64,000 bases of DNA, taken from contig NZ_LWHJ01000028.1 in the NCBI RefSeq assembly GCF_001652725.1, positions 248,001 to 312,000 of the forward strand. Direction: 5' to 3'. A program made the translations under genes and the position numbers. Positions 1 through 64,000 of the stretch are shown piece by piece; positions within the stretch are counted from its first letter, which is position 1; each line of letters begins with the position of its first letter. The notes beneath the pieces are model-generated. The model was given only the letters and a program-made list of their open reading frames with translations, was not told where the DNA came from and searched no databases. This DNA is from Pedobacter psychrophilus (GTDB taxonomy: Bacteria > Bacteroidota > Bacteroidia > Sphingobacteriales > Sphingobacteriaceae).

Positions 1-3000
1 TCGCCTGAGGATAGTAGCCAATATCAACACCTCCTCCAACTTCAGGATCAAAGCCAGTATAATTAGTTATGGTAGCTAAGTTTTGTCCGCTTGCATAAAT
101 TTGGATTTTCTGAATTTTAGCAGATTTCATCCATTTTGCCGGCAATGAATAAGATAACCTTACATTTTTTAATCGGATGTAAGAAGCATCTTCTACAAAC
201 CTATCAGAAACTCGGTTATTTTGGTTTGGATCGTTTTGAATAGCCCTTGGGATAGAATTTGAAGTTCCTTCTCCTGTCCATCTTCCAATAAAATATTTAG
301 AGTAATTTCCATTAGAAACCCCGCTTTCTGTATACCAACGATTAAAGTTTAAAACTTTATTACCTTCTGATCCTTGTAAGAAAACACTTAAATCAAAGTT
401 TTTAAAAGTAAAATTATTGGTTAAGCCATAAGTAAATGTTGGTATAGAATTACCTAAATTGGTTCTATCTTCATCATTAATAATCCCATCTCCATTAATA
501 TCAACAAATTTGATATCGCCGGGAGCTGTACTTGTTGCCGTATTGGTTCCTGCCGTTTGAACAGCATGAGCAGCAATTTCCGCTTGATTTTGGAATATAC
601 CTTCGGTTTTAAAGCCATAGAAATAATTTACAGGATAGCCTTGTTCAATTCTTCTGGCTCCACCTGTAATTCTAGCAAAACCATTATTAATTGGAGAAGC
701 TAGACCTAAGGATGTTAACTCATTTTTATAAGCCGAAAGAATTAGATTAGAATTCCATTTAAAGTTTGTTTTTTCAATATTAATGGTGTTTAAACTAAAA
801 TCAATTCCTTTATTTACCATATCTCCAGTATTAAAAGGAATTGGTTCATAAGTTCCAGAAGTTGCAGGAACTGGTACTCTAAATAATAAATCAAGAGATT
901 TTCTGGTATATAAATCTATTGCAGTAGTAATTCTGTTTTTTAGAAAACCTAAATCTAGACCAACATTGAGTTGCTGATTTTTTTCCCAACCTAAATTTGG
1001 ATTTGAAAGAGCAGTTGGAGCTGCACCAGTTACTAAACCACCATTCCCAGAATTGTCTCCAAATGCATATCCAATTCCGCTGTTAATTCCTGCTAAATAA
1101 GAAAATGCTGGAATATCTTGATTTCCTACAGAACCATAACTTAGTCTAAGTTTCAAATCACTTAACCAAGTATAAGATTTCATGAAATCTTCGTCAATTG
1201 CTCTCCAAGCAAATGAGAAGGCAGAAAAATCGGCGTATTTGTTTGAAGGTCCAAAGTTTGAAGATCCATCTCGTCTTACGCTAGCCTGAAATATATATTT
1301 GTTTTTATAATCATAACTTGCCCTGGCTACATAAGAAAGTAGTGTTGAGGTGCCATATCCATTAAAATTATAAGTTTCAGAGATGTTTTTAGCTGCATAA
1401 ATATTATCATTAAGTACAGGGAAACCTAAAACAGTATAACCGCTTCTTCCAGCGCCCAAAGTATTAAAATTGTTTTCTTGAGCAGTAAATCCCGCTAATA
1501 GGCTAAAGTTATGATCGTTTATTTTTTTACTGTAATTAGCAGTGAATTCTCCTAAATAATTAGGACTAAAATTAGTTTGATCTGTCACCCCAGTTCTGAT
1601 ATTAGGCCTTGCGCCAGAAGAAGGGATTGCAGGATTATATCCTCTTAAACTTTGGGTTATAAAATCTAAACCTAAATTGGCTTTAAGGTTTAATCCTGTA
1701 AACAATTCATATTCGCCAAAAACGGTACCTGTCAATCTGAATTTTGTATTCAAAAACTGAGGGACTTCAAGATTATAAACCGGATTTGGCTCGTCAAAGC
1801 CATCAACACTTCCGTTACCGCCGGCATAAGTGCCATCAGGATTTCTTGCCTGAACAGTTGGCGGAGCGGTTAGGGCAAGAATAATTACACTATTAAAAGG
1901 ATCATAAGTATTTTGAGGAACCTCTTTAGTACGAGACATTGTTAAACTGTTTCCTATTTTAAGTTTTTTGCTGGCTTGTAGGTCACCATTAAAACGAAGG
2001 TTAAATCTTTCGAAATTTGTGTTTTCTATAATTCCATCTTGATTAAAATATCCTGTAGACAAAGCATATTTAGCTTTTTCGCTACCACCACTAATATTAA
2101 CAGCAGCGTTTGTCATGGCAGCACCTCTAAAAACTTGGTCTAACCAATCAGTTCCAGCGCCATAAGTTTGTTCAACTGCATTTGGATCTGCCAATTTTGG
2201 AATAGGATTTAATAAACTAGCTATTCTTGCTTCGTTATTGATGATCGCATAATCCTTAGCATTAAGTACTGAAGGTAATTTCCATGCTTGTTGATAACCT
2301 CTATAAATATCTGCATTAACAACAGCATCGCCAGCCTTGCCTCTTTTGGTAGTTATCAAAACAACACCATTAGAACCTCTTACTCCATATATAGAAGCAG
2401 CAGCAGCATCTTTAAGGATATCAATAGATTCTATTTCATTAGGGCTAAAAGAATTAAGTATATTATCAGAACCTTGATCTGGTAAAGGAAATCCGTCTAA
2501 GACTATTAATGGATTATTGGTTCCTGTAACAGAAGAAATTCCACGGATTCTTATTGCAGTACCGCCAGTACCACCCGGAGCTCCTGAGTTTTGAACAATT
2601 GTAACACCGGCGACTTTTCCTTGCAAAGCCTGAGCGGCATCTGCCACAGGGCGAGAAGAAATGTCTTTCGCTGAAATTGAGGAAATTGAACTAGAAACGG
2701 TTGTTTTTTGCTGAGTTCCGTAGCCTATTACCACAACTTCTTGTAAGCTTTTATTATCTAAAATTAAAGAGACATTAATAACTGACTTACCATTTGCATT
2801 GATTTCTTGAGTTACGTAGCCTAAGTAAGAAAAAACAAGGGTTGATTGTGGATTTGGTGCATTAATAGCATAATTACCATTAACATCGGTTTGCGTTCCG
2901 CCAACAACGCCTTTAATTCCAATGCTAACACCCGGCAGAGTAATTCCGTCGGCATCGGTAACTTTTCCTGTAATTTTTTTTTCTTGCGCTTGTAATCTTA

Positions 3001-3052
3001 CAGCACAAAAAATTGAAAACAGGAGAAAAACTAGAGTAATTTTCCTTTTCAT
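1..3052 (-). CDS. SusC/RagA-family TonB-linked outer membrane protein (C-terminus off the left edge)
   Basis: Reading the minus strand from the ATG at 3052 gives an open frame to base 1, about 1,017 codons, with no stop. A signal peptide of about 23 residues ends in LQAQ. It is followed by a CarboxypepD_reg-like domain (about 24-110), a TonB plug domain containing the SusC-family motif YGVRGSNGVVLITTKRG near residues 215-235, and a long aromatic-rich beta-barrel. Family members import oligomers across the outer membrane together with a SusD lipoprotein and TonB energy. The last visible residues (GVDIGYYPQAR) resemble the segment just before the usual C-terminal barrel strand, so probably only 10-20 residues are missing. 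A susD partner would lie beyond the left edge. The substrate cannot be told. The divergent membrane regulator at 3382 is a likely controller. Confidence 0.95.
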   Translation of the reverse strand, partial: MKRKITLVFLLFSIFCAVRLQAQEKKITGKVTDADGITLPGVSIGIKGVVGGTQTDVNGNYAINAPNPQSTLVFSYLGYVTQEINANGKSVINVSLILDNKSLQEVVVIGYGTQQKTTVSSSISSISAKDISSRPVADAAQALQGKVAGVTIVQNSGAPGGTGGTAIRIRGISSVTGTNNPLIVLDGFPLPDQGSDNILNSFSPNEIESIDILKDAAAASIYGVRGSNGVVLITTKRGKAGDAVVNADIYRGYQQAWKLPSVLNAKDYAIINNEARIASLLNPIPKLADPNAVEQTYGAGTDWLDQVFRGAAMTNAAVNISGGSEKAKYALSTGYFNQDGIIENTNFERFNLRFNGDLQASKKLKIGNSLTMSRTKEVPQNTYDPFNSVIILALTAPPTVQARNPDGTYAGGNGSVDGFDEPNPVYNLEVPQFLNTKFRLTGTVFGEYELFTGLNLKANLGLDFITQSLRGYNPAIPSSGARPNIRTGVTDQTNFSPNYLGEFTANYSKKINDHNFSLLAGFTAQENNFNTLGAGRSGYTVLGFPVLNDNIYAAKNISETYNFNGYGTSTLLSYVARASYDYKNKYIFQASVRRDGSSNFGPSNKYADFSAFSFAWRAIDEDFMKSYTWLSDLKLRLSYGSVGNQDIPAFSYLAGINSGIGYAFGDNSGNGGLVTGAAPTALSNPNLGWEKNQQLNVGLDLGFLKNRITTAIDLYTRKSLDLLFRVPVPATSGTYEPIPFNTGDMVNKGIDFSLNTINIEKTNFKWNSNLILSAYKNELTSLGLASPINNGFARITGGARRIEQGYPVNYFYGFKTEGIFQNQAEIAAHAVQTAGTNTATSTAPGDIKFVDINGDGIINDEDRTNLGNSIPTFTYGLTNNFTFKNFDLSVFLQGSEGNKVLNFNRWYTESGVSNGNYSKYFIGRWTGEGTSNSIPRAIQNDPNQNNRVSDRFVEDASYIRLKNVRLSYSLPAKWMKSAKIQKIQIYASGQNLATITNYTGFDPEVGGGVDIGYYPQA

Positions 3053-3381
3053 ATTAATTTATTGGTTAATAATTGGTTAAGCCGATATGCCAATCTGTAG
3101 GAAGATTATTCTATCGACAATCAAAAGTAAAAACTCTAAATCAAAAGCAAGCTACGGGAAACTACTATAATAGCTGTACAAGACGCAAAGCCAGTCTAAA
3201 ACTCCAATTTCATTACTACATTACTACTACATGTTGTGATTTTAGCTTATTACCCTATTAATGATTCTTAAAACAAATTATTATTTTAATTCTTTTAATA
3301 GCTTAAGTATAGATTTAATAACGCAAAAAATTTATATTACTATTGTACATTAAACCAAATTATAGCATCTAATTTTTATTA
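3053..3381. other. Divergent intergenic region between the susC-like gene and its probable regulator
   Basis: This 329-base spacer has no supportable gene. It contains a candidate promoter for the susC-like gene (3122-3151, minus strand) and two direct copies of ATTGGTTAA at 3061-3069 and 3072-3080. The copies are spaced 11 bases apart, about one helical turn, and lie between the promoter and the susC start in the leader. The repeat could be an operator or RNA element, but this is only inference. A weaker promoter-like TACTATTG lies near 3339 on the plus strand upstream of the regulator gene. Confidence 0.5.
3122..3151 (-). promoter_or_regulatory. Bacteroidota-type promoter for the susC-like gene
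   Basis: On the minus strand a -7 element TACTTTTG (consensus TAnnTTTG) at 3122-3129 is preceded, after 18 bases, by CTTG at 3148-3151, close to the -33 TTTG. It would give a leader of roughly 60 bases before the ATG at 3052. Confidence 0.5.
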
Positions 3382-6285
3382 ATGAAGCAAACGATTAGTA
3401 TTTTCTTTATTATATTTTTTATTGGTTATGCCCATGCTCAGATTGGAATACCAGAGATAAAAAACTTTAGCTCTGAAGATTACAAAGGGGGCACTCAAAA
3501 TTGGGAAATAGGGCAGGATAAAAGTCAGATAATGTATTTTGCCAATAATGAAGGATTAATAACCTATAATGGAAAATACTGGCATAATTACCCACTTCCA
3601 AATAAAACGGTTGTTAGGTCTTTTAAAATTGATGAAGACGGCAAAATATATGTTGGTGGTCAGGATGAGATTGGGTACTTCTTTCCTGATGCTAATGGCG
3701 TTTTAAAATATCATTCTCTAAAAAGTTTAATTCCAAAAAATGAAAGACAACTAGAGGATATATGGGACATAGTAATATTAAAAAAAGAAATTTATTTTAG
3801 GACAAATTCTAAAATTTTGCTGTTAAAAAACGGCGTTTTCAGCATCTATAAAAGCGACGCATCTTGGGAATATTTGGGATTGGTCAATAATCAAATATAT
3901 GCCCAGGATATTGCCAGAGGGTTGTTAGCTTTTAAAAATAATACTTGGGAAACCATTGCGGTTCCTAATAATTTTGAAGAAGCATCCATTACCTCAATTT
4001 TACCTTTTAGCGGAGACAGCTTATTAATGACATCCAATAAGAACGGTATTTTTATCATTAGTAGAAACGGTATTTCTAAAATTAAAAGCCAAGACCAATA
4101 TGTTTTTAGCAATAGTAGAATTTACGATGCTGTAAAAGTTAATAGTAATCTATATGCTTTTGCTACTGTTTCTTCGGGATGTTTGATTGTAAATAAAAGA
4201 GGACAAATAGTTCAAAAATTTACTTCCTCTGAAGGGCTGCAGAAAAATAACCTGCGATGTATTTTTCAAGATAAGAATCAAAACCTATGGTTAGGTTTAG
4301 ATGATGGAATTGACTTTGTGGCATTTAACAATGCAATCAAATATATTTATCCCGATAAAACTAAGCAAACCAGTTCTTACGCTACAAAAATAATAGATAA
4401 TAAATTATATGTAGGTACATCAAACGGCTTATTTAATGCTAATTTAAATATCCAAAATAAAGATATTTCCTATTCTAACGAACCTTTTTCCGAAACGGCA
4501 AGCATTCAAGGACAGATTTGGAATCTAAATATTCTTAACAAAAAGTTGTTGATTTCTAGCGAGGAAGGAGCTTATGAAATTTCTGACTCAAAGATAAAAT
4601 CATTATATCGCTTACCTGGAACATGGATGTTTGAGCCGCTCTCTGCTTACTCGCCAAGTAAAGAAATTGTAGCAGGAACATATAATGGATTGGTTTTTTT
4701 AAACTATTTAGAAAATGGGCAGTTTTCGAATAAACGAGAGATAACTGGAATCAATGAATCACTACGTTTTCTTGTATATGACTCAAGTACAGATGCAATT
4801 TGGGCTTCGCATCCTTACAGAGGGATTTATAAGTTTAAATTAAATGGTTCTAAAACAGACATTTTAGAAAAACAACTTTTTACCGTTAAAGACGGCTTGC
4901 CTTCTTCATTAGGCAATTATGTGGCGAAAATAAAAAACAGAATTGTAGTTGCAACCATTAAAGGTATTTATGAATTTGAGGAACAAGAAAAAAAATTCAC
5001 GCCTTCAAAAACATTTAAGCCTGTTTTTGGCAATATGAATGTACAATATTTTAAAGAAGACCAATATGGTAACATTTGGTTTGTTAGTAACAAACATGTT
5101 GGTGTTGTAGATTTTAACAGGAAAGAAAACGGCAAGGGCTTTAGTATCATCTATTTTCCAGAATTGACCTCAAAAGTACTAGCGGGATTTGAGAACATAT
5201 ATCCTTATAATCAACAAAATGTATTTATAGGTGCAAATAAAGGGTTAATTCATATCAACTATCTAAATTATGTTAAAAACATAAAACAATTAAATGTAAA
5301 CCTAACACTAGTAAAAATATCAGGAGAAAAGGATAGTATTTTATTTGGGGGATATTTTTTATCAAAAAATCATGTTAGTGAAAAACAAGACGATAATCAA
5401 AATATATCGCTTAAACACCAATATAATTCTCTTCATTTTGAATATTCATCTACACTTTATGAACAACAAAACAATATTGAATTTAGCTACAAACTCTCTG
5501 GTTTTGATAATAAATGGTCAGAATGGAATGCAAAGAGTGAAAAAGATTATACAAACCTGCCGCCTGGAGGATATGAATTTTGCGTTAAGGCAAGAAATAA
5601 TTTAGGTAGTGAGTCTGCTGCGGTTACTTACAAATTTACTATTGCACCAGCGTGGTATCAAACTTGGATATTTTATCTTGTTTGTTTTTTAATGGTTTGT
5701 CTTATTATTTATTTACTAATACAAAGGCAAAAGCGCAAACATTTAAAAGAACAAGAATATTTAAGAAAAACTCATTTGCTAGAAATAGAGCATAATGAAA
5801 AGGAGATTGTTAAACTGCGTAATGATAAGCTTGAAGCAGATGTTAATTTTAAAAATAAAGAACTTGCTACCGCAACCATGCATTTAATGCAACGGGGAAA
5901 ATTAATTTTAAAAATAAAAGAGGAGTTATTACCTATTGTTAAAACGGAAAATATCGAAGAAAGCCCTGAAGAGTTTAAAAAAATACTTAGTCTAATTAAA
6001 GATGCGGAGAGAGCAGATAGTGATTGGGAACATTTCTCTGTCCATTTTGATCATGTTCACGCAAATTTTTTATCGAAACTGAAAGAACAAATCCCTTCAT
6101 TGAGCGCAAACGATTTAAAACTTTGCGCATATTTAAAAATGAATCTTACCTCTAAAGAGATTGCTCAATTGATGAGCGTTACTGTAAGGGCTGTTGAGGT
6201 AAGCAGATATCGTTTGAGAAAAAAATTAGATGTAAGTACTGATACTAATTTGTTCAATTATTTAATGGAGATTACTGGAAATTAA
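3382..6285 (+). CDS. Membrane one-component regulator: propeller, Y_Y_Y domain, TM, LuxR-type HTH
   Basis: The 967-residue product has a signal peptide (about 1-19, ending AHA). A long region of Reg_prop-like propeller repeats follows (motifs such as NLWLGLDDGIDF and GNIWFVSNKHVGVVDF), then a Y_Y_Y domain around 680-750 (FSYKLSGFDNKWSEW, NLPPGGYEF). One membrane segment at about 758-782 leads into a basic coiled coil (about 785-850) and a C-terminal HTH (about 906-955; LSANDLKLCAYLKMNLTSKEIAQ, read as two adjacent parts). No histidine-kinase or receiver domain is present, so the architecture is a transmembrane one-component regulator. It senses in the periplasm and binds DNA at the cytoplasmic face. 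It is transcribed away from the susC-like gene at 3052, the usual position of the regulator of such a transport locus. The ligand is unknown. Confidence 0.85.
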   Translation: MKQTISIFFIIFFIGYAHAQIGIPEIKNFSSEDYKGGTQNWEIGQDKSQIMYFANNEGLITYNGKYWHNYPLPNKTVVRSFKIDEDGKIYVGGQDEIGYFFPDANGVLKYHSLKSLIPKNERQLEDIWDIVILKKEIYFRTNSKILLLKNGVFSIYKSDASWEYLGLVNNQIYAQDIARGLLAFKNNTWETIAVPNNFEEASITSILPFSGDSLLMTSNKNGIFIISRNGISKIKSQDQYVFSNSRIYDAVKVNSNLYAFATVSSGCLIVNKRGQIVQKFTSSEGLQKNNLRCIFQDKNQNLWLGLDDGIDFVAFNNAIKYIYPDKTKQTSSYATKIIDNKLYVGTSNGLFNANLNIQNKDISYSNEPFSETASIQGQIWNLNILNKKLLISSEEGAYEISDSKIKSLYRLPGTWMFEPLSAYSPSKEIVAGTYNGLVFLNYLENGQFSNKREITGINESLRFLVYDSSTDAIWASHPYRGIYKFKLNGSKTDILEKQLFTVKDGLPSSLGNYVAKIKNRIVVATIKGIYEFEEQEKKFTPSKTFKPVFGNMNVQYFKEDQYGNIWFVSNKHVGVVDFNRKENGKGFSIIYFPELTSKVLAGFENIYPYNQQNVFIGANKGLIHINYLNYVKNIKQLNVNLTLVKISGEKDSILFGGYFLSKNHVSEKQDDNQNISLKHQYNSLHFEYSSTLYEQQNNIEFSYKLSGFDNKWSEWNAKSEKDYTNLPPGGYEFCVKARNNLGSESAAVTYKFTIAPAWYQTWIFYLVCFLMVCLIIYLLIQRQKRKHLKEQEYLRKTHLLEIEHNEKEIVKLRNDKLEADVNFKNKELATATMHLMQRGKLILKIKEELLPIVKTENIEESPEEFKKILSLIKDAERADSDWEHFSVHFDHVHANFLSKLKEQIPSLSANDLKLCAYLKMNLTSKEIAQLMSVTVRAVEVSRYRLRKKLDVSTDTNLFNYLMEITGN

Positions 6286-6393
6286 ATGGCAACTTATTAA
6301 TGTTAAGATTAGGGATTTTCACTGTGTGAAGTGTGTTCTTTAGCAACAGCAGTAAAGTCTATATCTATAATTAAGATTAAAAAGGATGATTAT

Positions 6394-6417
6394 AAAAAAG
6401 GAGGTTAAAAAACCTCC
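6394..6417 (-). terminator. Intrinsic terminator of pafA
   Basis: Seven-base-pair stem GGAGGTT/AACCTCC with a 4-base loop (6400-6417). On the minus strand it is followed by a run of T (plus-strand A at 6394-6399). It lies between convergent genes. Confidence 0.7.
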
Positions 6418-6486
6418 CTTTATTATAAAACATTAATCAAAAAGCTTTATTCAGAAAACTACGTAACGTTAAAAATTCCACAGAAA

Positions 6487-8148
6487 TTACTTCTTCAAAA
6501 CCTCTTCTATAGGTAAACCAATATTACCGCTAGGTTCTTGAATATGCAAAAGAGCGGCTAAAGTTGGGGCAATATCAGCCATACTTGTTGGCCTATTTAA
6601 CGAGCCTTGCTTTATTCCCCAACCCATAAATACTAATGGAATGTGCGTATCATAAGGATTCCAAGTGCCATGAGTTGTACCTGTTTCTGCAATACCTTGA
6701 AAATAACCTGGTTTTAGTAAAATTTGGATTTCACCACTTCTCTCTCTATTATAACCATTGATAATCCTGGTTTTTAAAGCATCAGGGATAGGAGAAACAG
6801 CTGCATTCTCCATGTCTATGGCATAAGCTACCCCATCTTGATCTTGCAAATAATCAACACAGGCTTTTTTTATAGCATCAATATCTAAGTTCTTTTCTTT
6901 GATTAATTTATTGTTAAAGTTTACTTGATAATTATTAAAACTCAATATTAATTTTGGTTGATTAAACTGCTTTTGTAATAAAGCGTTAAGGTCTTTTAAT
7001 ATAGTTCCCCCGCCCCATAAACCAGCAGGAATATTATGATCCATCAAAAATTGTCGGTTATGTGCAGCGCCATGATCTGCAGAAAGAAAAACGGTGTATT
7101 CGCCTTTGCCAACTGTTAAATCCAAATAACTTAAGAAATCTGCTAAGTCTTTATCTAAACGCAAATAAGTGTCTTCAGTTTCAACAGCGTTAACACCATA
7201 TTGGTGCCCTACATAATCTGTAGAAGATAAACTTAATGCTAAAAAATCCGTTTGATCGTGTTTGCCCATTTGCTCGTTAGCGATGGTTTCTTTTGCAAAA
7301 TCTAAACTGATAGAGTTGCCATAAGGCGTGTTTCTTATAGCGCCATATGAGCCATTCAAAAATTTAGAAGTAAAATGAGGAAAAACAGGAGCCGTTTCTC
7401 CTTTCATCTTTCCTTCATAAGGCGTGTTATCTGCTGTGCTTTGTAAATAAGTATCTAAGGGATAAAGCGTATTCCAATCTTGTTTCAAATACTTTTCCGC
7501 AAATTTTTGGCTATTAAATGTGTTTACCCAAATTGGTAATTCCTTCATGTAAAATGTACTGGTTATCCAATTTCCTGTCTTATCATCAAACCAGTATGCT
7601 GCATCTGCGGCATGGCCGGCAGGTAAAATTCCACCACGATCTTTTAATGCAATTCCTATTACTTTAGATTTAAAGTTTGTAGCTAATTTTAATTCATCAG
7701 TTATTGTGCTTGCTAATAAATTCCTTGGAGACATTTCGCCAGCGGTAGATGTGCTTCCTACGGTTTGTACAGTAGAATCTTCTGTACAATACATAGATTT
7801 CCCTGTTTTTTGAATGATAAAATCGTTACCCGCAATACCATGAATTGCCGGCACTGAACCAGTATAAATTCCGCTATGACCTGCCGCTGTTACAGTTGGC
7901 ACATAAGGGATTTGAGTGTTCTCACAAGTGAAACCTTCTCTTAACAGCCTATTAAATCCGCCAGTTCCGTATCTATTAGCATATCTATATAAATAATCCC
8001 ATCTCATTTGATCTACCACAATTCCAACTACTAATTTTGGACGGGCAGGAGTTGAGATATTCTGTGAAGTTGCAGGTTTCTTTTTTTGTGCCGAACTTAT
8101 AATAGGAATAAAAAGAATTGCAATGAATAGGATTTTAAATTGCTTCAT
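6487..8148 (-). CDS. pafA: Alkaline phosphatase PafA-like, secreted
   Basis: The 553-residue protein begins with a signal peptide (about 1-20, ISSAQ). The core follows the phosphate-irrepressible alkaline phosphatase PafA of Flavobacteria. A metal-binding Asp lies in VVDQMRWDY, and the nucleophile candidate Thr87 lies in PTVTAAGH followed by YTGSVPAIHGIAGN. Metal ligands appear in STDYVGHQYG, SADHGAAH and TTHGTWNPYD. Length and motifs match PafA, so a zinc-dependent monoesterase that frees phosphate from organic phosphates in the periplasm or outside the cell is expected. A TAGATTTG -7 element just upstream (8169-8176) suggests its own transcript with a short leader. Substrate preference cannot be read from sequence. 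Confidence 0.88.
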   Translation of the reverse strand: MKQFKILFIAILFIPIISSAQKKKPATSQNISTPARPKLVVGIVVDQMRWDYLYRYANRYGTGGFNRLLREGFTCENTQIPYVPTVTAAGHSGIYTGSVPAIHGIAGNDFIIQKTGKSMYCTEDSTVQTVGSTSTAGEMSPRNLLASTITDELKLATNFKSKVIGIALKDRGGILPAGHAADAAYWFDDKTGNWITSTFYMKELPIWVNTFNSQKFAEKYLKQDWNTLYPLDTYLQSTADNTPYEGKMKGETAPVFPHFTSKFLNGSYGAIRNTPYGNSISLDFAKETIANEQMGKHDQTDFLALSLSSTDYVGHQYGVNAVETEDTYLRLDKDLADFLSYLDLTVGKGEYTVFLSADHGAAHNRQFLMDHNIPAGLWGGGTILKDLNALLQKQFNQPKLILSFNNYQVNFNNKLIKEKNLDIDAIKKACVDYLQDQDGVAYAIDMENAAVSPIPDALKTRIINGYNRERSGEIQILLKPGYFQGIAETGTTHGTWNPYDTHIPLVFMGWGIKQGSLNRPTSMADIAPTLAALLHIQEPSGNIGLPIEEVLKK

Positions 8149-8168
8149 GTCTTGATTTTTAAGATTGT

Positions 8169-8176
8169 CAAATCTA
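8169..8176 (-). promoter_or_regulatory. -7 promoter element upstream of pafA
   Basis: TAGATTTG on the minus strand matches the Bacteroidota -7 consensus TAnnTTTG, about 20 bases from the ATG at 8148. No clear -33 TTTG is seen at the usual spacing. Confidence 0.4.
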
Positions 8177-8258
8177 AGGTTTCTTTATTTTAATATAAGA
8201 GGTTAACTGAAATGTTATGTTTAAGAAACATTAATTTAATTTGGTATTGTTCTTTTGC

Positions 8259-8317
8259 CACTAATGCACTAATTTTCACTAATCTAATGGAGAAGTATTT
8301 TTTATGATTTCACTAAT
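8259..8317. repeat. Four direct copies of CACTAAT
   Basis: CACTAAT occurs at 8259-8265, 8267-8273, 8277-8283 and 8311-8317 in the 231-base spacer between pafA and the large barrel gene. The rest of the spacer is AT-rich and holds nothing else recognisable besides the pafA promoter. Confidence 0.5.
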
Positions 8318-8379
8318 TTAAATGCAATAATAAATCTTAATAATTCTAAAATCAGTCAAATAATAAACTGAATCCACTA

Positions 8380-11300
8380 TTAAAAATAGGCCCTAAATTG
8401 TAGGCCGCCGGTATGGATGGTCCTAACGTCATTAGATTTACGCCCTTCATAAGTAAAGTTGAGTTGGATACCGTTTGCTATGGTTGTTTGAAACCCCGCA
8501 GACCAAGTAAGATTTTTTCCTGGTTGTAAACCATCCAATAATTCGTAAGCTACAGAGGTGTTGTTTTTGCCTTCAAAACTATTATTAATAAAATTAAACT
8601 GACTGGTTATTGTTCCTTTTTTAAGAATGTTATATCTTAATTCGGATCCAATTTTTGCGTTTAAGGTTTTTTCTCCGCCAAAAACCACATCATTTTTTTG
8701 ATTTTTTAAATTGATTAAAAAAGTGGTTTTAAAATCGGTGCTAAATTGGTAACCAAACTCGGGTTGTAATTCATAATAGTTAATATGATAGTTTCTTTCG
8801 GTAAATAATTGAGATGAAAAATCCTTAACGCCATTATTAAAAGAGATATTGAAATTACTTTTTCTAATAAAATTCCATCTTATGCGTAAACTTTTCTCCT
8901 GATTATTTCTACTGTCAAATCCGTTAGTTAGCAACAATTTACTTCCTAATTTTTGCAAGCTCACATCAAAACCAAAAACAGGATTAGAGCGATTAAAAAA
9001 CAAAGTGTTCCTAATAAAAGAATTTAGCGCAATCAAATTACTTTCGTTAATGCTGGTTTGGTAAGGGTTAAATAAAACACTTTCGCCAGCTAAAACTTTT
9101 TTATCAATACGTAATGATGTAATGTTAGAAAATTTAGAGATAAAAACAGGAACCTTCTCTTTTCTATTTTTTAATATGATAGCTGGGTTTAGGGTTAAAG
9201 TTTGGTTAATATTTGTAAAATTAGACCTTACAAATTGGTTATTTGGTCTAAAAATTTTGATGTATCGGGCTTGGTCAGGAAATCTGGAAATCTCAAATTC
9301 ATTTAATTCTTTTATGCCATTACTATTGTAATCATTCCAGGAATAAATTCCCTGTGCGGCTGCAACTTCTAAATAAACAAATTCTCTTTTTGGCTCCTGT
9401 CCGGTTCCTAATTCGTAAAAAGATTGAAGATTAATAAAGCCTTTCAAACTTGTAAAATTATAATCAACCCTACCTAAAAGAGTTTCTTCGTTTTGCTTTA
9501 AAGTATCATTATTTAAATATTTTAAAGTGCGATAAGAAGCATTTATGGATAAATTAGAATTGGATGTTTTACTAATTAATAATTTACCAGAAACCGTAAT
9601 TGCTTTAGAAAAAGCAATTAATGTTTGTCCTAAAGGCAAATCATCAAAACGTTGGTTATAAAGCAATAAAAAGGAAGTTTTTGCGGTATCGGCAGATTTA
9701 AAATAAGCTTCGTATTCTCTAAAAGCAAAAGATTGTAAACTCAATTGATTGGTGCTTAAATTATTGGGTTGATTGTTCTCGGCTCGGTAAGCCAGACCAG
9801 CCTCATTAACTTTAAAAACCTTTGAAACCGCTAAATTATTTTTGTAAAAAGCACCATCTTCTACAGTTGTTTTAGAATTTAATAAACTGCCCGCATAAAA
9901 TAATCGGTATTTTTTGTAATGATAAACAGAAGCTAAAGCTTGCTGAATTCCGTTATAGCTGCTACCTCTGTTAAAGTTAGAAAACGTATAATTTATTTGC
10001 TTTAAATCGTTTTTGAACAGCTTAAAGTTTAGGGTTGTCCAATGCTCATCCGCTGGAACCAAAACAGTTCCTCTAAAGTTAAAATCACGATCAAATTCTA
10101 CCGGCCGATAACGCTCTAAAGGTTTAAATTGCTGGTTTAAATATTCATAACTCAAATTACTTTTCAGTTTTAAACCAGTAGTGTCATTTCCTTTAAAATT
10201 TCTTTGATCTTGAAAAATGAGTTTGTAAGCAACACCTTTATTTTGAGCGTTTCCTATGTTAGAGTAAAGGTTTACATCATTATCGCTGTAGCCAACCTCG
10301 GTGAAAATATTTGTTTTTTTACCGATTTTATAATCAGCATTAAGCGTTATTAATTGTTGTTTTTTAGGCGTTACCAGTAAAGTTACGGGCTCATAATCTC
10401 CTTGTAAAACTCCATTAATGGACGCATTAAAAACATAAACCCTTCCGTTTGCTTCTGATGAGGTGTTGATGCGATAATTTCCAAGATTTGCTCCAACAAA
10501 AGTAAAGCCTACCCTAAACTTTGCCAGCAAAGGATTGGTGTTGTAAACATAAACGCCTTGAGCGCCTAACGTGTCAATTTTTTTGTACAAAATCTCATTT
10601 TGGCTAAAAGCAACACTATCAGCATTGGGGAAAACAGCTTGATTAATATTATTTCCAATACCTGATAAAAATTGTTTCTGTGGATCGCTTAAGCTTTGTA
10701 TTAAAGGTCTGTTTGCGTTATCTTGTTCGCTGTAGTAATTAAAGCCAATTTTTAACTTTTCAGATTTAAAGCCTTGATTTAAATTGTACAAACTTCGGGC
10801 AAAAACCTTATCAGAATATTCAAACTCCACAACTATTCTAGAATTTCTGGTGATTAATCTTTTAGATGTGAAAGTCAACTCTGAAGTATTATAATCCATC
10901 ACATAATCATTATCCTGCCCACGTAAAAGCAAAACACCATCAATATAAACCCTTTCCGTACCAGAAAGAACAATAATAAATTGCTCTCCATTATTGCCTT
11001 GTAAACGATACGGACCTTGATTTCCTTCTATACCATCAAATTGGTTTCTTGCAGAACGACCTTTGGCTACCGCCGCCGCAAAAGTTGTAGAAAATTCATG
11101 TCCGTTTTTATCTTTAAAATTATTGCTAAATAAAGCGCCTTGGGTGCGTTTGTAATAATTGGTAAAATAGCTGTCGGGTTTTCTAAGCTCATAATCTCCA
11201 GCTATAAGTGTAGTGCCCTTTCTTTTTAACTGGATAAAAACTTTATCAAAATCATTTATTTGCTGTGTATTTCCTTCAGGCTGTATAGGGATATTGTCAT

Positions 11301-11829
11301 CAGAAATAGCTGCTAAAATTTCGATTTCATTGTTGAGTTTTCCTGATAATTGTAATACCAAATTAGAATTTACAGCCAAATCTTGATTGTTTCCAAAACC
11401 TATACCTCTGGAAATACTACCACTTTTATTAAAACCCTCAAAGTTGAAAATGGAATTATCCTCTTTATTTGCTGTATAAATAAAAGGGTTTTTTCCAATT
11501 ACCACCTCCTCAATAATTTTGGGATCTTTATTAAATTGTTTTTTAGAAAAAAGTAAGGGAAAGGTTTGATATTGCACCATTACAGAATCTGTATTTGGTT
11601 TACTTTTCCAAATTAGCAAAGTGCTGGAAAAATTGATTTGATAACTATCCTGACTAATAGGAATTACGCCGTTAATAAGTTTAAAGGTGTTTGGTATAAT
11701 GCTGAGTGTATCTAGTAGAGTAGAATCTTTAACAGCAATTTTTTTGATAATTGCCAACTGATTGTTTTGTGCATAAACGGAAGCGCTGCAAATTAAGAGT
11801 ACAATCCCGATGATGCTTTTTTTTATCAT
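8380..11829 (-). CDS. Large conserved outer-membrane beta-barrel protein, function unknown
   Basis: The 1,149-residue protein has a signal peptide (about 1-20, SVYAQ). A short beta-rich N-terminal domain follows, then a conserved stretch with SGSISRGIGFGNNQD and DDNIPIQPEGNTQQINDFD (about 135-195), and GNQGPYRLQGNNGEQFIIVL and GTERVYIDGVLLLRGQDNDY (about 275-315). The remainder alternates short amphipathic strands and ends in Phe (LQFRAYF), as outer-membrane barrels do. No TonB plug domain is seen. Parts are reminiscent of the repeated modules of SprA, the type 9 secretion translocon, but the protein is less than half that length, so I do not call it SprA. Its ATG directly abuts the TAA stop of the upstream histidine kinase, so the two are almost surely co-translated. 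This suggests a linked envelope role. Confidence 0.8.
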   Translation of the reverse strand: MIKKSIIGIVLLICSASVYAQNNQLAIIKKIAVKDSTLLDTLSIIPNTFKLINGVIPISQDSYQINFSSTLLIWKSKPNTDSVMVQYQTFPLLFSKKQFNKDPKIIEEVVIGKNPFIYTANKEDNSIFNFEGFNKSGSISRGIGFGNNQDLAVNSNLVLQLSGKLNNEIEILAAISDDNIPIQPEGNTQQINDFDKVFIQLKRKGTTLIAGDYELRKPDSYFTNYYKRTQGALFSNNFKDKNGHEFSTTFAAAVAKGRSARNQFDGIEGNQGPYRLQGNNGEQFIIVLSGTERVYIDGVLLLRGQDNDYVMDYNTSELTFTSKRLITRNSRIVVEFEYSDKVFARSLYNLNQGFKSEKLKIGFNYYSEQDNANRPLIQSLSDPQKQFLSGIGNNINQAVFPNADSVAFSQNEILYKKIDTLGAQGVYVYNTNPLLAKFRVGFTFVGANLGNYRINTSSEANGRVYVFNASINGVLQGDYEPVTLLVTPKKQQLITLNADYKIGKKTNIFTEVGYSDNDVNLYSNIGNAQNKGVAYKLIFQDQRNFKGNDTTGLKLKSNLSYEYLNQQFKPLERYRPVEFDRDFNFRGTVLVPADEHWTTLNFKLFKNDLKQINYTFSNFNRGSSYNGIQQALASVYHYKKYRLFYAGSLLNSKTTVEDGAFYKNNLAVSKVFKVNEAGLAYRAENNQPNNLSTNQLSLQSFAFREYEAYFKSADTAKTSFLLLYNQRFDDLPLGQTLIAFSKAITVSGKLLISKTSNSNLSINASYRTLKYLNNDTLKQNEETLLGRVDYNFTSLKGFINLQSFYELGTGQEPKREFVYLEVAAAQGIYSWNDYNSNGIKELNEFEISRFPDQARYIKIFRPNNQFVRSNFTNINQTLTLNPAIILKNRKEKVPVFISKFSNITSLRIDKKVLAGESVLFNPYQTSINESNLIALNSFIRNTLFFNRSNPVFGFDVSLQKLGSKLLLTNGFDSRNNQEKSLRIRWNFIRKSNFNISFNNGVKDFSSQLFTERNYHINYYELQPEFGYQFSTDFKTTFLINLKNQKNDVVFGGEKTLNAKIGSELRYNILKKGTITSQFNFINNSFEGKNNTSVAYELLDGLQPGKNLTWSAGFQTTIANGIQLNFTYEGRKSNDVRTIHTGGLQFRAYF

Positions 11830-14538
11830 TTAACTTACCAGTGGAAGCGTAATGTAGAAAGTTGTTCCTACATTAATTTCTGTAGTAAAATAAATATTTC
11901 CCTTCACATTCTCCACAGCTTGCTTTACAAAGGCTAAACCAAGCCCGGTACCAGAGCTTTTTGTGGTAAAATTAGGAACAAAAATACTTGCTCTAGAGTT
12001 TAGGGGAATTCCATTACCGTTATCAGAAACGGCAATTTTAATATTATGTTGTTCTTTTATTCCGTTGATGGTTATTAAGCCCGCTTTCCCCTCTGGCATA
12101 GCCTCTATGGCGTTTTTTAATAGATTGTTAAAGCATCTTAAAAGTTGATCTCTATCTACTAAAACCATACAATCTTTCAATGAAGACTCATCACAAGTTA
12201 TTTTGATATGTGCCATTTGGGAATAAACTTCAACGGCTTTATTAAGCACACTTAAAACCGCTAATTTTTCCAGTTTTAGCTCTGGCATTTTCGCAAAGTT
12301 TGAAAACTCTGATGCTATACGACTTAAACTATCAATTTGCTCTAAAAAAGACTTACTGAACTTGTTGAATTTATCATCAAACTTTACGTCTTTATCTTTC
12401 CAAGAACGATCTAACATTTGAATTCCTAAACGCAGCGGAGTTAATGGGTTCTTAATTTCATGGGCAACCTGTTTGGCCATTTCTCGCCATGCGGTTTCCC
12501 TTTCAGATTGTGCAAGTTTGTTGGCATTTTCCTCTAATGTGGCTATCATGGCGTTATATTCCGTAATCAAACTTCCAATCTCATCATTACGTTTCCATTT
12601 TATTGGGTTGTTTTTTCTCCCGATAACGGTTTTAGAAATGCTCTCTTGTATTAAACTTAAAGGACTGGTAATTTGATTGGCTACCACAAAAGCAAAAAAT
12701 GCCACAGCTACAAACACTAATACATAAATATTAATTAACAAGTTTAAAAAGGTGCCTATTTTTTGGTTATAATCATCTTGATTTGCAAAATATGGAAGTT
12801 GCAAATAGGCAATAATATTATTATCCGCATTTTTTATAGGCATGTATGCCGAGGTATATTTTAGCGATCTGATATTTTCTTGTTGAATGAATTCAGATTT
12901 CTTTTTGATATGAAGATTAATGTAAGCATTAGGGTCCATGCGTTCGGCAATTAAACCTACCGAATAGAGTTTGTTTTGTGTAGAATAAATAAGCTTACCG
13001 TTAAGATCAAATAGGTTAAGATCGGCACTATACATCTTAGAAAAATCATCAAATGAAATGGAATTTTTTTTATTTGATGCATTAACCTCTTGTAGTGAAT
13101 TATCTTGAAAGGCACTAGTAATTATCCTTATTTTACTTTCCAAAAAGTCTTGCTGCTGTTCTGTATATTGTATAGAAATGTATGAAAAAGTAATGATTCC
13201 GATTATTAATAAAGAGCTTACAACAGCTAAAACTAAAGCAATTTGAATTCGGGTTTTATATAGAATCCGATTATTACTGGCTAATATCTTTATCCTTAAA
13301 TTTTTAAAACTTATATGATAGGCAAAAAGAGATTGTAGTATCCATTTATATGAAATTAAAAAGATACTAAAGACAACAAATATGATAAAGAAGAAGGATA
13401 AGGATGCTAATTCTCTCCAAAAGGTTGTACTATTATGAGTAATAACAATTGTTTTATTTGATGCAGGTTTATAAATTAAATGATCTACAATTCCTTTTTT
13501 AAGAACTACAAATTGTTTAATAGGGGCAGTAAACTCTGTGTTAAAATCATCATAAATGTAAGAACCATACTGAGTTAACAGTTTTTTGTTCTCGAAAAAA
13601 GCATATGAATAATCTAAAAATTCTGACTGGGGGTTAATGATCCCATTTTGTAAAATATGTGGAAATGCGCCAAAACGTTCTAATGTTTTAGATTTTAAAT
13701 CTAAAACCAAGGTTCCTATAACGTTGCTATCCGTTTTTAATGGGATAATTGCAAAATAATTTTGATTGCCAAAGGTGTTATTTTTACGGTAGAAATAATC
13801 TGTCACTTTATTAGATTTATTTTCTACCAAATCCTTAAAATCCTTAATGCTTTGATTGTTACTTTGATTGATTAAGGAATCATTTTGATTAAAAAGGAAA
13901 ACTTTAAAGTTGAATTTGTTTAAATATCCAGATAGGTATTTATTGCCAATTAAGGTAATCAACTCTTTTGTATTTGCCTTTCCAGATTTTAAATTAGCTA
14001 TTATCGCACTTTCTTCCTGTATACCATCCTCAATCTCATCAAACGCAATTAATGCATAAGAATCTGTCGGATTTTCTAATTTCTGTAATAGCGTTTTTCT
14101 TACTTCTAATTCCTTAAAGCTTTCAAAGGTGTTAAGTTTTACAGAAACTATCGTAGCAAAGATGAACGATATCATTACAACTGCGGGGAAAACAACTTTC
14201 CCATTATTGGTGTAAATACCTCTCCCTATTATAAATACCAGCGCAAAGATTAATGTAAAAAAGACAGAATAGTTTTTTGTGATAAGCTCGAAGATCCCGT
14301 AAGCTAAAAAACACATAATAAACAGGGCAATTTTGTTTCGCAGAGAGATGTTTATAAAACTTGAATAATAAATCATAAGATCTATTATTAAGTAATAAAT
14401 TAATAACCCTCCAATAATAATTAAAATACCAAAAAAGCTTAGAATATTAAGATTTACCAGGTTAGAAACATTTAAATTAATGGTAGAATTAAATACCAAA
14501 CCAAAAAAAACATCAGAGAATTTATGAGATAAAAACAA
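11830..14538 (-). CDS. Sensor histidine kinase, C-terminal part of a frameshifted gene
   Basis: This frame encodes about 900 residues: several membrane helices, an extracytoplasmic loop, a last helix followed by HAMP (LIQESISKTVIGRKN region), then HisKA with phospho-acceptor His near residue 693 (AKQVAHEIKNPLTPLRL). The HATPase domain is complete (N-box LNNLLKNAIEAM region, DNGNGIPL, SGTGLGLAFVKQAV). The nominal start at 14538 is TTG with no ribosome-binding site, and the same frame stays open upstream past 14600. It is better read as the continuation of 14597-15529 after a one-base shift in an A5T5 run. Joined, the two parts give a 1,232-residue kinase. Its stop codon touches the ATG of the outer-membrane barrel gene at 11829. 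Confidence 0.85.
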   Translation of the reverse strand: MFLSHKFSDVFFGLVFNSTINLNVSNLVNLNILSFFGILIIIGGLLIYYLIIDLMIYYSSFINISLRNKIALFIMCFLAYGIFELITKNYSVFFTLIFALVFIIGRGIYTNNGKVVFPAVVMISFIFATIVSVKLNTFESFKELEVRKTLLQKLENPTDSYALIAFDEIEDGIQEESAIIANLKSGKANTKELITLIGNKYLSGYLNKFNFKVFLFNQNDSLINQSNNQSIKDFKDLVENKSNKVTDYFYRKNNTFGNQNYFAIIPLKTDSNVIGTLVLDLKSKTLERFGAFPHILQNGIINPQSEFLDYSYAFFENKKLLTQYGSYIYDDFNTEFTAPIKQFVVLKKGIVDHLIYKPASNKTIVITHNSTTFWRELASLSFFFIIFVVFSIFLISYKWILQSLFAYHISFKNLRIKILASNNRILYKTRIQIALVLAVVSSLLIIGIITFSYISIQYTEQQQDFLESKIRIITSAFQDNSLQEVNASNKKNSISFDDFSKMYSADLNLFDLNGKLIYSTQNKLYSVGLIAERMDPNAYINLHIKKKSEFIQQENIRSLKYTSAYMPIKNADNNIIAYLQLPYFANQDDYNQKIGTFLNLLINIYVLVFVAVAFFAFVVANQITSPLSLIQESISKTVIGRKNNPIKWKRNDEIGSLITEYNAMIATLEENANKLAQSERETAWREMAKQVAHEIKNPLTPLRLGIQMLDRSWKDKDVKFDDKFNKFSKSFLEQIDSLSRIASEFSNFAKMPELKLEKLAVLSVLNKAVEVYSQMAHIKITCDESSLKDCMVLVDRDQLLRCFNNLLKNAIEAMPEGKAGLITINGIKEQHNIKIAVSDNGNGIPLNSRASIFVPNFTTKSSGTGLGLAFVKQAVENVKGNIYFTTEINVGTTFYITLPLVS

Positions 14539-14596
14539 AACGAAAATAAACCCATAAATTAAAATGGGATATCCTAACCAAACATTTTTTATAGGT

Positions 14597-15529
14597 TTAA
14601 AAATTTTTATTGCGGTAGCTATAAAAGAAGATGATTATCCATAATAGACAAACTACATTTATTAAAAGATCTGCAAAGGAAGGGAAGTAAAAACTAGAGG
14701 CATAAATTTTAGGATCAAAATAATCTAAACTATAGATGGCTTTAGGAAAATGATATTTTAAACCCAGATATCTGATTAAGAAAAAAGATAAACATAAGAT
14801 TACTGTAGCAACTGCTGCATTTTGTTCATCAGCATAAAGCTTGCAAATGCTGTTTAGCAAAAATAGTAAGGTTAATAAGCCGCAACACCACATAATAACT
14901 TCAATCTTATTATAAGGAATCTCAGAAATAGTATCGCTTTTTGTAATGGAGAAAAGATAATTACCTTCAATATTTTTAATATCAACAACATCCTTCTCTT
15001 CTAAAGATGCAATTTCTATATTTAGATTTCTGATCAAAAACTGATCATCATCATTATTAAGGTACTGATTATTATAAGGTAGATGAGATTTTATGGGAAT
15101 GAAGAAAACCACAAAAAAATCATTTTTAGTTCTTTTTATAGCTTCATACCAACCATTTTTATAAGCCACAAAGCTGCTTCCTTCTTTGTAATTATTTACA
15201 TTGCTAGCGCTAATATCAACGTCAGACCAAAAAACAAGTTTACCCTTTTGATAGGTTTGAAAAAAGATGTTTTTATTTGTAAATTGATCTAAGATATTAG
15301 TTGCTAAAGTTGGGCTAAAAGGAAGATTTTCTAAATCTTTTAAGTTCTGTTGCTCAGACAAGAATTCGTTTACTGTTGATTCTTTTTCATGTAAATCGCT
15401 ACTGATATTATCAGCAAGACCATTAAGATTTACCAGTTTAGTTGATGCCCACCTGGCAGTTAACGATGTAGCAAACAAACCAATCGTAACTAAAAGTAAT
15501 AACCAACGAATTTTAGTAGCAGTTCTCAA
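14597..15529 (-). CDS. N-terminal part of the frameshifted membrane histidine kinase
   Basis: The 310-residue open frame starts with TTG at 15529 (a stop codon lies directly upstream in frame) and reads MRTATKIRWLLLLVTIG. This is a membrane helix followed by an extracytoplasmic sensor region of about 190 residues. Three or four further helices come at about 210-305 (MWCCGLLTLLFLLNSIC; AVATVILCLSFFLIRYLG; LLINVVCLLWIIIFFYSY). It stops at NKNF inside the A5T5 homopolymer. The next frame carries on without interruption (KIFKPIKNVWLGYPIL) into the kinase part, so this is not a separate gene in function. If the shift is real and not a sequencing error, the cell makes a membrane protein without a kinase domain. 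Confidence 0.75.
   Translation of the reverse strand: MRTATKIRWLLLLVTIGLFATSLTARWASTKLVNLNGLADNISSDLHEKESTVNEFLSEQQNLKDLENLPFSPTLATNILDQFTNKNIFFQTYQKGKLVFWSDVDISASNVNNYKEGSSFVAYKNGWYEAIKRTKNDFFVVFFIPIKSHLPYNNQYLNNDDDQFLIRNLNIEIASLEEKDVVDIKNIEGNYLFSITKSDTISEIPYNKIEVIMWCCGLLTLLFLLNSICKLYADEQNAAVATVILCLSFFLIRYLGLKYHFPKAIYSLDYFDPKIYASSFYFPSFADLLINVVCLLWIIIFFYSYRNKNF
14598..14616 (-). other. Single-base frameshift site in an A5T5 run
   Basis: On the minus strand the codons AAT AAA AAT TTT TAA end the upstream frame. Removing one base from the A5T5 run gives AAT AAA ATT TTT AAA CCT and joins the upstream frame to the kinase frame. The total span 11830-15529 is 3,700 bases, that is 3n+1, as expected for one extra base. 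Confidence 0.8.
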
Positions 15530-15615
15530 TTATTAAAAGGTATCTAAAAAGTAATTTAAACAACCGCATCCCAAAACCAAGCCAAACAAACAGGCTTATG
15601 CTATCGCCATATATT

Positions 15616-16500
15616 TTAATTAAATGTTGCGCTAGATGTTTCTATTTTTCTGTCAATTTTTTTAACTAAACCTTGTAAAACACTTCCTGGTCCAACCTCT
15701 ATAAATTCAGTTGCGCCATCATGTAATATTTTTTGCATGGTTTGTGTCCATTTTACCGGTCCTGTTAATTGGGCTATCAAATTATGCTTAATGCTTTGAG
15801 AATCGATATAAGGTTTAGCATCAATATTTTGATAGATTGGGCAAATAGGCTCTTTAATTTCTGTAGCAACAATAGCTGCTTCTAACTCAACCTTTGCGGC
15901 TTCCATTAAAGGAGAGTGAAATGCGCCACCCACATTTAACTTTATGGCTCTTTTTGCTCCAGCAGCCAACAATAATTCGCAAGCTTTATCTATTCCAGCA
16001 ATACTTCCAGAAATTACCAACTGGCCTGGGCAATTATAATTGGCTGGCACCACAACATCACTTACTCTTTGGCAAATATCTTCAACTGTAAAATCATCTA
16101 AACCTAATACTGCTGCCATTGTACTTGGTTGTAATTCGCAAGCTTTTTGCATTGCATTTGCTCTTTTAGCTACTAACCTTAATCCGTCTTCAAAAGTTAA
16201 GGCACCCGCAGCTGTTAGTGCAGAAAACTCTCCTAAAGAATGCCCAGCAACCATATTAGGTTTAAAATCCGTTCCCAAAACTTTGGCTAATATTACCGAA
16301 TGTAAAAAAATTGCAGGTTGGGTAACTTTTGTTTTCTTTAATTCCTCATCAGTACCACTAAACATAATATCGGTAATCCGAAACCCTAAAATTTCATTGG
16401 CTCTTTCAAACATTTCTTTAGCCTCGGCAGAACTTTCGTAAAGGTCTTTACCCATACCAATAAATTGTGCGCCTTGTCCTGGAAATACGTATGCTTTCAT
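15616..16500 (-). CDS. fabD: Malonyl-CoA:ACP transacylase FabD
   Basis: The 294-residue protein transfers malonyl from CoA to acyl carrier protein for fatty-acid elongation in the cytoplasm. The N-terminal PGQGAQFIGMG motif, the nucleophile Ser88 in AGHSLGE, and the catalytic His195 in GGAFHSPLM are all present. The C-terminal EVGPGSVLQGLVKKI is also typical. Length is close to the bacterial norm of about 310. It lies third in a queD-folE-fabD run on the minus strand, 56 bases after folE, not in a fatty-acid cluster as in Proteobacteria. Confidence 0.95.
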   Translation of the reverse strand: MKAYVFPGQGAQFIGMGKDLYESSAEAKEMFERANEILGFRITDIMFSGTDEELKKTKVTQPAIFLHSVILAKVLGTDFKPNMVAGHSLGEFSALTAAGALTFEDGLRLVAKRANAMQKACELQPSTMAAVLGLDDFTVEDICQRVSDVVVPANYNCPGQLVISGSIAGIDKACELLLAAGAKRAIKLNVGGAFHSPLMEAAKVELEAAIVATEIKEPICPIYQNIDAKPYIDSQSIKHNLIAQLTGPVKWTQTMQKILHDGATEFIEVGPGSVLQGLVKKIDRKIETSSATFN

Positions 16501-16556
16501 TTTTGTTAAATTATAATTTTCTAATTGTGTTCAGCAGATACCTTGACTAGTTATTA

Positions 16557-17171
16557 TCAAGACAAATTAGCCGTTATTAATCTCAAAAATTCCGACCTGG
16601 TTTTATCATGATCAAATTCGCCTGTAAATGCTGATGTTGTAGTCACAGAATTTTGTTTTTGAATTCCCCTCATGCTCATACACATGTGTTTACATTCTAT
16701 CACTACAGCAACGCCTGCGGGTTTTAAAGTATCTTGAATGCAATCCCTAATCTCATTTGTTAATCTTTCCTGAACCTGTAATCTTCTGGCAAAAACATCT
16801 ACCACACGGGGCAATTTGCTTAAACCAACAATATGCCCGTTTGGGATATAAGCAATGTGCGCCTTACCAAAAAATGGCAACATGTGGTGCTCACACATAG
16901 AGTAAACCTCAATGTCTTTAACAATAACCATTTGGCTATAGTCTTCTTTAAACATTGCCGATTTTAAAATCTCAGAAGCGTCTAAATCATAACCATGCGT
17001 TAAAAACTGTAGCGCTTTAGCAACTCGCTCTGGTGTTTTTAGTAAGCCCTCCCGATTTGGATCTTCACCAATTGATGCTAAAATATTTTTATAGTTACCG
17101 GCTATTTCGCCGATTACTTTTTCATCATATCGATCTATTTTTTGATAACCGTTATTGCTTTTATCGCTCAT
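16557..17171 (-). CDS. folE: GTP cyclohydrolase I
   Basis: The 204-residue enzyme converts GTP to 7,8-dihydroneopterin triphosphate, the entry to folate and, through QueD, to queuosine. The core motifs are intact: [20 protein letters not shown] with the zinc Cys and His, [20 protein letters not shown], and the second zinc Cys in [12 protein letters not shown]. The start ATG lies 4 bases after the queD stop, so the two genes share a transcript and folE translation may be coupled to queD. Confidence 0.96.
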
Positions 17172-17175
17172 TTAT

Positions 17176-17589
17176 TTAATCTCCAAAATACTCTACAAAG
17201 TTACTTGCGGTTTCATACAATTTAATACAATGCAATTTTGCGCCTTTTTCTTCTATATGTGGTGCTAATTGTTTCCAAATCTCAATCGCCAAAATCTCTG
17301 TAGATGCCATTTTACCTTTCATAAAATCGACATCCAGATTTAAGTTTTTATGGTCCAATTTATCTGTAATGTATTTGATTATTAAAGATTTTAAATCTTT
17401 TAAATCGATAACAAAGCCAGTTTCATGATTAATTTCTCCTTTTACGGTTACAAAAAGATCATAATTGTGTCCATGCCAGTTTGCGTTTGCACATCTGCCA
17501 AAAACCTCATCGTTTTTCTCCTGGCTCCATTCTTCCCTATATAATTTGTGAGCAGCATTAAAATGCTCTTTTCTTGTAACGTAAATCAT
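17176..17589 (-). CDS. queD: 6-carboxytetrahydropterin synthase QueD (6-pyruvoyl-tetrahydropterin synthase family)
   Basis: The 137-residue protein acts on dihydroneopterin triphosphate from FolE and is expected to make 6-carboxy-tetrahydropterin for queuosine. Zinc ligands are His14 in FNAAH and His39 and His41 in WHGHNY; the catalytic Cys33 is in GRCANANW. The C-terminal LYETASNFVEYFG is typical. I place the start at the ATG of 17589 (MIYVTRKEHFNAAH), preceded by an A/G-rich AAAAAGA. The longer frame begins with TTG at 17610, inside the -7 promoter element at 17608-17615. A pterin synthase with another end product is possible, but the folE neighbour and length favour QueD. Confidence 0.9.
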   Translation of the reverse strand: MIYVTRKEHFNAAHKLYREEWSQEKNDEVFGRCANANWHGHNYDLFVTVKGEINHETGFVIDLKDLKSLIIKYITDKLDHKNLNLDVDFMKGKMASTEILAIEIWKQLAPHIEEKGAKLHCIKLYETASNFVEYFGD

Positions 17590-17607
17590 TCTTTTTATGA
17601 TAAAGGG

Positions 17608-17615
17608 CAAATATA
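17608..17615 (-). promoter_or_regulatory. -7 promoter element of the queD-folE-fabD operon
   Basis: TATATTTG on the minus strand matches TAnnTTTG. The predicted transcript would begin near 17601, leaving about 12 bases before the ATG at 17589, which supports that start. No good -33 box was found. Confidence 0.45.
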
Positions 17616-17708
17616 AACAAAGCTTTTACAACCGATAAGAACTATTAAAGCAATGTTCTTAAATTTGATGTAATTTTGAAATAATAAAGACATTAAACAA
17701 AATAATTT

Positions 17709-17788
17709 GGGCGTTTTAACACGCTATACACTGTAGTTTTTTACCGCAAAAAAGCGGTTAAAAAAGCTGTCGTTCCTATCGTTAACGC
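17709..17788. repeat. Structured GGCGTT...AACGC intergenic element, copy A
   Basis: The 80-base element begins GGGCGTTTTA and ends TCGTTAACGC, so its ends are complementary. Inside is a hairpin (TTTTTTACCGC against GCGGTTAAAAAA, one bulge). The parts GGCGTTTTA, CGCT-TA, TGTCG and TAACGCAAA recur in the same order in copy B (23889-23992). It sits 25 bases upstream of mqnB. Confidence 0.7.
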
Positions 17789-17813
17789 AAAAATCAAATT
17801 AAGAAATGATGAC

Positions 17814-18455
17814 ATGAAGATATTATTAGTAGCTGCAACCTATCAAGAAATTGAGCCCTTTATTAAAAAATATGCTCCAAAATTTAATGCAGATGAGTTG
17901 TTAAAAGTTGGGAAACATGATATTAAGATAATGATTACAGGTGTTGGAATGGTAGCAACAGCTTATGCATTAGGCAAAACATTAGCTCAAGAAAACTTCG
18001 ATTTGGCCTTAAATGTAGGTATTGCGGGTAGTTTTTATCGCAATATAAAATTAGGGCAATTGGTAGAGGTAAGAGAAGATATTTTATCAGAACTTGGTGC
18101 AGAAGATGATGAAGAATTTATTTCTTTAGAACAATTAGAGATGGGCGAAGTTGAATTTAGGGCTTCAGAAAAAATCTTTTTAAAAGATAACTTAAGAAAA
18201 GTAACCGCAATAACTGTAAATACTGTTCACGGCAACGAAGACAGCATAGAAGAAATACGAGATAGGATAAACCCAACTATAGAAACAATGGAAGGTGCTG
18301 CGTTTTTTTATGCTTGTGAAGAAGCGCAAGTAGAGGCTTTGCAAATACGTTGTATCTCTAATTATGTAGAAAAGAGAAATCGTGAAAACTGGAATCTGGT
18401 TTTAGCTGTTAACAATTTAAATGAATGGCTAATTAATAATCTTAAAAACATTTAG
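17814..18455 (+). CDS. mqnB: Futalosine hydrolase
   Basis: The 213-residue protein belongs to the nucleoside phosphorylase/MTAN fold. It is expected to cleave futalosine to dehypoxanthinyl futalosine and hypoxanthine in menaquinone biosynthesis. Visible motifs are MITGVGMVATAYALGK, the glycine-rich LNVGIAGSFYRN, and TMEGAAFFYACEE, which carries the purine/ribose-binding Met-Glu. The C-terminal IRCISNYVEKRNRENWNL also fits MqnB. The next gene, mqnD, acts in the same pathway, which makes this call much stronger than a generic nucleosidase. Copy A of the GGCGTT element lies between it and the divergent queD. Confidence 0.92.
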   Translation: MKILLVAATYQEIEPFIKKYAPKFNADELLKVGKHDIKIMITGVGMVATAYALGKTLAQENFDLALNVGIAGSFYRNIKLGQLVEVREDILSELGAEDDEEFISLEQLEMGEVEFRASEKIFLKDNLRKVTAITVNTVHGNEDSIEEIRDRINPTIETMEGAAFFYACEEAQVEALQIRCISNYVEKRNRENWNLVLAVNNLNEWLINNLKNI

Positions 18456-18490
18456 GCTTAAAGCATTATGCACAAAGCTTAAAGCAGCCT
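18456..18490. repeat. 7-nt periodic GCNNNNN repeat, tract 1 (5 units)
   Basis: GC dinucleotides stand exactly 7 bases apart at 18456, 18463, 18470, 18477 and 18484 (units such as GCTTAAA, GCATTAT, GCACAAA). The tract starts right after the mqnB stop codon. Confidence 0.65.
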
Positions 18491-18537
18491 ACATAATTTA
18501 TATACTAAATTCATATTAAGCTAATCATATTAGTTTT

Positions 18538-18572
18538 GCTTTGAGCTTTAAGCATTTTGCTTTCAGCGTTTT
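18538..18572. repeat. 7-nt periodic GCNNNNN repeat, tract 2 (5 units)
   Basis: GC at 18538, 18545, 18552, 18559 and 18566, again every 7 bases (GCTTTGA, GCTTTAA, GCATTTT). It ends 13 bases before the mqnD ATG. With tract 1 it flanks an AT-rich 47-base centre. The two tracts are roughly inverted copies and could form an imperfect stem. Confidence 0.65.
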
Positions 18573-18585
18573 AAAAATTTTATTC

Positions 18586-19413
18586 ATGAAGCTTACCCTT
18601 GGTTTTTCGCCTTGCCCTAATGACACTTTTATTTTTGATGCTTTAATCCATCATAAAATTGATACACAAGGCTTAGATTTTGAGGTGGTTTTTGATGATG
18701 TAGAAACGCTTAATCAAAAAGCTTTTAATTCGATTTTAGATATTACAAAACTCAGTTATCATGCCTACGCATACGCAACAGAAGATTACGTATTGTTAGA
18801 TGCTGGCAGTGCATTAGGTTTTGGCGTTGGGCCGATGTTGATTTGTAAAAAAGAACAAGATTTGAACAATCCAAATCTTAAAGTCGGGATTCCCGGCAAA
18901 TTTACTACAGCAAATTTTTTACTGGGCTTGGCATATCCTCATCTTCAAAATAAAGAAGAAATGGTATTTTCTGAAATTGAACAAAAACTGATAGACGGAG
19001 AAATAGATTTAGGCCTAATAATCCATGAAAATAGATTTACCTATCAAAATAAAGGCTTAAAAAAAGTTAAGGATTTAGGCGAATATTGGGAAGAAAAAAA
19101 TAATTGCGCTATCCCTTTGGGTGGCATCGTGATTAAAAGAGAATTACCTTTAGCGGTAAAGCAAACCGTAAATCAATTGATCAGGCAGTCTGTAGAATAT
19201 GCTTTTGCTAATCCAAAATCGGCTTTACCTTTTATAAAATCTCATGCCCAAGAAATGGAAGAAAGCGTAATGTATAAGCACATAGATTTATATGTAAACA
19301 AATATTCTATTGATTTAGGCGTAGAAGGGAAAAAAGCAATTGAAATGTTATTTAAACAAGCCTACGAAAACAAAATAATCCCTAAAATGAATAAAAATTT
19401 ATTCCTTAATTAA
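18586..19413 (+). CDS. mqnD: 1,4-dihydroxy-6-naphthoate synthase
   Basis: The 275-residue periplasmic-binding-protein-fold enzyme turns cyclic dehypoxanthinyl futalosine into 1,4-dihydroxy-6-naphthoate, a menaquinone precursor. The N-terminus MKLTLGFSPCPNDTFIFDAL is the family signature. TKLSYHAYAYA, GFGVGPMLICK, GIPGKFTTANFLL and the His of LGLIIHENRFTYQ are also present. I use the ATG at 18586; a longer reading from TTG at 18541 runs through heptad repeat tract 2 and is not real. It follows mqnB and shows that the organism uses the futalosine route to menaquinone. Confidence 0.95.
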   Translation: MKLTLGFSPCPNDTFIFDALIHHKIDTQGLDFEVVFDDVETLNQKAFNSILDITKLSYHAYAYATEDYVLLDAGSALGFGVGPMLICKKEQDLNNPNLKVGIPGKFTTANFLLGLAYPHLQNKEEMVFSEIEQKLIDGEIDLGLIIHENRFTYQNKGLKKVKDLGEYWEEKNNCAIPLGGIVIKRELPLAVKQTVNQLIRQSVEYAFANPKSALPFIKSHAQEMEESVMYKHIDLYVNKYSIDLGVEGKKAIEMLFKQAYENKIIPKMNKNLFLN

Positions 19414-19509
19414 TTACATGGCATTATTTGTGATGAAAATTAAACGTTAAAAACATTCTATAAATAATATTAAAATCACTATATAAATTTTACTAAAACA
19501 TTAAAAATC

Positions 19510-20322
19510 ATGAAATTAAAATTTTCTTATCCATTATTTTTTTCTGGATTAATTGCATTATCAACGTTAGGCGCTTGTAATCAAAATGCAAAAACTGCAG
19601 ATAACGATGCTGATAGTACCAAGATGGACAAAAAGATGAGCATTGAGCCATTAACAGAAACGGACGATTTTGCAAATGCAAAATTGATGATTAAAGACGT
19701 GAAGACAGAAATGGTCGGAACAGATTCAGTTAAAATGATGGTAAACTATGACGTTACCAATTACGAACTGACTAAACAAACTATGGATATGAATTCTGGC
19801 GAATGTGCAAATTCTGATAAAGGGCAACACATCCATTTTATTATGGATAACAAACCGTACCAGGCTTTATACAAACCAGAGAACACGGTTAATTTACCTT
19901 TAAATTCAGAACATTATTTGTTGTCTTTCCTTTCTCGTTCTTACCACTTATCTGTTAAAGCGCCAGACGCCGCAGTTGTAGTTCATTTTAAAATTGATGA
20001 AAAAGGGAATTATGTAAAATTAGAAGATGCTAAAACCCCGATGCTATTTTACAGCAGACCTAAAGGAGAATATGCGGGCAAAGACACTCAAAATTTATTG
20101 TTAGATTTTTATGTGAAGAATGCTACGTTAGCTGCTGATGGTTATAAAGTAAAAGTTGCGATTAACGATACTACTTTTACAGTAGATAAATGGCAGCCTT
20201 ATTTTATCAAAAATGCGCCAATGGGCGATTTAAAAGTGAAAATACAATTGCAAGACGCTAGTGGAAAAGACGTTTCTGGCGATAATACAATGGTTGAAAG
20301 AACGGTTACCCTTAAACAATAA
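19510..20322 (+). CDS. Lipoprotein of unknown function
   Basis: The 270-residue product has a lipoprotein signal peptide with lipobox LGAC (Cys at about residue 23), followed by an Asn/Asp-rich linker. The rest is mostly beta-structured with GQHIHFIMDNKPYQALY, a His-containing motif near residues 98-115. A second beta domain is suggested in the C-terminal half (DTTFTVDKWQPYFIKNAPMG). I do not recognise a characterised family. It should sit in the cell envelope. It is monocistronic: 95 bases separate it from mqnD and a terminator follows. Confidence 0.8.
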   Translation: MKLKFSYPLFFSGLIALSTLGACNQNAKTADNDADSTKMDKKMSIEPLTETDDFANAKLMIKDVKTEMVGTDSVKMMVNYDVTNYELTKQTMDMNSGECANSDKGQHIHFIMDNKPYQALYKPENTVNLPLNSEHYLLSFLSRSYHLSVKAPDAAVVVHFKIDEKGNYVKLEDAKTPMLFYSRPKGEYAGKDTQNLLLDFYVKNATLAADGYKVKVAINDTTFTVDKWQPYFIKNAPMGDLKVKIQLQDASGKDVSGDNTMVERTVTLKQ

Positions 20323-20339
20323 AATTTAGGATTTAATAT

Positions 20340-20374
20340 AAAAGCCTCTCGTAAATTAAATTATGAGAGCTTTT
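20340..20374. terminator. Terminator hairpin between convergent genes
   Basis: AAAAGCCTCTC pairs with GAGAGCTTTT (one bulged C). T-rich sequence follows on the plus strand and an A-run on the left gives T on the minus strand, so it may serve both the lipoprotein gene and the DUF4920 gene. Confidence 0.6.
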
Positions 20375-20393
20375 ATATTTATAAGCTTTGTGT

Positions 20394-20879
20394 TTATAAA
20401 ATCACCATTCCTTTCGCATCAAAAGAGATTATCCTTTTAGGCGATTTAATACTATCAATGGCATTTTTAGATAAACCAATTTGTTGTGCAATTTCCTTCT
20501 GTTGTGCAATATTTAAAACATCGGCTTTTGCCATACCTTTTAACACTACGGTTTTACCTTTAATATCTTTAGGAACAGAAAAATTATTGTCTTCAAAATT
20601 TACCTTCATTAAATCATTATTGGGCAATTTAATGGTCAGCCAATTCGCTCCATCTTTAGCAACATTATCAACCCTTCCTTTAATGGTTACCTTTTCTCTA
20701 TCACCACCTTGCACTAAATCTAGCATAGCGCTTAAGTCTCTTACATTATTATTCACTACAGAATCGCCTAAAACCACTCCTTTAAAGTTATTAAAACCAT
20801 GCAAACGGATTTTTTTTCTATCAGTGCAAGAAAGAATTGTTAAGGAAAGGAAAAAAATGTAAAGCAAATTTCTTTTCAT
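20394..20879 (-). CDS. DUF4920-type lipoprotein
   Basis: The 161-residue product has a signal peptide with lipobox ILSC (Cys18). An OB-fold-like domain resembling DUF4920 follows (KVTIKGRVDNVAKDGANWLTIKL, MKVNFEDNNFSVPKDIKGK in part, VVLKGMA). Many DUF4920 proteins carry a conserved Cys-Trp (KKGCWM) in this loop. Here the loop reads KDGANWL, so the Cys is missing. The family has no known reaction. It is expected to be an envelope lipoprotein. It converges with the lipoprotein gene at 19510. Confidence 0.75.
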   Translation of the reverse strand: MKRNLLYIFFLSLTILSCTDRKKIRLHGFNNFKGVVLGDSVVNNNVRDLSAMLDLVQGGDREKVTIKGRVDNVAKDGANWLTIKLPNNDLMKVNFEDNNFSVPKDIKGKTVVLKGMAKADVLNIAQQKEIAQQIGLSKNAIDSIKSPKRIISFDAKGMVIL

Positions 20880-21017
20880 ATTTATAAATAATAGCTCAAA
20901 TATCTGTTTATTTATTAAAAATATTCTTCTATCCTTGCTATATAGATAATAAATTTACCTATGTCTTACATTCTAAAACTATGAAATAGAAAATCGTAAG
21001 GGCTTATTGCCTAATAT

Positions 21018-21683
21018 TTATTTGATTTTGCGTAATAAAACATCAAACTTTTCTCTCCACTCTAAAGTCAACTCTTCTAAATCCACCAACTTTTGTAGTT
21101 CAATTTTATTTTTAGAATCATGGTAACGGATTTGATTAATATGTGCAACAGACATTTTATCTGGATGAGATGAAAGATGAACCAATCCATCAGTTTTATT
21201 GACCAATCCTTCTTTTATGGTACGCAAATAAAAACCTGTAAAACCAGTATTCTGACAAAGTTTGGCAAATGGCTTATAATTATATCTAATTCCGATAATG
21301 AAACAAGGTCCTCGCGGTTCAGAAACCTCAACTATTGCATCACCTAGCTGATACCTATCGCCAACAAAAACATTTTCTTCTAAACTATTTTCACCTTCTA
21401 AGGTGAGGTTTTCTCCAAATGCGGCAAAGCCTAAATCTAAATTTAATTCTTTTTTCCAATGAGGAAATCTATCTGAACTATAACAGCAAATGGCTTTATC
21501 ATTTCCTCCATGGTCTTTTGTATGTGCAACTACGTCTCCCTCAAAACCGGTCATCGTTAAAAATAAAGTTTCATCACCGATACTTTTTTTATTGAAAGCT
21601 GTTTTAACGGATTGATGGTCAGCAACTAATTGTTCTATATTACCTCTGATATTGATAGATTGTATGTTGATGTTTTTATGCAT
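21018..21683 (-). CDS. MOSC domain-containing protein (YiiM-like)
   Basis: The 221-residue cytoplasmic protein consists mainly of a MOSC domain. Typical features are GDVVAHTKDHGGNDKAICCY (residues about 50-70, the HGG motif and a Cys pair), FGENLTLEG, and EPRGPCFIIGIRY with the conserved Cys that can bind sulfur or the molybdenum cofactor. A C-terminal helical 3-alpha segment follows. Relatives such as YiiM reduce N-hydroxylated compounds using molybdenum cofactor. The start ATG lies 12 bases after the UbiA-like gene, so the two are likely co-transcribed. Confidence 0.85.
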   Translation of the reverse strand: MHKNINIQSINIRGNIEQLVADHQSVKTAFNKKSIGDETLFLTMTGFEGDVVAHTKDHGGNDKAICCYSSDRFPHWKKELNLDLGFAAFGENLTLEGENSLEENVFVGDRYQLGDAIVEVSEPRGPCFIIGIRYNYKPFAKLCQNTGFTGFYLRTIKEGLVNKTDGLVHLSSHPDKMSVAHINQIRYHDSKNKIELQKLVDLEELTLEWREKFDVLLRKIK

Positions 21684-21695
21684 GATGTTTATTAA

Positions 21696-22571
21696 TTAAG
21701 CAAAATTAAACAATAACAGCAAAACGTATTGTAAAACTAAAGTCCCGTCTAAATAAAAGAAATAATAGTATTCGTTCTTTTTCCACTTAGATTTAAAAAT
21801 GAGCCAAGCGGTTAAGAATACAGTAAATGTTAAGCTGTAAAAATCTAAATTATAGCCGTTTGTTGGAAATAAAACAGACAATAATAAATAGGTAATCAGT
21901 AAAATCTGACAGAATAAATAAGACTTTTTTTCTCCATAAACTGTAGCTATGGTTTTTAATTTATACTTGCTATCCTGTAACATATCCCTAATATCAAAAG
22001 GAATAGTAATCGCAGTTACAAAAAGTAATCTTTTAAAGATTAAATGAATCAATTCCCAAACATTGATATTTATTTGATGGGTATCACTAAGTTCAACGTA
22101 AGGAAGCCAAACAGAACTTAATGCCCAAACCAATGCAATTAAAAACAACTTTAAGCCAGGGATATTTCTTAATCCATGTTTAACTTTACCAATAGAAAAT
22201 ATTGGAGTGGAGTAACCGATAGAAATAATCCCTAAAATTATGAGTAAAATTTGTGCGTTAAAATGAAGATTGAGAAAGCAAGGAATTAGTGCTAAAGCAG
22301 CTAATACCGTAATAACAATATTCATTTTATAATGATAGAAAATCCAACGAACCCGACGATATTCTGATAATTGTGGGTTTTTTGGTTTTTGAATTAGAAT
22401 GCTAAAATTATAAGAAACGATGGTGGAAAAGAACAAACAACCAATTATAAACCAATTAATTGGATAGCCTATTAAGTGATAGGTTAATAACCCTTGGGAG
22501 GCTGCACCCAAAGAAATAAATATATTGCTAAACAGCAGAAAATCTAAAGTTTGGCGTAAGTATTTAATCAT
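21696..22571 (-). CDS. UbiA-like multi-pass membrane protein, degenerate
   Basis: The 291-residue product has about eight hydrophobic helices. The overall pattern and the motif DIRDMLQDSKYKLKT (about 195-210) look like the second Asp-rich motif of UbiA-type prenyltransferases. The first Asp-rich motif (NDxxD) expected after helix 2 is replaced by YNFSILIQKPKNPQ, with no Asp. Activity as a prenyltransferase is therefore doubtful; it may have changed role. Similar proteins in Bacteroidota are usually annotated only as membrane proteins. It precedes the MOSC gene by 12 bases. Confidence 0.65.
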   Translation of the reverse strand: MIKYLRQTLDFLLFSNIFISLGAASQGLLTYHLIGYPINWFIIGCLFFSTIVSYNFSILIQKPKNPQLSEYRRVRWIFYHYKMNIVITVLAALALIPCFLNLHFNAQILLIILGIISIGYSTPIFSIGKVKHGLRNIPGLKLFLIALVWALSSVWLPYVELSDTHQININVWELIHLIFKRLLFVTAITIPFDIRDMLQDSKYKLKTIATVYGEKKSYLFCQILLITYLLLSVLFPTNGYNLDFYSLTFTVFLTAWLIFKSKWKKNEYYYFFYLDGTLVLQYVLLLLFNFA

Positions 22572-22577
22572 ATTTTA

Positions 22578-22605
22578 GCAAAAAGCTGATGGCTTAAAGC
22601 TAATA
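22578..22605. repeat. 7-nt periodic GCNNNNN repeat, tract 3 (4 units)
   Basis: GC at 22578, 22585, 22592 and 22599, every 7 bases (GCAAAAA, GCTGATG, GCTTAAA, GCTAATA). It fills much of the 66-base spacer between the UbiA-like gene and the phosphoesterase gene. Confidence 0.6.
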
Positions 22606-22637
22606 AACAGATTTTGAAATCTATTATCGCAAACCTA

Positions 22638-23873
22638 TTAGCCTTTTTTTAATTCAAAAATCGTGATTTCCGGCAAAATACCAACTCTACCTGGGTAACC
22701 TATAAAACCAAAACCAACATTAACATATAATTGCTGATTGCCATTTTTATATAAACCATCCCATTCATCGTAAACATATTGAACGGGGCTCCATTTTACA
22801 TATTCGCTTTCAATGCCAAATTGTGCACCATGAGTATGACCAGCGAAACTCATATCAATTGTTGGATATTTTTGCAAAACTTCTGCTCGCCAGTGCGAAG
22901 GGTCATGAGATAATAGCAGTTTTACGGGTAAATCATCCGTGTTTTTAATCGCTTCTTCCATCTTGCCATGTTTAGGAAAACGGCCGGTTCCCCAATTTTC
23001 TATCCCTAAAATTCCAATTTCTGCGCCATTTACCTTAAGCCTTCTATTTTCGTTCATCAATAAATCCCATCCCATTAATTGATGTGTTTTTTTAATAGCC
23101 TCAATGTTTTTTACACGGGCGGCTTCAGTAGGCCATTTTTCATACATGCCGTAGTCATGATTTCCCAAAGTAGAAAAAACACCTAACGGAGCTTTTACTT
23201 TGGAAAATAAATCCTGGTAATCCCTCATTTCTGATGCAACACCATTTACTAAATCGCCGGTAAAAAAAATTAAATCCGGCTTTTGTCCCATTAGCATTTC
23301 AATACCGCCTAAAACAGCTTTCTTATTATAAAAACTTCCAGAATGGATGTCAGAGATTTGACCGAGTTTTATTCCATCAAATTCTGAGGGTAAATTTTTG
23401 AAATAAATTTTTTGCTTCCTAATTCTATAATCATAAGAACAGGTGATCCCATAACTTAAAGATGCTAAAGGAATCGCCGCAACAACCAATCCTGCTTTAA
23501 CCAAAAACTCTGATCTTGGAATACTATTCTCAGCGTTTACAATTTCTTTATTTCCTGAAATTTTATTCTTTATGATGATAAACAACCTTCTGATATCATC
23601 AATAAATAAAAAAGGCATAAAGAATAATTTACTCACGAAAGTGATAAAAAACGCCACCAGAAAAATGGTTCTTATCCCTAAATCTAAATTAAAAATCATA
23701 GTGGTGTAAACCCCTATTAAAAGAACTGCGGTGTAACCCCACCAAATAGCCCGAAAAGATTTCTTAACTGCGTTTGACCAGTTTTGATAAGTATGTAAAA
23801 TTGCTTTATAACTGTAAAAGTCTATAAGTAAAAGCAATACGCTAATGATTAATAGTGGAATTATTCTTCCCAT
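22638..23873 (-). CDS. Membrane-anchored metallophosphoesterase
   Basis: The 411-residue protein has four N-terminal hydrophobic helices (to about residue 145). A calcineurin-like phosphoesterase domain follows, with all metal motifs: GQISDIHSG (about 170), FFTGDLVNG (about 205), TLGNHDYG (about 237), LLSHDP (about 310) and FAGHTHGAQFG (about 340). This arrangement matches the YaeI/YkuE type of membrane phosphohydrolase, possibly acting on envelope lipids such as UDP-sugar lipids. The substrate cannot be told from sequence. Confidence 0.88.
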   Translation of the reverse strand: MGRIIPLLIISVLLLLIDFYSYKAILHTYQNWSNAVKKSFRAIWWGYTAVLLIGVYTTMIFNLDLGIRTIFLVAFFITFVSKLFFMPFLFIDDIRRLFIIIKNKISGNKEIVNAENSIPRSEFLVKAGLVVAAIPLASLSYGITCSYDYRIRKQKIYFKNLPSEFDGIKLGQISDIHSGSFYNKKAVLGGIEMLMGQKPDLIFFTGDLVNGVASEMRDYQDLFSKVKAPLGVFSTLGNHDYGMYEKWPTEAARVKNIEAIKKTHQLMGWDLLMNENRRLKVNGAEIGILGIENWGTGRFPKHGKMEEAIKNTDDLPVKLLLSHDPSHWRAEVLQKYPTIDMSFAGHTHGAQFGIESEYVKWSPVQYVYDEWDGLYKNGNQQLYVNVGFGFIGYPGRVGILPEITIFELKKG

Positions 23874-23888
23874 TTAAAAATTTATTAT

Positions 23889-23992
23889 GGCGTTTTATCC
23901 GCCAGCTGGCGGATTACGCTGTATCTTTTTATTGCCATTTTGCACTTCATAAAGAAGGGCAATAAAAAGGATGTCGCTTCAATCCCTAACGC
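23889..23992. repeat. Structured GGCGTT...AACGC intergenic element, copy B
   Basis: The 104-base element opens GGCGTTTTA and closes CTAACGC. It holds a perfect 16-base palindrome TCCGCCAGCTGGCGGA (23898-23913) and a perfect 12-base-pair hairpin, CTTTTTATTGCC against GGCAATAAAAAG (23924-23935 and 23958-23969). Its outer parts match copy A at 17709-17788. Confidence 0.75.
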
Positions 23993-24020
23993 AAACCTAA
24001 AAATATGTTTAGGTTAATGT

Positions 24021-24055
24021 TTTAAAAAGAAGCCCTCGGTAAACCGAAGGCCTCA
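24021..24055 (-). terminator. Intrinsic terminator of the AAA+ gene
   Basis: Stem GCCTTCGG/CCGAGGGC with loop TTTA (24032-24051; one G-U pair), then a T-rich run on the minus strand (24024-24031). Confidence 0.75.
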
Positions 24056-24075
24056 TAAATATTTATTTTATTAGG

Positions 24076-25566
24076 TTAATACCTATCATTAAAATCATCC
24101 TCTCCTTCATCATCGGCAAACTCTGAACTGAATAAGCTATTGAACATATCCTTAAATTCATAGCCTTTTTCTAAATAGCCTTTGCTTACCAAAGAGAATT
24201 CTGCTAGACCATGCAACACAAACTCCATATAAAGCAATTGTTGGTTTTCGCTAATATCTTTATGGAAAAATTTAACAACTGATTTTAATCCAGGAACCTC
24301 ATTTAATGCTTTTTTATATTCTTCATCTGTAATGTCGTCTAATAAATTTAGGCTATTTCCACTGCCAAACCAGTTAATGATATCTGCATAAGGATTGTCC
24401 TTTTTTGCTTTTTTCATTTTTTCTGGATCAGGGAAGTAGGTTTGAAGCATCGTTTTAATTGCTTTTCCAATTAAAATGTTTGCCACCTTTGCCGGACCTT
24501 CTAATTCACCTTCATAAACCAATTCAATCTTTCCGGTAATTGCTGGGATAACCCCTAAGAAATCACTAATCCTTACAACCGTACTTTTCTCACCATTAAT
24601 CAGCATCCTACGTTCTGCATGTGAAATCAAATTCTCATAAGCGGAGATTGTTAAACGAGCAGAAACTCCAGATTTTTTATCGATATATTCAGAATTTCTG
24701 GCCTCAAAAGCAATTTGCTCTACCAAATCTTTTACTAAACCATCAGCTTCAATCAGCTTTTGAGCAGGCGTTATTAATGCTTCTTGTTGGGTAATTTTTC
24801 TTGATATCGCAACAGATTTTGGATAATGAGTCAAAATTTGACTTTCAATTCTATCTTTTAAAGGCGTTACAATAGACCCACGATTGGTATAATCTTCTGG
24901 GTTGGCAGTAAATACAAACTGTATATCTAAAGGTAAACGTAATTTAAAACCTCTAATTTGTATATCATGCTCTTGCAAAATATTAAATAATGCAACCTGA
25001 ATTCTAGCTTGTAAATCTGGTAATTCGTTAATTACAAATATGCTACGATGTGCTCTCGGAATCAACCCGAAGTGAATTACTCTTTCATCAGAGTAATTAA
25101 GTTTCTGAGTTGCCGCTTTTATAGGATCAACATCACCAATTAAATCTGCAACGGTAACGTCTGGAGTTGCTAATTTCTCGGTATATCTTTCATTACGATG
25201 CAACCAAGCAATAGGAGTTTCATCACCATGAATTTCAATCATGTTTTTACCAGCCCAACTTATTGGGTTCAATGGATCGTCATACAATTCCGAACCTTCA
25301 ATGTATGGAATATATTCATCTAATAAATTAACCATTAACCTTGCTATTCGGGTTTTTGCTTGTCCACGTAAACCCAATAACAAAATATTATGACGACTTA
25401 AAATTGCGGTTTGCAAATCGGGCATTACGGTATCTTCAAAACCGATAATCCCTTCAAAACCCAAATTTTTATCTTTTAACCTAGCAATTAGGTTTTCCCT
25501 TAATTCTTCTTTAATCGAACGACTTTTATATCCCGATTTTTTTAATTCTCCTAGTGTCTTTATCAT
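24076..25566 (-). CDS. MoxR/Mg-chelatase-I-like AAA+ ATPase
   Basis: The 496-residue protein is an AAA+ ATPase. Its Walker A is of the MoxR kind (LLLGLRGQAKTR, about residue 60), the Walker-B position reads IFVINELPDL (Asn where Asp is usual), and the sensor region is FVFTANPEDYTNRGSIV with arginine finger candidates in LKDRIESQ. A C-terminal helical domain follows. Such ATPases work with a VWA-domain partner as chaperones that insert metal or remodel protein complexes. The partner lies just upstream (25689-26786). I start at the ATG of 25566; an ATG at 25575 falls inside a repeat-like palindromic sequence. The client protein is unknown. Confidence 0.85.
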   Translation of the reverse strand: MIKTLGELKKSGYKSRSIKEELRENLIARLKDKNLGFEGIIGFEDTVMPDLQTAILSRHNILLLGLRGQAKTRIARLMVNLLDEYIPYIEGSELYDDPLNPISWAGKNMIEIHGDETPIAWLHRNERYTEKLATPDVTVADLIGDVDPIKAATQKLNYSDERVIHFGLIPRAHRSIFVINELPDLQARIQVALFNILQEHDIQIRGFKLRLPLDIQFVFTANPEDYTNRGSIVTPLKDRIESQILTHYPKSVAISRKITQQEALITPAQKLIEADGLVKDLVEQIAFEARNSEYIDKKSGVSARLTISAYENLISHAERRMLINGEKSTVVRISDFLGVIPAITGKIELVYEGELEGPAKVANILIGKAIKTMLQTYFPDPEKMKKAKKDNPYADIINWFGSGNSLNLLDDITDEEYKKALNEVPGLKSVVKFFHKDISENQQLLYMEFVLHGLAEFSLVSKGYLEKGYEFKDMFNSLFSSEFADDEGEDDFNDRY

Positions 25567-25570
25567 TAGC

Positions 25571-25604
25571 CTCATCCTAAATCCTTCTCCAAAGGAGAAG
25601 ACTT
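25571..25604. repeat. Palindromic CTTCTCC/GGAGAAG repeat-like unit at the AAA+ gene start
   Basis: CTTCTCC and GGAGAAG (25584-25600) flank AAA and are followed by the CCTAAATCC/CTCATCC type of sequence. This wording is common in dispersed intergenic repeats of Bacteroidota genomes (from memory, not searched). It overlaps the candidate ATG at 25575. Confidence 0.45.
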
Positions 25605-25688
25605 GCCTATATTATGTTAATTTTATTTGATAAAATGCTGTCTTTATTAGATTTGTTGTCTTAATTCTTGTGTCTAATATTTTGATTC

Positions 25689-26786
25689 TTAACGAACCGT
25701 TTTCCTTCTATTCTTAATGTAATCTTCAAAAATGTACTCTCCTAATCCTTTTAAAGAGCTGTAAAATGCCCTCCCTCCATTTACTTCTGTAAATTTTCTT
25801 ACAAATTGTTGTAAATAGGGGTCTTTAGCAATCATAAAAGTCGTGATAGGAATATTTAATCTTTTACATTGTGCCGCCATTGTCAATGTTTTACTAATTA
25901 CCTTTTTATCTAAGCCTACACTATTTTTATAATACTTTAAACCTTCCTTTAAACAAGTTGGTTTACCGTCGGTAATCATAAAAATCTGTTTGTTATGGGT
26001 TTTTCTTCTTCGCAAAATATCTGTTGCTAATTCTAAACCAGCATAAGTATTCGTATGGTAAGGCCCAACTTGTAAATAAGGTAAATCTTTAACTGTTATT
26101 GGCCAGGCGTCATTACCAAAAACCACAATATCTAAAGTGTCTTTTGGATATTTTGTGCTGATTAATTCGGCTAAAGCCATCGCCACTTTCTTAGCCGGCG
26201 TAATCCTATCCTCACCATAAAGAATCATAGAGTGAGAAATATCAATCATTAAAACGGTAGAAGTAAGCGTTTTAAAATCACGTTCTTCTACTTCTAAATC
26301 ACGTTCGGTCATCATAAAATCGCCAATGCCATTATTGATTTGGGCATTTTGGATGGAAGCCGTCATGTCTATTTGATCAGAACTATCGCCAAATTGATAT
26401 TCTCTTCTATCAGCGTTTTTTTCCTCTCCTGTGCCGCTTTTTGGTGTAGAATGATTTCCTTTTCCTGATTTTTTCAGTTTACCAAAAATTTCTTCTAAAG
26501 CAGATTTTCGTATCGTTTGCTCTGTTTTTGCAGTTATATTAAATCCTCCCTTTGGGTCATCATCACTTAAATAACCTTTGTCTTTTAAATCTTGAATAAA
26601 ATCGCCCATACCATAATCATCTTTTGTGATGTTATGTTGTTTATCCAACTCGTTCATCCATGATAAAGCTTCATTGGCATCTCCGGCGGTATAATTTAAG
26701 AGCTCTAAAAACAATTTTAGTAGCTCATCAAACCCGCCATTAGGTAGTTGTTTGGGAATAAATTTTGAAAAACCGTAACCTCGCAT
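25689..26786 (-). CDS. VWA-domain protein, partner of the MoxR-like ATPase
   Basis: The 365-residue protein has an N-terminal helical region and a polar linker (about 105-140, Lys/Gly/Ser rich). A von Willebrand factor A domain follows, with MIDAS motif DISHSM at about residue 182 and MITDGKPT near 260. This is the VWA half of a Mg-chelatase-like or CoxD/CoxE-like pair. The ATPase gene follows 122 bases downstream on the same strand. GGAG lies about 11 bases before the ATG. No signal peptide is seen, so the complex is cytoplasmic. Confidence 0.87.
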   Translation of the reverse strand: MRGYGFSKFIPKQLPNGGFDELLKLFLELLNYTAGDANEALSWMNELDKQHNITKDDYGMGDFIQDLKDKGYLSDDDPKGGFNITAKTEQTIRKSALEEIFGKLKKSGKGNHSTPKSGTGEEKNADRREYQFGDSSDQIDMTASIQNAQINNGIGDFMMTERDLEVEERDFKTLTSTVLMIDISHSMILYGEDRITPAKKVAMALAELISTKYPKDTLDIVVFGNDAWPITVKDLPYLQVGPYHTNTYAGLELATDILRRRKTHNKQIFMITDGKPTCLKEGLKYYKNSVGLDKKVISKTLTMAAQCKRLNIPITTFMIAKDPYLQQFVRKFTEVNGGRAFYSSLKGLGEYIFEDYIKNRRKTVR

Positions 26787-26919
26787 CTGCTATATTTCTC
26801 CTTTACTAACGTTTATATAAAGTTAAAAGTTTGCATGTTTAAAGGGATATTTTTAGGTTATATGCTTGTCATTTTTAAAAGATAAATTATTTAAACAATA
26901 AAAACTCAAAAGTGTAAAA

Positions 26920-26947
26920 TAAAAAAGCCCTGCTTTTAGAGCAAGGC
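26920..26947 (-). terminator. Intrinsic terminator of the OmpA-like gene
   Basis: Minus-strand stem GCCTTGCT/AGCAGGGC (26927-26947, one G-U pair) followed by six T. It lies 26 bases after the stop codon, so the short C-terminus of this gene is genuine. Confidence 0.75.
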
Positions 26948-26972
26948 TTCATTTATAAATAAGGTTAAAAGA

Positions 26973-27929
26973 CTATTCTTTAATAAAAACCGGACAACCT
27001 GCGCCATCAACTTTTTTACTAGCAGGAGTGTTTGGACATTTGTCTAAATGATCCGCAACTCCATCACCATCACTATCTTTTTTCATGTCTTGGATATCGC
27101 CTTCTACCTTTGTGGTTCTAACTTTCAGTTTTTGAACGTCCTCTCTTAAAGTACTATCTTTCAATTCATCATACAATGTAGAGATTGGATTTGCCCAAGT
27201 TAAATCTGGTTTAGATTTTGGCCCTAAAGCAAACTCTAATCCAACGGATGAATAAGAAAACACATCTTTAGAATTTGGTTTAGCATATTTAGCATCAAAA
27301 TTATCACTATCAATATAATTCATTAAATAGTTGAAATTTATATTCATACAATCAGAAAGCTTAAATTTTGCACCAACACCAACTGGGATGTAAGCTTCTC
27401 TAATATAATCGTTGCCACCGTTAGCTTTTCCTTTCCAATCAATAATTGCATTTGAAGCATTTACATAACTTGGAGCATAAGCAATTAAACCGAAACCCGC
27501 AGTAGCGGTAAAGTTGATTACATTTTCTCTTTTAAGAAAATTGATTGAAGCTAAATTGAAAATACCAGATAAGTTGGTAGCATAAGCGATTTTTGTTTTA
27601 AAAGATTTATAACCGTTTAAAACCTGACCTGGAGCATCATTATTGTTTCCTTCTACATCGCCCATCAATAAATTTCCTTGTAATCCAAAAACATGACCCA
27701 GTTGTTTTCTTAAAGAAATACCGTAGCCAATGTTTGCATCCCAGTTGGTATAATCATTAGATCCACCTGTCAAAACAACTGGAGTTAATGCCCCAGCGTT
27801 AATGCCAACAGAAAAAGTTTTGTATTGGTCGCGGCCGCCAAAAGTTTTAGCTTTATTTGGCATCTCTTGTGAGAAGGCAACTGTTGAGGTTAATATACCA
27901 ACAGTTATTAATTGTAATATTTTATTCAT
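26973..27929 (-). CDS. OmpA-like outer membrane beta-barrel protein lacking the OmpA C-terminal domain
   Basis: The 318-residue protein has a signal peptide (MNKILQLITVGILTSTVAFS). An eight-strand-like barrel spans about 35-240, a coiled linker about 250-285 (LREDVQKLKVRTTKVEGDIQ), and a calcium-binding TSP3-type repeat DSDGDGVADHLDKCPNTP near residue 290. It ends in KKVDGAGCPVFIKE. Most relatives continue into a peptidoglycan-binding OmpA domain after this point; here a stop and a terminator follow. I use the ATG at 27929; the longer reading begins with TTG at 27968. A TAACTTTG -7 box lies upstream. Confidence 0.85.
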   Translation of the reverse strand: MNKILQLITVGILTSTVAFSQEMPNKAKTFGGRDQYKTFSVGINAGALTPVVLTGGSNDYTNWDANIGYGISLRKQLGHVFGLQGNLLMGDVEGNNNDAPGQVLNGYKSFKTKIAYATNLSGIFNLASINFLKRENVINFTATAGFGLIAYAPSYVNASNAIIDWKGKANGGNDYIREAYIPVGVGAKFKLSDCMNINFNYLMNYIDSDNFDAKYAKPNSKDVFSYSSVGLEFALGPKSKPDLTWANPISTLYDELKDSTLREDVQKLKVRTTKVEGDIQDMKKDSDGDGVADHLDKCPNTPASKKVDGAGCPVFIKE

Positions 27930-27946
27930 GATAACAGATTTTAATA

Positions 27947-27954
27947 CAAAGTTA
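27947..27954 (-). promoter_or_regulatory. -7 promoter element of the OmpA-like gene
   Basis: TAACTTTG on the minus strand matches TAnnTTTG, 18 bases before the ATG at 27929. A TTTTG lies only 11 bases further upstream, so the -33 box is uncertain. Confidence 0.4.
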
Positions 27955-27992
27955 TTTTTATTTCTCAAAAAAAAATATTACATCAAATTTTG

Positions 27993-29456
27993 TTATTCCC
28001 AAGATATAGAAGGATTACTTATTGGTAAGATTATTTTAAATGTAGAACCATTGTTATTTGTAGAATCTAACAATAATTTCCCCCTATGATTTAGAATGTT
28101 TTTTTGAGCATTTGTCAGTCCCAAGCCTACATTTTTTTGCTTTGTTGTGAAAAAAGGTTCAAATATTTTTTCTTGATTTTGAGGATCAATACCTTCTCCA
28201 TTATCCTTAATTAAAATAATAGCGTTGCCATTGTCTAAAACAACATCGATAATTATTTCAGAAGATTTTGCGGCAATTGCGTTTTCTATGATGTGATAGA
28301 AGGTATTTACCATTTTATCATAATCAACATCAACAAATAAATCTGTAGGATAATTATTTTTATTTAAGGCGATGTTATTGTAGCTTAATTCTTTTTCTAG
28401 TTGCTCTAAACTTTCATCCAAAAGGATAGTTAAAGACCTTGGTTGAATATTTAATTCTATTGATTGAGTAGAATTTATAAAATCTGATATCAAGAGATTA
28501 ATACGTTCAAAATTGTTTTGTATAATATCTACATAAACTTTTGCGCCATCCTCATCTGGTTTAATCTCAAGCTTTAATTGCTCAATAGATAAATTTATAT
28601 TAGATAATGGATTGGTAATCTCATTCGCTAAGCTTTTTGCAACACGTTCTATGAGTGCCGCTTTTTCTGCATTTATATATTCCTTTTCTATTTTCTTTAA
28701 ATCGGTAATATCATGTATGATACAGTAATATAATTCTTCCGTGGCGTGTTGGTCTATTTGCAAAAACGCAGAAATAGAAACTTTCCTGAATGAGTTATTA
28801 TCGCTTTTTAATTCGGTCTCAAAATCATTAACAGCACCTTTGCCGTCCATAATTTCAGCAAATTTAATTCCGTCTTGGGTGTTTCTAAATAGATTGTTAG
28901 AATTAATGGTTAACATTTCTTCTTTTGTATAGCCAAAAAATGTTAAGCCCGCACTGTTAATGTCTCTTATTGTTCCTAAAGAATCGATAATCAAAAAAGG
29001 CTCTTTAGATCTTTCAAAAATTATCCTGAATTTTTTTTCGCTATCTCTTAATGCTTTTAAGGATGATTTATGTTTTACTGCATACCTAATTGATCGCTCA
29101 ATTGTAAACGGATCAATTTTATCTTTAATTAGATAATCTGCAGCACCAATTTCTAAAGCGTCTTCATCTACTTTAGAATCTCCTTTACCGGTTAAAATAA
29201 TTATAGGTTCATCTACATTAGATTTTATGGCTTCGTTTAATAAATCTATACCAGTATATTTTCCTAATCTATAGTCTACTAAATATATATCATAGTGGCT
29301 TTTTAACATGGCGTTAATTGCCTCCTCGTAATTATTTATCCAGCTCAGTTTATAATTTTCCCTTTGAGGGATTGCATTAAAAATATCTTTTGTTAAGATA
29401 TAATCATCCTCATCATCATCAACTAATAATACTTTATAAGTTTTCATATTAGCCAT
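27993..29456 (-). CDS. Receiver-PAS-histidine kinase hybrid with Asn in place of the phospho-acceptor His
   Basis: The 487-residue cytoplasmic protein has a receiver domain (1-125, phospho-acceptor Asp61 in LVDYRL, acidic pair in VDDDEDD), a PAS domain (about 140-255), a HisKA-like dimerisation helix, and a HATPase domain. The last keeps its N-box (HIIENAIAAK), DNGEGIDP and GLGLTNAQ. The H-box reads AKSLANEITNPLSNI, so residue 278 is Asn (AAT, 28623-28625) where relatives have His (CAT). The ATP site looks complete, so it may bind ATP without classical autophosphorylation, or phosphorylate another site. Its ATG overlaps the stop of the upstream receiver gene by 8 bases; a second ATG at 29447 follows. 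Confidence 0.9.
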   Translation of the reverse strand: MANMKTYKVLLVDDDEDDYILTKDIFNAIPQRENYKLSWINNYEEAINAMLKSHYDIYLVDYRLGKYTGIDLLNEAIKSNVDEPIIILTGKGDSKVDEDALEIGAADYLIKDKIDPFTIERSIRYAVKHKSSLKALRDSEKKFRIIFERSKEPFLIIDSLGTIRDINSAGLTFFGYTKEEMLTINSNNLFRNTQDGIKFAEIMDGKGAVNDFETELKSDNNSFRKVSISAFLQIDQHATEELYYCIIHDITDLKKIEKEYINAEKAALIERVAKSLANEITNPLSNINLSIEQLKLEIKPDEDGAKVYVDIIQNNFERINLLISDFINSTQSIELNIQPRSLTILLDESLEQLEKELSYNNIALNKNNYPTDLFVDVDYDKMVNTFYHIIENAIAAKSSEIIIDVVLDNGNAIILIKDNGEGIDPQNQEKIFEPFFTTKQKNVGLGLTNAQKNILNHRGKLLLDSTNNNGSTFKIILPISNPSISWE

Positions 29457-29844
29457 ATTTTTCTATTAATTCTTTTGTAATCTGTATCATATGATTAAAG
29501 CTGAATGGTTTTGTAATAAAATCATCTGCACCCAGGTTTAATACTTTCTCTCTATCTACATTGCTTTTTGAAGTTGATAAAATCACAATTGGGATATGTT
29601 TGGTTTTATCATCTTTTTTAATTCGTCCTAATAATTCTATTCCGTTAACTTTTGGCATATTTAAGTCTAAAATCAATAAAGAAGGATAATGTCGGCTGTC
29701 TAACCTTTCGTTAAATTTTTCCAAAACCCTTTCTCCATCCTCAAAAAATGTTAATGATTGATCAAAATCATTCTCCTCAAAAGCTTCTTTAATAATCATT
29801 CTATCATCTGCGTCATCATCTGCAATCCAAAAAAATTTCTCCAT
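29449..29844 (-). CDS. Single-domain response regulator (CheY/Rcp1-like)
   Basis: The 131-residue protein is a lone receiver domain. It has the acidic pocket ADDDADD (8-14), phospho-acceptor Asp60 in LILDLNMPK, the Thr/Ser of ILSTSKS (about 90) and the Lys of FITKPFS (about 110). It is of the Rcp1 type often paired with phytochrome-like PAS kinases. It lies 5 bases after the PAS histidine kinase gene and overlaps the next kinase by 8 bases, so it is probably the shuttle between them. Confidence 0.92.
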   Translation of the reverse strand: MEKFFWIADDDADDRMIIKEAFEENDFDQSLTFFEDGERVLEKFNERLDSRHYPSLLILDLNMPKVNGIELLGRIKKDDKTKHIPIVILSTSKSNVDREKVLNLGADDFITKPFSFNHMIQITKELIEKYG

Positions 29845-29849
29845 TTATT

Positions 29850-32675
29850 TTAATGTTTAATGGGTAATATGATGGCAAACAAGGTTCCTTCATTTTGTTT
29901 ACTGCTCACTATAATTTCTCCGTTATGTTTATCAACTATCTTTTTACAAACCGCTAAACCAATACCGGTTCCTTGATATTCATTTCGAGTGTGTAATCTT
30001 TGAAAAAGCTCAAAAATTTTATCAGCGTATTGTTGATCAAACCCAATCCCATTATCTTTAACCGTGATACGACAATAGTCTTTATTTTGTTCTAATCTTT
30101 CATTATCTAAAGCCTCGCCTTTTAATATCTCTGATTTAATTTCTACCAAAGGAGGCACACCTTCCTTAGTGAACTTGATGGCATTGCTTAAAAGATTTTG
30201 AAAAAGTTGCCTAATTTGACTTGGTATCGCATCTATATGATGATTAACCATTAAATCTATTGTGGCATTTTTCTTTTCTATGGTATATTCTAAATCTTCG
30301 ATTATTTTTTGAAACTCATCATGTAAATCAACATCAACATAAACTTCATCAGTTCTGGTAACTCTAGAAAAAGTAAGTAAATCATCGATTAGCGTTTGCA
30401 TTCGCTCTGATGCATTTTGCATTCTTTTAATATAATCTAATCCTTCTGGCGTAATGTTATCGGTAAATTTGTTTTGTAACCGCTCGCCAAACGCTCTAAT
30501 TTTTCTTAATGGCTCTTGTAAATCATGAGAGGCTACATAAGCAAACTGTTCTAAATCCTGATTGGAGCTGTTTAGTTCCTCCACTTTAGATTCTAAATTT
30601 TTCTGAACATTCTTAATTTCGGTAATATCATGCATTACTACCATTACATTAAATACTCCTCCAGAAACATTTTTTACTGGTTTAAAATCTATCATGAAAG
30701 TTTTATCATCAGGAAAATCTTTTTCTAGCTGAATTTCTTCCCCTGCAAATGCCCTATCTAAAATATTTTTATTGTCTATATACTCTCCTTCATCAAATAT
30801 TTCTTTCAGATGTATGCCTTGAGATAATTTAGTTTTAAATTTAACCTCTGTAATTATCGGACCATCAAAAAGGATTAATTTATGATCGGTATCAAACATT
30901 AATACTACAGAATCCGGAACATTGCTGGCAATGGTTTTATAAATACTTTCGGTTTTTTCTAATAAGATTGCGGCGTTTTTTAATTCGGTAATGTCTTGAA
31001 GGTTACCTATAATTTTAATTATCTCATTTTCATGATTAACGATAACTTTTGCAGTTAAGTAAACATACCTAATGGATTTATCGGGCCTGTAAATTCTGTA
31101 TTCTGTTGCAAAATCTTTCTTTTCATCCAGTATGGATAAAATAGTCTGCTTACATTTTTCTACATCATCTTTATGAATTAATTTTTCATAAAAATTGAGT
31201 GTAATTTCTACAGAGTTAGGTTGATAGCCATGTATCCTAAACATTTCTTCAGACCAAAAGAAATGATCAATCCCGTTAAACCATTCAAAACTTCCATTAT
31301 GTGCTATGGATTCGGCTTCTTTTAATAAAGCTTCATTTTGAGATAATTTTTGAGAAGTTTCTTTTAACTCGGTAATATCTAGACAAGTCCCAATAATTTT
31401 TTTATCTGCCTGGATATACCTGCCTTGGGCTAAAATATAGCGCCTTTGCCCGTTAACCCACAGTACCTGATATTCTGTATTAAAATTTGTTTGCTTGGAT
31501 ATGGCTGTCTCTAACATGGTTTTATAGCCTGCCCTATATTCAGGAATAATCATGTTATACATTAAGTCTAAATCTGGGGAGATAGAATTAGGCATATAAC
31601 CAAATATTTTATAAAGTGCGTCAGAAAAGTTTATTTCTTTGGTTTTAACATCTAATTCCCAACTTCCCATGTTAGCCAATTTTTCTGCTGTTTGTAAAAG
31701 ATTCTGTCTTCTTTCAAGATCTTGCTGAATCTTCTCTTTAGATTTTACCTCTTGATCTAAAATGAGGTTCATTTGATGCTGAGTGGTGATGTTTCTTGAA
31801 TAATTTAAGCTGATACCGATTAATGGGACGAGATTGGCAAAAAGGCGTAAAAACTGTGCGAAATTATATTCTACATCAAAATTTTTATAAAACACTGCCA
31901 TATGCACATCTGCAAATATTGCAGGAATCATACTTAATATCAACATTTTAAAAAAGATGCCATCGAAGCTTTTTAAAACTTTAGGCATCAAATAGCCACC
32001 CCAAAATAAATATCCTACAATACTAATTATTTCTAAAGGATGGGTAAAAAAATTGTCCCTATGTATAAAAACAGAGGGAATTGATTTAAGATTGATAATG
32101 AATATAATTGATATTATTGAAATCATGAAAAATGAAATACCTAAGAATTTTACCAGGGTTTTCTTTTCTCTATCTGTGTTTACATGTTTTTCTTTAAGAT
32201 TTATTATGATATATGTGCCTAAAATTAATAGGAGGATATTCAAAATTCTACTTACAAACCAGGTAATATAAATTGCAGAATCTAAGTCTAGATTTGTATG
32301 TACAACGCCCAAAATCACCAATAAATGAAACATATCAAAAACGGAGATGCAAAGCATTACCAAGCCTACAATAGGAGCGGCAATATCTTTTTTAACGCTA
32401 AAATCTATTAATGTTAAGATGCAGGTAAAAACGCCTACTGCTATACTAAATATTACCCAAACGGTAGAAAATGTCCGACCAAGAATAAGCCCAGTTGAAA
32501 CATTTTCTGTTATTTTAGAGAAGGAAAGAACGCGATAATCATTATAGCTGATTTCTATCCCCAACATAGACATCACTGTTGGTGAAATACAGATTAAGAA
32601 TATAGCCCAAAAATATCCCATGGGGATATTTAAACTGTTTTCTTCTTTATTTATTGAGATACTATTTATCGCCAC
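29850..32675 (-). CDS. Membrane PAS-PAS-PAS sensor histidine kinase
   Basis: The 941-residue protein has an N-terminal seven-to-eight-helix membrane sensor of MASE type (about 19-300) and a coiled linker. Three PAS/PAC domains follow (about 335-435, 445-565, 575-680). The kinase core has phospho-acceptor His717 in YVASHDLQEPLRKI and complete ATP-binding motifs (LFQNLLSNAIKF, DNGIGFDQ, GTGIGLAVCKKIV). The start used is GTG at 32675; an ATG at 32621 would begin right at the first helix. It is 12 bases after the NtrC-type regulator gene and ahead of the single receiver, so it is likely the sensor of this cluster. The signal is unknown. Confidence 0.9.
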   Translation of the reverse strand: MAINSISINKEENSLNIPMGYFWAIFLICISPTVMSMLGIEISYNDYRVLSFSKITENVSTGLILGRTFSTVWVIFSIAVGVFTCILTLIDFSVKKDIAAPIVGLVMLCISVFDMFHLLVILGVVHTNLDLDSAIYITWFVSRILNILLLILGTYIIINLKEKHVNTDREKKTLVKFLGISFFMISIISIIFIINLKSIPSVFIHRDNFFTHPLEIISIVGYLFWGGYLMPKVLKSFDGIFFKMLILSMIPAIFADVHMAVFYKNFDVEYNFAQFLRLFANLVPLIGISLNYSRNITTQHQMNLILDQEVKSKEKIQQDLERRQNLLQTAEKLANMGSWELDVKTKEINFSDALYKIFGYMPNSISPDLDLMYNMIIPEYRAGYKTMLETAISKQTNFNTEYQVLWVNGQRRYILAQGRYIQADKKIIGTCLDITELKETSQKLSQNEALLKEAESIAHNGSFEWFNGIDHFFWSEEMFRIHGYQPNSVEITLNFYEKLIHKDDVEKCKQTILSILDEKKDFATEYRIYRPDKSIRYVYLTAKVIVNHENEIIKIIGNLQDITELKNAAILLEKTESIYKTIASNVPDSVVLMFDTDHKLILFDGPIITEVKFKTKLSQGIHLKEIFDEGEYIDNKNILDRAFAGEEIQLEKDFPDDKTFMIDFKPVKNVSGGVFNVMVVMHDITEIKNVQKNLESKVEELNSSNQDLEQFAYVASHDLQEPLRKIRAFGERLQNKFTDNITPEGLDYIKRMQNASERMQTLIDDLLTFSRVTRTDEVYVDVDLHDEFQKIIEDLEYTIEKKNATIDLMVNHHIDAIPSQIRQLFQNLLSNAIKFTKEGVPPLVEIKSEILKGEALDNERLEQNKDYCRITVKDNGIGFDQQYADKIFELFQRLHTRNEYQGTGIGLAVCKKIVDKHNGEIIVSSKQNEGTLFAIILPIKH

Positions 32676-32687
32676 TTATTTATCTAT

Positions 32688-34109
32688 TTATTCTAAGTTT
32701 ATAGCTTTCATTTTATTATAAAGTGTTTTTCTATCGATATTGAGAATTTGAGCCGCTTTGGTTTTGTTAAACTTCACATCTTTTAAAACTTTTAAAATAG
32801 TTTCATATTCGGCTTCTAAAGCTGCATTTTTTAAATCAACTCGCTTTTCCTTACCCGCTGATGAGCTCACAGTTTCTATCGCATTTTCAAATGCAGAAAC
32901 TTTAGAATAAGTAGAAATTTCTAGCGGTAAGGCTTTTGTTTGTACAATATCTCCTTCGGTTAATAAAACCGCTCGTCTTAAAACATTTTTTAATTCTCTT
33001 ACGTTTCCAGGCCAAGGATAAGTTAGAAAGCTTTCTTCTACATCTGGTGAGAAGGTTTTAACGTCTTTATTTAATTCTTTATTTGCAGACAGCAAGAAAT
33101 ATTCGGCAAAAATCATAATGTCTTTACCTCGCTCACGTAATGGTGGCATATAAATACCAAATTCATTAAACCTGTGGTAAAGATCTTCCCTAAACTTTCC
33201 TTTAGAAATGGCATCAATTAAGTTTTCATTTGTTGCCACAATTATCCTAACATCTAAATCAATTTCTTTTGTAGATCCGATACGTTTAACCTTTCTTTCT
33301 TGTACTGTTCTTAATAATGCAGCCTGTATTTCATAAGAAAGATTCCCAACCTCATCTAAAAATAAGGTGCCTCCATTTGCCATTTCAAAATGACCAATTT
33401 TAGTATATAGCGCACCCGTAAAAGATCCTTTCTCATGTCCAAAAAATTCTGATCCCGCGAGCTCCTTTGTTAAAGAACCACAGTCCATTGCAATGAATGG
33501 CTTGTCCTTTCTTGGGCTTTTCATATGGATACTTTTCGCAACTGATTCTTTTCCTGTACCACTTTCTCCAATCAAAATTACGCTGTAACCTGTAGGGGCA
33601 ACTAAATCTATCTGTCTAATTAATTCTTTGGCTGCAGAACTTTGTCCAATTACGTAGTCTTCATTTTTAAATGCCTCGCTAACTAATTCTTTGTTTTTTA
33701 AAGCTTCTGCTGGCGATTTTGGCTTGTCTAATTCTTCGTTTAAAGCTTGTTGGGTATCAATAGCTTTTTTTATCGTATTTAAAATTTCATCAGGATATAA
33801 AGGCTTGGTGATATAATCATAAGCCCCCATTTTGATTAATTCTACGGCAAGTTTAATATCGGAGTAACCCGTAATAATTATTACGCCTGTGCGGGGATAA
33901 GATATTTTTATTTTTTTTAAAACTTCTCTACCGTCGGTATCCTCTAGTCTAAAATCACAAAGTACAAGATTAAAAGATTCTGCAGCTAGTATCTCAAATG
34001 CGGAGGAGCCAGATGTTGCAGTTTTTACTTCGAACCCATTTCTGGATAAGAATTTAGAAAGCAACAAGCCAATGTTTACTTCATCATCTATGATAAGTAT
34101 TTTTTTCAT
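32688..34109 (-). CDS. NtrC-type sigma-54-dependent response regulator
   Basis: The 473-residue protein has a receiver domain (Asp52 in LVLCDFRL, Lys in YITKPLYP). An AAA+ sigma-54 activator domain follows, with Walker A GESGTGKE (about 178), the GAFTGA loop written GSFTGA, Walker B GTLFLDEVGN and RVIVATN-like RIIVATNENL. A Fis-type HTH lies at the C-terminus (about 430-473, NKTKAAQILNIDRKTLYNKM). It should activate sigma-54 promoters when phosphorylated. It is the first gene of the four-gene signalling operon ending at 27993, so phosphate probably comes from the PAS kinase. Confidence 0.94.
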   Translation of the reverse strand: MKKILIIDDEVNIGLLLSKFLSRNGFEVKTATSGSSAFEILAAESFNLVLCDFRLEDTDGREVLKKIKISYPRTGVIIITGYSDIKLAVELIKMGAYDYITKPLYPDEILNTIKKAIDTQQALNEELDKPKSPAEALKNKELVSEAFKNEDYVIGQSSAAKELIRQIDLVAPTGYSVILIGESGTGKESVAKSIHMKSPRKDKPFIAMDCGSLTKELAGSEFFGHEKGSFTGALYTKIGHFEMANGGTLFLDEVGNLSYEIQAALLRTVQERKVKRIGSTKEIDLDVRIIVATNENLIDAISKGKFREDLYHRFNEFGIYMPPLRERGKDIMIFAEYFLLSANKELNKDVKTFSPDVEESFLTYPWPGNVRELKNVLRRAVLLTEGDIVQTKALPLEISTYSKVSAFENAIETVSSSAGKEKRVDLKNAALEAEYETILKVLKDVKFNKTKAAQILNIDRKTLYNKMKAINLE

Positions 34110-34228
34110 TTATGCGATTTAGTATCCAAATAAAATCAGGAGATTATAACTAAAGCGAATATAAATTAAAATATTTTAATTGGGCAAATATTTCTACACA
34201 ATTAACTTTTAAGCTATTTATTTAACTT

Positions 34229-35005
34229 TTAATAATTAAAATTAGCTTTTCTTTTTTCCAGGAATGCATTTACGCCTTCCTTAAAGTCTTCAGTACCAAA
34301 GCAATTAGAAAATTCTTCAATTTCCTGATTAAAACCATCTGAAGTATTAGAAGCATTTATTGCAGTAATAGCTGCCTTTATTGCATTTGGAGATTTTTGA
34401 ACAATACTTTGCATTAATTCATTAGCAGACTCAATAAGTTTTGATTTATCTTCTAAAACTTTATTAATTAAACCATTAGCTAAAGCTTCTTCTGCACTAA
34501 TCATCTTTGCACTTAAAATCATTTCCATAGACCTTCCCTTCCCTATTAATTTAGGAAGCCTTTGAGTACCGCCATAACCCGGAATCAATCCTAAAGTAAC
34601 TTCGGGTAAACCCATTTTTGCATTCGCTGAAGCCATCCTAATGTGACAAGCCATCGCTAATTCTAATCCTCCGCCTAAAGCGAAACCATTTATAGCGGCA
34701 ATTATTGGCTTTTGACAATTTTCTATTAAGTTAAACACATTTTCATGACCTTCTTTTGCTAATTCTTTTCCTTCTGCTGAATTAAAAGATGAAAACTCGG
34801 AAATATCGGCACCGGCCACAAATGCTTTTTCTCCTGCACCAGTAATGATGATTCCTCTTATATTTTTATCATTAATTACATCTTTAATAGCTAAGTTTAA
34901 TTCTCTTAAAGTTTCTCTGTTTAAAGCGTTAAGTTTTGCCTCACGGCTGATGGTAATTATTTGTATAAAATCTGAATTTTCTACAATTAGATTATTAAAA
35001 GTCAT
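34229..35005 (-). CDS. Enoyl-CoA hydratase/isomerase (crotonase family)
   Basis: The 258-residue protein has the crotonase oxyanion-hole motifs AFVAGADISEF (about 60-70) and FALGGGLELAMAC (about 108-120). Both catalytic Glu candidates are present (the GGGLE region and LPEVTLGLIPGYGGTQRL). It should hydrate 2-enoyl-CoA in fatty-acid or amino-acid breakdown. It follows the B12-binding protein gene by 10 bases on the same strand, so it may belong to a coenzyme-B12 mutase or propionyl-type route; the exact substrate is unknown. Confidence 0.9.
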   Translation of the reverse strand: MTFNNLIVENSDFIQIITISREAKLNALNRETLRELNLAIKDVINDKNIRGIIITGAGEKAFVAGADISEFSSFNSAEGKELAKEGHENVFNLIENCQKPIIAAINGFALGGGLELAMACHIRMASANAKMGLPEVTLGLIPGYGGTQRLPKLIGKGRSMEMILSAKMISAEEALANGLINKVLEDKSKLIESANELMQSIVQKSPNAIKAAITAINASNTSDGFNQEIEEFSNCFGTEDFKEGVNAFLEKRKANFNY

Positions 35006-35015
35006 GATGGTTATT

Positions 35016-35435
35016 TTAAAAGTTTCTGTTTTCGAAAGCCCAATTATTAATATAAGCTACTATTTCTGAAGTGGTTGTACCAGGATTAAAGAGTTTGCCA
35101 ACGCCTAGTTTTGTTAATTCTTGTTGATCGGTTTCTGGAATAATACCACCGCCAGTTACTAAAACATCTGTTAAATCTTTTTCCTTTAAAAGCGCCATAA
35201 TTTTTGGGAAAACCGTCATGTGTGCCCCAGATAAAATAGAAACACCAATAGCATCAACATCTTCTTGCAAAGCGGCATTTACAACCATTTCTGGAGTTTG
35301 CCTAAGGCCGGTATAAATTACTTCCATTCCTGCATCCCTTAAAGAGGTTGCAATTACTTTTGCGCCTCTATCATGCCCATCTAAACCCACTTTTGCAACT
35401 AAAACCCTGACAGGTCTATTTAGCTTATTATCCAT
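35016..35435 (-). CDS. Standalone cobalamin-binding subunit (methylmalonyl-CoA mutase C-terminal type)
   Basis: The 139-residue protein is a single B12-binding Rossmann domain. DGHDRG (DxHxxG, about residues 19-24) gives the lower-axial His, followed by [12 protein letters not shown] and GGGIIPETD, which match the small subunit of methylmalonyl-CoA and related mutases. The catalytic large subunit is not in the window. It could serve a split mutase encoded elsewhere. The crotonase gene lies 10 bases downstream. Confidence 0.88.
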
Positions 35436-35562
35436 TATTGATCAATTTGTTGATAGGTATTATGCTATAAATGTAATAAGAAAAATGATTAGGTTGGTTT
35501 AAGAACATTTAATATGGATTGTATTTGCTCTTGTTTACCTACATTGTAGTAATAATTTATTT

Positions 35563-36471
35563 ATGAAAAAATCAGCACTTTATTTTTTTTGCATTAGTAC
35601 GCTTTTATTTTCTATTAAAACGATAGCAAAAAATAAAATTATATATGATGAAGAACCTTCAAAATCTATAAATAAAAACCATTTTTTGTTGGCAGATGAT
35701 TCTGATTTTATAATTAGGCATAAACTTAAAACGCATTTTAACCCATTAGATTTAAATATTTATTTAAGCGGATTACCTACTCAAAAGTTTTTTAAGCTAT
35801 CATTTTTTGATAATATTTCAATGGCTAATTATTTAGAAGCTTTAGCAATTTATAATACTAGGGCAAATAATTTTGATGATGCTATTCTTAATTTCAAACA
35901 AGCGTATGACTTAAGCTTAAGCTTAAAAAATGAGTTTCAATCGTTTGCATTAGCCTATAATTTAGCCAGTTTATATTTTATAAAAAATGATTTAGCTAAC
36001 GCCGATTTATACAGCAATTATGCAAATAAATATATTAAAGGATTAAGCAAGCCAAAATTAACATTCGATCAGCTTTTGTTTGAATCTAAGATTGCAGCTT
36101 CTCAAAATCAGATTAAAAAAGCCGAAAATTTAATTTTAAAAAATGCATTGCCAATGAGTGGAAGATTAGGAAAAAAAGCGGCTTATGCTTGTTATTTACA
36201 ATTAGGAAAAATCTATTTAAAGGCCAAAAGGTTTACCGAAAGCAAATGGTTTTTTATCCAGGCATTAACTACTTCTTCAAATATCAATTTTAAGCAAGGT
36301 GAGATTGAATCATTAATTTTATTATCTAAAGCCAAGGCAGAGATTAAGGATTATGACTTGGCTTTGCAAGATTTACAAAAAGCAAAAGTGTTAATTGAAG
36401 AGGGTTATCCAATCTATCAAGAAGATTTAGATTTGAATTTAGCATTGGTAAATAAAAAACTAAACCCATAA
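35563..36471 (+). CDS. Secreted TPR-like protein
   Basis: The 302-residue product has a signal peptide (about 1-22). Several helix-turn-helix TPR-like units follow (about 95-290; for example ALAIYNTRANNFDDAILNF, YLQLGKIYLKAKRFTESKW and DYDLALQDLQKAKVLIE). No enzyme domain or DNA-binding tail is present. Such proteins usually form scaffolds in the periplasm. No partner is suggested by the neighbours: it diverges from the B12/crotonase pair and is followed by an independent gene. Confidence 0.7.
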   Translation: MKKSALYFFCISTLLFSIKTIAKNKIIYDEEPSKSINKNHFLLADDSDFIIRHKLKTHFNPLDLNIYLSGLPTQKFFKLSFFDNISMANYLEALAIYNTRANNFDDAILNFKQAYDLSLSLKNEFQSFALAYNLASLYFIKNDLANADLYSNYANKYIKGLSKPKLTFDQLLFESKIAASQNQIKKAENLILKNALPMSGRLGKKAAYACYLQLGKIYLKAKRFTESKWFFIQALTTSSNINFKQGEIESLILLSKAKAEIKDYDLALQDLQKAKVLIEEGYPIYQEDLDLNLALVNKKLNP

Positions 36472-36590
36472 TAATTTCAAGTGTATATAGTTGTCAATCA
36501 ATTTAATAACTTATATTTTTAATAATTCTGATTTTATTATATGGAATTGGTACAAATATTTCATCCTAATATCAAATAAAGAAAAAAGTT

Positions 36591-37283
36591 ATGAAAAGAA
36601 TATTTTTAAGTGCTTTAATTGCACTAACAACAATTACCGGTTTTGCACAAGGATTTGATAACCGCAAAAAAATCTCGGTTACAGGAACTGCCGAAATGGA
36701 AGTTACTCCCGATATTATTTATGTAGGAATTTCTTTAAAAGAGTATTTAAAGGATAATAAAAAGAAAGTGAGTATTCAAGAATTAGAAGCACAACTACAA
36801 AAAGCTGTAATTGCTGCGGGTATTCCTACTCAAGATTTTATGATCAATAACATAAGCGCTTACACGGATTATTGGCAAAAGAAAAAAGACCCATTGTTTT
36901 TGGCATCTAAACAATACAGTATTAAGGTTAACGATTTAAACAAGCTAAATCAAATTATTGCCGCTATTGATCCAAAAGGAGTTGCATACACCAATGTAGA
37001 TAGATATGAATATTCTAAAGCTGATGATTTAAAAAGAGAGCTAAAAATTAAAGCGTTAAAACAAGCACAAGACAAAGCAAAATATTTAGCAGAAGCCGTT
37101 GGTGAAAAAATTGGAGGGGCTTTAGAAATCCAAGAATCTGGATCAGAGAATTATCCTCAACCAGTTTATAGAACACAAATGATGATGAGTAAATCTGCTG
37201 ATGCGGTTGAATCTATGCCAGACATTGATTTTAAGAAGATAAAGTTAACAGCACAAGTTAACGCGGTGTTTGAGATAAAATAA
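36591..37283 (+). CDS. SIMPL (DUF541) domain protein
   Basis: The 230-residue protein has a signal peptide (MKRIFLSALIALTTITGFAQ) and a SIMPL domain. This begins KISVTGTAEMEVTPDI and contains ALKQAQDKAKYLAEAVGEKIG (split over about 155-180), typical of DUF541/BP26-like proteins. BP26-type members form ring or channel-like oligomers in the periplasm; the function here is not known. An intrinsic terminator follows directly. Confidence 0.88.
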   Translation: MKRIFLSALIALTTITGFAQGFDNRKKISVTGTAEMEVTPDIIYVGISLKEYLKDNKKKVSIQELEAQLQKAVIAAGIPTQDFMINNISAYTDYWQKKKDPLFLASKQYSIKVNDLNKLNQIIAAIDPKGVAYTNVDRYEYSKADDLKRELKIKALKQAQDKAKYLAEAVGEKIGGALEIQESGSENYPQPVYRTQMMMSKSADAVESMPDIDFKKIKLTAQVNAVFEIK

Positions 37284-37303
37284 TTTATTAATTAGTAAAA
37301 ATT

Positions 37304-37342
37304 AAGGCTTTAAGACCAATGGTATTAAAGCCTTTTTCTTTT
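37304..37342 (+). terminator. Intrinsic terminator after the SIMPL gene
   Basis: Perfect 10-base-pair stem AAGGCTTTAA/TTAAAGCCTT (37304-37334) followed by a T-rich tail. Confidence 0.85.
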
Positions 37343-37431
37343 AAAAGAAGTAACCTGGATGTTACCAATAAATTTTTTCTTTAATCGTAACATTGCATCG
37401 TTTTTTGCATCTCATTAAAAAAAACATAAAA

Positions 37432-39927
37432 ATGATGAAACGATTATCCTTCATAATATTATTAACTATTGCCACAAAATTTACATTTGCCCAGTTTCCT
37501 GGTGGCGGTGGTGCTGCTGTTATCACAGGAAAAATTACTGGAACGGTAATAGATTCTTTAACTAAAAAGCCAGTAGATTATGCCACAGTTTCTTTATCAA
37601 GAAGCACACAAACAAAATCTACCAGCGGAGCTTTAGCAGATGAAAAGGGAAGTTTTAGGATTGATAATATCAAACCTGGAAAATATAGAATTACGATTTC
37701 TTTTATCGGCTACAGCCCAAAAATTATTGATCCTGTAGAAACCACTCCATCAAAACTAGATTTTAATTTAGGCAACATTATTCTATCGCCAAACAGTAAA
37801 GCTTTGGCAGAAGTTACAGTAATTGGAGAAACGCCTGTGATTGAAAATAAAATTGATAGGATTGTTTATAATGCAGAGAAAGACGTAACATCTGCCGGCG
37901 GAAATGCGACTGACATTTTAAGAAAAGTGCCTTTGCTTTCTGTGGATTATGAAGGAAATGTTTCTTTACGTGGGAGTTCTAATGTTAGGGTTTTAATAAA
38001 TGGAAAACCATCAGGAGTGATGGCAGGAAATATGGCCGATGCGCTAAAAGCAATCCCTGCAGACCAAATAAAAAACGTAGAAGTAATTACTTCACCATCT
38101 GCAAAATATGATGCCGAAGGTACATCTGGGATTATTAATATCATCACTAAAAAAAATAATTTAGAAGGCATTAGTGGATCGGTTAACTCTTCTATTGGCA
38201 CAAGACAAAATAACGCGAACCTTAATTTAAATATTAAAAAAGGACGTTTTGGTTTTAGTTCTAATTTTGGCGGTAACTATTCTTGGCCAGCAGCATCAAT
38301 TTTAGATTTTAATTCTAGTGGTTCAGGTTTTGTAAATGCCCAAAGCGGCAAAAACACTACCGAACGTTTAGCTGGTAATGGTTCTTTTGGACTTGATTAT
38401 GATTTTAATACTTACAATTCAATTAGTTCTACATTAAAATTTAGTCGTTTTTCATTTGGTACAGACGGTACAAATAATGCTACGTCACAAATAGGGTCTA
38501 ACCTTAGTAGTTATATAAGAACAACGGATAATGAATTTGGCGCAAATAACTATGACTGGAATAACGATTTTACGCATAAATTTAAAAAAGAAGGTCAGCA
38601 ATATTCGTTAGCTGCCCAATATACCCGTGGAAGTACAAATAATGATTATACAACTAATTTCTCTACCGATCCATTAAATGAAGTTGCAAATAATGATGGA
38701 GTAAATGAAGAAATTACTTTCCAGGCCGATTATACGCATCCATTTAAAAAAGTAATATGGGAGGTTGGCGCAAAATCAATTTTAAGAGATATAAATAGTG
38801 ATTCTAGGGCTGTTAAAGTAAATCCATCAAATAACAATACGACTCCAATTGTTGGACGAAATAATATTTATAATTATAGCCAGGATGTTGCTGCAGCATA
38901 TTCAACATTCGCCTTTACATTAGCAAAAAAATATGGGTTTAAAATTGGTGGAAGGTATGAATATACAGATATTAAAGGAAGCTCTACGCCAGCATTAGCT
39001 CAAGCCCCAAACTTTGCAAATAATTATGGAGTATTTGTACCAAGTGCAGTAGTTTCTAAAAGTTTTAAAAATTTCCAAACTGTAAAATTAAGCTACAATA
39101 AAAGGATACAAAGACCAAGTTTATTTTATTTAAATCCGTTTAGAAATGTTGCCGACTCTTTACAACAATCACAAGGAAACCCAACTTTAAAACCTGAGAT
39201 TTCTCATAATTTTGAATTAGGCTATTCTACATTTGTTAAAACAACAATAATTAATGCTTCTGTTTTTTACAGAAGAACAAATGGAATTATTGAAAGCATT
39301 GTAACTCCAGTAACCGAAAATAATAGAACGATTTCACTTCAATCATATAATAATATTGGAGCAAATAATTCTTTTGGCTTTAACTTTTTTGGTTCTGTAA
39401 ATCCGGTTAAAATACTAACGCTAAGAACTAATTTAAATATTAACTCTTATAAAATTAATGTTGATAATAACACTATAAATGCAAACCCTACACAGACAGA
39501 TAAAATTTATTTGCTTTACAATGCATTCGTAAGTGCATCGGTTAATTTACCTAAAGGCTTTGTAATAGAGAGTTTTGTAATATTAAACTCACCTCGCAGA
39601 ACTTTTCAAGGAGAAAACGCTGGATTTAATATGTGGATTACAGGTTTCAAAAAAGAGATTTTTGATAAAAAAGGAAGTTTAGGCTTAACATTGATTGATC
39701 CATTTAATGAACGTAAAAACTTTAGCTCTTCTTTAACCGGAGCAAACTTTACACAGACCACCAATTTTTCTATTCCTTTCCGTTCTGTAGGAGTTAATTT
39801 TAGTTGGAGATTTGGAAAATTAAAAGCAGGTGCGCCAAGTAAAAAACGCGGTGTAACCAACGATGATTTAAAACAAGGTGACCAAGGAGGAGGAACTACT
39901 ACAGGAGGAGGAATCGGAGGAAACTAG
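37432..39927 (+). CDS. Outer membrane beta-barrel receptor with carboxypeptidase-regulatory domain (OMP_b-brl_3 type)
   Basis: The 831-residue product has a signal peptide (MMKRLSFIILLTIATKFTFAQ, broken at the Gln). A CarboxypepD_reg-like domain follows (about 30-120), then a TonB-receptor plug (about 130-230, with DILRKVPLLSVDYEGNVSLRG and SAKYDAEGTSGIINIITKK) and a barrel of the OMP_b-brl_3 kind. The tail is Gly/Lys rich (GGGTTTGGGIGGN). The barrel resembles members annotated as TonB-dependent receptors or outer membrane beta-barrel family proteins. I use the ATG at 37432; a longer reading starts with TTG at 37393. The substrate is unknown. Confidence 0.88.
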   Translation: MMKRLSFIILLTIATKFTFAQFPGGGGAAVITGKITGTVIDSLTKKPVDYATVSLSRSTQTKSTSGALADEKGSFRIDNIKPGKYRITISFIGYSPKIIDPVETTPSKLDFNLGNIILSPNSKALAEVTVIGETPVIENKIDRIVYNAEKDVTSAGGNATDILRKVPLLSVDYEGNVSLRGSSNVRVLINGKPSGVMAGNMADALKAIPADQIKNVEVITSPSAKYDAEGTSGIINIITKKNNLEGISGSVNSSIGTRQNNANLNLNIKKGRFGFSSNFGGNYSWPAASILDFNSSGSGFVNAQSGKNTTERLAGNGSFGLDYDFNTYNSISSTLKFSRFSFGTDGTNNATSQIGSNLSSYIRTTDNEFGANNYDWNNDFTHKFKKEGQQYSLAAQYTRGSTNNDYTTNFSTDPLNEVANNDGVNEEITFQADYTHPFKKVIWEVGAKSILRDINSDSRAVKVNPSNNNTTPIVGRNNIYNYSQDVAAAYSTFAFTLAKKYGFKIGGRYEYTDIKGSSTPALAQAPNFANNYGVFVPSAVVSKSFKNFQTVKLSYNKRIQRPSLFYLNPFRNVADSLQQSQGNPTLKPEISHNFELGYSTFVKTTIINASVFYRRTNGIIESIVTPVTENNRTISLQSYNNIGANNSFGFNFFGSVNPVKILTLRTNLNINSYKINVDNNTINANPTQTDKIYLLYNAFVSASVNLPKGFVIESFVILNSPRRTFQGENAGFNMWITGFKKEIFDKKGSLGLTLIDPFNERKNFSSSLTGANFTQTTNFSIPFRSVGVNFSWRFGKLKAGAPSKKRGVTNDDLKQGDQGGGTTTGGGIGGN

Positions 39928-39948
39928 TTCAAAAAACCTATAAAATAT

Positions 39949-39988
39949 TAGCCCATGATTTCTCAAATTTCATGGGCTATTTTTTTTG
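39949..39988 (+). terminator. Intrinsic terminator after the barrel receptor
   Basis: Perfect 10-base-pair stem TAGCCCATGA/TCATGGGCTA (39949-39979) followed by eight or more T. Confidence 0.85.
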
Positions 39989-40046
39989 ATGTTAATTTGT
40001 AATACCACATCAATTATTTAATTATAAATATTACCTTTCTTTAGAT

Positions 40047-41060
40047 ATGGAAAACAAGATTAAAGTTGGATTATTAGCCTACGGAATGTCAGGGAAAATA
40101 TTTCATGCGCCTTTTATAGAAGCCCATGAAGGATTTGAGTTAACGGCTATTAATGAGAGAAGTAAAGATGATGCAAAAAAAGATTATCCAAATGTAATTA
40201 TCTATAAAGAAATAGAAGCGATTTTAAACGACGATAGGTTAGAACTGATTATTATTAATACGCCAAACTTCACTCATTATGAATATGCAAAAGCAACACT
40301 AATTGCAGGTAAAAATGTATTGATTGAAAAGCCGTTTTCTGTAACCAAAGCAGAAGCAGAAGAGCTTTATTCTTTAGCCTTTAGAAAAGGATTAAAGGTT
40401 TTAGCTTTTCAAAACAGAAGATTTGATAGCGATTTTTTAGCCGTACAAAAAGTAATTAAGTCGGGGAAATTGGGTAAAATTAGTGAAGCACATATCCGCT
40501 TTGATAGGTATAGAAATGAAATAAGTCCAAAACAATTTAAAGAAAAGCCATATCCTGGAGCGGGAGTATTTTACGATTTAGGCGCACATATTATTGATCA
40601 GGCAATTGCATTATTTGGCATCCCGTCAGAGTTTAAAAAAACCTACGGAAAGTTGCGTAAAGAAACAGAAGTTGATGATTATGCATTTGCACATCTTACC
40701 TATCCTAATGGATTAAATGTTTTTGCTACTTGCAATATGTTGGTTGTTCACCCTCAACCGGCGTATGTTTTTAATGGAGAAAACGGAACGCTTATAAAAA
40801 ACAGAACTGATATTCAAGAAAACCAGCTTAACGAGGGCATAAAACCTACAGATTCACAATACGGTATAGAAGAAAAAAATCAAGAAGGAGTTCTTTATAC
40901 AATTGATGAAAAAGGAAAAGTAGTTAAAGAGATTGTAGCAGCAGAAAAAGGAAATTACATGCTTCTATTTGATGATGTTTACAAAGCTTTAAAAAGTGAC
41001 AAGGATTATTTTATAAATCAGAACGATATACTTGCTCAGTTATCTATTTTAGAGAAGTAG
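40047..41060 (+). CDS. Gfo/Idh/MocA-family oxidoreductase
   Basis: The 337-residue protein has an N-terminal Rossmann fold (GLLAYGMSGKIFHAPFI, where GxSGKxFHAP is typical of YdgJ/YhhX-like members) and the EKPFSVTKAEAEEL motif with its Lys near residue 95. A dimerisation domain with GVFYDLGAHIIDQA follows, giving a His candidate near 180. It should be an NAD(P)-dependent dehydrogenase of a sugar or sugar-alcohol; the substrate is not known. It has its own promoter region after a strong terminator. Confidence 0.9.
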   Translation: MENKIKVGLLAYGMSGKIFHAPFIEAHEGFELTAINERSKDDAKKDYPNVIIYKEIEAILNDDRLELIIINTPNFTHYEYAKATLIAGKNVLIEKPFSVTKAEAEELYSLAFRKGLKVLAFQNRRFDSDFLAVQKVIKSGKLGKISEAHIRFDRYRNEISPKQFKEKPYPGAGVFYDLGAHIIDQAIALFGIPSEFKKTYGKLRKETEVDDYAFAHLTYPNGLNVFATCNMLVVHPQPAYVFNGENGTLIKNRTDIQENQLNEGIKPTDSQYGIEEKNQEGVLYTIDEKGKVVKEIVAAEKGNYMLLFDDVYKALKSDKDYFINQNDILAQLSILEK

Positions 41061-41101
41061 CTTTTTTGTTTTGAAATTGTCTTCTAACTAAATTTTAAAA
41101 T

Positions 41102-41572
41102 ATGGGAATAGGAACTTTTTCGCAAATTTATGTACAAATTATTTTTGCGGTTAAAGGGAGAAATAGTTTGATAAAAGCTGAATGGGAAAATGAACTCTAT
41201 AAATACATCACAGGAATTATTCGAAATAAAGATCAAAAACTTTTGGCAATAAACGGAATGCCTGATCATATCCATATTTTAATAGGCATGCGACCTAATT
41301 GTTGTTTATCTGATTTGGTGAGAGAAATTAAAAAATCTTCTAATGAATTTATAAAGGAGAAAAAATTTATAAAAGATGTTTTTGCCTGGCAAACAGGTTA
41401 TGGGGCTTTTTCCTACAGTCATTCCTCATTAAACAACGTGATTAATTACATCAATAATCAAAAGGATCATCATAAGAAGAAATTGTTTAAGGAAGAATAT
41501 AGGGAGTTTTTAAATAAGTTTGCAATAGAATATAAAGATGAATATTTATTTGAATGGATAGAATATGTATGA
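41102..41572 (+). CDS. REP-associated tyrosine transposase (RAYT, IS200-like)
   Basis: The 156-residue protein is a Y1 HUH enzyme. The metal-binding pair is His56-x-His58 in PDHIHIL and the nucleophile is Tyr116 in VINYINNQKDHH. It is a single-copy, domesticated-type transposase lacking any orfB. The next 150 bases hold several palindromes with arms AATCC/GGATT, the kind of REP sequence that RAYT enzymes bind. The first palindrome overlaps the stop codon. It is likely a resident RAYT with its cognate REP elements and not a mobile IS. Confidence 0.9.
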   Translation: MGIGTFSQIYVQIIFAVKGRNSLIKAEWENELYKYITGIIRNKDQKLLAINGMPDHIHILIGMRPNCCLSDLVREIKKSSNEFIKEKKFIKDVFAWQTGYGAFSYSHSSLNNVINYINNQKDHHKKKLFKEEYREFLNKFAIEYKDEYLFEWIEYV

Positions 41573-41687
41573 ATCCGAAGGATTTAAATGTCTATAGAAC
41601 AATATAAATTATTTGGATTTGACCCCGTAGGGGTCACACCTGCGTCACTACAACAATGCTATAGACATTTAATCCTTTCAGGATTCA
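41570..41687. repeat. REP-type inverted repeat (BIME-like) next to the RAYT gene
   Basis: The left arm contains AATCC-GAA-GGATT (41572-41584) and then AAATGTCTATAG. The right arm (41659-41687) contains CTATAGACATTT and AATCC-TTTCA-GGATT (41671-41685). Left and right arms are near-perfect inverted copies. The centre carries a second perfect hairpin GACCCCGTAGGGGTC (41621-41635). Confidence 0.85.
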
Positions 41688-41706
41688 TATTAAGCATCTC
41701 AATTTT

Positions 41707-41721
41707 AATCCTTACAGGATT
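41707..41721. repeat. Extra REP half-site AATCC-TTACA-GGATT
   Basis: A third copy of the same AATCC/GGATT hairpin, 20 bases beyond the main inverted repeat, in the same spacer before nadD. Confidence 0.75.
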
Positions 41722-41797
41722 TATTTTAAAATATGAAACAGTATCTAATCAATTAATTAGGCTTTAAATATGATGTCATTTAAATAACCAAAAACAC

Positions 41798-42370
41798 TTA
41801 TTTATACAAACCCTTACTCTCAATAAAATTGATCACCTCATCAGGCAAAAAGAATTTAACATCTTTATTTTCTGCTATTGATTTTCTTATAAATGTAGAA
41901 GAAAGCTCCATTAAAGGTGTTTCTGTAATTGTTATTGATGGATGATTTTCTAAATCAGAGTTAGCAAAACCAGGCCTCGGATAAACATAAATATGATAAT
42001 CCCTTAAAATTAGTTCGTAGTTTTTCCATTTTTTAAACGATTTTAAATTATCAGAACCCATAATCAAAACAAACTGATGTTCTGGATAAATCTCTTTTAA
42101 AAGAGTCAAAGTATCAATTGTATAAGAAGGCTGGGCTAATTTTAACTCTACATCGCTTACGCTGATATTTTGAGTATCATCAATGGCTAATTTTGCCATT
42201 TCTAATCGATCATAAACCTGTATTAAATCTTTTTTTTCTTTTAATGGATTATGAGGTGAAACCACTAACCAAACTTTATCTAAATTGGTGTGGTTTGCCA
42301 TGTAATTGGCAATAATTAAATGCCCTGTATGTATTGGATTATAAGAACCAAAAAATAAACCGATTTTCAT
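41798..42370 (-). CDS. nadD: Nicotinate-nucleotide adenylyltransferase
   Basis: The 190-residue enzyme makes deamido-NAD from nicotinate mononucleotide and ATP in NAD synthesis. The nucleotidyltransferase motif GSYNPIHTGHLIIANYM (8-24) and the C-terminal SSTFIRKSI are both intact, with LVVSPHNPLKE giving further family support. It lies 18 bases after the MscS gene on the same strand and may share a transcript with it. Confidence 0.95.
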   Translation of the reverse strand: MKIGLFFGSYNPIHTGHLIIANYMANHTNLDKVWLVVSPHNPLKEKKDLIQVYDRLEMAKLAIDDTQNISVSDVELKLAQPSYTIDTLTLLKEIYPEHQFVLIMGSDNLKSFKKWKNYELILRDYHIYVYPRPGFANSDLENHPSITITETPLMELSSTFIRKSIAENKDVKFFLPDEVINFIESKGLYK

Positions 42371-42388
42371 TTTAATATTATTGAAAAA

Positions 42389-44839
42389 TTAATCTTCTTT
42401 TTTAGGTCTGATTTGGTCTGCATCTTTAATGTAAACATTCACATCCCTTTGTGGGAAAGGAATAGTAACCTCGTTTTTATAAAATTCTTCAAAAATACAG
42501 CTCATTAAAACACTTTTTATTCTTAGCCAATTATCAATATCGGCAACCCAACATAACACTCTAAAATTAATAGAGCTATCTCCAAAACTATCCAGTAAAA
42601 TTAGAGGAGCCGGTGTTTTCATTACATCTTCGTTTTTTTCTACTATCGTTTTAAAAATGCTTTTGATTTTATCAATATCAGAACCATAACTTACGCCAAC
42701 GTCTAAACAAATTCTTTTATGGGTGTTGCTTAATGTCCAGTTAATCAAATTTTGAGAGAGCATATCGCCGTTAGGAATAATAACTTCAGAGCCTTCTAAT
42801 GTTAAAATCTTACTTGCCCTAATTCCTATGGAACGCACTGTTCCGGTTTTATCGCCTACCTCAATTAAATCTCCTACTTGGATTGGTTTTTCAAAAACCA
42901 TAACCAGACCAGAAACCACATTATTTACAAGATTTTGTAACCCAAAACCGATACCAACTCCTAATGCTCCAATAATGATTGTTATCCTATCAATTGGGAC
43001 TCCAGAGGCTGCGATAGCAATCAAAAAGCCAATTATCCAAATAGAGAGCCTTACTAAAAGTATAGAAGAACTATATTTTGCTCTACGTGATGTCTTTATT
43101 GCATGTTCATCAGCAAACTCAAAAAAGTAACTGATAATTTTTGCAATAACGGTTGATAGATAGATGATTAAAATAAACAGGATAAAACCAGCAAAAGTGA
43201 AGGTTGTATTTCCAATTTTTCTGCTTAGGGTTAAAAACGTTTTTGTATCATCATAAATAACATCAAAAACATTAAGGTTTTGTGTGAAGAAAACAATTAA
43301 TAAAACGATGGCTAAAAACTTTAAAAATTTGCCAATACGGTCTTTTAAGTTTTTAAAATCAAGGTATGAGGAAACGGTATTGATATGTATTTTACCAACT
43401 TCCATTTGTAAATAAATGCCTTCTGTAATGATCTTGACAAATAAAATCAGACTTATACCTTCTACTAAAGTAAATAAAGCAGTAGTGGCAGCAATCTTAG
43501 AAATACTATATCTCCCAAATAAATTACCAATTATGGAAACAATAATGAGGGCGAAAAAAATATAAATTACGTTATGCAAAGAGTTCTGATATTTCTCAGG
43601 AATATTTGTCTTTCGTTTCTTGAAAAAATGAATTGTCCAACTAAAAATCAAGATGGTAAGGATAAAAAACATGATTCTTTCAGAAACAAACACCTGAAAA
43701 TATAAGTTTCCGAAACTGTAAAATACCACAAATACTAAAGCGATAAACCAGTTCTTAACCAGCCATTTTTCATATATACCCCACATTAAAATCCCCACAC
43801 TAAACATGAGTATTACTAGATAAATTTGATTGATAATGATTGGTGGTCGATAATAAAAAAATGGGCCAATGGTACAAGTGACGGCTAAAGCTGCAAAAAA
43901 CGGCTTCTTGGTAGTGAGCAATGTGTTTTCAAAAATATTTGCAGCCGATTCACTGTCTTTTTTAATAGTATCCCTATTTCTTTTCAACCAAAAATAAAGC
44001 AAAAGAAAAAGAGCAATATTTATTAAATGTACCTTGTAACTATAATTGAAGTAGTATTTAAATATTCGATAATTTATTTTGTAGGTATTATAAATCCCAT
44101 CTTTAAAATCTAACCAAAAACCATTTGTTTTGATATCCCACAAATAATCGTACTCTTTTGTAAAAGCATCTTCTTTTAATTTTCTTAAATCAATATTGAT
44201 TTGATCATTAAAGTCTGTAATTCTTACCTGTACTGCCGAAACTCTATTTTGTAAAATTCCTATATTTAAAATGGCTTTGTTACTAATAGAATCTAACCGG
44301 TGCCATTTAGCCCCAAGTTCATTTAAGCGATTGAAAAAACGATTACGAAGGGCAGAATCTGCAGGGATTTTCTGAAAAACAGAGTCTGTAGTTAAATGAC
44401 ACAAAATTTCTTGCATCCCCACTAAAGAATTATTGTAAAGTGTTAGCTTATTGCTCCACTTATCCAGTTGTTTTTGTGAGGTGGCAAAATAATCTTGAAG
44501 AGTAGATAAAGATCTAAATGTGGCTAGTTTGTAAGCACTGGCATCTTCAATTTTTTTTTCTATCGAGGGTAAGGTTTCGCTGATGTCTATGGTATCAAAT
44601 CCAGCGCTTAATCCAGTTCCAATTATATTAAACTGTTCTGCATAGTAATCAACACGTTTAATTAACCCATTGAAAGTAGTATCTGCTGCAATAATTTGGC
44701 TCGAGTCTTTGTCGCCAGGCTTATCAGAAATTTTTTTGTTTACTAGGTTTTCTAGCTTAGAAGAAACGTTTTGGGCGTTAATAGGTTGGATTAGCCCAAA
44801 AGCTAAAAAAGAAAATAACCAAATTATTTTTTTACCCAT
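42389..44839 (-). CDS. Large MscS-family mechanosensitive channel
   Basis: The 816-residue protein has a signal peptide (about 1-22), a periplasmic helical region (about 25-250) and about nine to eleven membrane helices. The MscS core at about 605-800 has pore helix TM3 ALGVGIGFGLQNLVNNVVSG and the beta domain FEKPIQVGDLIEVGDKTG with RASKILTLEGSEVIIPNGDM. This matches the MscK/MscM-like large class, which opens under membrane tension to release solutes. The gene is followed by nadD after 18 bases and preceded by gmk. Confidence 0.92.
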   Translation of the reverse strand: MGKKIIWLFSFLAFGLIQPINAQNVSSKLENLVNKKISDKPGDKDSSQIIAADTTFNGLIKRVDYYAEQFNIIGTGLSAGFDTIDISETLPSIEKKIEDASAYKLATFRSLSTLQDYFATSQKQLDKWSNKLTLYNNSLVGMQEILCHLTTDSVFQKIPADSALRNRFFNRLNELGAKWHRLDSISNKAILNIGILQNRVSAVQVRITDFNDQINIDLRKLKEDAFTKEYDYLWDIKTNGFWLDFKDGIYNTYKINYRIFKYYFNYSYKVHLINIALFLLLYFWLKRNRDTIKKDSESAANIFENTLLTTKKPFFAALAVTCTIGPFFYYRPPIIINQIYLVILMFSVGILMWGIYEKWLVKNWFIALVFVVFYSFGNLYFQVFVSERIMFFILTILIFSWTIHFFKKRKTNIPEKYQNSLHNVIYIFFALIIVSIIGNLFGRYSISKIAATTALFTLVEGISLILFVKIITEGIYLQMEVGKIHINTVSSYLDFKNLKDRIGKFLKFLAIVLLIVFFTQNLNVFDVIYDDTKTFLTLSRKIGNTTFTFAGFILFILIIYLSTVIAKIISYFFEFADEHAIKTSRRAKYSSSILLVRLSIWIIGFLIAIAASGVPIDRITIIIGALGVGIGFGLQNLVNNVVSGLVMVFEKPIQVGDLIEVGDKTGTVRSIGIRASKILTLEGSEVIIPNGDMLSQNLINWTLSNTHKRICLDVGVSYGSDIDKIKSIFKTIVEKNEDVMKTPAPLILLDSFGDSSINFRVLCWVADIDNWLRIKSVLMSCIFEEFYKNEVTIPFPQRDVNVYIKDADQIRPKKED

Positions 44840-44885
44840 CTTGTTAAATATAAAGGGTAAAATAATGAAATTTTGGTCGTATTAG

Positions 44886-45452
44886 CTAGCGCATAAAGTT
44901 TAATAACAAATCTTCTGCCTCTTTGCATGCTAAATCAAGTTCATTATTTTTCAAAATCACATCAAATTTTGAAGCATAGGTTAGCTCTTTTTCTGCTTTA
45001 TTAATTCTCTCTGTAACTTTCTGTTCAGTTTCTGTACCTCTATTTTTTAATCTATCAACTAAAACGGCCAAAGAAGGTGGCTGTACAAAAATAGCCAAAG
45101 CATTTTTCCCATATTTCTTTTTTAACCTTAATCCACCTTCAACATCCAAATCAAAAATCACGGTTTTTCCTTGATCCCAAATTCTTTGGATTTCACTATT
45201 TAAAGTTCCGTAAAATGTACCCGAGTAAACCTCTTCAAATTCTACAAATTCATGTTTAGCTACTTTGTGCAAAAACTCTTCTTTTGTAATAAAGTAATAA
45301 TCTATTTTATGGCGCTCATCACCTCTAGAAGGGCGAGTAGTGGCAGAAATTGAAAACGCAATTTTATCAGGAAACGTTTTAAGAAGATGATGGACTATGG
45401 TGGTTTTTCCAGCACCGGAGGGAGCAGAAAATATTATAAGTTTACCTTTCAT
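44886..45452 (-). CDS. gmk: Guanylate kinase
   Basis: The 188-residue enzyme phosphorylates GMP to GDP with ATP. The P-loop SAPSGAGKTT (9-18), the GMP-binding region with TTRPSRGDE and VDYYF-like KIDYYFITKEEF, and EFVEFEEVYSGTFYGT are intact. Between its ATG and the upstream yicC gene lies heptad repeat tract 4. The order yicC-gmk is common in bacteria. Confidence 0.96.
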   Translation of the reverse strand: MKGKLIIFSAPSGAGKTTIVHHLLKTFPDKIAFSISATTRPSRGDERHKIDYYFITKEEFLHKVAKHEFVEFEEVYSGTFYGTLNSEIQRIWDQGKTVIFDLDVEGGLRLKKKYGKNALAIFVQPPSLAVLVDRLKNRGTETEQKVTERINKAEKELTYASKFDVILKNNELDLACKEAEDLLLNFMR

Positions 45453-45460
45453 ATTTTTAA

Positions 45461-45523
45461 GCTTAAAGCTTTAAGCTCAAAGCAGAAAGCGTTTAGCCTT
45501 ATGCCTTTTGCCTTAAGCGTATT
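45461..45523. repeat. 7-nt periodic GCNNNNN repeat, tract 4 (9 units)
   Basis: GC dinucleotides at 45461, 45468, 45475, 45482, 45489, 45496, 45503, 45510 and 45517, each exactly 7 bases apart with variable five-base fillers. The tract fills almost exactly the 72-base spacer between yicC and gmk. Confidence 0.8.
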
Positions 45524-45524
45524 T

Positions 45525-46400
45525 TTAAAGTACGTTTAATAGTTGTTCTTTAATTTTCTCCAATTCCTCTTTCATCCCAACTACATAACGCTGAATATTG
45601 GCATCATTTGCTTTAGAGCCCATCGTATTAATTTCTCTACCAATTTCTTGGGATATAAAACCTAATTTTTTGCCGTTAGCATCTTTGTTTTTTAAGGTTT
45701 CGATAAAATAATCGCAATGGCTTTTTAAACGTACTTTTTCTTCGGTGATATCTAACTTATCTATGTAATAAATCAGCTCTTGCTCTAATCTATTTTGGTC
45801 AACCTTATCTTTTCCAACAACATCACTTAGCATAGTTGTCAACTTTTCTTTAATGGCCGGAATTCTGTTGGTTTCATTTTTTGCCACTAACTCCATTAAA
45901 TCGAGAATGGTTTGCACCCTTTCTGTTAGGTCCTTTTCTAAAACAGCACCTTCATCTGCCCTAAATTTTTGAAAATTATCAACTGAAGCATAAAAAGCTT
46001 CTAATACCAATTTCCATTCCTCTTCAGAAACGGAAGATTCATCATATTTAATTACCTCTGGTAAATTAATAGCTGCGACAAACAATTTATCATCGCTTTG
46101 TCCTAAGTCTTGAGCGGCAGACTGTAATTCTTTGAAATAATATTTTAGTAGATCTTTATTGATGGTTGCCGCTTTAGAAGTATTATCAATGGTTTCTGCA
46201 TTAATGCTTAGCATCACTTTCCCTCTTTCTAACAATTTGCTACACTCGTTTCTTAAAAAGAATTCTTTATCAGAAAAAGCTTTTGGCAGCTTTATATTTA
46301 GTTCTAGAAACTTGCTGTTTAGGGATTTTATTTCGACGGTATATTTGCCGTTAGGTAAGTTTTTGATACCGGTACCGTAACCAGTCATTGATTTAATCAT
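45525..46400 (-). CDS. yicC: YicC-family endoribonuclease
   Basis: The 291-residue protein belongs to the YicC/YloC family of RNases. The N-terminus MIKSMTGYG and IKSLNSKFLELNIKLP are family signatures. The C-terminal FISQEIGREINTMGSKAND region with a conserved Glu pattern is present too. I start at the ATG of 46400, where the family signature begins; another ATG at 46439 would add 13 residues not typical of the family. gmk follows after the heptad tract. Confidence 0.93.
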   Translation of the reverse strand: MIKSMTGYGTGIKNLPNGKYTVEIKSLNSKFLELNIKLPKAFSDKEFFLRNECSKLLERGKVMLSINAETIDNTSKAATINKDLLKYYFKELQSAAQDLGQSDDKLFVAAINLPEVIKYDESSVSEEEWKLVLEAFYASVDNFQKFRADEGAVLEKDLTERVQTILDLMELVAKNETNRIPAIKEKLTTMLSDVVGKDKVDQNRLEQELIYYIDKLDITEEKVRLKSHCDYFIETLKNKDANGKKLGFISQEIGREINTMGSKANDANIQRYVVGMKEELEKIKEQLLNVL

Positions 46401-46590
46401 TTGCAAAGATAAAATTAATAGGGGAATTAAATTATCCATTAATTGAAAATGGGCAATTGGAATTTTATGAAGGATTTAGTGAAAAATGAAAATGCTAAAA
46501 GCGTTAACTCAAAAACAGATAAACAAGAGAATGTTAAAAAACATTAAAAGTCCGGTCATTAAATAAAAATTGGGGATATTAGAATCGTTT

Positions 46591-47292
46591 ATGATAAGGC
46601 TAACTTTTTTGATTTCAATTTTTCTGATTTTAGGTGTTACAACCTTTGCTCAAGACAAGATATTGTTAAAGGGTTTGGTTTTTGAAATCGGTAATAAAAG
46701 AATCAACAACGCTTCCATCTTTAATAAAAAATCTAAAGAAACTTCCTTTAGTGATGATTTTGGCAATTTTAGCATCAATGTTTCTATAGGAGATACTTTA
46801 GTGTTTACTAAAGACAATTATCAGGAACAAGAGAAAGTTATCCTACAAAAGCAAAACTTAATAATCTACTTAAAAAAAGCAATCACATTAAATGAAGTAG
46901 TTATAAAACAACAAACCAGAAAAGCCGAACAGAAAGAGATTTTAAATGGCTATAGAAGCAAAGGCGTTTATTATGGAGGTAAACCCCCGATTTTTGCATA
47001 CATTTTTACACCGCTTACGGCATTACATGAATTATTAGGAAAAGATGCCGCTGATGCGAGAAGATTTGGAAGTTATATTTACAGAGAAAATGCGCAATCA
47101 GGAGTCGATACTCATTTTAATGTTTCTATTATAAAGGAAAGTATCCAAATTAAAGACGAAGAAATGGTGGAGTTTATGTATCTGTATAGGCCAAAACCAG
47201 AAGATGTGACCTATCGCAATCGTTATGATGATATGAATTATATTAAAAAATCTTATCAAGTTTATTTAAAGACCAAAAAAGATAGACTTTAA
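46591..47292 (+). CDS. Secreted protein with CarboxypepD_reg-like domain, unknown function
   Basis: The 233-residue product has a signal peptide (MIRLTFLISIFLILGVTTFA) and a CarboxypepD_reg-like beta-sandwich (about 22-100; KGLVFEIGNKRINNASIF, IGDTLVFTKDNYQEQE). A Lys-rich C-terminal region with RSKGVYYGGKPPIFAYIFTP follows. It has no barrel. Similar short proteins are common and uncharacterised in Bacteroidota. I start at the ATG of 46591; a TTG-started reading begins at 46570. Confidence 0.75.
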   Translation: MIRLTFLISIFLILGVTTFAQDKILLKGLVFEIGNKRINNASIFNKKSKETSFSDDFGNFSINVSIGDTLVFTKDNYQEQEKVILQKQNLIIYLKKAITLNEVVIKQQTRKAEQKEILNGYRSKGVYYGGKPPIFAYIFTPLTALHELLGKDAADARRFGSYIYRENAQSGVDTHFNVSIIKESIQIKDEEMVEFMYLYRPKPEDVTYRNRYDDMNYIKKSYQVYLKTKKDRL

Positions 47293-47387
47293 TTATTTAA
47301 AGCCATCTTACCTCACAATTCTCTAAGAATCTTTTAATTTAGATTCCTTTAAGTTACGTTCAATAATCAATTTTCAAAAAAATAAAA

Positions 47388-47395
47388 TAAATTTG
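47388..47395 (+). promoter_or_regulatory. -7 promoter element upstream of the DUF421 gene
   Basis: TAAATTTG matches TAnnTTTG, 41 bases before the ATG at 47437. No clear -33 box at the usual spacing. Confidence 0.35.
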
Positions 47396-47436
47396 TTTTG
47401 TAAGGCAAGTGGCTAAGCAATTGCTTGTAAAGTGCT

Positions 47437-48135
47437 ATGAAAGAAATATTTGAACCCGCCCGTTTGTTTATGAACAACTTGCCTCCTAGCTTTATTTGGG
47501 AAGTATTATTTAGGTGCGTAGTTGTTTATTTATCATTAATAATTGTTCTTAAACTATCTGGAAGAAGAGGAATTAAGCAACTCTCAATTTTCGAAGTGGT
47601 TATCATTTTAACATTGGGTTCTGCAGCCGGCGATCCTTTATTTTATGAAGATGTTGGTTTATTACCTGCAATTTGCGTTTTCATATTCATTCTGGTACTA
47701 TATCGTATTACTACCTACTCAATTTCAAAATCAAAAAGAATTGAGAAATTGTTGGAAGGAGAACCGGTTTATTTAATTGAAAACGGAGAATTTGCCATTG
47801 ATAAGTTTAAAAAAGAATCCATGGCTTTTGATGAATTTTTTGCAGAATTAAGATTAAGGAATATTAGCCATTTGGGTCAGGTTGATTTAGCTATATTAGA
47901 AACCACAGGAGAAATAAGTGTTTTCTATCTGGATAATGATAAAATAAAATACGGACTTCCTATTTTGCCTCATCATTTTAACAATAAAGTTAATAAGCTA
48001 AATAAAAATGATATTTATGCCTGCAGATTTTGCGGTAACATTCAAAAACCCAAAGAAACTGTCGAAAATTGTACTTGTGATAAATGTGGTAGAGAAGATT
48101 GGGTAAAAGCGATCAATGACAAAAGAGTGAGCTAA
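47437..48135 (+). CDS. DUF421 (YetF-type) membrane protein with C-terminal zinc-ribbon-like Cys
   Basis: The 232-residue protein has three N-terminal membrane helices (about 20-100) and the DUF421 motifs LKLSGRRGIKQLSIFEVVI, LGSAAGDP and the cytoplasmic EPVYLIENGEF and ELRLRNISHLGQVD. After residue 190 an unusual tail carries two Cys pairs, CRFCGN and CTCDKCG, which look like a zinc ribbon. YetF relatives are membrane proteins of unclear role. The upp gene follows after 12 bases, so they are probably co-transcribed. Confidence 0.88.
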   Translation: MKEIFEPARLFMNNLPPSFIWEVLFRCVVVYLSLIIVLKLSGRRGIKQLSIFEVVIILTLGSAAGDPLFYEDVGLLPAICVFIFILVLYRITTYSISKSKRIEKLLEGEPVYLIENGEFAIDKFKKESMAFDEFFAELRLRNISHLGQVDLAILETTGEISVFYLDNDKIKYGLPILPHHFNNKVNKLNKNDIYACRFCGNIQKPKETVENCTCDKCGREDWVKAINDKRVS

Positions 48136-48147
48136 ATAGTTAAAATT

Positions 48148-48789
48148 ATGTTTCTTCTAAATAAAACAAAAAGTATTGCGAATAATTTTTTGGCAGAATT
48201 GAGAGATATCGAAATTCAAAAAGACAGCATGCGTTTCAGAAGAAATATGGAACGTTTGGGAGAGATTTTCGCTTATGAAATCAGTAAAACTTTAAACTTT
48301 GAAAATGTGGAAACCCAAACTCCTTTGGGTTTTTCAAATGGTGATTATATAATAAACATGCCTATTTTAGCAACTATTTTAAGGGCAGGTTTACCATTAC
48401 ACCAAGGCTTGTTAAATGTTTTTGATAAGGCAGATTCTTGTTTTATAGCGGCTTATCGTAAAAGTAAAAAAGATGATGATTTTGATATACAAATGGATTA
48501 TGTTTCTACACCAAATTTAGACGGAAAAATAGTTATTGTTTCTGATCCTATGTTGGCAACTGGCCAAAGTTTGGTGATGTGTTGTAAAGACTTACTATTC
48601 AAATATGATATTGAGACTTTGCACATTGTCTCTGTAATTGCTAGCCAAGAAGGTGTTGCCTTTATAAAAAGCAATTTGCCTAAAGCAAAATTATGGATTG
48701 GAGCTATCGATGAAGAAATGACTTCAAAATCTTATATAGTTCCAGGTTTAGGAGATGCCGGCGATTTAGCTTTTGGAAAGAAGGTTTAG
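48148..48789 (+). CDS. upp: Uracil phosphoribosyltransferase
   Basis: The 213-residue enzyme makes UMP from uracil and PRPP for pyrimidine salvage. The PRPP-binding loop VIVSDPMLATGQSL (about 130-145, read IVIVSDPMLATGQS), the uracil-binding region with YIVPGLGDAGDLAFG and the N-terminal LRRAGLPLHQGL-like LRAGLPLHQGL are all present. It lies between the DUF421 gene and a small membrane-protein gene, with short gaps of 12 and 3 bases. Confidence 0.94.
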   Translation: MFLLNKTKSIANNFLAELRDIEIQKDSMRFRRNMERLGEIFAYEISKTLNFENVETQTPLGFSNGDYIINMPILATILRAGLPLHQGLLNVFDKADSCFIAAYRKSKKDDDFDIQMDYVSTPNLDGKIVIVSDPMLATGQSLVMCCKDLLFKYDIETLHIVSVIASQEGVAFIKSNLPKAKLWIGAIDEEMTSKSYIVPGLGDAGDLAFGKKV

Positions 48790-48792
48790 TTA

Positions 48793-49269
48793 ATGAATAA
48801 ACCTAAAAACACCAGCAAAAGCACTTCTGGGTTATTAATTGGATTGATGTTTGGCTTTTTAGTTGGATTAGCCATGTTTAAGCAAACACCAAAATCTGAA
48901 AGAAGCGCTGCTTTTCCATATTTAATTGGTATAGGAATAATTTTATGTTCAATTGTAGGCTATAAAATTGGAGCATTAAATGATGATGAAACTTATCGTG
49001 ATGAATGGCTGGGAATAAAAGACATTAAAACCATTCAATTTAATGATGCTAATGATTGGGTAATTCAAAGTATTTGGATGCAATATAATGGTTTAGAAAA
49101 CAAATTAATAACTACAAATAAGGATGGGGAAATGATTAGTGTTTTTAATGAAATAATCGTCCGTAATCATGGCAACGCTACAAATATCCGAAGCGGAGCT
49201 AAAGCTCATCAAGAAACTAAAAATGATTTGATTGATGGTTTAAAAGCAAATTTCAAAAAACTTGTTTAA
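48793..49269 (+). CDS. Small membrane protein of unknown function
   Basis: The 158-residue product has two N-terminal membrane helices (about 13-30 and 40-60: LLIGLMFGFLVGLAMF, FPYLIGIGIILCSIVGYKIG). A soluble C-terminal half follows (VIQSIWMQYNGLENKL and HGNATNIRSGAKAHQE). I do not recognise a family. The gene follows upp by 3 bases, so the two share a transcript; the relationship is unknown. Confidence 0.75.
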   Translation: MNKPKNTSKSTSGLLIGLMFGFLVGLAMFKQTPKSERSAAFPYLIGIGIILCSIVGYKIGALNDDETYRDEWLGIKDIKTIQFNDANDWVIQSIWMQYNGLENKLITTNKDGEMISVFNEIIVRNHGNATNIRSGAKAHQETKNDLIDGLKANFKKLV

Positions 49270-49278
49270 TTAATTTTA

Positions 49279-49737
49279 TTAAAAGGAGTTAAATAAATAA
49301 GCCGTGAAAGTCCAGGTTGCCCAAATAAAAGCAGCAATCATTAATAAAAAAATAATCAAACTAAAAATGATGATTCCTTTTGCGCTGCCGTTATGTTTCC
49401 CCTCTGCGTAATGCTCTTTTAAAAGTCTAACATTTTTATCATTTGCCTTAAAATAGAAATCGAAAACCCAACCAAGAAAAGGAATTGCTCCCAATATAAA
49501 ATCTATGGCAACATTGCCCAACATTTTAACTATCAATTTATTGCTTGCGCCATGTTTGCGCATAGTATAAACCAAAAGAATAGAAACTAATGCGGTAGAT
49601 GTATCGCCGGCAAACGGGATAAGATTTAAAATAGGATCTAAGCCAAACCTAAAATTTCCAATCTTGAATTGACTATCTAATAGTCTTGAAACTGTTTCAA
49701 TTGTTCTTAATTTATTATCGGGCTTTATATTTGGCAT
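49279..49737 (-). CDS. DUF4112 membrane protein
   Basis: The 152-residue protein shows the DUF4112 pattern: a short N-terminal amphipathic part, FGLDPILNLIPFAGDT (30-48) and DFILGAIPFLGWVFDFYFKANDKN (80-105), then a final membrane helix (about 120-145). The function is unknown. It lies next to pgl on the same strand, 61 bases downstream of it. Confidence 0.85.
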   Translation of the reverse strand: MPNIKPDNKLRTIETVSRLLDSQFKIGNFRFGLDPILNLIPFAGDTSTALVSILLVYTMRKHGASNKLIVKMLGNVAIDFILGAIPFLGWVFDFYFKANDKNVRLLKEHYAEGKHNGSAKGIIIFSLIIFLLMIAAFIWATWTFTAYLFNSF

Positions 49738-49798
49738 AAATCCGATAATACAAAGATTGTTCCTTATTTAGAAACTAGAAAAAAGAGGAAAATAAAAT

Positions 49799-50527
49799 TT
49801 AAGGTTTTTCTGTCAGTTTACTCACCGCAGCCTCATCAACAAACCATTGTAATTCCCCATTTTCGGGGTCAATTAATTGAGCTGGATATAAATCTACATT
49901 TTTCTCTCCTTCAAAAACTGCTTTAATAGCATCTGCCTTGCTTGCACCAAAAGTTAAGAAAACTACATTTTTAGAAGCATTGATTAAAGGAGCGGTAAAA
50001 CTAATTCGATAAACCTGCTTATCTTCTAAATAAACTTCTTTTACATTTTCTTCATCTATCCAAACCAAAGAAGTATGGGGGAAAATTGAAGCGGTATGCG
50101 CATCATCGCCCAATCCTAAAAGCACAAAATCGAAACTGGGTTTATCATCAAAATATTGACAAATACAACGCCCATAATCTTGAGCTGCAGTTGCAGGATC
50201 TAAAGAGGTATCTACTTTATATATTTGTGAATCTTCAATATCTAAATGGTCAAACAAAGAAGTTTTTGCCATTAAATAATTGCTTTCGGGATCATCTTGA
50301 GGTACATAACGTTCATCGCCAAAAAAGAAGTCAACTTTTTTCCAATCTATTTTGCTTTTAAAATCGGCAGAAGCCAATAACTCATAGAATTTTTTTGGAG
50401 AGTTGCCGCCGGATAAGGCAACAGAAAATTTACCTTGTTTATTTATAAATTCGTTAGCGCAATTCACAAAATAATTGGCTAAAGAAGGAATAATTTCTTC
50501 TGGAGTTTTAAAAACGTTTGTTTTCAT
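49799..50527 (-). CDS. pgl: 6-phosphogluconolactonase
   Basis: The 242-residue enzyme hydrolyses 6-phosphogluconolactone in the oxidative pentose phosphate pathway. It has the DevB/Pgl core: ALSGGNSPKKFYELL (38-52), WKKVDFFFGDERYVP (80-94) and FVLLGLGDDAHTASIFP (about 138-154). It is the last gene of the kinase-gnd-zwf-pgl operon, 35 bases after zwf. Confidence 0.96.
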   Translation of the reverse strand: MKTNVFKTPEEIIPSLANYFVNCANEFINKQGKFSVALSGGNSPKKFYELLASADFKSKIDWKKVDFFFGDERYVPQDDPESNYLMAKTSLFDHLDIEDSQIYKVDTSLDPATAAQDYGRCICQYFDDKPSFDFVLLGLGDDAHTASIFPHTSLVWIDEENVKEVYLEDKQVYRISFTAPLINASKNVVFLTFGASKADAIKAVFEGEKNVDLYPAQLIDPENGELQWFVDEAAVSKLTEKP

Positions 50528-50562
50528 AAAATAGATTAAATAGAAATGATTATAAAACTAAT

Positions 50563-52083
50563 TTATTTCTTATCCGCTTTTTTAATGGGCATTGTAAACC
50601 AATGAAAGCCATCTTTCGCAATTAAAGCTTCCGCAGTTTCTGGTCCCCAACTATCAGCAGAATAATTAGGGAAACTGATGCTTTTTTTAGATTCCCAACT
50701 TTCTAATACTGGCATAATTAAATCCCAAGCGGTTTCTACTTGATCGCCACGCATAAATAAAGTTTGATCTCCTTTCATAGCGTCTAATAGCAAAGTTTCG
50801 TAAGCTTCAGGTGTTTCATTCTCATAAGTTCCGTCATAATTGAAAACCATATCAACAGGATTTAAAGTCATATCCAATCCTGGTCTCTTTGCCTGAACTT
50901 GTAATCTGATACTCATTTCTGGCTGAATGCTGATGATAAGCCTATTTTGTTGCCAACTTTCGGAAGATTGATTAGGGAAAATTAAATGTGGAACATCTTT
51001 AAATTGGATGCTAATGATAGAAGCTTTTTGGTGCATTCTTTTACCTGTACGTACATAGAAAGGCACATTTTGCCATCTCCAGTTATCGATAAAGAATTTT
51101 AGGGCGGCAAAAGTTTCTGTATTAGATTCAGGATCAACTCCTTCTTCATCACGGTAACCTTCTACTTTTTCTCCTTTAACCCATCCTTCGCTGTATTGTC
51201 CACGTACCGTATTAAACCTGATTTCATCCGGACCAAATTGGCGCATAGCCCTTAAAACATCAACTTTTCTGTTTCTTATTTCTTCTGCATCAAAATTAAC
51301 CGGAGGCTCCATCGCTACCAGGCATAAAACTTGTAAAATATGGTTTTGAACCATATCGCGTAAAGCACCAGAACCGTCATAATAGCCACCACGATCTTCA
51401 ACGCCAATATCTTCAGTAACAGAAATTTGAACGTGTTCAATATAATTACGGTTCCAAATTGGTTCAAAAAGTGCATTGGCAAACCTAAAAGCCAACATAT
51501 TTTGAACCGTTTCTTTTCCTAGATAATGATCTATACGATAAATTTGATTTTCTGCAAAAATACCTTTTAATAAAACATTCAATTCTTTTGCCGATTGTAA
51601 ATCATGACCGAAAGGTTTTTCTATAACAATTCTGGTTCTGTCACAATCATCAGCTAATTTAACTTTAGCCAAATTGCTCGCAATAATTGGGAAAAAGTTG
51701 GGCGCCACTGCCAGATAATGAATAATGATTGGAGTCTCACTCCATTCTTTCTCGAAACCATCAATAAGGGAGCTCATTTTTTTGTAATCAGCCTCATTGT
51801 TTACATCACTTTTTAAATAAGTAATGTGTTTAGAAAAGTCTTCCCATTTATCTTTCTCGGCTTTGCCACTTCTAGAGAATTTATTTATGCCACCAAGCAA
51901 TAATTTTTTAAAAGAATCATCATTATAATCCGTTCTTCCTAATCCAATAATCGCAAATTCTTTAGGCATATAACTATCTAAAAACAGATGGTATAATGCT
52001 GGTATTAGTTTTCTTTCTGCAAGATCACCAGTACCACCAAAAATCATGAAAATGGTGGGTTTTGATTTAATGTTAGCTTTCAT
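50563..52083 (-). CDS. zwf: Glucose-6-phosphate 1-dehydrogenase
   Basis: The 506-residue enzyme oxidises glucose 6-phosphate with NADP to start the oxidative pentose phosphate pathway. Visible are the dinucleotide-binding IFGGTGDLAERKLIPALY (14-31) and the active-site RIDHYLGKETVQN (about 183-195). EKPFGHDLQSA and the C-terminal QVETAWDLIMPVL also fit. It lies between gnd (18-base gap) and pgl, so all three steps to ribulose 5-phosphate are made from one transcript. Confidence 0.97.
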   Translation of the reverse strand: MKANIKSKPTIFMIFGGTGDLAERKLIPALYHLFLDSYMPKEFAIIGLGRTDYNDDSFKKLLLGGINKFSRSGKAEKDKWEDFSKHITYLKSDVNNEADYKKMSSLIDGFEKEWSETPIIIHYLAVAPNFFPIIASNLAKVKLADDCDRTRIVIEKPFGHDLQSAKELNVLLKGIFAENQIYRIDHYLGKETVQNMLAFRFANALFEPIWNRNYIEHVQISVTEDIGVEDRGGYYDGSGALRDMVQNHILQVLCLVAMEPPVNFDAEEIRNRKVDVLRAMRQFGPDEIRFNTVRGQYSEGWVKGEKVEGYRDEEGVDPESNTETFAALKFFIDNWRWQNVPFYVRTGKRMHQKASIISIQFKDVPHLIFPNQSSESWQQNRLIISIQPEMSIRLQVQAKRPGLDMTLNPVDMVFNYDGTYENETPEAYETLLLDAMKGDQTLFMRGDQVETAWDLIMPVLESWESKKSISFPNYSADSWGPETAEALIAKDGFHWFTMPIKKADKK

Positions 52084-52101
52084 TTAAATATTATTGAGTT
52101 T

Positions 52102-53520
52102 TTATGGTTGGGCGTTTATTTGCCATTGTGTATGGAAAACTCCTTCTTTATCAATACGCTCATAAGTATGTGCGCCAAAATAATCTCTTTGTGCTTGAAT
52201 TAAATTAGAAGGCATTCTGCCAGTTTTTAAATTATCAAAATAGCTTAAAGCTGATGAAAACACCGTTGTCCCAATACCAGCTTTTACGCTTGCAATAATA
52301 ATACTTCTTGCAGCATTTACTGTACTTTTAATTTGTTTTGACACTTTTTTGTCTAAAAGCAAATTATCTAAATCAGGTTTATTTTGGTAAGCCTCATAAA
52401 TATCTTCTAAAAAAGCGGCCCTAATTATGCATCCGCCTCTCCAAATTTTAGCACAATCCGCCAAGTTTAAATCATAGTTCATTTCTTGTGATGCTTTTTG
52501 CATCAAATCCATTCCCTGCGCATATATTACTTTCATGGTAAAAGCAGCAGCATCTTCTAAATCTTTTAAAACTTCATTTTTATCAATATCAATATTGGTT
52601 GCATCGCTATAGATTTTATCAACAGCTAATCTCAACTCTTTTTCTTTAGATAAATCTCGCATGGCAACAGAGGCGTCAATACAAGTAGTAACTGCCTGTA
52701 AATCCATAGAAGCTTGAGAAGTCCATTTTCCAGTTCCTTTCGCTTTAGCCTCATCTTTTATATAATTCAGCAAAATATCCTTGTCGCCATCTTCCTTTAA
52801 AAAAAATATTTCTTGGGTAATCTCTAAAAGATAAGATTGTAATTTCCCGTTATTCCATTTTTTAAACTGATTTCCAATTTCTTCATCAGGCATATTTAAG
52901 CCAACTTTCATCAACTCATAAGCTTCAGCAATCATTTGCATTAAAGCATATTCTATCCCATTGTGGACCATTTTCACAAAATGACCAGAAGCGCCAGGGC
53001 CAATATAAGTGACGCAAGGTTCTTCGTTAACTTTTGCCGAAACCGCTTCAAGAATGGGTTTCATCACTTCATAAGCTTTTTTATCGCCACCAGGCATCAT
53101 ACTCGGACCAAATCTAGCGCCTTTTTCTCCTCCAGAAATACCCATTCCAAAAAAATGGATATTCTTTTTTTGAAGTTCTATAAATCTTTTATCGGTATCG
53201 TTATAATGTGAGTTTCCCCCATCAATAATCAAATCGCCTTCATTTAATAAAGGCAACAATTCTTCAATAACAGCATCAACAATTTTACCTGCTGGCACCA
53301 ACATCATAATTGCCCTTGGCACTTTTAAGCTTTGCACAAATTCTTTAATATCGACAGTTCCTGTGGTATTTGTTCTAATTCCTTCTTTTTTTAAAAGCTC
53401 TATTTGTTGCGGGTTTTTATCATAACCTGTAACATTAAAGCCATTATCTGCCATATTTAACAATAAATTTCTTCCCATGGTGCCCAAACCAATCATCCCA
53501 AAGGCATAATTTTTCTTCAT
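52102..53520 (-). CDS. gnd: 6-phosphogluconate dehydrogenase, decarboxylating
   Basis: The 472-residue enzyme converts 6-phosphogluconate to ribulose 5-phosphate and CO2. The NADP motif GLGTMGRNLLLNMADNG (12-28), the substrate motif GISGGEKGARFGPSMMPGG (about 128-146) and KMVHNGIEYA with its catalytic Lys are intact. The C-terminal substrate loop FGAHTYERID is also present. It lies 12 bases after the PpgK-like kinase and 18 bases before zwf. Confidence 0.97.
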   Translation of the reverse strand: MKKNYAFGMIGLGTMGRNLLLNMADNGFNVTGYDKNPQQIELLKKEGIRTNTTGTVDIKEFVQSLKVPRAIMMLVPAGKIVDAVIEELLPLLNEGDLIIDGGNSHYNDTDKRFIELQKKNIHFFGMGISGGEKGARFGPSMMPGGDKKAYEVMKPILEAVSAKVNEEPCVTYIGPGASGHFVKMVHNGIEYALMQMIAEAYELMKVGLNMPDEEIGNQFKKWNNGKLQSYLLEITQEIFFLKEDGDKDILLNYIKDEAKAKGTGKWTSQASMDLQAVTTCIDASVAMRDLSKEKELRLAVDKIYSDATNIDIDKNEVLKDLEDAAAFTMKVIYAQGMDLMQKASQEMNYDLNLADCAKIWRGGCIIRAAFLEDIYEAYQNKPDLDNLLLDKKVSKQIKSTVNAARSIIIASVKAGIGTTVFSSALSYFDNLKTGRMPSNLIQAQRDYFGAHTYERIDKEGVFHTQWQINAQP

Positions 53521-53532
53521 TTTTTTTGATTT

Positions 53533-54270
53533 TTATATCGGATTTACCGTTCTCACACAATAGCCATCTTCCTCCTTCCAAAGAAAAATTCCTCCTTTAA
53601 TCCCGTCTCTATTTCCTACTAATTTTATATTATCATTTAAAGTGAAATTTATTTTTTTTGCGTTTCCGCCTCCCAAAAACAAACTATCGTAATTAATTAC
53701 GGTGCTAAAAGTTTCTAAAACGGATTTAACTTTCTCATTCCAAACGTCAATTCCATCTTGATCTAATGCTTTATCCCCAATAAAATCATCATAATCACCT
53801 TTTTTTATGGGCAAATGTGCTAACTCAAGATGAGGCAATAATTTTCCATCCATAAATAAAGCGGTACCAAAACCAGTTCCTAAAGTGATTACCATTTCTA
53901 AGCCTACCCTGCTAATTACACCTAAGCCCTGCATATCAGCATCATTTACCAAGCGGACAGGTTTTTTAAATTTTGAAGCAATAGCTTGACTTAAATTGAA
54001 GTTTTTAAATGCTTCGTTATTAAGGTTTGGAGCCGTCTTAACTACTCCGTTTTTTATAAAACCGGGAAAGCCAACAGAAATTTTATCATAATGAGGAAAT
54101 TCTTTAATTAAAGTCTCAATGGAATTAACCACATCTTCAGGAGTTGCATTTTTAGGTGTCGCAATTTTTTGATAATCAATCTCCATTTTACCTTCAATAT
54201 TTAAAATGGTTGATTTGATGTGCGAACCGCCTATATCAATTGCTAAATACTTCTCTTCAATTTGTTTCAT
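53533..54270 (-). CDS. ROK-type sugar kinase, polyphosphate-glucokinase-like
   Basis: The 245-residue protein has the kinase phosphate-binding motif AIDIGGSHIKSTIL (10-23), the second motif LVNDADMQGLGV (about 107-118), and LGTGFGTALFMDG (about 128-140). It lacks the CxCGxxGCxE zinc motif of standard ROK kinases and most resembles PpgK, which uses polyphosphate or ATP to make glucose 6-phosphate. Its place at the head of the gnd-zwf-pgl operon, 12 bases before gnd, fits a supply of glucose 6-phosphate. The phosphate donor cannot be told from sequence. Confidence 0.88.
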   Translation of the reverse strand: MKQIEEKYLAIDIGGSHIKSTILNIEGKMEIDYQKIATPKNATPEDVVNSIETLIKEFPHYDKISVGFPGFIKNGVVKTAPNLNNEAFKNFNLSQAIASKFKKPVRLVNDADMQGLGVISRVGLEMVITLGTGFGTALFMDGKLLPHLELAHLPIKKGDYDDFIGDKALDQDGIDVWNEKVKSVLETFSTVINYDSLFLGGGNAKKINFTLNDNIKLVGNRDGIKGGIFLWKEEDGYCVRTVNPI

Positions 54271-54318
54271 TTGGTTTTTTTAATTGGTTTAATTAAATGT
54301 TGATTATAAATCATATTG

Positions 54319-54326
54319 TATTTTTG
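54319..54326 (+). promoter_or_regulatory. -7 promoter element giving an almost leaderless transcript
   Basis: TATTTTTG matches TAnnTTTG and ends only 7 bases before the ATG at 54334. If used, transcription would begin at or just before the start codon. Confidence 0.35.
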
Positions 54327-54333
54327 TCGCTAG

Positions 54334-55332
54334 ATGTTTAATGAGCGAAATATTTACCCCACTAAACTACAAAATATAGATAAACTTACCGCTTTATGGG
54401 CTTTGAGCGAATCTGGTTTGGGTGGTATTTTACACGCCTATAAATTACCATTTTCAGGATTTTTCTTAGCTGCTTTTGCAATCATCATTATCAGTTATAT
54501 TGCTTATTTATCTGATAAACCTTTAAAAAGCATTATTAATGCCACAATTTTAGTTTTAATCGTAAAAGCTATTGCTAGCCCTCAAAGCCCGATAAACGCT
54601 TATATTGCAGTGGCATTTCAAGGATTTTTTGGCTCAGTTATTTTTAGCTTAATAAAAAATCGAAAAATTGCCGGATACTTAACGGCAATTATCTGCTTAA
54701 TGGAAACCGCCATTCAAAAACTTTTAGTAGTATATATTTTATTTGGATCATCCCTATTTAATGGATTTAATAAATTTACAGAAAGCGTTTTAAAGGATTT
54801 TCATTTGGCATTTGTTTCTTCTACTAACGTTTTAATTATCATCTATTTATCCATATATTTTTTATGGGCTATCTATATTGGATACATTTCTAATCAAATC
54901 CCTAAAAATGTTTATGAAAGATATTTGCTGATTAGGAATGCAAACTTAGAAGGATTAGATTCTTCGCATTCAGTAAAAGAGAAAAATATATTTAAGATGA
55001 AGTATTTAGGCTTATTAATGTTTTTGGTTTTGATACTTTTTTTGGCGATTATGTTGAAATCAGATATGTTGTTAGCCTCTTTTTACAGAACATTATTGAT
55101 TTTGGCTGCCTGGATTTTACTGAGTCCGATATTAAAATGGATACTTTTTAAATGGTTAGGCAAAACAAAAAATAGATATCAAATAGATATTTCCAATATC
55201 TTAGAACTTATTCCAAACCTTAAAAGTAATATTAAGCCGGCGCTTAGTTTGGCAAAAAACAATGTAAAAGGAATTGCTGTTTACAAAGAATTCATCTATA
55301 ATTTAATCGCGATGAGCATTTATGAAAAATAA
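54334..55332 (+). CDS. Multi-pass membrane protein paired with a THEP1 NTPase
   Basis: The 332-residue protein has about eight membrane helices. The N-terminal half (ESGLGGILHAYKLPFSGFF and a set of five to six helices to about residue 140) looks like an ECF-type S component or similar membrane transporter module. The C-terminal half has further helices (about 165-185, 220-260) and a soluble tail. Its 3' end overlaps the next NTPase gene by 11 bases, implying coupled translation. This pairing suggests an ATPase-assisted membrane function. I cannot assign a substrate; the S-component likeness is only by eye. Confidence 0.6.
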   Translation: MFNERNIYPTKLQNIDKLTALWALSESGLGGILHAYKLPFSGFFLAAFAIIIISYIAYLSDKPLKSIINATILVLIVKAIASPQSPINAYIAVAFQGFFGSVIFSLIKNRKIAGYLTAIICLMETAIQKLLVVYILFGSSLFNGFNKFTESVLKDFHLAFVSSTNVLIIIYLSIYFLWAIYIGYISNQIPKNVYERYLLIRNANLEGLDSSHSVKEKNIFKMKYLGLLMFLVLILFLAIMLKSDMLLASFYRTLLILAAWILLSPILKWILFKWLGKTKNRYQIDISNILELIPNLKSNIKPALSLAKNNVKGIAVYKEFIYNLIAMSIYEK

Positions 55333-55807
55333 AGTCTTTTTATTTTCGGGGAGTGTTCAGTCTGGAAAAACATCAACATTATTAAACTGGATAAAAGGGG
55401 AAAATAATGTTTTTGGGATTTTAACTCCAGATGTAGATGAAATAAGAATGCTTTATAATATAGAACCAAATAAATATTATCCTTTTGAAACCAATATTAG
55501 AGAGAATAAAGAAATTGAAGTAATCGGTCGTTTTATTTTTTTAAAAAGTTCTTTTGAGAAAGCCATCGAGATTTTAAAGGCAGCAATCCCAAAAAAACCC
55601 GAATGGCTTATTATTGATGAGATTGGTAAACTCGAATTGAAAAATAAAGGCTTGGAGCCGTATTTGATTTCAATATTAAATGATTACCGTATTTATTCTC
55701 CAGACACAAAAATCATCATCGTTATAAGGGATTATTTATTAAAAGAAGCAATAGAAAAATATAGCTTTAGTGATGCAGAAATTGTGACGGCGAGTTATTT
55801 TAGATAA
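55322..55807 (+). CDS. THEP1-family nucleoside triphosphatase
   Basis: The 161-residue P-loop NTPase has Walker A GSVQSGKT (10-17) and Walker B WLIIDEIGKLELKNKGLEP (about 92-110). The IDEIGKLEL wording is characteristic of the NTPase_1/THEP1 family. These enzymes hydrolyse NTPs; some work near membrane transport or nucleic-acid functions. It overlaps the membrane protein gene by 11 bases, so the two products probably act together. Confidence 0.85.
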   Translation: MKNKVFLFSGSVQSGKTSTLLNWIKGENNVFGILTPDVDEIRMLYNIEPNKYYPFETNIRENKEIEVIGRFIFLKSSFEKAIEILKAAIPKKPEWLIIDEIGKLELKNKGLEPYLISILNDYRIYSPDTKIIIVIRDYLLKEAIEKYSFSDAEIVTASYFR

Positions 55808-55836
55808 GTAACTTATTTATTAATTTTTTCAAAAAA

Positions 55837-55865
55837 AATCAGCATCATTAATATTGATGCTGATT
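55837..55865 (-). terminator. Intrinsic terminator of metK
   Basis: Perfect 11-base-pair stem AATCAGCATCA/TGATGCTGATT with a run of T on the minus strand (plus-strand A at 55831-55838). It may also stop the plus-strand THEP1 transcript weakly. Confidence 0.8.
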
Positions 55866-55886
55866 ATAAAATAGTATAAATCTTAA

Positions 55887-57140
55887 TTAAAGCCCAAAAG
55901 CGTCTTTAACTTTATCTACAAAATCTAATTTTTCCCAAGTAAATAATTCTACTTCAACGGTTTTTTCTTCTCCGTTAGCCGCATAAAATTTCTTACTAAC
56001 TACTTCATTTTTACGCCCCATGTGGCCATAAGCAGCAGTCTCAGAATAAATTGGGTTTCTTAATTTTAAACGTTGCTCTATAAAGTACGGGCGCATATCA
56101 AATACACTTTCTACTTTTTTAGCAATCTCGCCATCGGTTAAATTAACCTTTGCTGTTCCTTTAGTATCAACAAAAATACCGCAAGGTTCAGCAACACCAA
56201 TAGCATAGGAAACCTGTACCAAAACTTCATCAGCAACACCTGCTGCTACTAAATTCTTAGCAATATGACGAGTTGCATAAGCTGCAGAACGGTCAACTTT
56301 AGAAGGATCTTTTCCAGAAAAAGCTCCACCACCGTGTGCGCCTTTGCCTCCATAAGTATCAACGATAATTTTTCTGCCAGTTAAGCCAGTATCACCATGC
56401 GGACCACCAATTACAAATTTACCAGTTGGATTAATGTGATAAGTAATTTGATCATTAAATAGTTTTTGAAGTTCTGGTTTTACTGAAGCTTTTACCCTTG
56501 GAATCAAAATACTAATGATGTCTTTTTTGATTTTAGCCAACATCGTAGCTTCTTCGTCAAAATCATCATGTTGGGTAGAAATCACAATGCTATCAATCCT
56601 TACAGGTTGATGATTATCATTATACTCAATAGTTACCTGAGATTTTGCGTCAGGTCTTAAATAGGTAATTTCTTTGTTTTCTCTCCTTAAAGCGGCAAGC
56701 TCAATTAATAATTTATGGGCCAAATCTAATGCTAATGGCATATAATTATCAGTTTCGTTAGATGCGTAACCAAACATCATTCCTTGGTCACCAGCGCCTT
56801 GCTCTTCTGGGTTGCTACGGTCTACACCTTGATTAATATCTTGAGATTGATCATGAATCGCAGATAAAATGCCACAAGAATTTGCTTCAAACATGTATTC
56901 AGCTTTGGTATAACCAATTTTTCTGATTACATCCCTAGCAATTTTTTGCACATCTAAATAGGTTTTAGATTTAACCTCACCGGCTAAAAACACTTGACCC
57001 GTAGTAACCAAAGTTTCACAGGCAACTTTAGCATCTTTATCAAAAGCTAAAAAATTATCAATTAAAGCATCAGAAATTTGATCTGCAACTTTGTCTGGGT
57101 GTCCTTCAGAAACCGATTCAGACGTAAATAAATAAGACAT
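55887..57140 (-). CDS. metK: S-adenosylmethionine synthetase
   Basis: The 417-residue enzyme makes S-adenosylmethionine from methionine and ATP. The [18 protein letters not shown] start (8-25), [12 protein letters not shown] (about 115-126) and the phosphate-binding [19 protein letters not shown] (about 270-288) are intact. Its leader, 57213-57262, contains a probable SAM-II riboswitch, so the enzyme's own product may limit its synthesis. A strong terminator follows. Confidence 0.97.
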
Positions 57141-57212
57141 ATTTAATTTTTTTAAATTGTTATTGATTTAGGAAAGTATAAAGATTGCAAACAAGGGGGC
57201 TTAACGCATAAT

Positions 57213-57262
57213 GGTTTAGCATTTTTTTTACGTGGTTGCAATCATTTCAAATCATTCCACTT
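57213..57262 (-). ncRNA. Probable SAM-II riboswitch in the metK leader
   Basis: On the minus strand the order is GTGG, GATTTG, TTGCAA, CCAC, a run of A, and GCTAAA. This is the SAM-II H-type pseudoknot plan: GTGG pairs with CCAC (P1), and TTGCA and GCTAAA provide the conserved P2 and ligand-contact bases (GC of TTGCA with GC of GCTAAA). AATG and CATT after the core could extend P2. It ends about 73 bases before the metK ATG, so control might act through leader structure and not by direct burial of the start. This comes from memory of the SAM-II consensus; no covariance search was done. Confidence 0.75.
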
Positions 57263-57341
57263 AATAATGATGTAAAGGTATAACAATTTTTATTTTATGA
57301 GAAAAATAGGATTACTTTGTGACTAATAAATTATTTACTTT

Positions 57342-58214
57342 TTGAAACAGAAAATCCTCTTCATCGTAAATCCTATTTCAGGGGGATTAAATAAAACCTT
57401 TTTCCCAAATTTAATTGATCATTATTTAAACTTAAAGATATTTGATGCTAAAATTGTCTATACAAATTATATTAATCATGCTAAAGAGTTAGCGAAAAGA
57501 GCAATTGATAATCAGTATGATATAGTAGTAGCTGTTGGTGGCGATGGAACTATAAATGAAGTTGCTGGAATTTTAGAATCTTCTGGCAAAACGATGGGAA
57601 TTATTCCATGTGGATCGGGCAACGGGCTTGCAAGAACTTTAAAAATTCCTTTAAATCATGAGAAAGCAATCAAAAAAATCAACTTATTAAACACCATCGA
57701 TATTGATGTTGGTTTAATTGATAATGAAAAATTTATCAATATGGCAGGTATGGGGTTTGATGCCCATATTAGTGCTCATTTCGCTAACAGCACAAATAGA
57801 GGATTTAAAAATTACATAAAATCTACCCTTTCAGAGATAAGCAGTTATAAGCCTCAAACTTATAATATTACAATTGAAGATAAGACAATTCAAAGACAGG
57901 CTTTTATGTTAAGTATAGCAAATTCATCTCAATATGGAAATAATGCACACATAGCACCAGCGGCTTCCTTGAATGATAATTTGTTAGATTTATGTATCAT
58001 TAAACCATTCCCATTATTTATTTTTCCTGCATTGGCTTTTAGGATGTTTTTTAAAACCACGCATCAATCAAAATATATAGAGATTATAAAAGTTAATAAT
58101 GCAGTTATCTCAAGGGAAACCGATGGCCCAATTCATTTAGATGGCGAACCATTGTTAAAAGGCAGGGATTTAAAAGTTAGTATAAAGCACCTTGCATTAA
58201 AGCTAATTGTTTAA
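57342..58214 (+). CDS. YegS/BmrU-type lipid kinase (diacylglycerol kinase family)
   Basis: The 290-residue protein has the DAGK catalytic domain: FIVNPISGG (8-15), AVGGDGTINEVAG (65-76) and the substrate motif IPCGSGNGLARTLKIP (about 88-102). It likely phosphorylates a lipid such as diacylglycerol or a sphingolipid base. The start is TTG at 57342: an in-frame stop lies 15 bases upstream and the conserved N-terminus begins at once, so no ATG can replace it. yciH follows after 12 bases. Confidence 0.9.
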   Translation: MKQKILFIVNPISGGLNKTFFPNLIDHYLNLKIFDAKIVYTNYINHAKELAKRAIDNQYDIVVAVGGDGTINEVAGILESSGKTMGIIPCGSGNGLARTLKIPLNHEKAIKKINLLNTIDIDVGLIDNEKFINMAGMGFDAHISAHFANSTNRGFKNYIKSTLSEISSYKPQTYNITIEDKTIQRQAFMLSIANSSQYGNNAHIAPAASLNDNLLDLCIIKPFPLFIFPALAFRMFFKTTHQSKYIEIIKVNNAVISRETDGPIHLDGEPLLKGRDLKVSIKHLALKLIV

Positions 58215-58226
58215 AGTATAATAAAT

Positions 58227-58586
58227 ATGCACAGTAAAAAGAACGAAAAAAAGCTAAACAGTTTTGATGGGTTAGTTTATTCAACAAATCCAGACGCACA
58301 ATTAAATTTGGATGAAGAAAATATGCAGGAAACATTAGTTCCAAAACTTCAAGATTTAAGGGTCCAATTGGATAAAAAACAAAGAGGTGGAAAAGCTGTA
58401 ACCTTAATTACAGGATTTATAGGTGCCGATGATGATTTAAAGGATTTAGGAAAAATGCTTAAGACTAAATGTGGAGTTGGCGGAACTGTTAAAGATGGAG
58501 AAATATTAATACAAGGAGATTTCAGGCAAAAAATTATGGATCTTTTAATTATTGAAGGATTTAAAGTAAAAAGAATTGGAGGTTAA
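58227..58586 (+). CDS. yciH: SUI1/eIF1-like translation factor YciH
   Basis: The 119-residue protein carries the eIF1/SUI1 fold with RGGKAVTLITGF (about 52-64) and KCGVGGTVKDGEILIQGDF (about 80-98), the family's RNA-binding loops. Bacterial YciH acts on initiation fidelity at the ribosome in stress. It is the last gene after the lipid-kinase gene (12-base gap). Confidence 0.93.
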   Translation: MHSKKNEKKLNSFDGLVYSTNPDAQLNLDEENMQETLVPKLQDLRVQLDKKQRGGKAVTLITGFIGADDDLKDLGKMLKTKCGVGGTVKDGEILIQGDFRQKIMDLLIIEGFKVKRIGG

Positions 58587-58760
58587 TTAAAATAATATTG
58601 GTTTAACCAAATTTAAAAACACCTCTTAAAACAAAAAATCTTTTAAAAATTGATAAAGAAAGAGACAAAAAATTAAGAAGTATTTACTCAAACCATATTA
58701 TTGTGACAAAAATAATTTTTTTTTAATTTGCTTTTTAAGTCGAAAATGGTTTTCATTGTA

Positions 58761-58792
58761 AAAGATTGCTTGTGCGAAGCAATCTTTTTTTA
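58761..58792 (+). terminator. Strong intrinsic terminator between yciH and exbB
   Basis: AAGATTGCTT (58762-58771) pairs perfectly with AAGCAATCTT (58777-58786), loop GTGCG, followed by seven or eight T. Confidence 0.9.
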
Positions 58793-58863
58793 TTTTAACG
58801 TTATTGTTAACTATAATTTAATATCTACTTATAATATTTGTCATTTATAAGAATTTTATAAAT

Positions 58864-58893
58864 TTTGATATTAGAGGATAAATCATAAATTTG
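58864..58893 (+). promoter_or_regulatory. Bacteroidota promoter of the exbB-tonB operon
   Basis: TTTG (-33) at 58864-58867 and TAAATTTG (-7) at 58886-58893 with 18 bases between. This is the best match to the Bacteroidota vegetative consensus in the window. The ATG lies 63 bases after the -7 box. Confidence 0.75.
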
Positions 58894-58956
58894 TTATTCG
58901 CATAAAAAAACTAATTAAACACATTAATCAAATTAAGAACTAAAAACTAAAAAACA

Positions 58957-59781
58957 ATGGCAAACGCACCAAAACCTACCACGGCTAAGAAAGAGAACTC
59001 TAAAGGTTCTGGGATTTTCGCAGGATTAGCTATCATAATCTGCATTATTGTTGGGTGGGCTCTATTTTTACTTGTAATGGGTAATGGCTCTAATTTTGAA
59101 GGAGGCGACAACACAGGTCACCCACTTCCAGGAAATTATTTCGGAATGATATACAAAGGAGGCTATATCGTACCATTTTTAATGTCAATGCTTTTAATGG
59201 TAATTGTATTTTCTATTGAACGTTTCTTTGTTATTAGTAAAGCAGCCGGATCAGGTAATGTAGATTCATTTGTGAGAAAAGTACAAGGATTATTAACTTC
59301 TAGAAATGTTGACGGCGCTATTAGTGAGTGCGACAAACAAAAAGGTTCAGTTGCAGCAGTTATCAAATCTGGCTTGTTAAAATACAAGGAAGTAGAAACT
59401 GATAGTGTAATGGATACAGAACAAAAATGCTTAGCTATTCAAAAAGATATTGAAGAAGCAACAGCGCTAGAAATGCCAATGTTAGAACAAAATTTAACAA
59501 TCATAGCTACTTTAGTGTCAGTTGGTACTTTAGGCGGATTATTAGGTACAGTAACAGGTATGATTAAAGCCTTCGCTGGTTTAGCTACTGCAGGTGCTCC
59601 AGATCAAGCACAATTAGCAAATGGTATTTCTGAAGCATTAATTAATACAGCTACGGGTATTTCTACCTCTTTATTGGCTGTAATTTCTTACAACTTTTTT
59701 ACTTCTAAAATTGATAGTTTAACTTATTCAATTGATGAAGCTGGTTTCTCTATCGTTCAAACTTACGCTGCAACTCATTAA
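58957..59781 (+). CDS. exbB: ExbB-like proton channel (MotA/TolQ/ExbB family)
   Basis: The 274-residue inner-membrane protein has an N-terminal membrane helix (about 18-40), a second near 65-90 (GGYIVPFLMSMLLMVIVFSIE), a cytoplasmic loop with the ExbB/TolQ pattern LLTSRNVDGAISECDKQKG, and the two C-terminal helices around 175-270. The latter carry TLVSVGTLGGLLGTVTGMI and ISEALINTATGISTSLLAV, the conserved MotA_ExbB core. With two ExbD-like proteins and TonB it energises outer-membrane receptors. It is the first gene of the operon, after a good promoter. Confidence 0.95.
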   Translation: MANAPKPTTAKKENSKGSGIFAGLAIIICIIVGWALFLLVMGNGSNFEGGDNTGHPLPGNYFGMIYKGGYIVPFLMSMLLMVIVFSIERFFVISKAAGSGNVDSFVRKVQGLLTSRNVDGAISECDKQKGSVAAVIKSGLLKYKEVETDSVMDTEQKCLAIQKDIEEATALEMPMLEQNLTIIATLVSVGTLGGLLGTVTGMIKAFAGLATAGAPDQAQLANGISEALINTATGISTSLLAVISYNFFTSKIDSLTYSIDEAGFSIVQTYAATH

Positions 59782-59801
59782 TTTTATAGAGTTTAGCAAA
59801 T

Positions 59802-59829
59802 AACCTTATATGTAATATATAAGGTTTTT
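59802..59829 (+). terminator. Hairpin between exbB and the first exbD (possible attenuator)
   Basis: AACCTTATAT (59802-59811) pairs perfectly with ATATAAGGTT (59817-59826), loop GTAAT, then TTT. It is too weak to end all transcription and could reduce exbD-tonB expression relative to exbB. Confidence 0.5.
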
Positions 59830-59856
59830 AAAGTTCAATCGTTAAATAATAAAAAG

Positions 59857-60468
59857 ATGCCAAAAGTAAAAATAAAAAGAAAAAGTACCTCAACGGATAT
59901 GACGGCTATGTGTGACGTAGCTTTCTTACTGCTTACTTTCTTTATCTTAACGGCAACTGCTCGTCAGCCTGAGGCTTTAGCTGTAGAAATTCCTTCATCT
60001 ACAGTAACCTTTAAGCTGCCAGATACAGATATATCTACACTTACAGTAGGTGAGGATAAAGTGTTTTTTGGAGTAGTGGGTCAAGACGTAAGAATAAATA
60101 CTTTAGATCGTATAGGTAAACAATATAATATCACTTTTACAGATCAGGAAAAAAAACGCTTTGCTTTAATAGATAATTTCGGAGTTCCAATTGCCAGTTT
60201 AAAGCAGTTTATTGCAATGGATAATTCAGAAAGGATGAAATTAACTCAACCTGGTATTCCTTGTGATTCTGGAGAAAATAATCAATTAAAGCAATGGATT
60301 TTGCAAGCTAGGTATGCTAATAAAGAATTGCATAACGTTGAGTTAAGATTTTCTATTAAAGGTGATTCTAAAGAAGAATATCCAACTATTAGAAGGGTAA
60401 TAGATATCCTTCAAGATCAAGAAATTAATAAATTTAGTTTGATAACTTCTTTAGAAGGAGTAAATTAA
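59857..60468 (+). CDS. exbD: ExbD-like protein 1
   Basis: The 203-residue biopolymer-transport protein has a short cytoplasmic N-terminus and one membrane helix carrying the proton-path Asp20 (MTAMCDVAFLLLTFFILTA). A long periplasmic domain follows. It is longer than the E. coli ExbD (141 residues). It stands as the first of two exbD copies, 75 bases after exbB. Confidence 0.93.
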   Translation: MPKVKIKRKSTSTDMTAMCDVAFLLLTFFILTATARQPEALAVEIPSSTVTFKLPDTDISTLTVGEDKVFFGVVGQDVRINTLDRIGKQYNITFTDQEKKRFALIDNFGVPIASLKQFIAMDNSERMKLTQPGIPCDSGENNQLKQWILQARYANKELHNVELRFSIKGDSKEEYPTIRRVIDILQDQEINKFSLITSLEGVN

Positions 60469-60479
60469 TTTGAATAAAA

Positions 60480-61025
60480 ATGGCAGAATTAGACACCTCC
60501 GGCGGGGACAAGAAAGGCGGGAAAGTAAGAAGTAAAAAGCAATCCACAAAGGTAGATTTAACTGCCATGGTAGATTTAGCCTTTTTATTGATTACCTTCT
60601 TTATGCTAACTACAACCTTAGCCAAACCTCAGGCAATGGACATGTTCATGCCTGATAAGAATGATAAGAACGAAGAGTTAGATGTTAAGGCTTCAAGAAC
60701 AATGACCGTTCTTTTAGGATCAGACAATAAAATTGTTTGGTACATGGGCGTAATTGGTGATAATCCTCCAACAGTTGATAATTTCGGGAAGAACGGTATT
60801 CGTAAATCACTTGTTGAAAACAATAAACAGGTAATTGCAAATACAGGGAATCCAGAAAAAGGATTAATGGTTATCATTAAACCTACTGATAAATCTGTTT
60901 ATAAAAACTTTGTTGATATTTTGGACGAAATTAAGATTGCAAATGTTCCATCATACGGTATAAACAATAAAGTAGAAAATGCAGAAATAGGTTTGATGAA
61001 AGATCAAGGAGCTTTTAAAGAATAA
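60480..61025 (+). CDS. exbD: ExbD-like protein 2
   Basis: The 181-residue protein has a Lys/Gly-rich cytoplasmic tail and one membrane helix with the essential Asp32 (LTAMVDLAFLLITFFMLTT). The periplasmic domain resembles that of its partner. Both copies keep the Asp, so a heteromeric ExbD pair is expected. It lies 11 bases after the first exbD and 36 before tonB. Confidence 0.93.
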   Translation: MAELDTSGGDKKGGKVRSKKQSTKVDLTAMVDLAFLLITFFMLTTTLAKPQAMDMFMPDKNDKNEELDVKASRTMTVLLGSDNKIVWYMGVIGDNPPTVDNFGKNGIRKSLVENNKQVIANTGNPEKGLMVIIKPTDKSVYKNFVDILDEIKIANVPSYGINNKVENAEIGLMKDQGAFKE

Positions 61026-61061
61026 TAACTCAATTAATATTACACCCTAATATAAAATATT

Positions 61062-61883
61062 ATGTCAAAACTAGATATCCTAGACAAAAAGTGGATAGAT
61101 ATAATTTTTGCGGGTAGAAACCAAGAATACGGAGCTTATCAACTTCGTAAGGAAAATAATAAGAACACAAATAAAGCCATTATAATTGGTTGTGTATTAT
61201 TTTCATTAGCAATTGCCTCACCATTAATTGCTAGATTTTTAAGTGGTTTTGTACCTGAAGATCCTTCTAAGAAGGAGAAATTAACAGAAGTGGTTTTGGC
61301 CTCTCCTCCTCCTATTGATGAGAAAGCACCACCACCACCTCCGCCAGTAGAGCCACCACCACCAAAAGTGGATCAGGTTAAATTTCCTCCACCGGTAGTT
61401 AAGCCAGATGAAGAGGTAATTGAAGAAGAACCTCCTACGATCAAGGAATTGGAAAAGGCAGATCCTGGTGCTAAAACTATTAAAGGTGATCCAAATGCAG
61501 AAATTGTAATTAATACACCCGTTGGTGAAGGGCCAATAAATCAGGAAAAAACGGAAGATACCAATGAAATCTTTCAAAATGTGGAAGTACTTCCATCTTT
61601 TCCTGGAGGCTTAGAGGCTTTTGGTAAGTATTTAGGGAAGAATTTAAGATATCCTCCTGTAGCAAGAGATGCTGGAATTCAGGGTCGGGTTTATTGTCAA
61701 TTTGTGGTTGAGAAAAATGGTTCTTTAACCGATATTAAAGTAGTAAGGGGAATAGGAGGGGGAGCTGATGAAGAAGCGATAAGAGTTTTAAAAACTTCTC
61801 CAAAATGGACTCCAGGTATTCAAAATGGAAGGCCAGTACGTGTTTCTTACACTGTTCCAATTTTCTTCCAACTGCAAAATTAA
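61062..61883 (+). CDS. tonB: TonB energy-transducing protein
   Basis: The 273-residue protein has a cytoplasmic stretch with GRNQEYGAYQLRKENN (about 18-33), common in Bacteroidota TonB. One membrane helix lies at about 38-60, and a Pro-rich spacer (about 85-115) carries PPPPPPVEPPPPK. A C-terminal TonB domain follows at about 180-273 (FPGGLEAFGKYLGKNLRYPP, GRVYCQFVVEKNG, WTPGIQNGRPVRVSYTVPI). It links the ExbB-ExbD motor to receptors such as the SusC-like protein at 1-3052. Confidence 0.96.
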   Translation: MSKLDILDKKWIDIIFAGRNQEYGAYQLRKENNKNTNKAIIIGCVLFSLAIASPLIARFLSGFVPEDPSKKEKLTEVVLASPPPIDEKAPPPPPPVEPPPPKVDQVKFPPPVVKPDEEVIEEEPPTIKELEKADPGAKTIKGDPNAEIVINTPVGEGPINQEKTEDTNEIFQNVEVLPSFPGGLEAFGKYLGKNLRYPPVARDAGIQGRVYCQFVVEKNGSLTDIKVVRGIGGGADEEAIRVLKTSPKWTPGIQNGRPVRVSYTVPIFFQLQN

Positions 61884-61892
61884 TTTGCTTTA

Positions 61893-62129
61893 ATGGCATA
61901 TCAAAAATTCAGAGATAGACAGAAATCGCCCACAAAGCGATTTCTGCTCATTTTAGGACTTATCATGTTTGCTGTTTACTTCTCAATTGGAATTTGTATT
62001 ATCTTCTGGGATAAGTTTCCTTTACTGTATGGAGTGGACAAAATATGGAAGATATCCTTTGGCTTATTACTAATTGTATATTCATTTTTCAGATTTGTAC
62101 GTTTAATAAAAAATCAACAACATGATTAA
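61893..62129 (+). CDS. Small membrane protein in the tonB operon
   Basis: The 78-residue protein has a basic N-terminus (MAYQKFRDRQKSPTKRF) and two membrane helices (about 19-40 and 50-68). It lies 9 bases after tonB and its stop overlaps the next ATG by 8 bases (ATGATTAA), so it is a real operon member. I do not recognise a family; a helper of the TonB complex is possible but only inferred from position. Confidence 0.75.
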   Translation: MAYQKFRDRQKSPTKRFLLILGLIMFAVYFSIGICIIFWDKFPLLYGVDKIWKISFGLLLIVYSFFRFVRLIKNQQHD

Positions 62130-63015
62130 AAAAGGCTATTTAGCTTTTATAATGATATCTTTTCTTTTCAGTATCTTATCATGTAGGCAACAAACTATAT
62201 CTGATAGTACTAATGAAATTACATATGGTAAAGCGATAATGGTAGCAGACGAATCTCTTTACCCTATCATTGATGATGAATATCAAATCTTTGCTGAGAA
62301 CTATCAAAGAGCTAAAATCGACATAGTATATAAACCTTTAAACGATGCTTTAGAACTTTTTATTAACGATAGTATTAATGTGGCTATACTTCCTAGAAAA
62401 CTTAGTGAAAAAGAGGCTAAGTATTATGAAGATAAAAAAATTATAATTAGATATACCAAATTTGCAATTGATGGCATCGCTTTGATTACTGGTAAATCAA
62501 ACCAAGATTCTTTGATTACAATTGAGGAATTAAAAAGAGCTCTTTTAGGTACCTATAAACAAAATACATCAATTGTATTTGATAATCCAAAATCAAGTAC
62601 TGTTGAATACTTAATGAAGCTTACTAACGTTAAAAGTTTTCCAAAGAATGTTTATGCTTTAAAATCTAATAAGGAAGTAATTAAGTATATAGTTAATAAC
62701 CCTAATGCGATAGGAATTGTAAGTGTTGCTTGGATGAAAAGACCTACACCCGATGTTGCAGAGGAGGTAGAAAAATTAAAGTTTATTGCAGTTAAAGGCG
62801 ATGGTAAAAATTACGAAAAGCCTACCCAAAGTAATTTAAAAGTTAATAATTACCCATTGATAAGAGATTTATACATTGTAAATTGTCAGGGCAAAGCAGG
62901 TTTAGGCACAGGTTTTGCATCTTTCGTTGCTAGTGAGTTAGGTCAAAGAATCATATTAAAGTCAGGATTGGCACCAGATTCTTTACCAAGTAGACAAATT
63001 AAAATTAGAAATTAA
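62122..63015 (+). CDS. PstS-like phosphate-type substrate-binding lipoprotein
   Basis: The 297-residue product has a lipoprotein signal with lipobox ILSC (Cys20) and a PBP-like fold of the PstS kind. Features include DINVAILPRKLSEKEAKYY-like text around 78-100, FAIDGIALITGKSN, the GLGTGFASFVASELGQ region and LAPDSLPSRQIKI at the end. No ABC permease or ATPase genes follow. Such PstS-like proteins in exbB-exbD-tonB operons of Bacteroidota are probably not classic phosphate ABC components. Confidence 0.85.
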   Translation: MIKKGYLAFIMISFLFSILSCRQQTISDSTNEITYGKAIMVADESLYPIIDDEYQIFAENYQRAKIDIVYKPLNDALELFINDSINVAILPRKLSEKEAKYYEDKKIIIRYTKFAIDGIALITGKSNQDSLITIEELKRALLGTYKQNTSIVFDNPKSSTVEYLMKLTNVKSFPKNVYALKSNKEVIKYIVNNPNAIGIVSVAWMKRPTPDVAEEVEKLKFIAVKGDGKNYEKPTQSNLKVNNYPLIRDLYIVNCQGKAGLGTGFASFVASELGQRIILKSGLAPDSLPSRQIKIRN

Positions 63016-63037
63016 ATTTTTTTTATATAATTGAACT

Positions 63038-64000
63038 ATGAATATTATTAAGAAGATAACTATAGGAACCTTAAGCATGATGTTTATTGGTTCTATCACG
63101 ATAGCACAAAGTTTAGAAGATGCTAGAAAAGCGGTTACTGCAGAGCAATATCAAAAAGCGAAATCATTATTTGCAAACCTTATTAAAAATCAGGGAACAC
63201 CAGAAAACTATTTTTACTATGGTGATTTGTATTTAAGATTAAATATGCCAGATTCTGCAAAAGCAGTTTTTCAAAAAGGAATTGCAGCTGATGATAAAAG
63301 TAAGTTTACGCTCAATTATGTTGGATTAGGTACTGTTGATTTATTCAATAAAAATGCGGCAGCAGCTCAAGCTAATTTTTCTAAAGCAACCGAAGAAATG
63401 AGGAAGAAGGATTACTTAGAATATGTTTATATAGGTGAAGCATATACTTATGAGCCATCTAGAGATTTACCAAAAGCTTTTGAATGGTTTGAAAAAGCCA
63501 AAGAAAATGGTGAAAAGGATCCAGAATTACACATTGCAATGGGAAATGCCTACAAGGCAGAAAAGAAAAATAGTGAAGCGGTTGCTGAATATCAAAGAGC
63601 AATGACTTTAAAAGATAATTTACCTAGTGTAGAAGTAAATATTGGTGAAATATGGACTCAAGCTTTTAATTTTGAATTGTCTGAAAGTACATTGAAAGGT
63701 GTAATTAGTAAAGACGCTAATTTTGGTCCTGCCTACAGAGCTTTGGCAGAAAATTATTACCGTTGGGCTTCTGCATTTCCTGCTAAAAAAGCGGAATTAT
63801 TGCCTAAAGCAAAAGATGCCTACTCAAAATATTTAGATTTAACAGATAGATCAGCAGATTCACAATATAGATATTTGATTTTCTTATTCAATGCAGGAGA
63901 TTTTGCTGGACTTGAAAAAAGTGCAAATGATTTTATCAGCTCTCCAGCATATAACAAAGATTATATTTTAGCTAAGAGGTTTAAAGGGTATGCTGCTGTA
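63038..64000 (+). CDS. TPR-repeat protein of the tonB operon (3' end off the right edge)
   Basis: The ATG at 63038 opens a frame that runs to the edge, 321 codons. The product has a signal peptide (about 1-22, SITIAQ) and tandem TPR helices (for example EQYQKAKSLFANLIK, YFYYGDLYLRLNMPDSAKAVF, KAFEWFEKAKENGEKDPEL, ALAENYYRWASAFPAKKAELL). It lies 22 bases after the PstS-like gene, so it is part of the operon. Such TPR proteins are conserved next to this TonB operon in Bacteroidota and are probably periplasmic scaffolds. The true length cannot be seen. Confidence 0.88.
   Translation, partial: MNIIKKITIGTLSMMFIGSITIAQSLEDARKAVTAEQYQKAKSLFANLIKNQGTPENYFYYGDLYLRLNMPDSAKAVFQKGIAADDKSKFTLNYVGLGTVDLFNKNAAAAQANFSKATEEMRKKDYLEYVYIGEAYTYEPSRDLPKAFEWFEKAKENGEKDPELHIAMGNAYKAEKKNSEAVAEYQRAMTLKDNLPSVEVNIGEIWTQAFNFELSESTLKGVISKDANFGPAYRALAENYYRWASAFPAKKAELLPKAKDAYSKYLDLTDRSADSQYRYLIFLFNAGDFAGLEKSANDFISSPAYNKDYILAKRFKGYAAV

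What the first reader, a model, noticed from the sequence alone, without database searches (positions are those of the whole stretch)
45461..45523. A 7-base-periodic GCNNNNN repeat family fills intergenic spacers
In this tract nine GC dinucleotides stand exactly 7 bases apart with variable fillers, and the tract spans almost the whole yicC-gmk spacer. Three other tracts with the same phase rule occur at 18456-18490, 18538-18572 and 22578-22605, all outside genes. The conserved part is the 7-base phase and the GC, not the full unit. That differs from ordinary microsatellites and suggests a replication-slippage or site-directed process acting on heptamers, or a structured spacer. Heptanucleotide STRR repeats are known in cyanobacteria; I know of no described role in Pedobacter-like genomes.
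Basis: seen in the sequence. Interest (0 to 1): 0.65.

Follow-up and report, generated by a model that had tools for sequence, protein, structure and literature searches.

The report
Heptad-built hairpins between operon genes
The odd 7-base rhythm is the DNA of a hairpin between two genes whose arms are made of loosely repeated 7-letter words; related bacteria keep a hairpin at the same spot while the words change, so structure rather than sequence seems to be what is preserved.

Summary
The four runs are the only GCNNNNN runs of at least four in the window. In 464 kb of this genome, spacers hold 9 such runs against 0.04 in shuffles; coding DNA holds 2 against 1.2. The reading changes, though. 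GC is one of many words; the general feature is a 7-base phase, often in two inverted arms. 45461-45518 is one 58-nt hairpin on the gmk mRNA strand; 18456-18490 and 18538-18572 are the two arms of another. Of 61 yicC-gmk spacers from relatives, 45 have a lag-7 signal, and arms match their own partner better than other species' arms (0 of 10,000 permutations). At rpoB-rpoC, 39 of 42 spacers fold strongly, including all 28 heptad ones, with different words per species. Tracts are rare in divergent spacers and hairpins there lack U-tails. Best explanation: intercistronic hairpins kept for structure, built and renewed by a 7-nt duplication process. RNA-level function is inferred; direct tests are mixed. 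Close precedents are heptameric repeats of Xanthomonas/Nostoc and Beggiatoaceae; degenerate words and word turnover at a conserved hairpin appear new.

The parts
45453..45524 (-). yicC-gmk intercistronic spacer; folds in the mRNA sense (-) as one hairpin
   Evidence: RNA fold -22.3 kcal/mol, z -3.2; genes by NCBIfam TIGR03263 and TIGR00255
45496..45518 (-). 5' arm of the hairpin in mRNA sense (heptads of the AAGGC type)
   Evidence: dot-bracket converted to window coordinates; nine-GC run
45461..45483 (-). 3' arm of the hairpin in mRNA sense (heptads of the GCTTT type)
   Evidence: dot-bracket; nine-GC run
18456..18486 (+). 5' arm of a second element, directly after the stop codon of the futalosine hydrolase gene
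   Evidence: inverted arms, 25 of 31 positions complementary; RNA fold -36.7 kcal/mol, z -5.7
18487..18536 (+). 50-nt loop between the two arms
18537..18567 (+). 3' arm of the second element
22578..22600 (-). short degenerate heptad tract (4 GC) between two genes on the - strand; no significant fold
   Evidence: spacer fold z -1.5
44886..45452 (-). gmk, guanylate kinase (downstream cistron)
   Evidence: TIGR03263, E 2.2e-58
45525..46439 (-). yicC/yloC endoribonuclease gene (upstream cistron)
   Evidence: TIGR00255, E 3.8e-60
17814..18455 (+). futalosine hydrolase gene (upstream cistron of the second element)
   Evidence: TIGR03664, E 1.7e-47

Best explanation
The tracts are the arms of intercistronic stem-loops. 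Each arm is a run of degenerate heptads (a 3-4 base core, 3-4 freer filler bases) and the second arm carries the reverse-complement word. Shown: the 7-base phase, the inverted arms at two operon sites, the persistence of a hairpin at those orthologous spacers, the change of words between species and between sites, the rarity of U-tails and the rarity in divergent spacers. Inferred: the element works as an mRNA hairpin that begins at the stop codon of one gene and separates it from the next, most likely as a barrier or cut site for ribonucleases (stems of about 20 pairs are in the size range of an RNase III substrate; recalled, not tested), so that only pairing is selected. Inferred: the 7-base phase comes from the way arms arise and are renewed, by duplication of about 7 nt within an arm plus copying between arms; a hairpin of repeated heptads still pairs after a gain or loss of a unit.
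For: Lag 7 is the top lag of 4-24 in 1,440 spacers that leave out the yicC-gmk spacers of the L-loci and of the window: 88 segments, with 63 and 52 at lags 14 and 21 and 6-33 at the others; coding DNA, 2.15 Mb, has 24 at lag 7. Own spacers: 16 versus 3.2 in dinucleotide shuffles. yicC-gmk: 45 of 61 spacers have lag-7 p<0.01 (46 of 61 with dinucleotide shuffles), best lag 7 in 46 of 61, arm-swap 0 of 10,000. rpoB-rpoC: 28 of 42 heptad (same 28 of 42 count with dinucleotide shuffles), all 28 with fold z<-2, sense more stable than antisense in 20 against 8, p=0.019; arm-swap 0 of 10,000 on the 16 spacers of the first search. Eleven of the 14 non-heptad rpoB-rpoC spacers also fold with z<-2; the three that do not (L258, L263, L264) come from other families. 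Covariation on 23 chosen orthologues: covariation score reached by 0 of 500 shuffles, 14 cells changed on both sides reached by 6 of 500. Stems start about 1 nt after the stop codon (medians 1.0 and 1.5). Spacers with tracts: convergent 20 of 224, co-directional 38 of 821, divergent 5 of 350. Arm mismatches lie mostly in the least conserved phases (6% rising to 44%, 31 hairpins). Copy-number change: G009 and G011 differ by 21 nt, three units, in one tract.
Against: At yicC-gmk the sense RNA is not more stable than the antisense (25 against 19, p=0.29), and G-U mismatches do not significantly exceed A-C ones (28 against 19), so RNA-level selection is not shown there. 32 of 61 yicC-gmk spacers have hairpin p>=0.01. 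At a third site (C11:160967) 7 of 11 spacers have lag-7 p<0.01 but only 1 of 11 has hairpin p<0.01, and the arm-swap test failed (2,307 of 10,000). Many of the other tracts are single arms. The 22578 tract does not fold significantly. In the covariation test the number of pairs with changes on both sides (6) was reached by 39 of 500 shuffles, and the structure came from the same alignment. Two of the 28 'heptad' rpoB-rpoC spacers, L256 and L259, look by eye like ordinary hairpins. Some length changes are not multiples of seven (36, 30, 8 and 3 nt). Related species share words, so counts are not independent. No expression data.
Confidence: 0.55

Rival explanations
1. Purely mutational: heptameric simple repeats arise by slippage, and foldback copying makes them palindromic; they survive only where they do no harm (gene 3' ends), with no function.
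For: Heptamers are the commonest repeat class in most genomes of an earlier survey and a polymerase-footprint cause was proposed (passages of PMC4679880 and PMC4692102). Tracts are rare in divergent, promoter-bearing spacers. The futalosine-hydrolase element (130-nt spacer) is absent in the close relatives G010, G012, G005, G007, G008 and G015, whose spacers there are 1-6 nt, so it was probably gained recently, and no donor copy was found. Many spacers carry single arms.
Against: Hairpins sit at the same core-operon sites across genera, at rpoB-rpoC also where the phase is lost; core phases are conserved over 23 chosen orthologues; at rpoB-rpoC 26 of 28 heptad hairpins have -22.9 kcal/mol or less.
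Confidence: 0.27
2. The heptad is a protein ruler: an array of 7-nt binding frames for a single-strand-binding protein such as a cold-shock protein, which melts the hairpin.
For: MacGregor 2015 notes that B. subtilis CspB can bind heptamer repeats, one protein per heptamer (passage); the Thermotoga CSP prefers T- and U-heptamers (passages of PMC7704496); 3' arm cores such as CTTT and ACTT are pyrimidine-rich.
Against: TmCsp binds two molecules per heptamer; 8-nt versions exist at the same sites (L117, L118, L301); words such as ACTGACC and AACGCC are not T-rich; 14 of 42 rpoB-rpoC spacers lack the phase.
Confidence: 0.08
3. Intrinsic transcription terminators or attenuators.
For: Stable hairpins at gene 3' ends; tracts most frequent in convergent spacers.
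Against: Only 3 of 45 yicC-gmk and 3 of 28 rpoB-rpoC heptad hairpins have 5 or more T in the 8 nt after the stem (convergent spacers were not tested for this); rpoB-rpoC must be read through.
Confidence: 0.05
4. Mobile palindromes of the REP/RAYT or MITE kind.
For: Intergenic, palindromic, probably gained recently at one site; eight Y1-transposase matches in the genome.
Against: No shared sequence beyond short heptad matches (the 22-50-nt matches, where at most 21 candidates per genome were scored); none of the eight Y1 loci has a heptad hairpin within its 1.5-kb flanks; words differ from site to site in one genome.
Confidence: 0.05

Closest known systems
G-rich heptameric repeats GGGNATC of Xanthomonas and GGGGA(C/T)T of Nostoc (Rehm et al. 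2015, PMC4692102; passages and the discussion read)
   Same: 7-nt unit, intergenic, close to gene ends, under-represented between divergent genes, in Xanthomonas pairs of arrays in convergent orientation able to form stem-loops (70 cases in Xcc), site kept between two species while length and sequence vary
   Different: There one nearly fixed G4-forming word per genome was studied; here many degenerate words per genome without G-tracts, and the word at one site differs among species
TAACTGA heptamer direct repeats of Beggiatoaceae, Cyanobacteria and five Bacteroidetes (MacGregor 2015, PMC4679880; passages and its Bacteroidetes section read)
   Same: 7-nt intergenic repeats, present in some Bacteroidetes, shorter spacers without repeats in close relatives
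   Different: [quoted passage not shown] here degenerate words, inverted arms, stems starting at stop codons
Cyanobacterial STRR heptanucleotides and the heptanucleotide repeats of the Nostoc trnL intron P6b stem (recalled; only search listings seen)
   Same: Heptad unit; in P6b degenerate heptads within a paired stem (recalled)
   Different: STRRs are near-identical tandem copies and P6b is a single intron stem (recalled)
REP/BIME palindromes with RAYT genes (general features recalled; search listing only)
   Same: Intergenic hairpins
   Different: No shared consensus, no heptad hairpin beside the Y1 genes

Membership tests
Heptameric simple sequence repeats (Xanthomonas/Nostoc type) | 7-nt period dominant in spacers | tested here: met
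   lag 7 top of 4-24 in pooled spacers
Heptameric simple sequence repeats (Xanthomonas/Nostoc type) | perfect or near-perfect copies of one word | tested here: not met
   degenerate units, several words per genome
Heptameric simple sequence repeats (Xanthomonas/Nostoc type) | G-tracts able to form quadruplexes | tested here: not met
   none of the four window tracts holds GGG or CCC
TAACTGA repeats | the word TAACTGA as direct repeat upstream of start codons | tested here: not met
   the four window tracts lack the word on both strands; stems begin at stop codons
REP/RAYT elements | conserved palindromic consensus in many copies | tested here: not met
   no full-length second copy found
REP/RAYT elements | same element flanks a RAYT gene | tested here: not met
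   0 of 8 Y1 loci, 1.5-kb flanks
Intrinsic terminator | U-tract after the stem | tested here: not met
   3 of 45 and 3 of 28 at the two operon sites
Rfam structured RNA | match to a curated family at the tract | tested here: not met
   two Rfam hits in the window at gathering score, neither at a tract
RNase III intercistronic processing site | double-stranded stem of about 20 pairs or more, cut in vivo | tested here: inconclusive
   stem length fits (median 19 and 23.5 pairs); cutting not testable here

The most novel reading that the evidence does not exclude
A class of sequence-free, heptad-phased hairpins is built de novo at gene 3' ends in Sphingobacteriaceae and parts of Bacteroidota, including between rpoB and rpoC, by a specific 7-nt copying process; selection keeps the pairing and a G-rich-first polarity (5' arm G>C in 63 against 5 heptad hairpins of the two operon sites, five further ones being equal) while words are replaced wholesale. 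A bolder form, not excluded: both 3' ends of a break receive the same G-type heptad word and are joined, which would give exactly this polarity.
Probability: 0.3. Interest if true: 0.85.

Novelty: new variant of a known kind. Interest (0 to 1): 0.62.

Why it matters
If right, operons of a whole bacterial family keep hairpins whose sequence is free but which are usually built with a 7-base rhythm. That gives a natural experiment on two open questions: why 7-nt repeats are so common in bacteria, and what hairpins between genes such as rpoB and rpoC do. The non-heptad hairpins at the same site allow the two questions to be separated. It would also explain microsatellite-like spacers that annotation now ignores.

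Tried and rejected
GC as the family signature: rejected, because the aligned orthologues keep AAAG/CTTT and other tracts have no GC phase. Two separate tracts at 18456 and 18538: rejected, they are arms of one hairpin. Transposition or REP origin: rejected for lack of copies and of RAYT linkage. Terminators: rejected at the two operon sites for lack of U-tails. RNA-level selection by G-U bias: tested, not significant in any of four groups; by sense/antisense stability: not significant at yicC-gmk (25:19), p=0.019 at rpoB-rpoC (20:8, with 9:5 and p=0.24 for non-heptad ones), p=0.047 for 63 other co-directional heptad spacers with p=0.064 for 622 non-heptad ones. Purine-rich 5' arm as a heptad hallmark: weakened, since non-heptad hairpins show it too (32 of 37 versus 205 of 298), while G>C on the 5' arm was 22:8 versus 134:120 in that mixed set. 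Stop codons in all three frames: 39 of 46 and 24 of 27 spacers versus 22.8 and 18.0 in letter shuffles, but a repeated word with any period not divisible by three would give this. Foldback origin of the 18456 element from its flank was looked at by eye and left as too weak.

Rows dropped: 5 of 110 gmk loci had no recognisable yicC end, leaving 105 loci with 94 distinct spacers; 61 of these, 40-160 nt long, were tested, and some of them still include the first six bases of gmk. For the alignment I chose 23 spacers by eye as alignable. Four rpoB-rpoC spacers of 18-34 nt and duplicates were left out of the 42; one search gave loci for only the best 30 of 58 matching genomes. At C11:160967 I left out one of 12 matches (L246, another family). 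Heptad status rests on random shuffles, so counts differ by one between and among. leave out the yicC-gmk spacers of L-loci and of the window, but not those inside the G002, G013, G019 and G024 stretches. Genes in scripts are simple longest-ORF calls of 80 codons or more, not a gene finder. In one search my start pattern missed three close relatives (L212, L215, L216); their 1-nt spacers are read. Literature: all ten searches listed no description of this in Pedobacter or relatives; the library lacks most subscription journals.

Full report
What is there. The nine-GC run at 45461-45518 is real and fills 58 of 72 bases between gmk and yicC; with 18456-18485, 18538-18567 and 22578-22600 it is one of only four runs of four or more in the window. 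Dinucleotide shuffles of the spacers give 0.017 runs where 4 are seen in the window, and 0.04 where 9 are seen in 464 kb of the genome; coding DNA has 2 against 1.2 expected.

What it is. The own genome (4.0 Mb, 33 contigs) lies near Pedobacter (best named relatives in gmk protein: P. segetis 89%, P. cryophilus 81%). In a 400-kb sample of contig C11, 7-base-periodic tracts recur in spacers but use many words: GC-type, AAGTTNN with AACTTNN, GAGNNNN with CTCNNNN, CAAGNNN with CTTGNNN. Over 1,440 spacers of 86 sequences the lag spectrum has 88 segments at lag 7, 63 at 14 and 52 at 21, with the others between 6 and 33; lag 8 (33) and 16 (22) suggest a minor second series. Coding DNA peaks at multiples of three, as expected, and has 24 lag-7 segments in 2.15 Mb. 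The signal is not universal: five Sphingobacterium loci, two Desertivirga loci and eight unnamed-genus MAG loci gave none at lag 7; of 20 further stretches, 5 of 15 class-level relatives, 0 of 4 other genera of the family and the one of G010 had lag-7 segments, and 50 kb of E. coli K-12 had none.

The tracts are arms of hairpins. 45461-45518 is a single hairpin in the mRNA sense (-22.3 kcal/mol, z -3.2; as DNA with flanks it is weaker, z -1.6 and -0.6). 18456-18486 and 18537-18567 pair with each other around a 50-nt loop (RNA z -5.7; DNA z -3.4). The 22578 tract does not fold significantly.

Orthologous yicC-gmk spacers. Of 110 gmk loci, 105 gave a yicC end and 94 distinct spacers. Spacers range from 1-2 nt (no element, for example Sphingobacterium) to over 100 nt. 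Of the 61 spacers of 40-160 nt, 45 have lag-7 p<0.01 (46 with dinucleotide shuffles), 46 have 7 as best lag among 3-12, and 29 have hairpin p<0.01; swapping right arms among species never reached the observed complementarity in 10,000 permutations. The words differ by clade at this one site: GCTTAAA, GCGTTAG with AACGCC, AGTTTAA with CAACTTT, GTTGAAA with CAACCTT(C) (8-nt), GGTGAGT with ACTGACC, TACGTTT with ACGTACA. In 23 spacers that I chose as alignable (66-72 nt), the conserved phases are G and AA in the 5' arm (majority 0.90-0.97) and CTTT in the 3' arm (0.85-1.00), while the other phases lie at 0.53-0.77 and 0.56-0.76. Covariation is present but modest: 89.5% of cells paired and a covariation score reached by 0 of 500 shuffles, 14 cells changed on both sides (6 of 500), 6 pairs with such a change (39 of 500); the structure came from the same alignment, and a register one column off still pairs 77.6%.

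A second core operon. C11:82725-82806 lies between rpoB and rpoC (NCBIfam). From two searches (loci for the best 30 of 58 matching genomes in the second) I obtained 42 distinct spacers of at least 45 nt. Twenty-eight are heptad-phased (28 also with dinucleotide shuffles), with words such as AAGTTNN, AAGGCNT, AGGTNNN, ACGTTNT and GAGTNNT, though L256 and L259 look by eye like ordinary hairpins. All 28 fold with z<-2 (mean -6.1 against letter shuffles; -15 to -38 kcal/mol, 26 of 28 at or below -22.9). Of the 14 others, 11 also fold with z<-2; the three that do not are from other families. The 37 spacers from the own family all fold with z<-2; two more family spacers are 18 nt long and hold no element. 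The sense strand is more stable in 20 against 8 heptad cases (p=0.019), and the 5' half has more G than C in 26 against 1. Arm swapping: 0 of 10,000 for the 16 spacers of the first search. So within the family the hairpin is the constant and the heptad phase is its usual building style.

Gain and change. The 130-nt spacer of the second window element is 5 nt long in the nearest relative G010 (95% protein identity), 6 nt in G008 and 1 nt in G012, G005, G007 and G015; it is 13 nt in G002, 39 nt without a lag-7 signal in G009, 79 nt in G001 (lag-7 p=0.04), and about 82 nt with a different ACTTTNN-like tract in G003; in the other relatives the next gene differs or was not recognised. No copy of the 141-nt region was found elsewhere in 41 genomes beyond 22-50-nt heptad matches (at most 21 candidates scored per genome). 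A complete two-armed element can therefore probably appear within one branch and not by copying a held element. Between G009 and G011 one tract differs by 21 nt (three units) and by 36 nt. The third site, C11:160967, has lag-7 p<0.01 in 7 of 11 relatives, own included, but hairpin p<0.01 in only 1 of 11, and the arm-swap test fails there (2,307 of 10,000).

Mechanism. Position argues for the transcript: stems begin about 1 nt after the stop codon (medians 1.0 and 1.5), tracts are in 20 of 224 convergent, 38 of 821 co-directional and only 5 of 350 divergent spacers (co-directional against divergent p=0.006), and U-tails are rare at the two operon sites (3 of 45 and 3 of 28), so these are not intrinsic terminators. 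Direct tests of RNA-level selection are mixed: no sense bias at yicC-gmk (25:19) and no significant G-U excess, against the sense bias at rpoB-rpoC. I take an mRNA barrier or processing hairpin as most likely (inference), with the 7-base phase coming from unit duplication and arm-to-arm copying (inference). Arm mismatches concentrate in the least conserved phases (6% to 44%, 31 hairpins), which both selection on the core and a word-copying process would give. A strict 7-nt protein ruler is unlikely because 8-nt and non-phased hairpins occupy the same sites.

Relation to known things. Rehm et al. 2015 (PMC4692102; passages and discussion read) described G-rich heptamers in Xanthomonas with 70 convergent inverted pairs in Xcc (few such pairs in Nostoc), under-representation between divergent genes and sites mostly kept between two species, and repeated the proposal that 7 nt reflects the polymerase footprint. 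MacGregor 2015 (PMC4679880; passages and its Bacteroidetes section read) described TAACTGA repeats, with other heptamers noted in some Bacteroidetes spacers that are short and repeat-free in close relatives. STRRs and the trnL P6b heptads are recalled. What I did not find in print in ten searches is the degenerate-word form, its turnover at a conserved hairpin, and its presence in rpoB-rpoC and yicC-gmk; the library is incomplete, so this is not proof of novelty.

Limits. Species are related and words shared, so p-values that treat spacers as independent overstate. Shuffles for hairpins keep only base composition; lag-7 counts were repeated with dinucleotide shuffles. Genes were called by a simple ORF rule. 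Nothing here shows transcription.

Noticed in passing
window 57206-57266 (-) and 17713-17793 (-): Rfam matches: a SAM-II riboswitch and a Flavo-1 RNA, both above gathering score.
   Followed up: no
window 41102-41572 (+): IS200/IS605-like transposase (NF033573); the genome has eight Y1-transposase matches, some with short palindromic repeats of their own in the flanks, for example L188.
   Followed up: partly
L106:14522-14559, L109:14569-14621, L173:14694-14740: Near-perfect heptamer arrays (ATTGGTC repeated, about 5 to 7.6 copies) in a divergent spacer of three Pedobacter records, with different copy numbers: ordinary tandem repeats unlike the degenerate hairpins.
   Followed up: no
L117, L118 (yicC-gmk) and L301 (rpoB-rpoC): Same hairpin position built of words with period 8 (GTTGNAAN / CAACCTTC) instead of 7.
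   Followed up: partly
L059 (G014), gmk match 1501-1896: gmk of G014 appears as two matches, one with two stops inside: a broken gene or an assembly error, near a heptad-like spacer.
   Followed up: no
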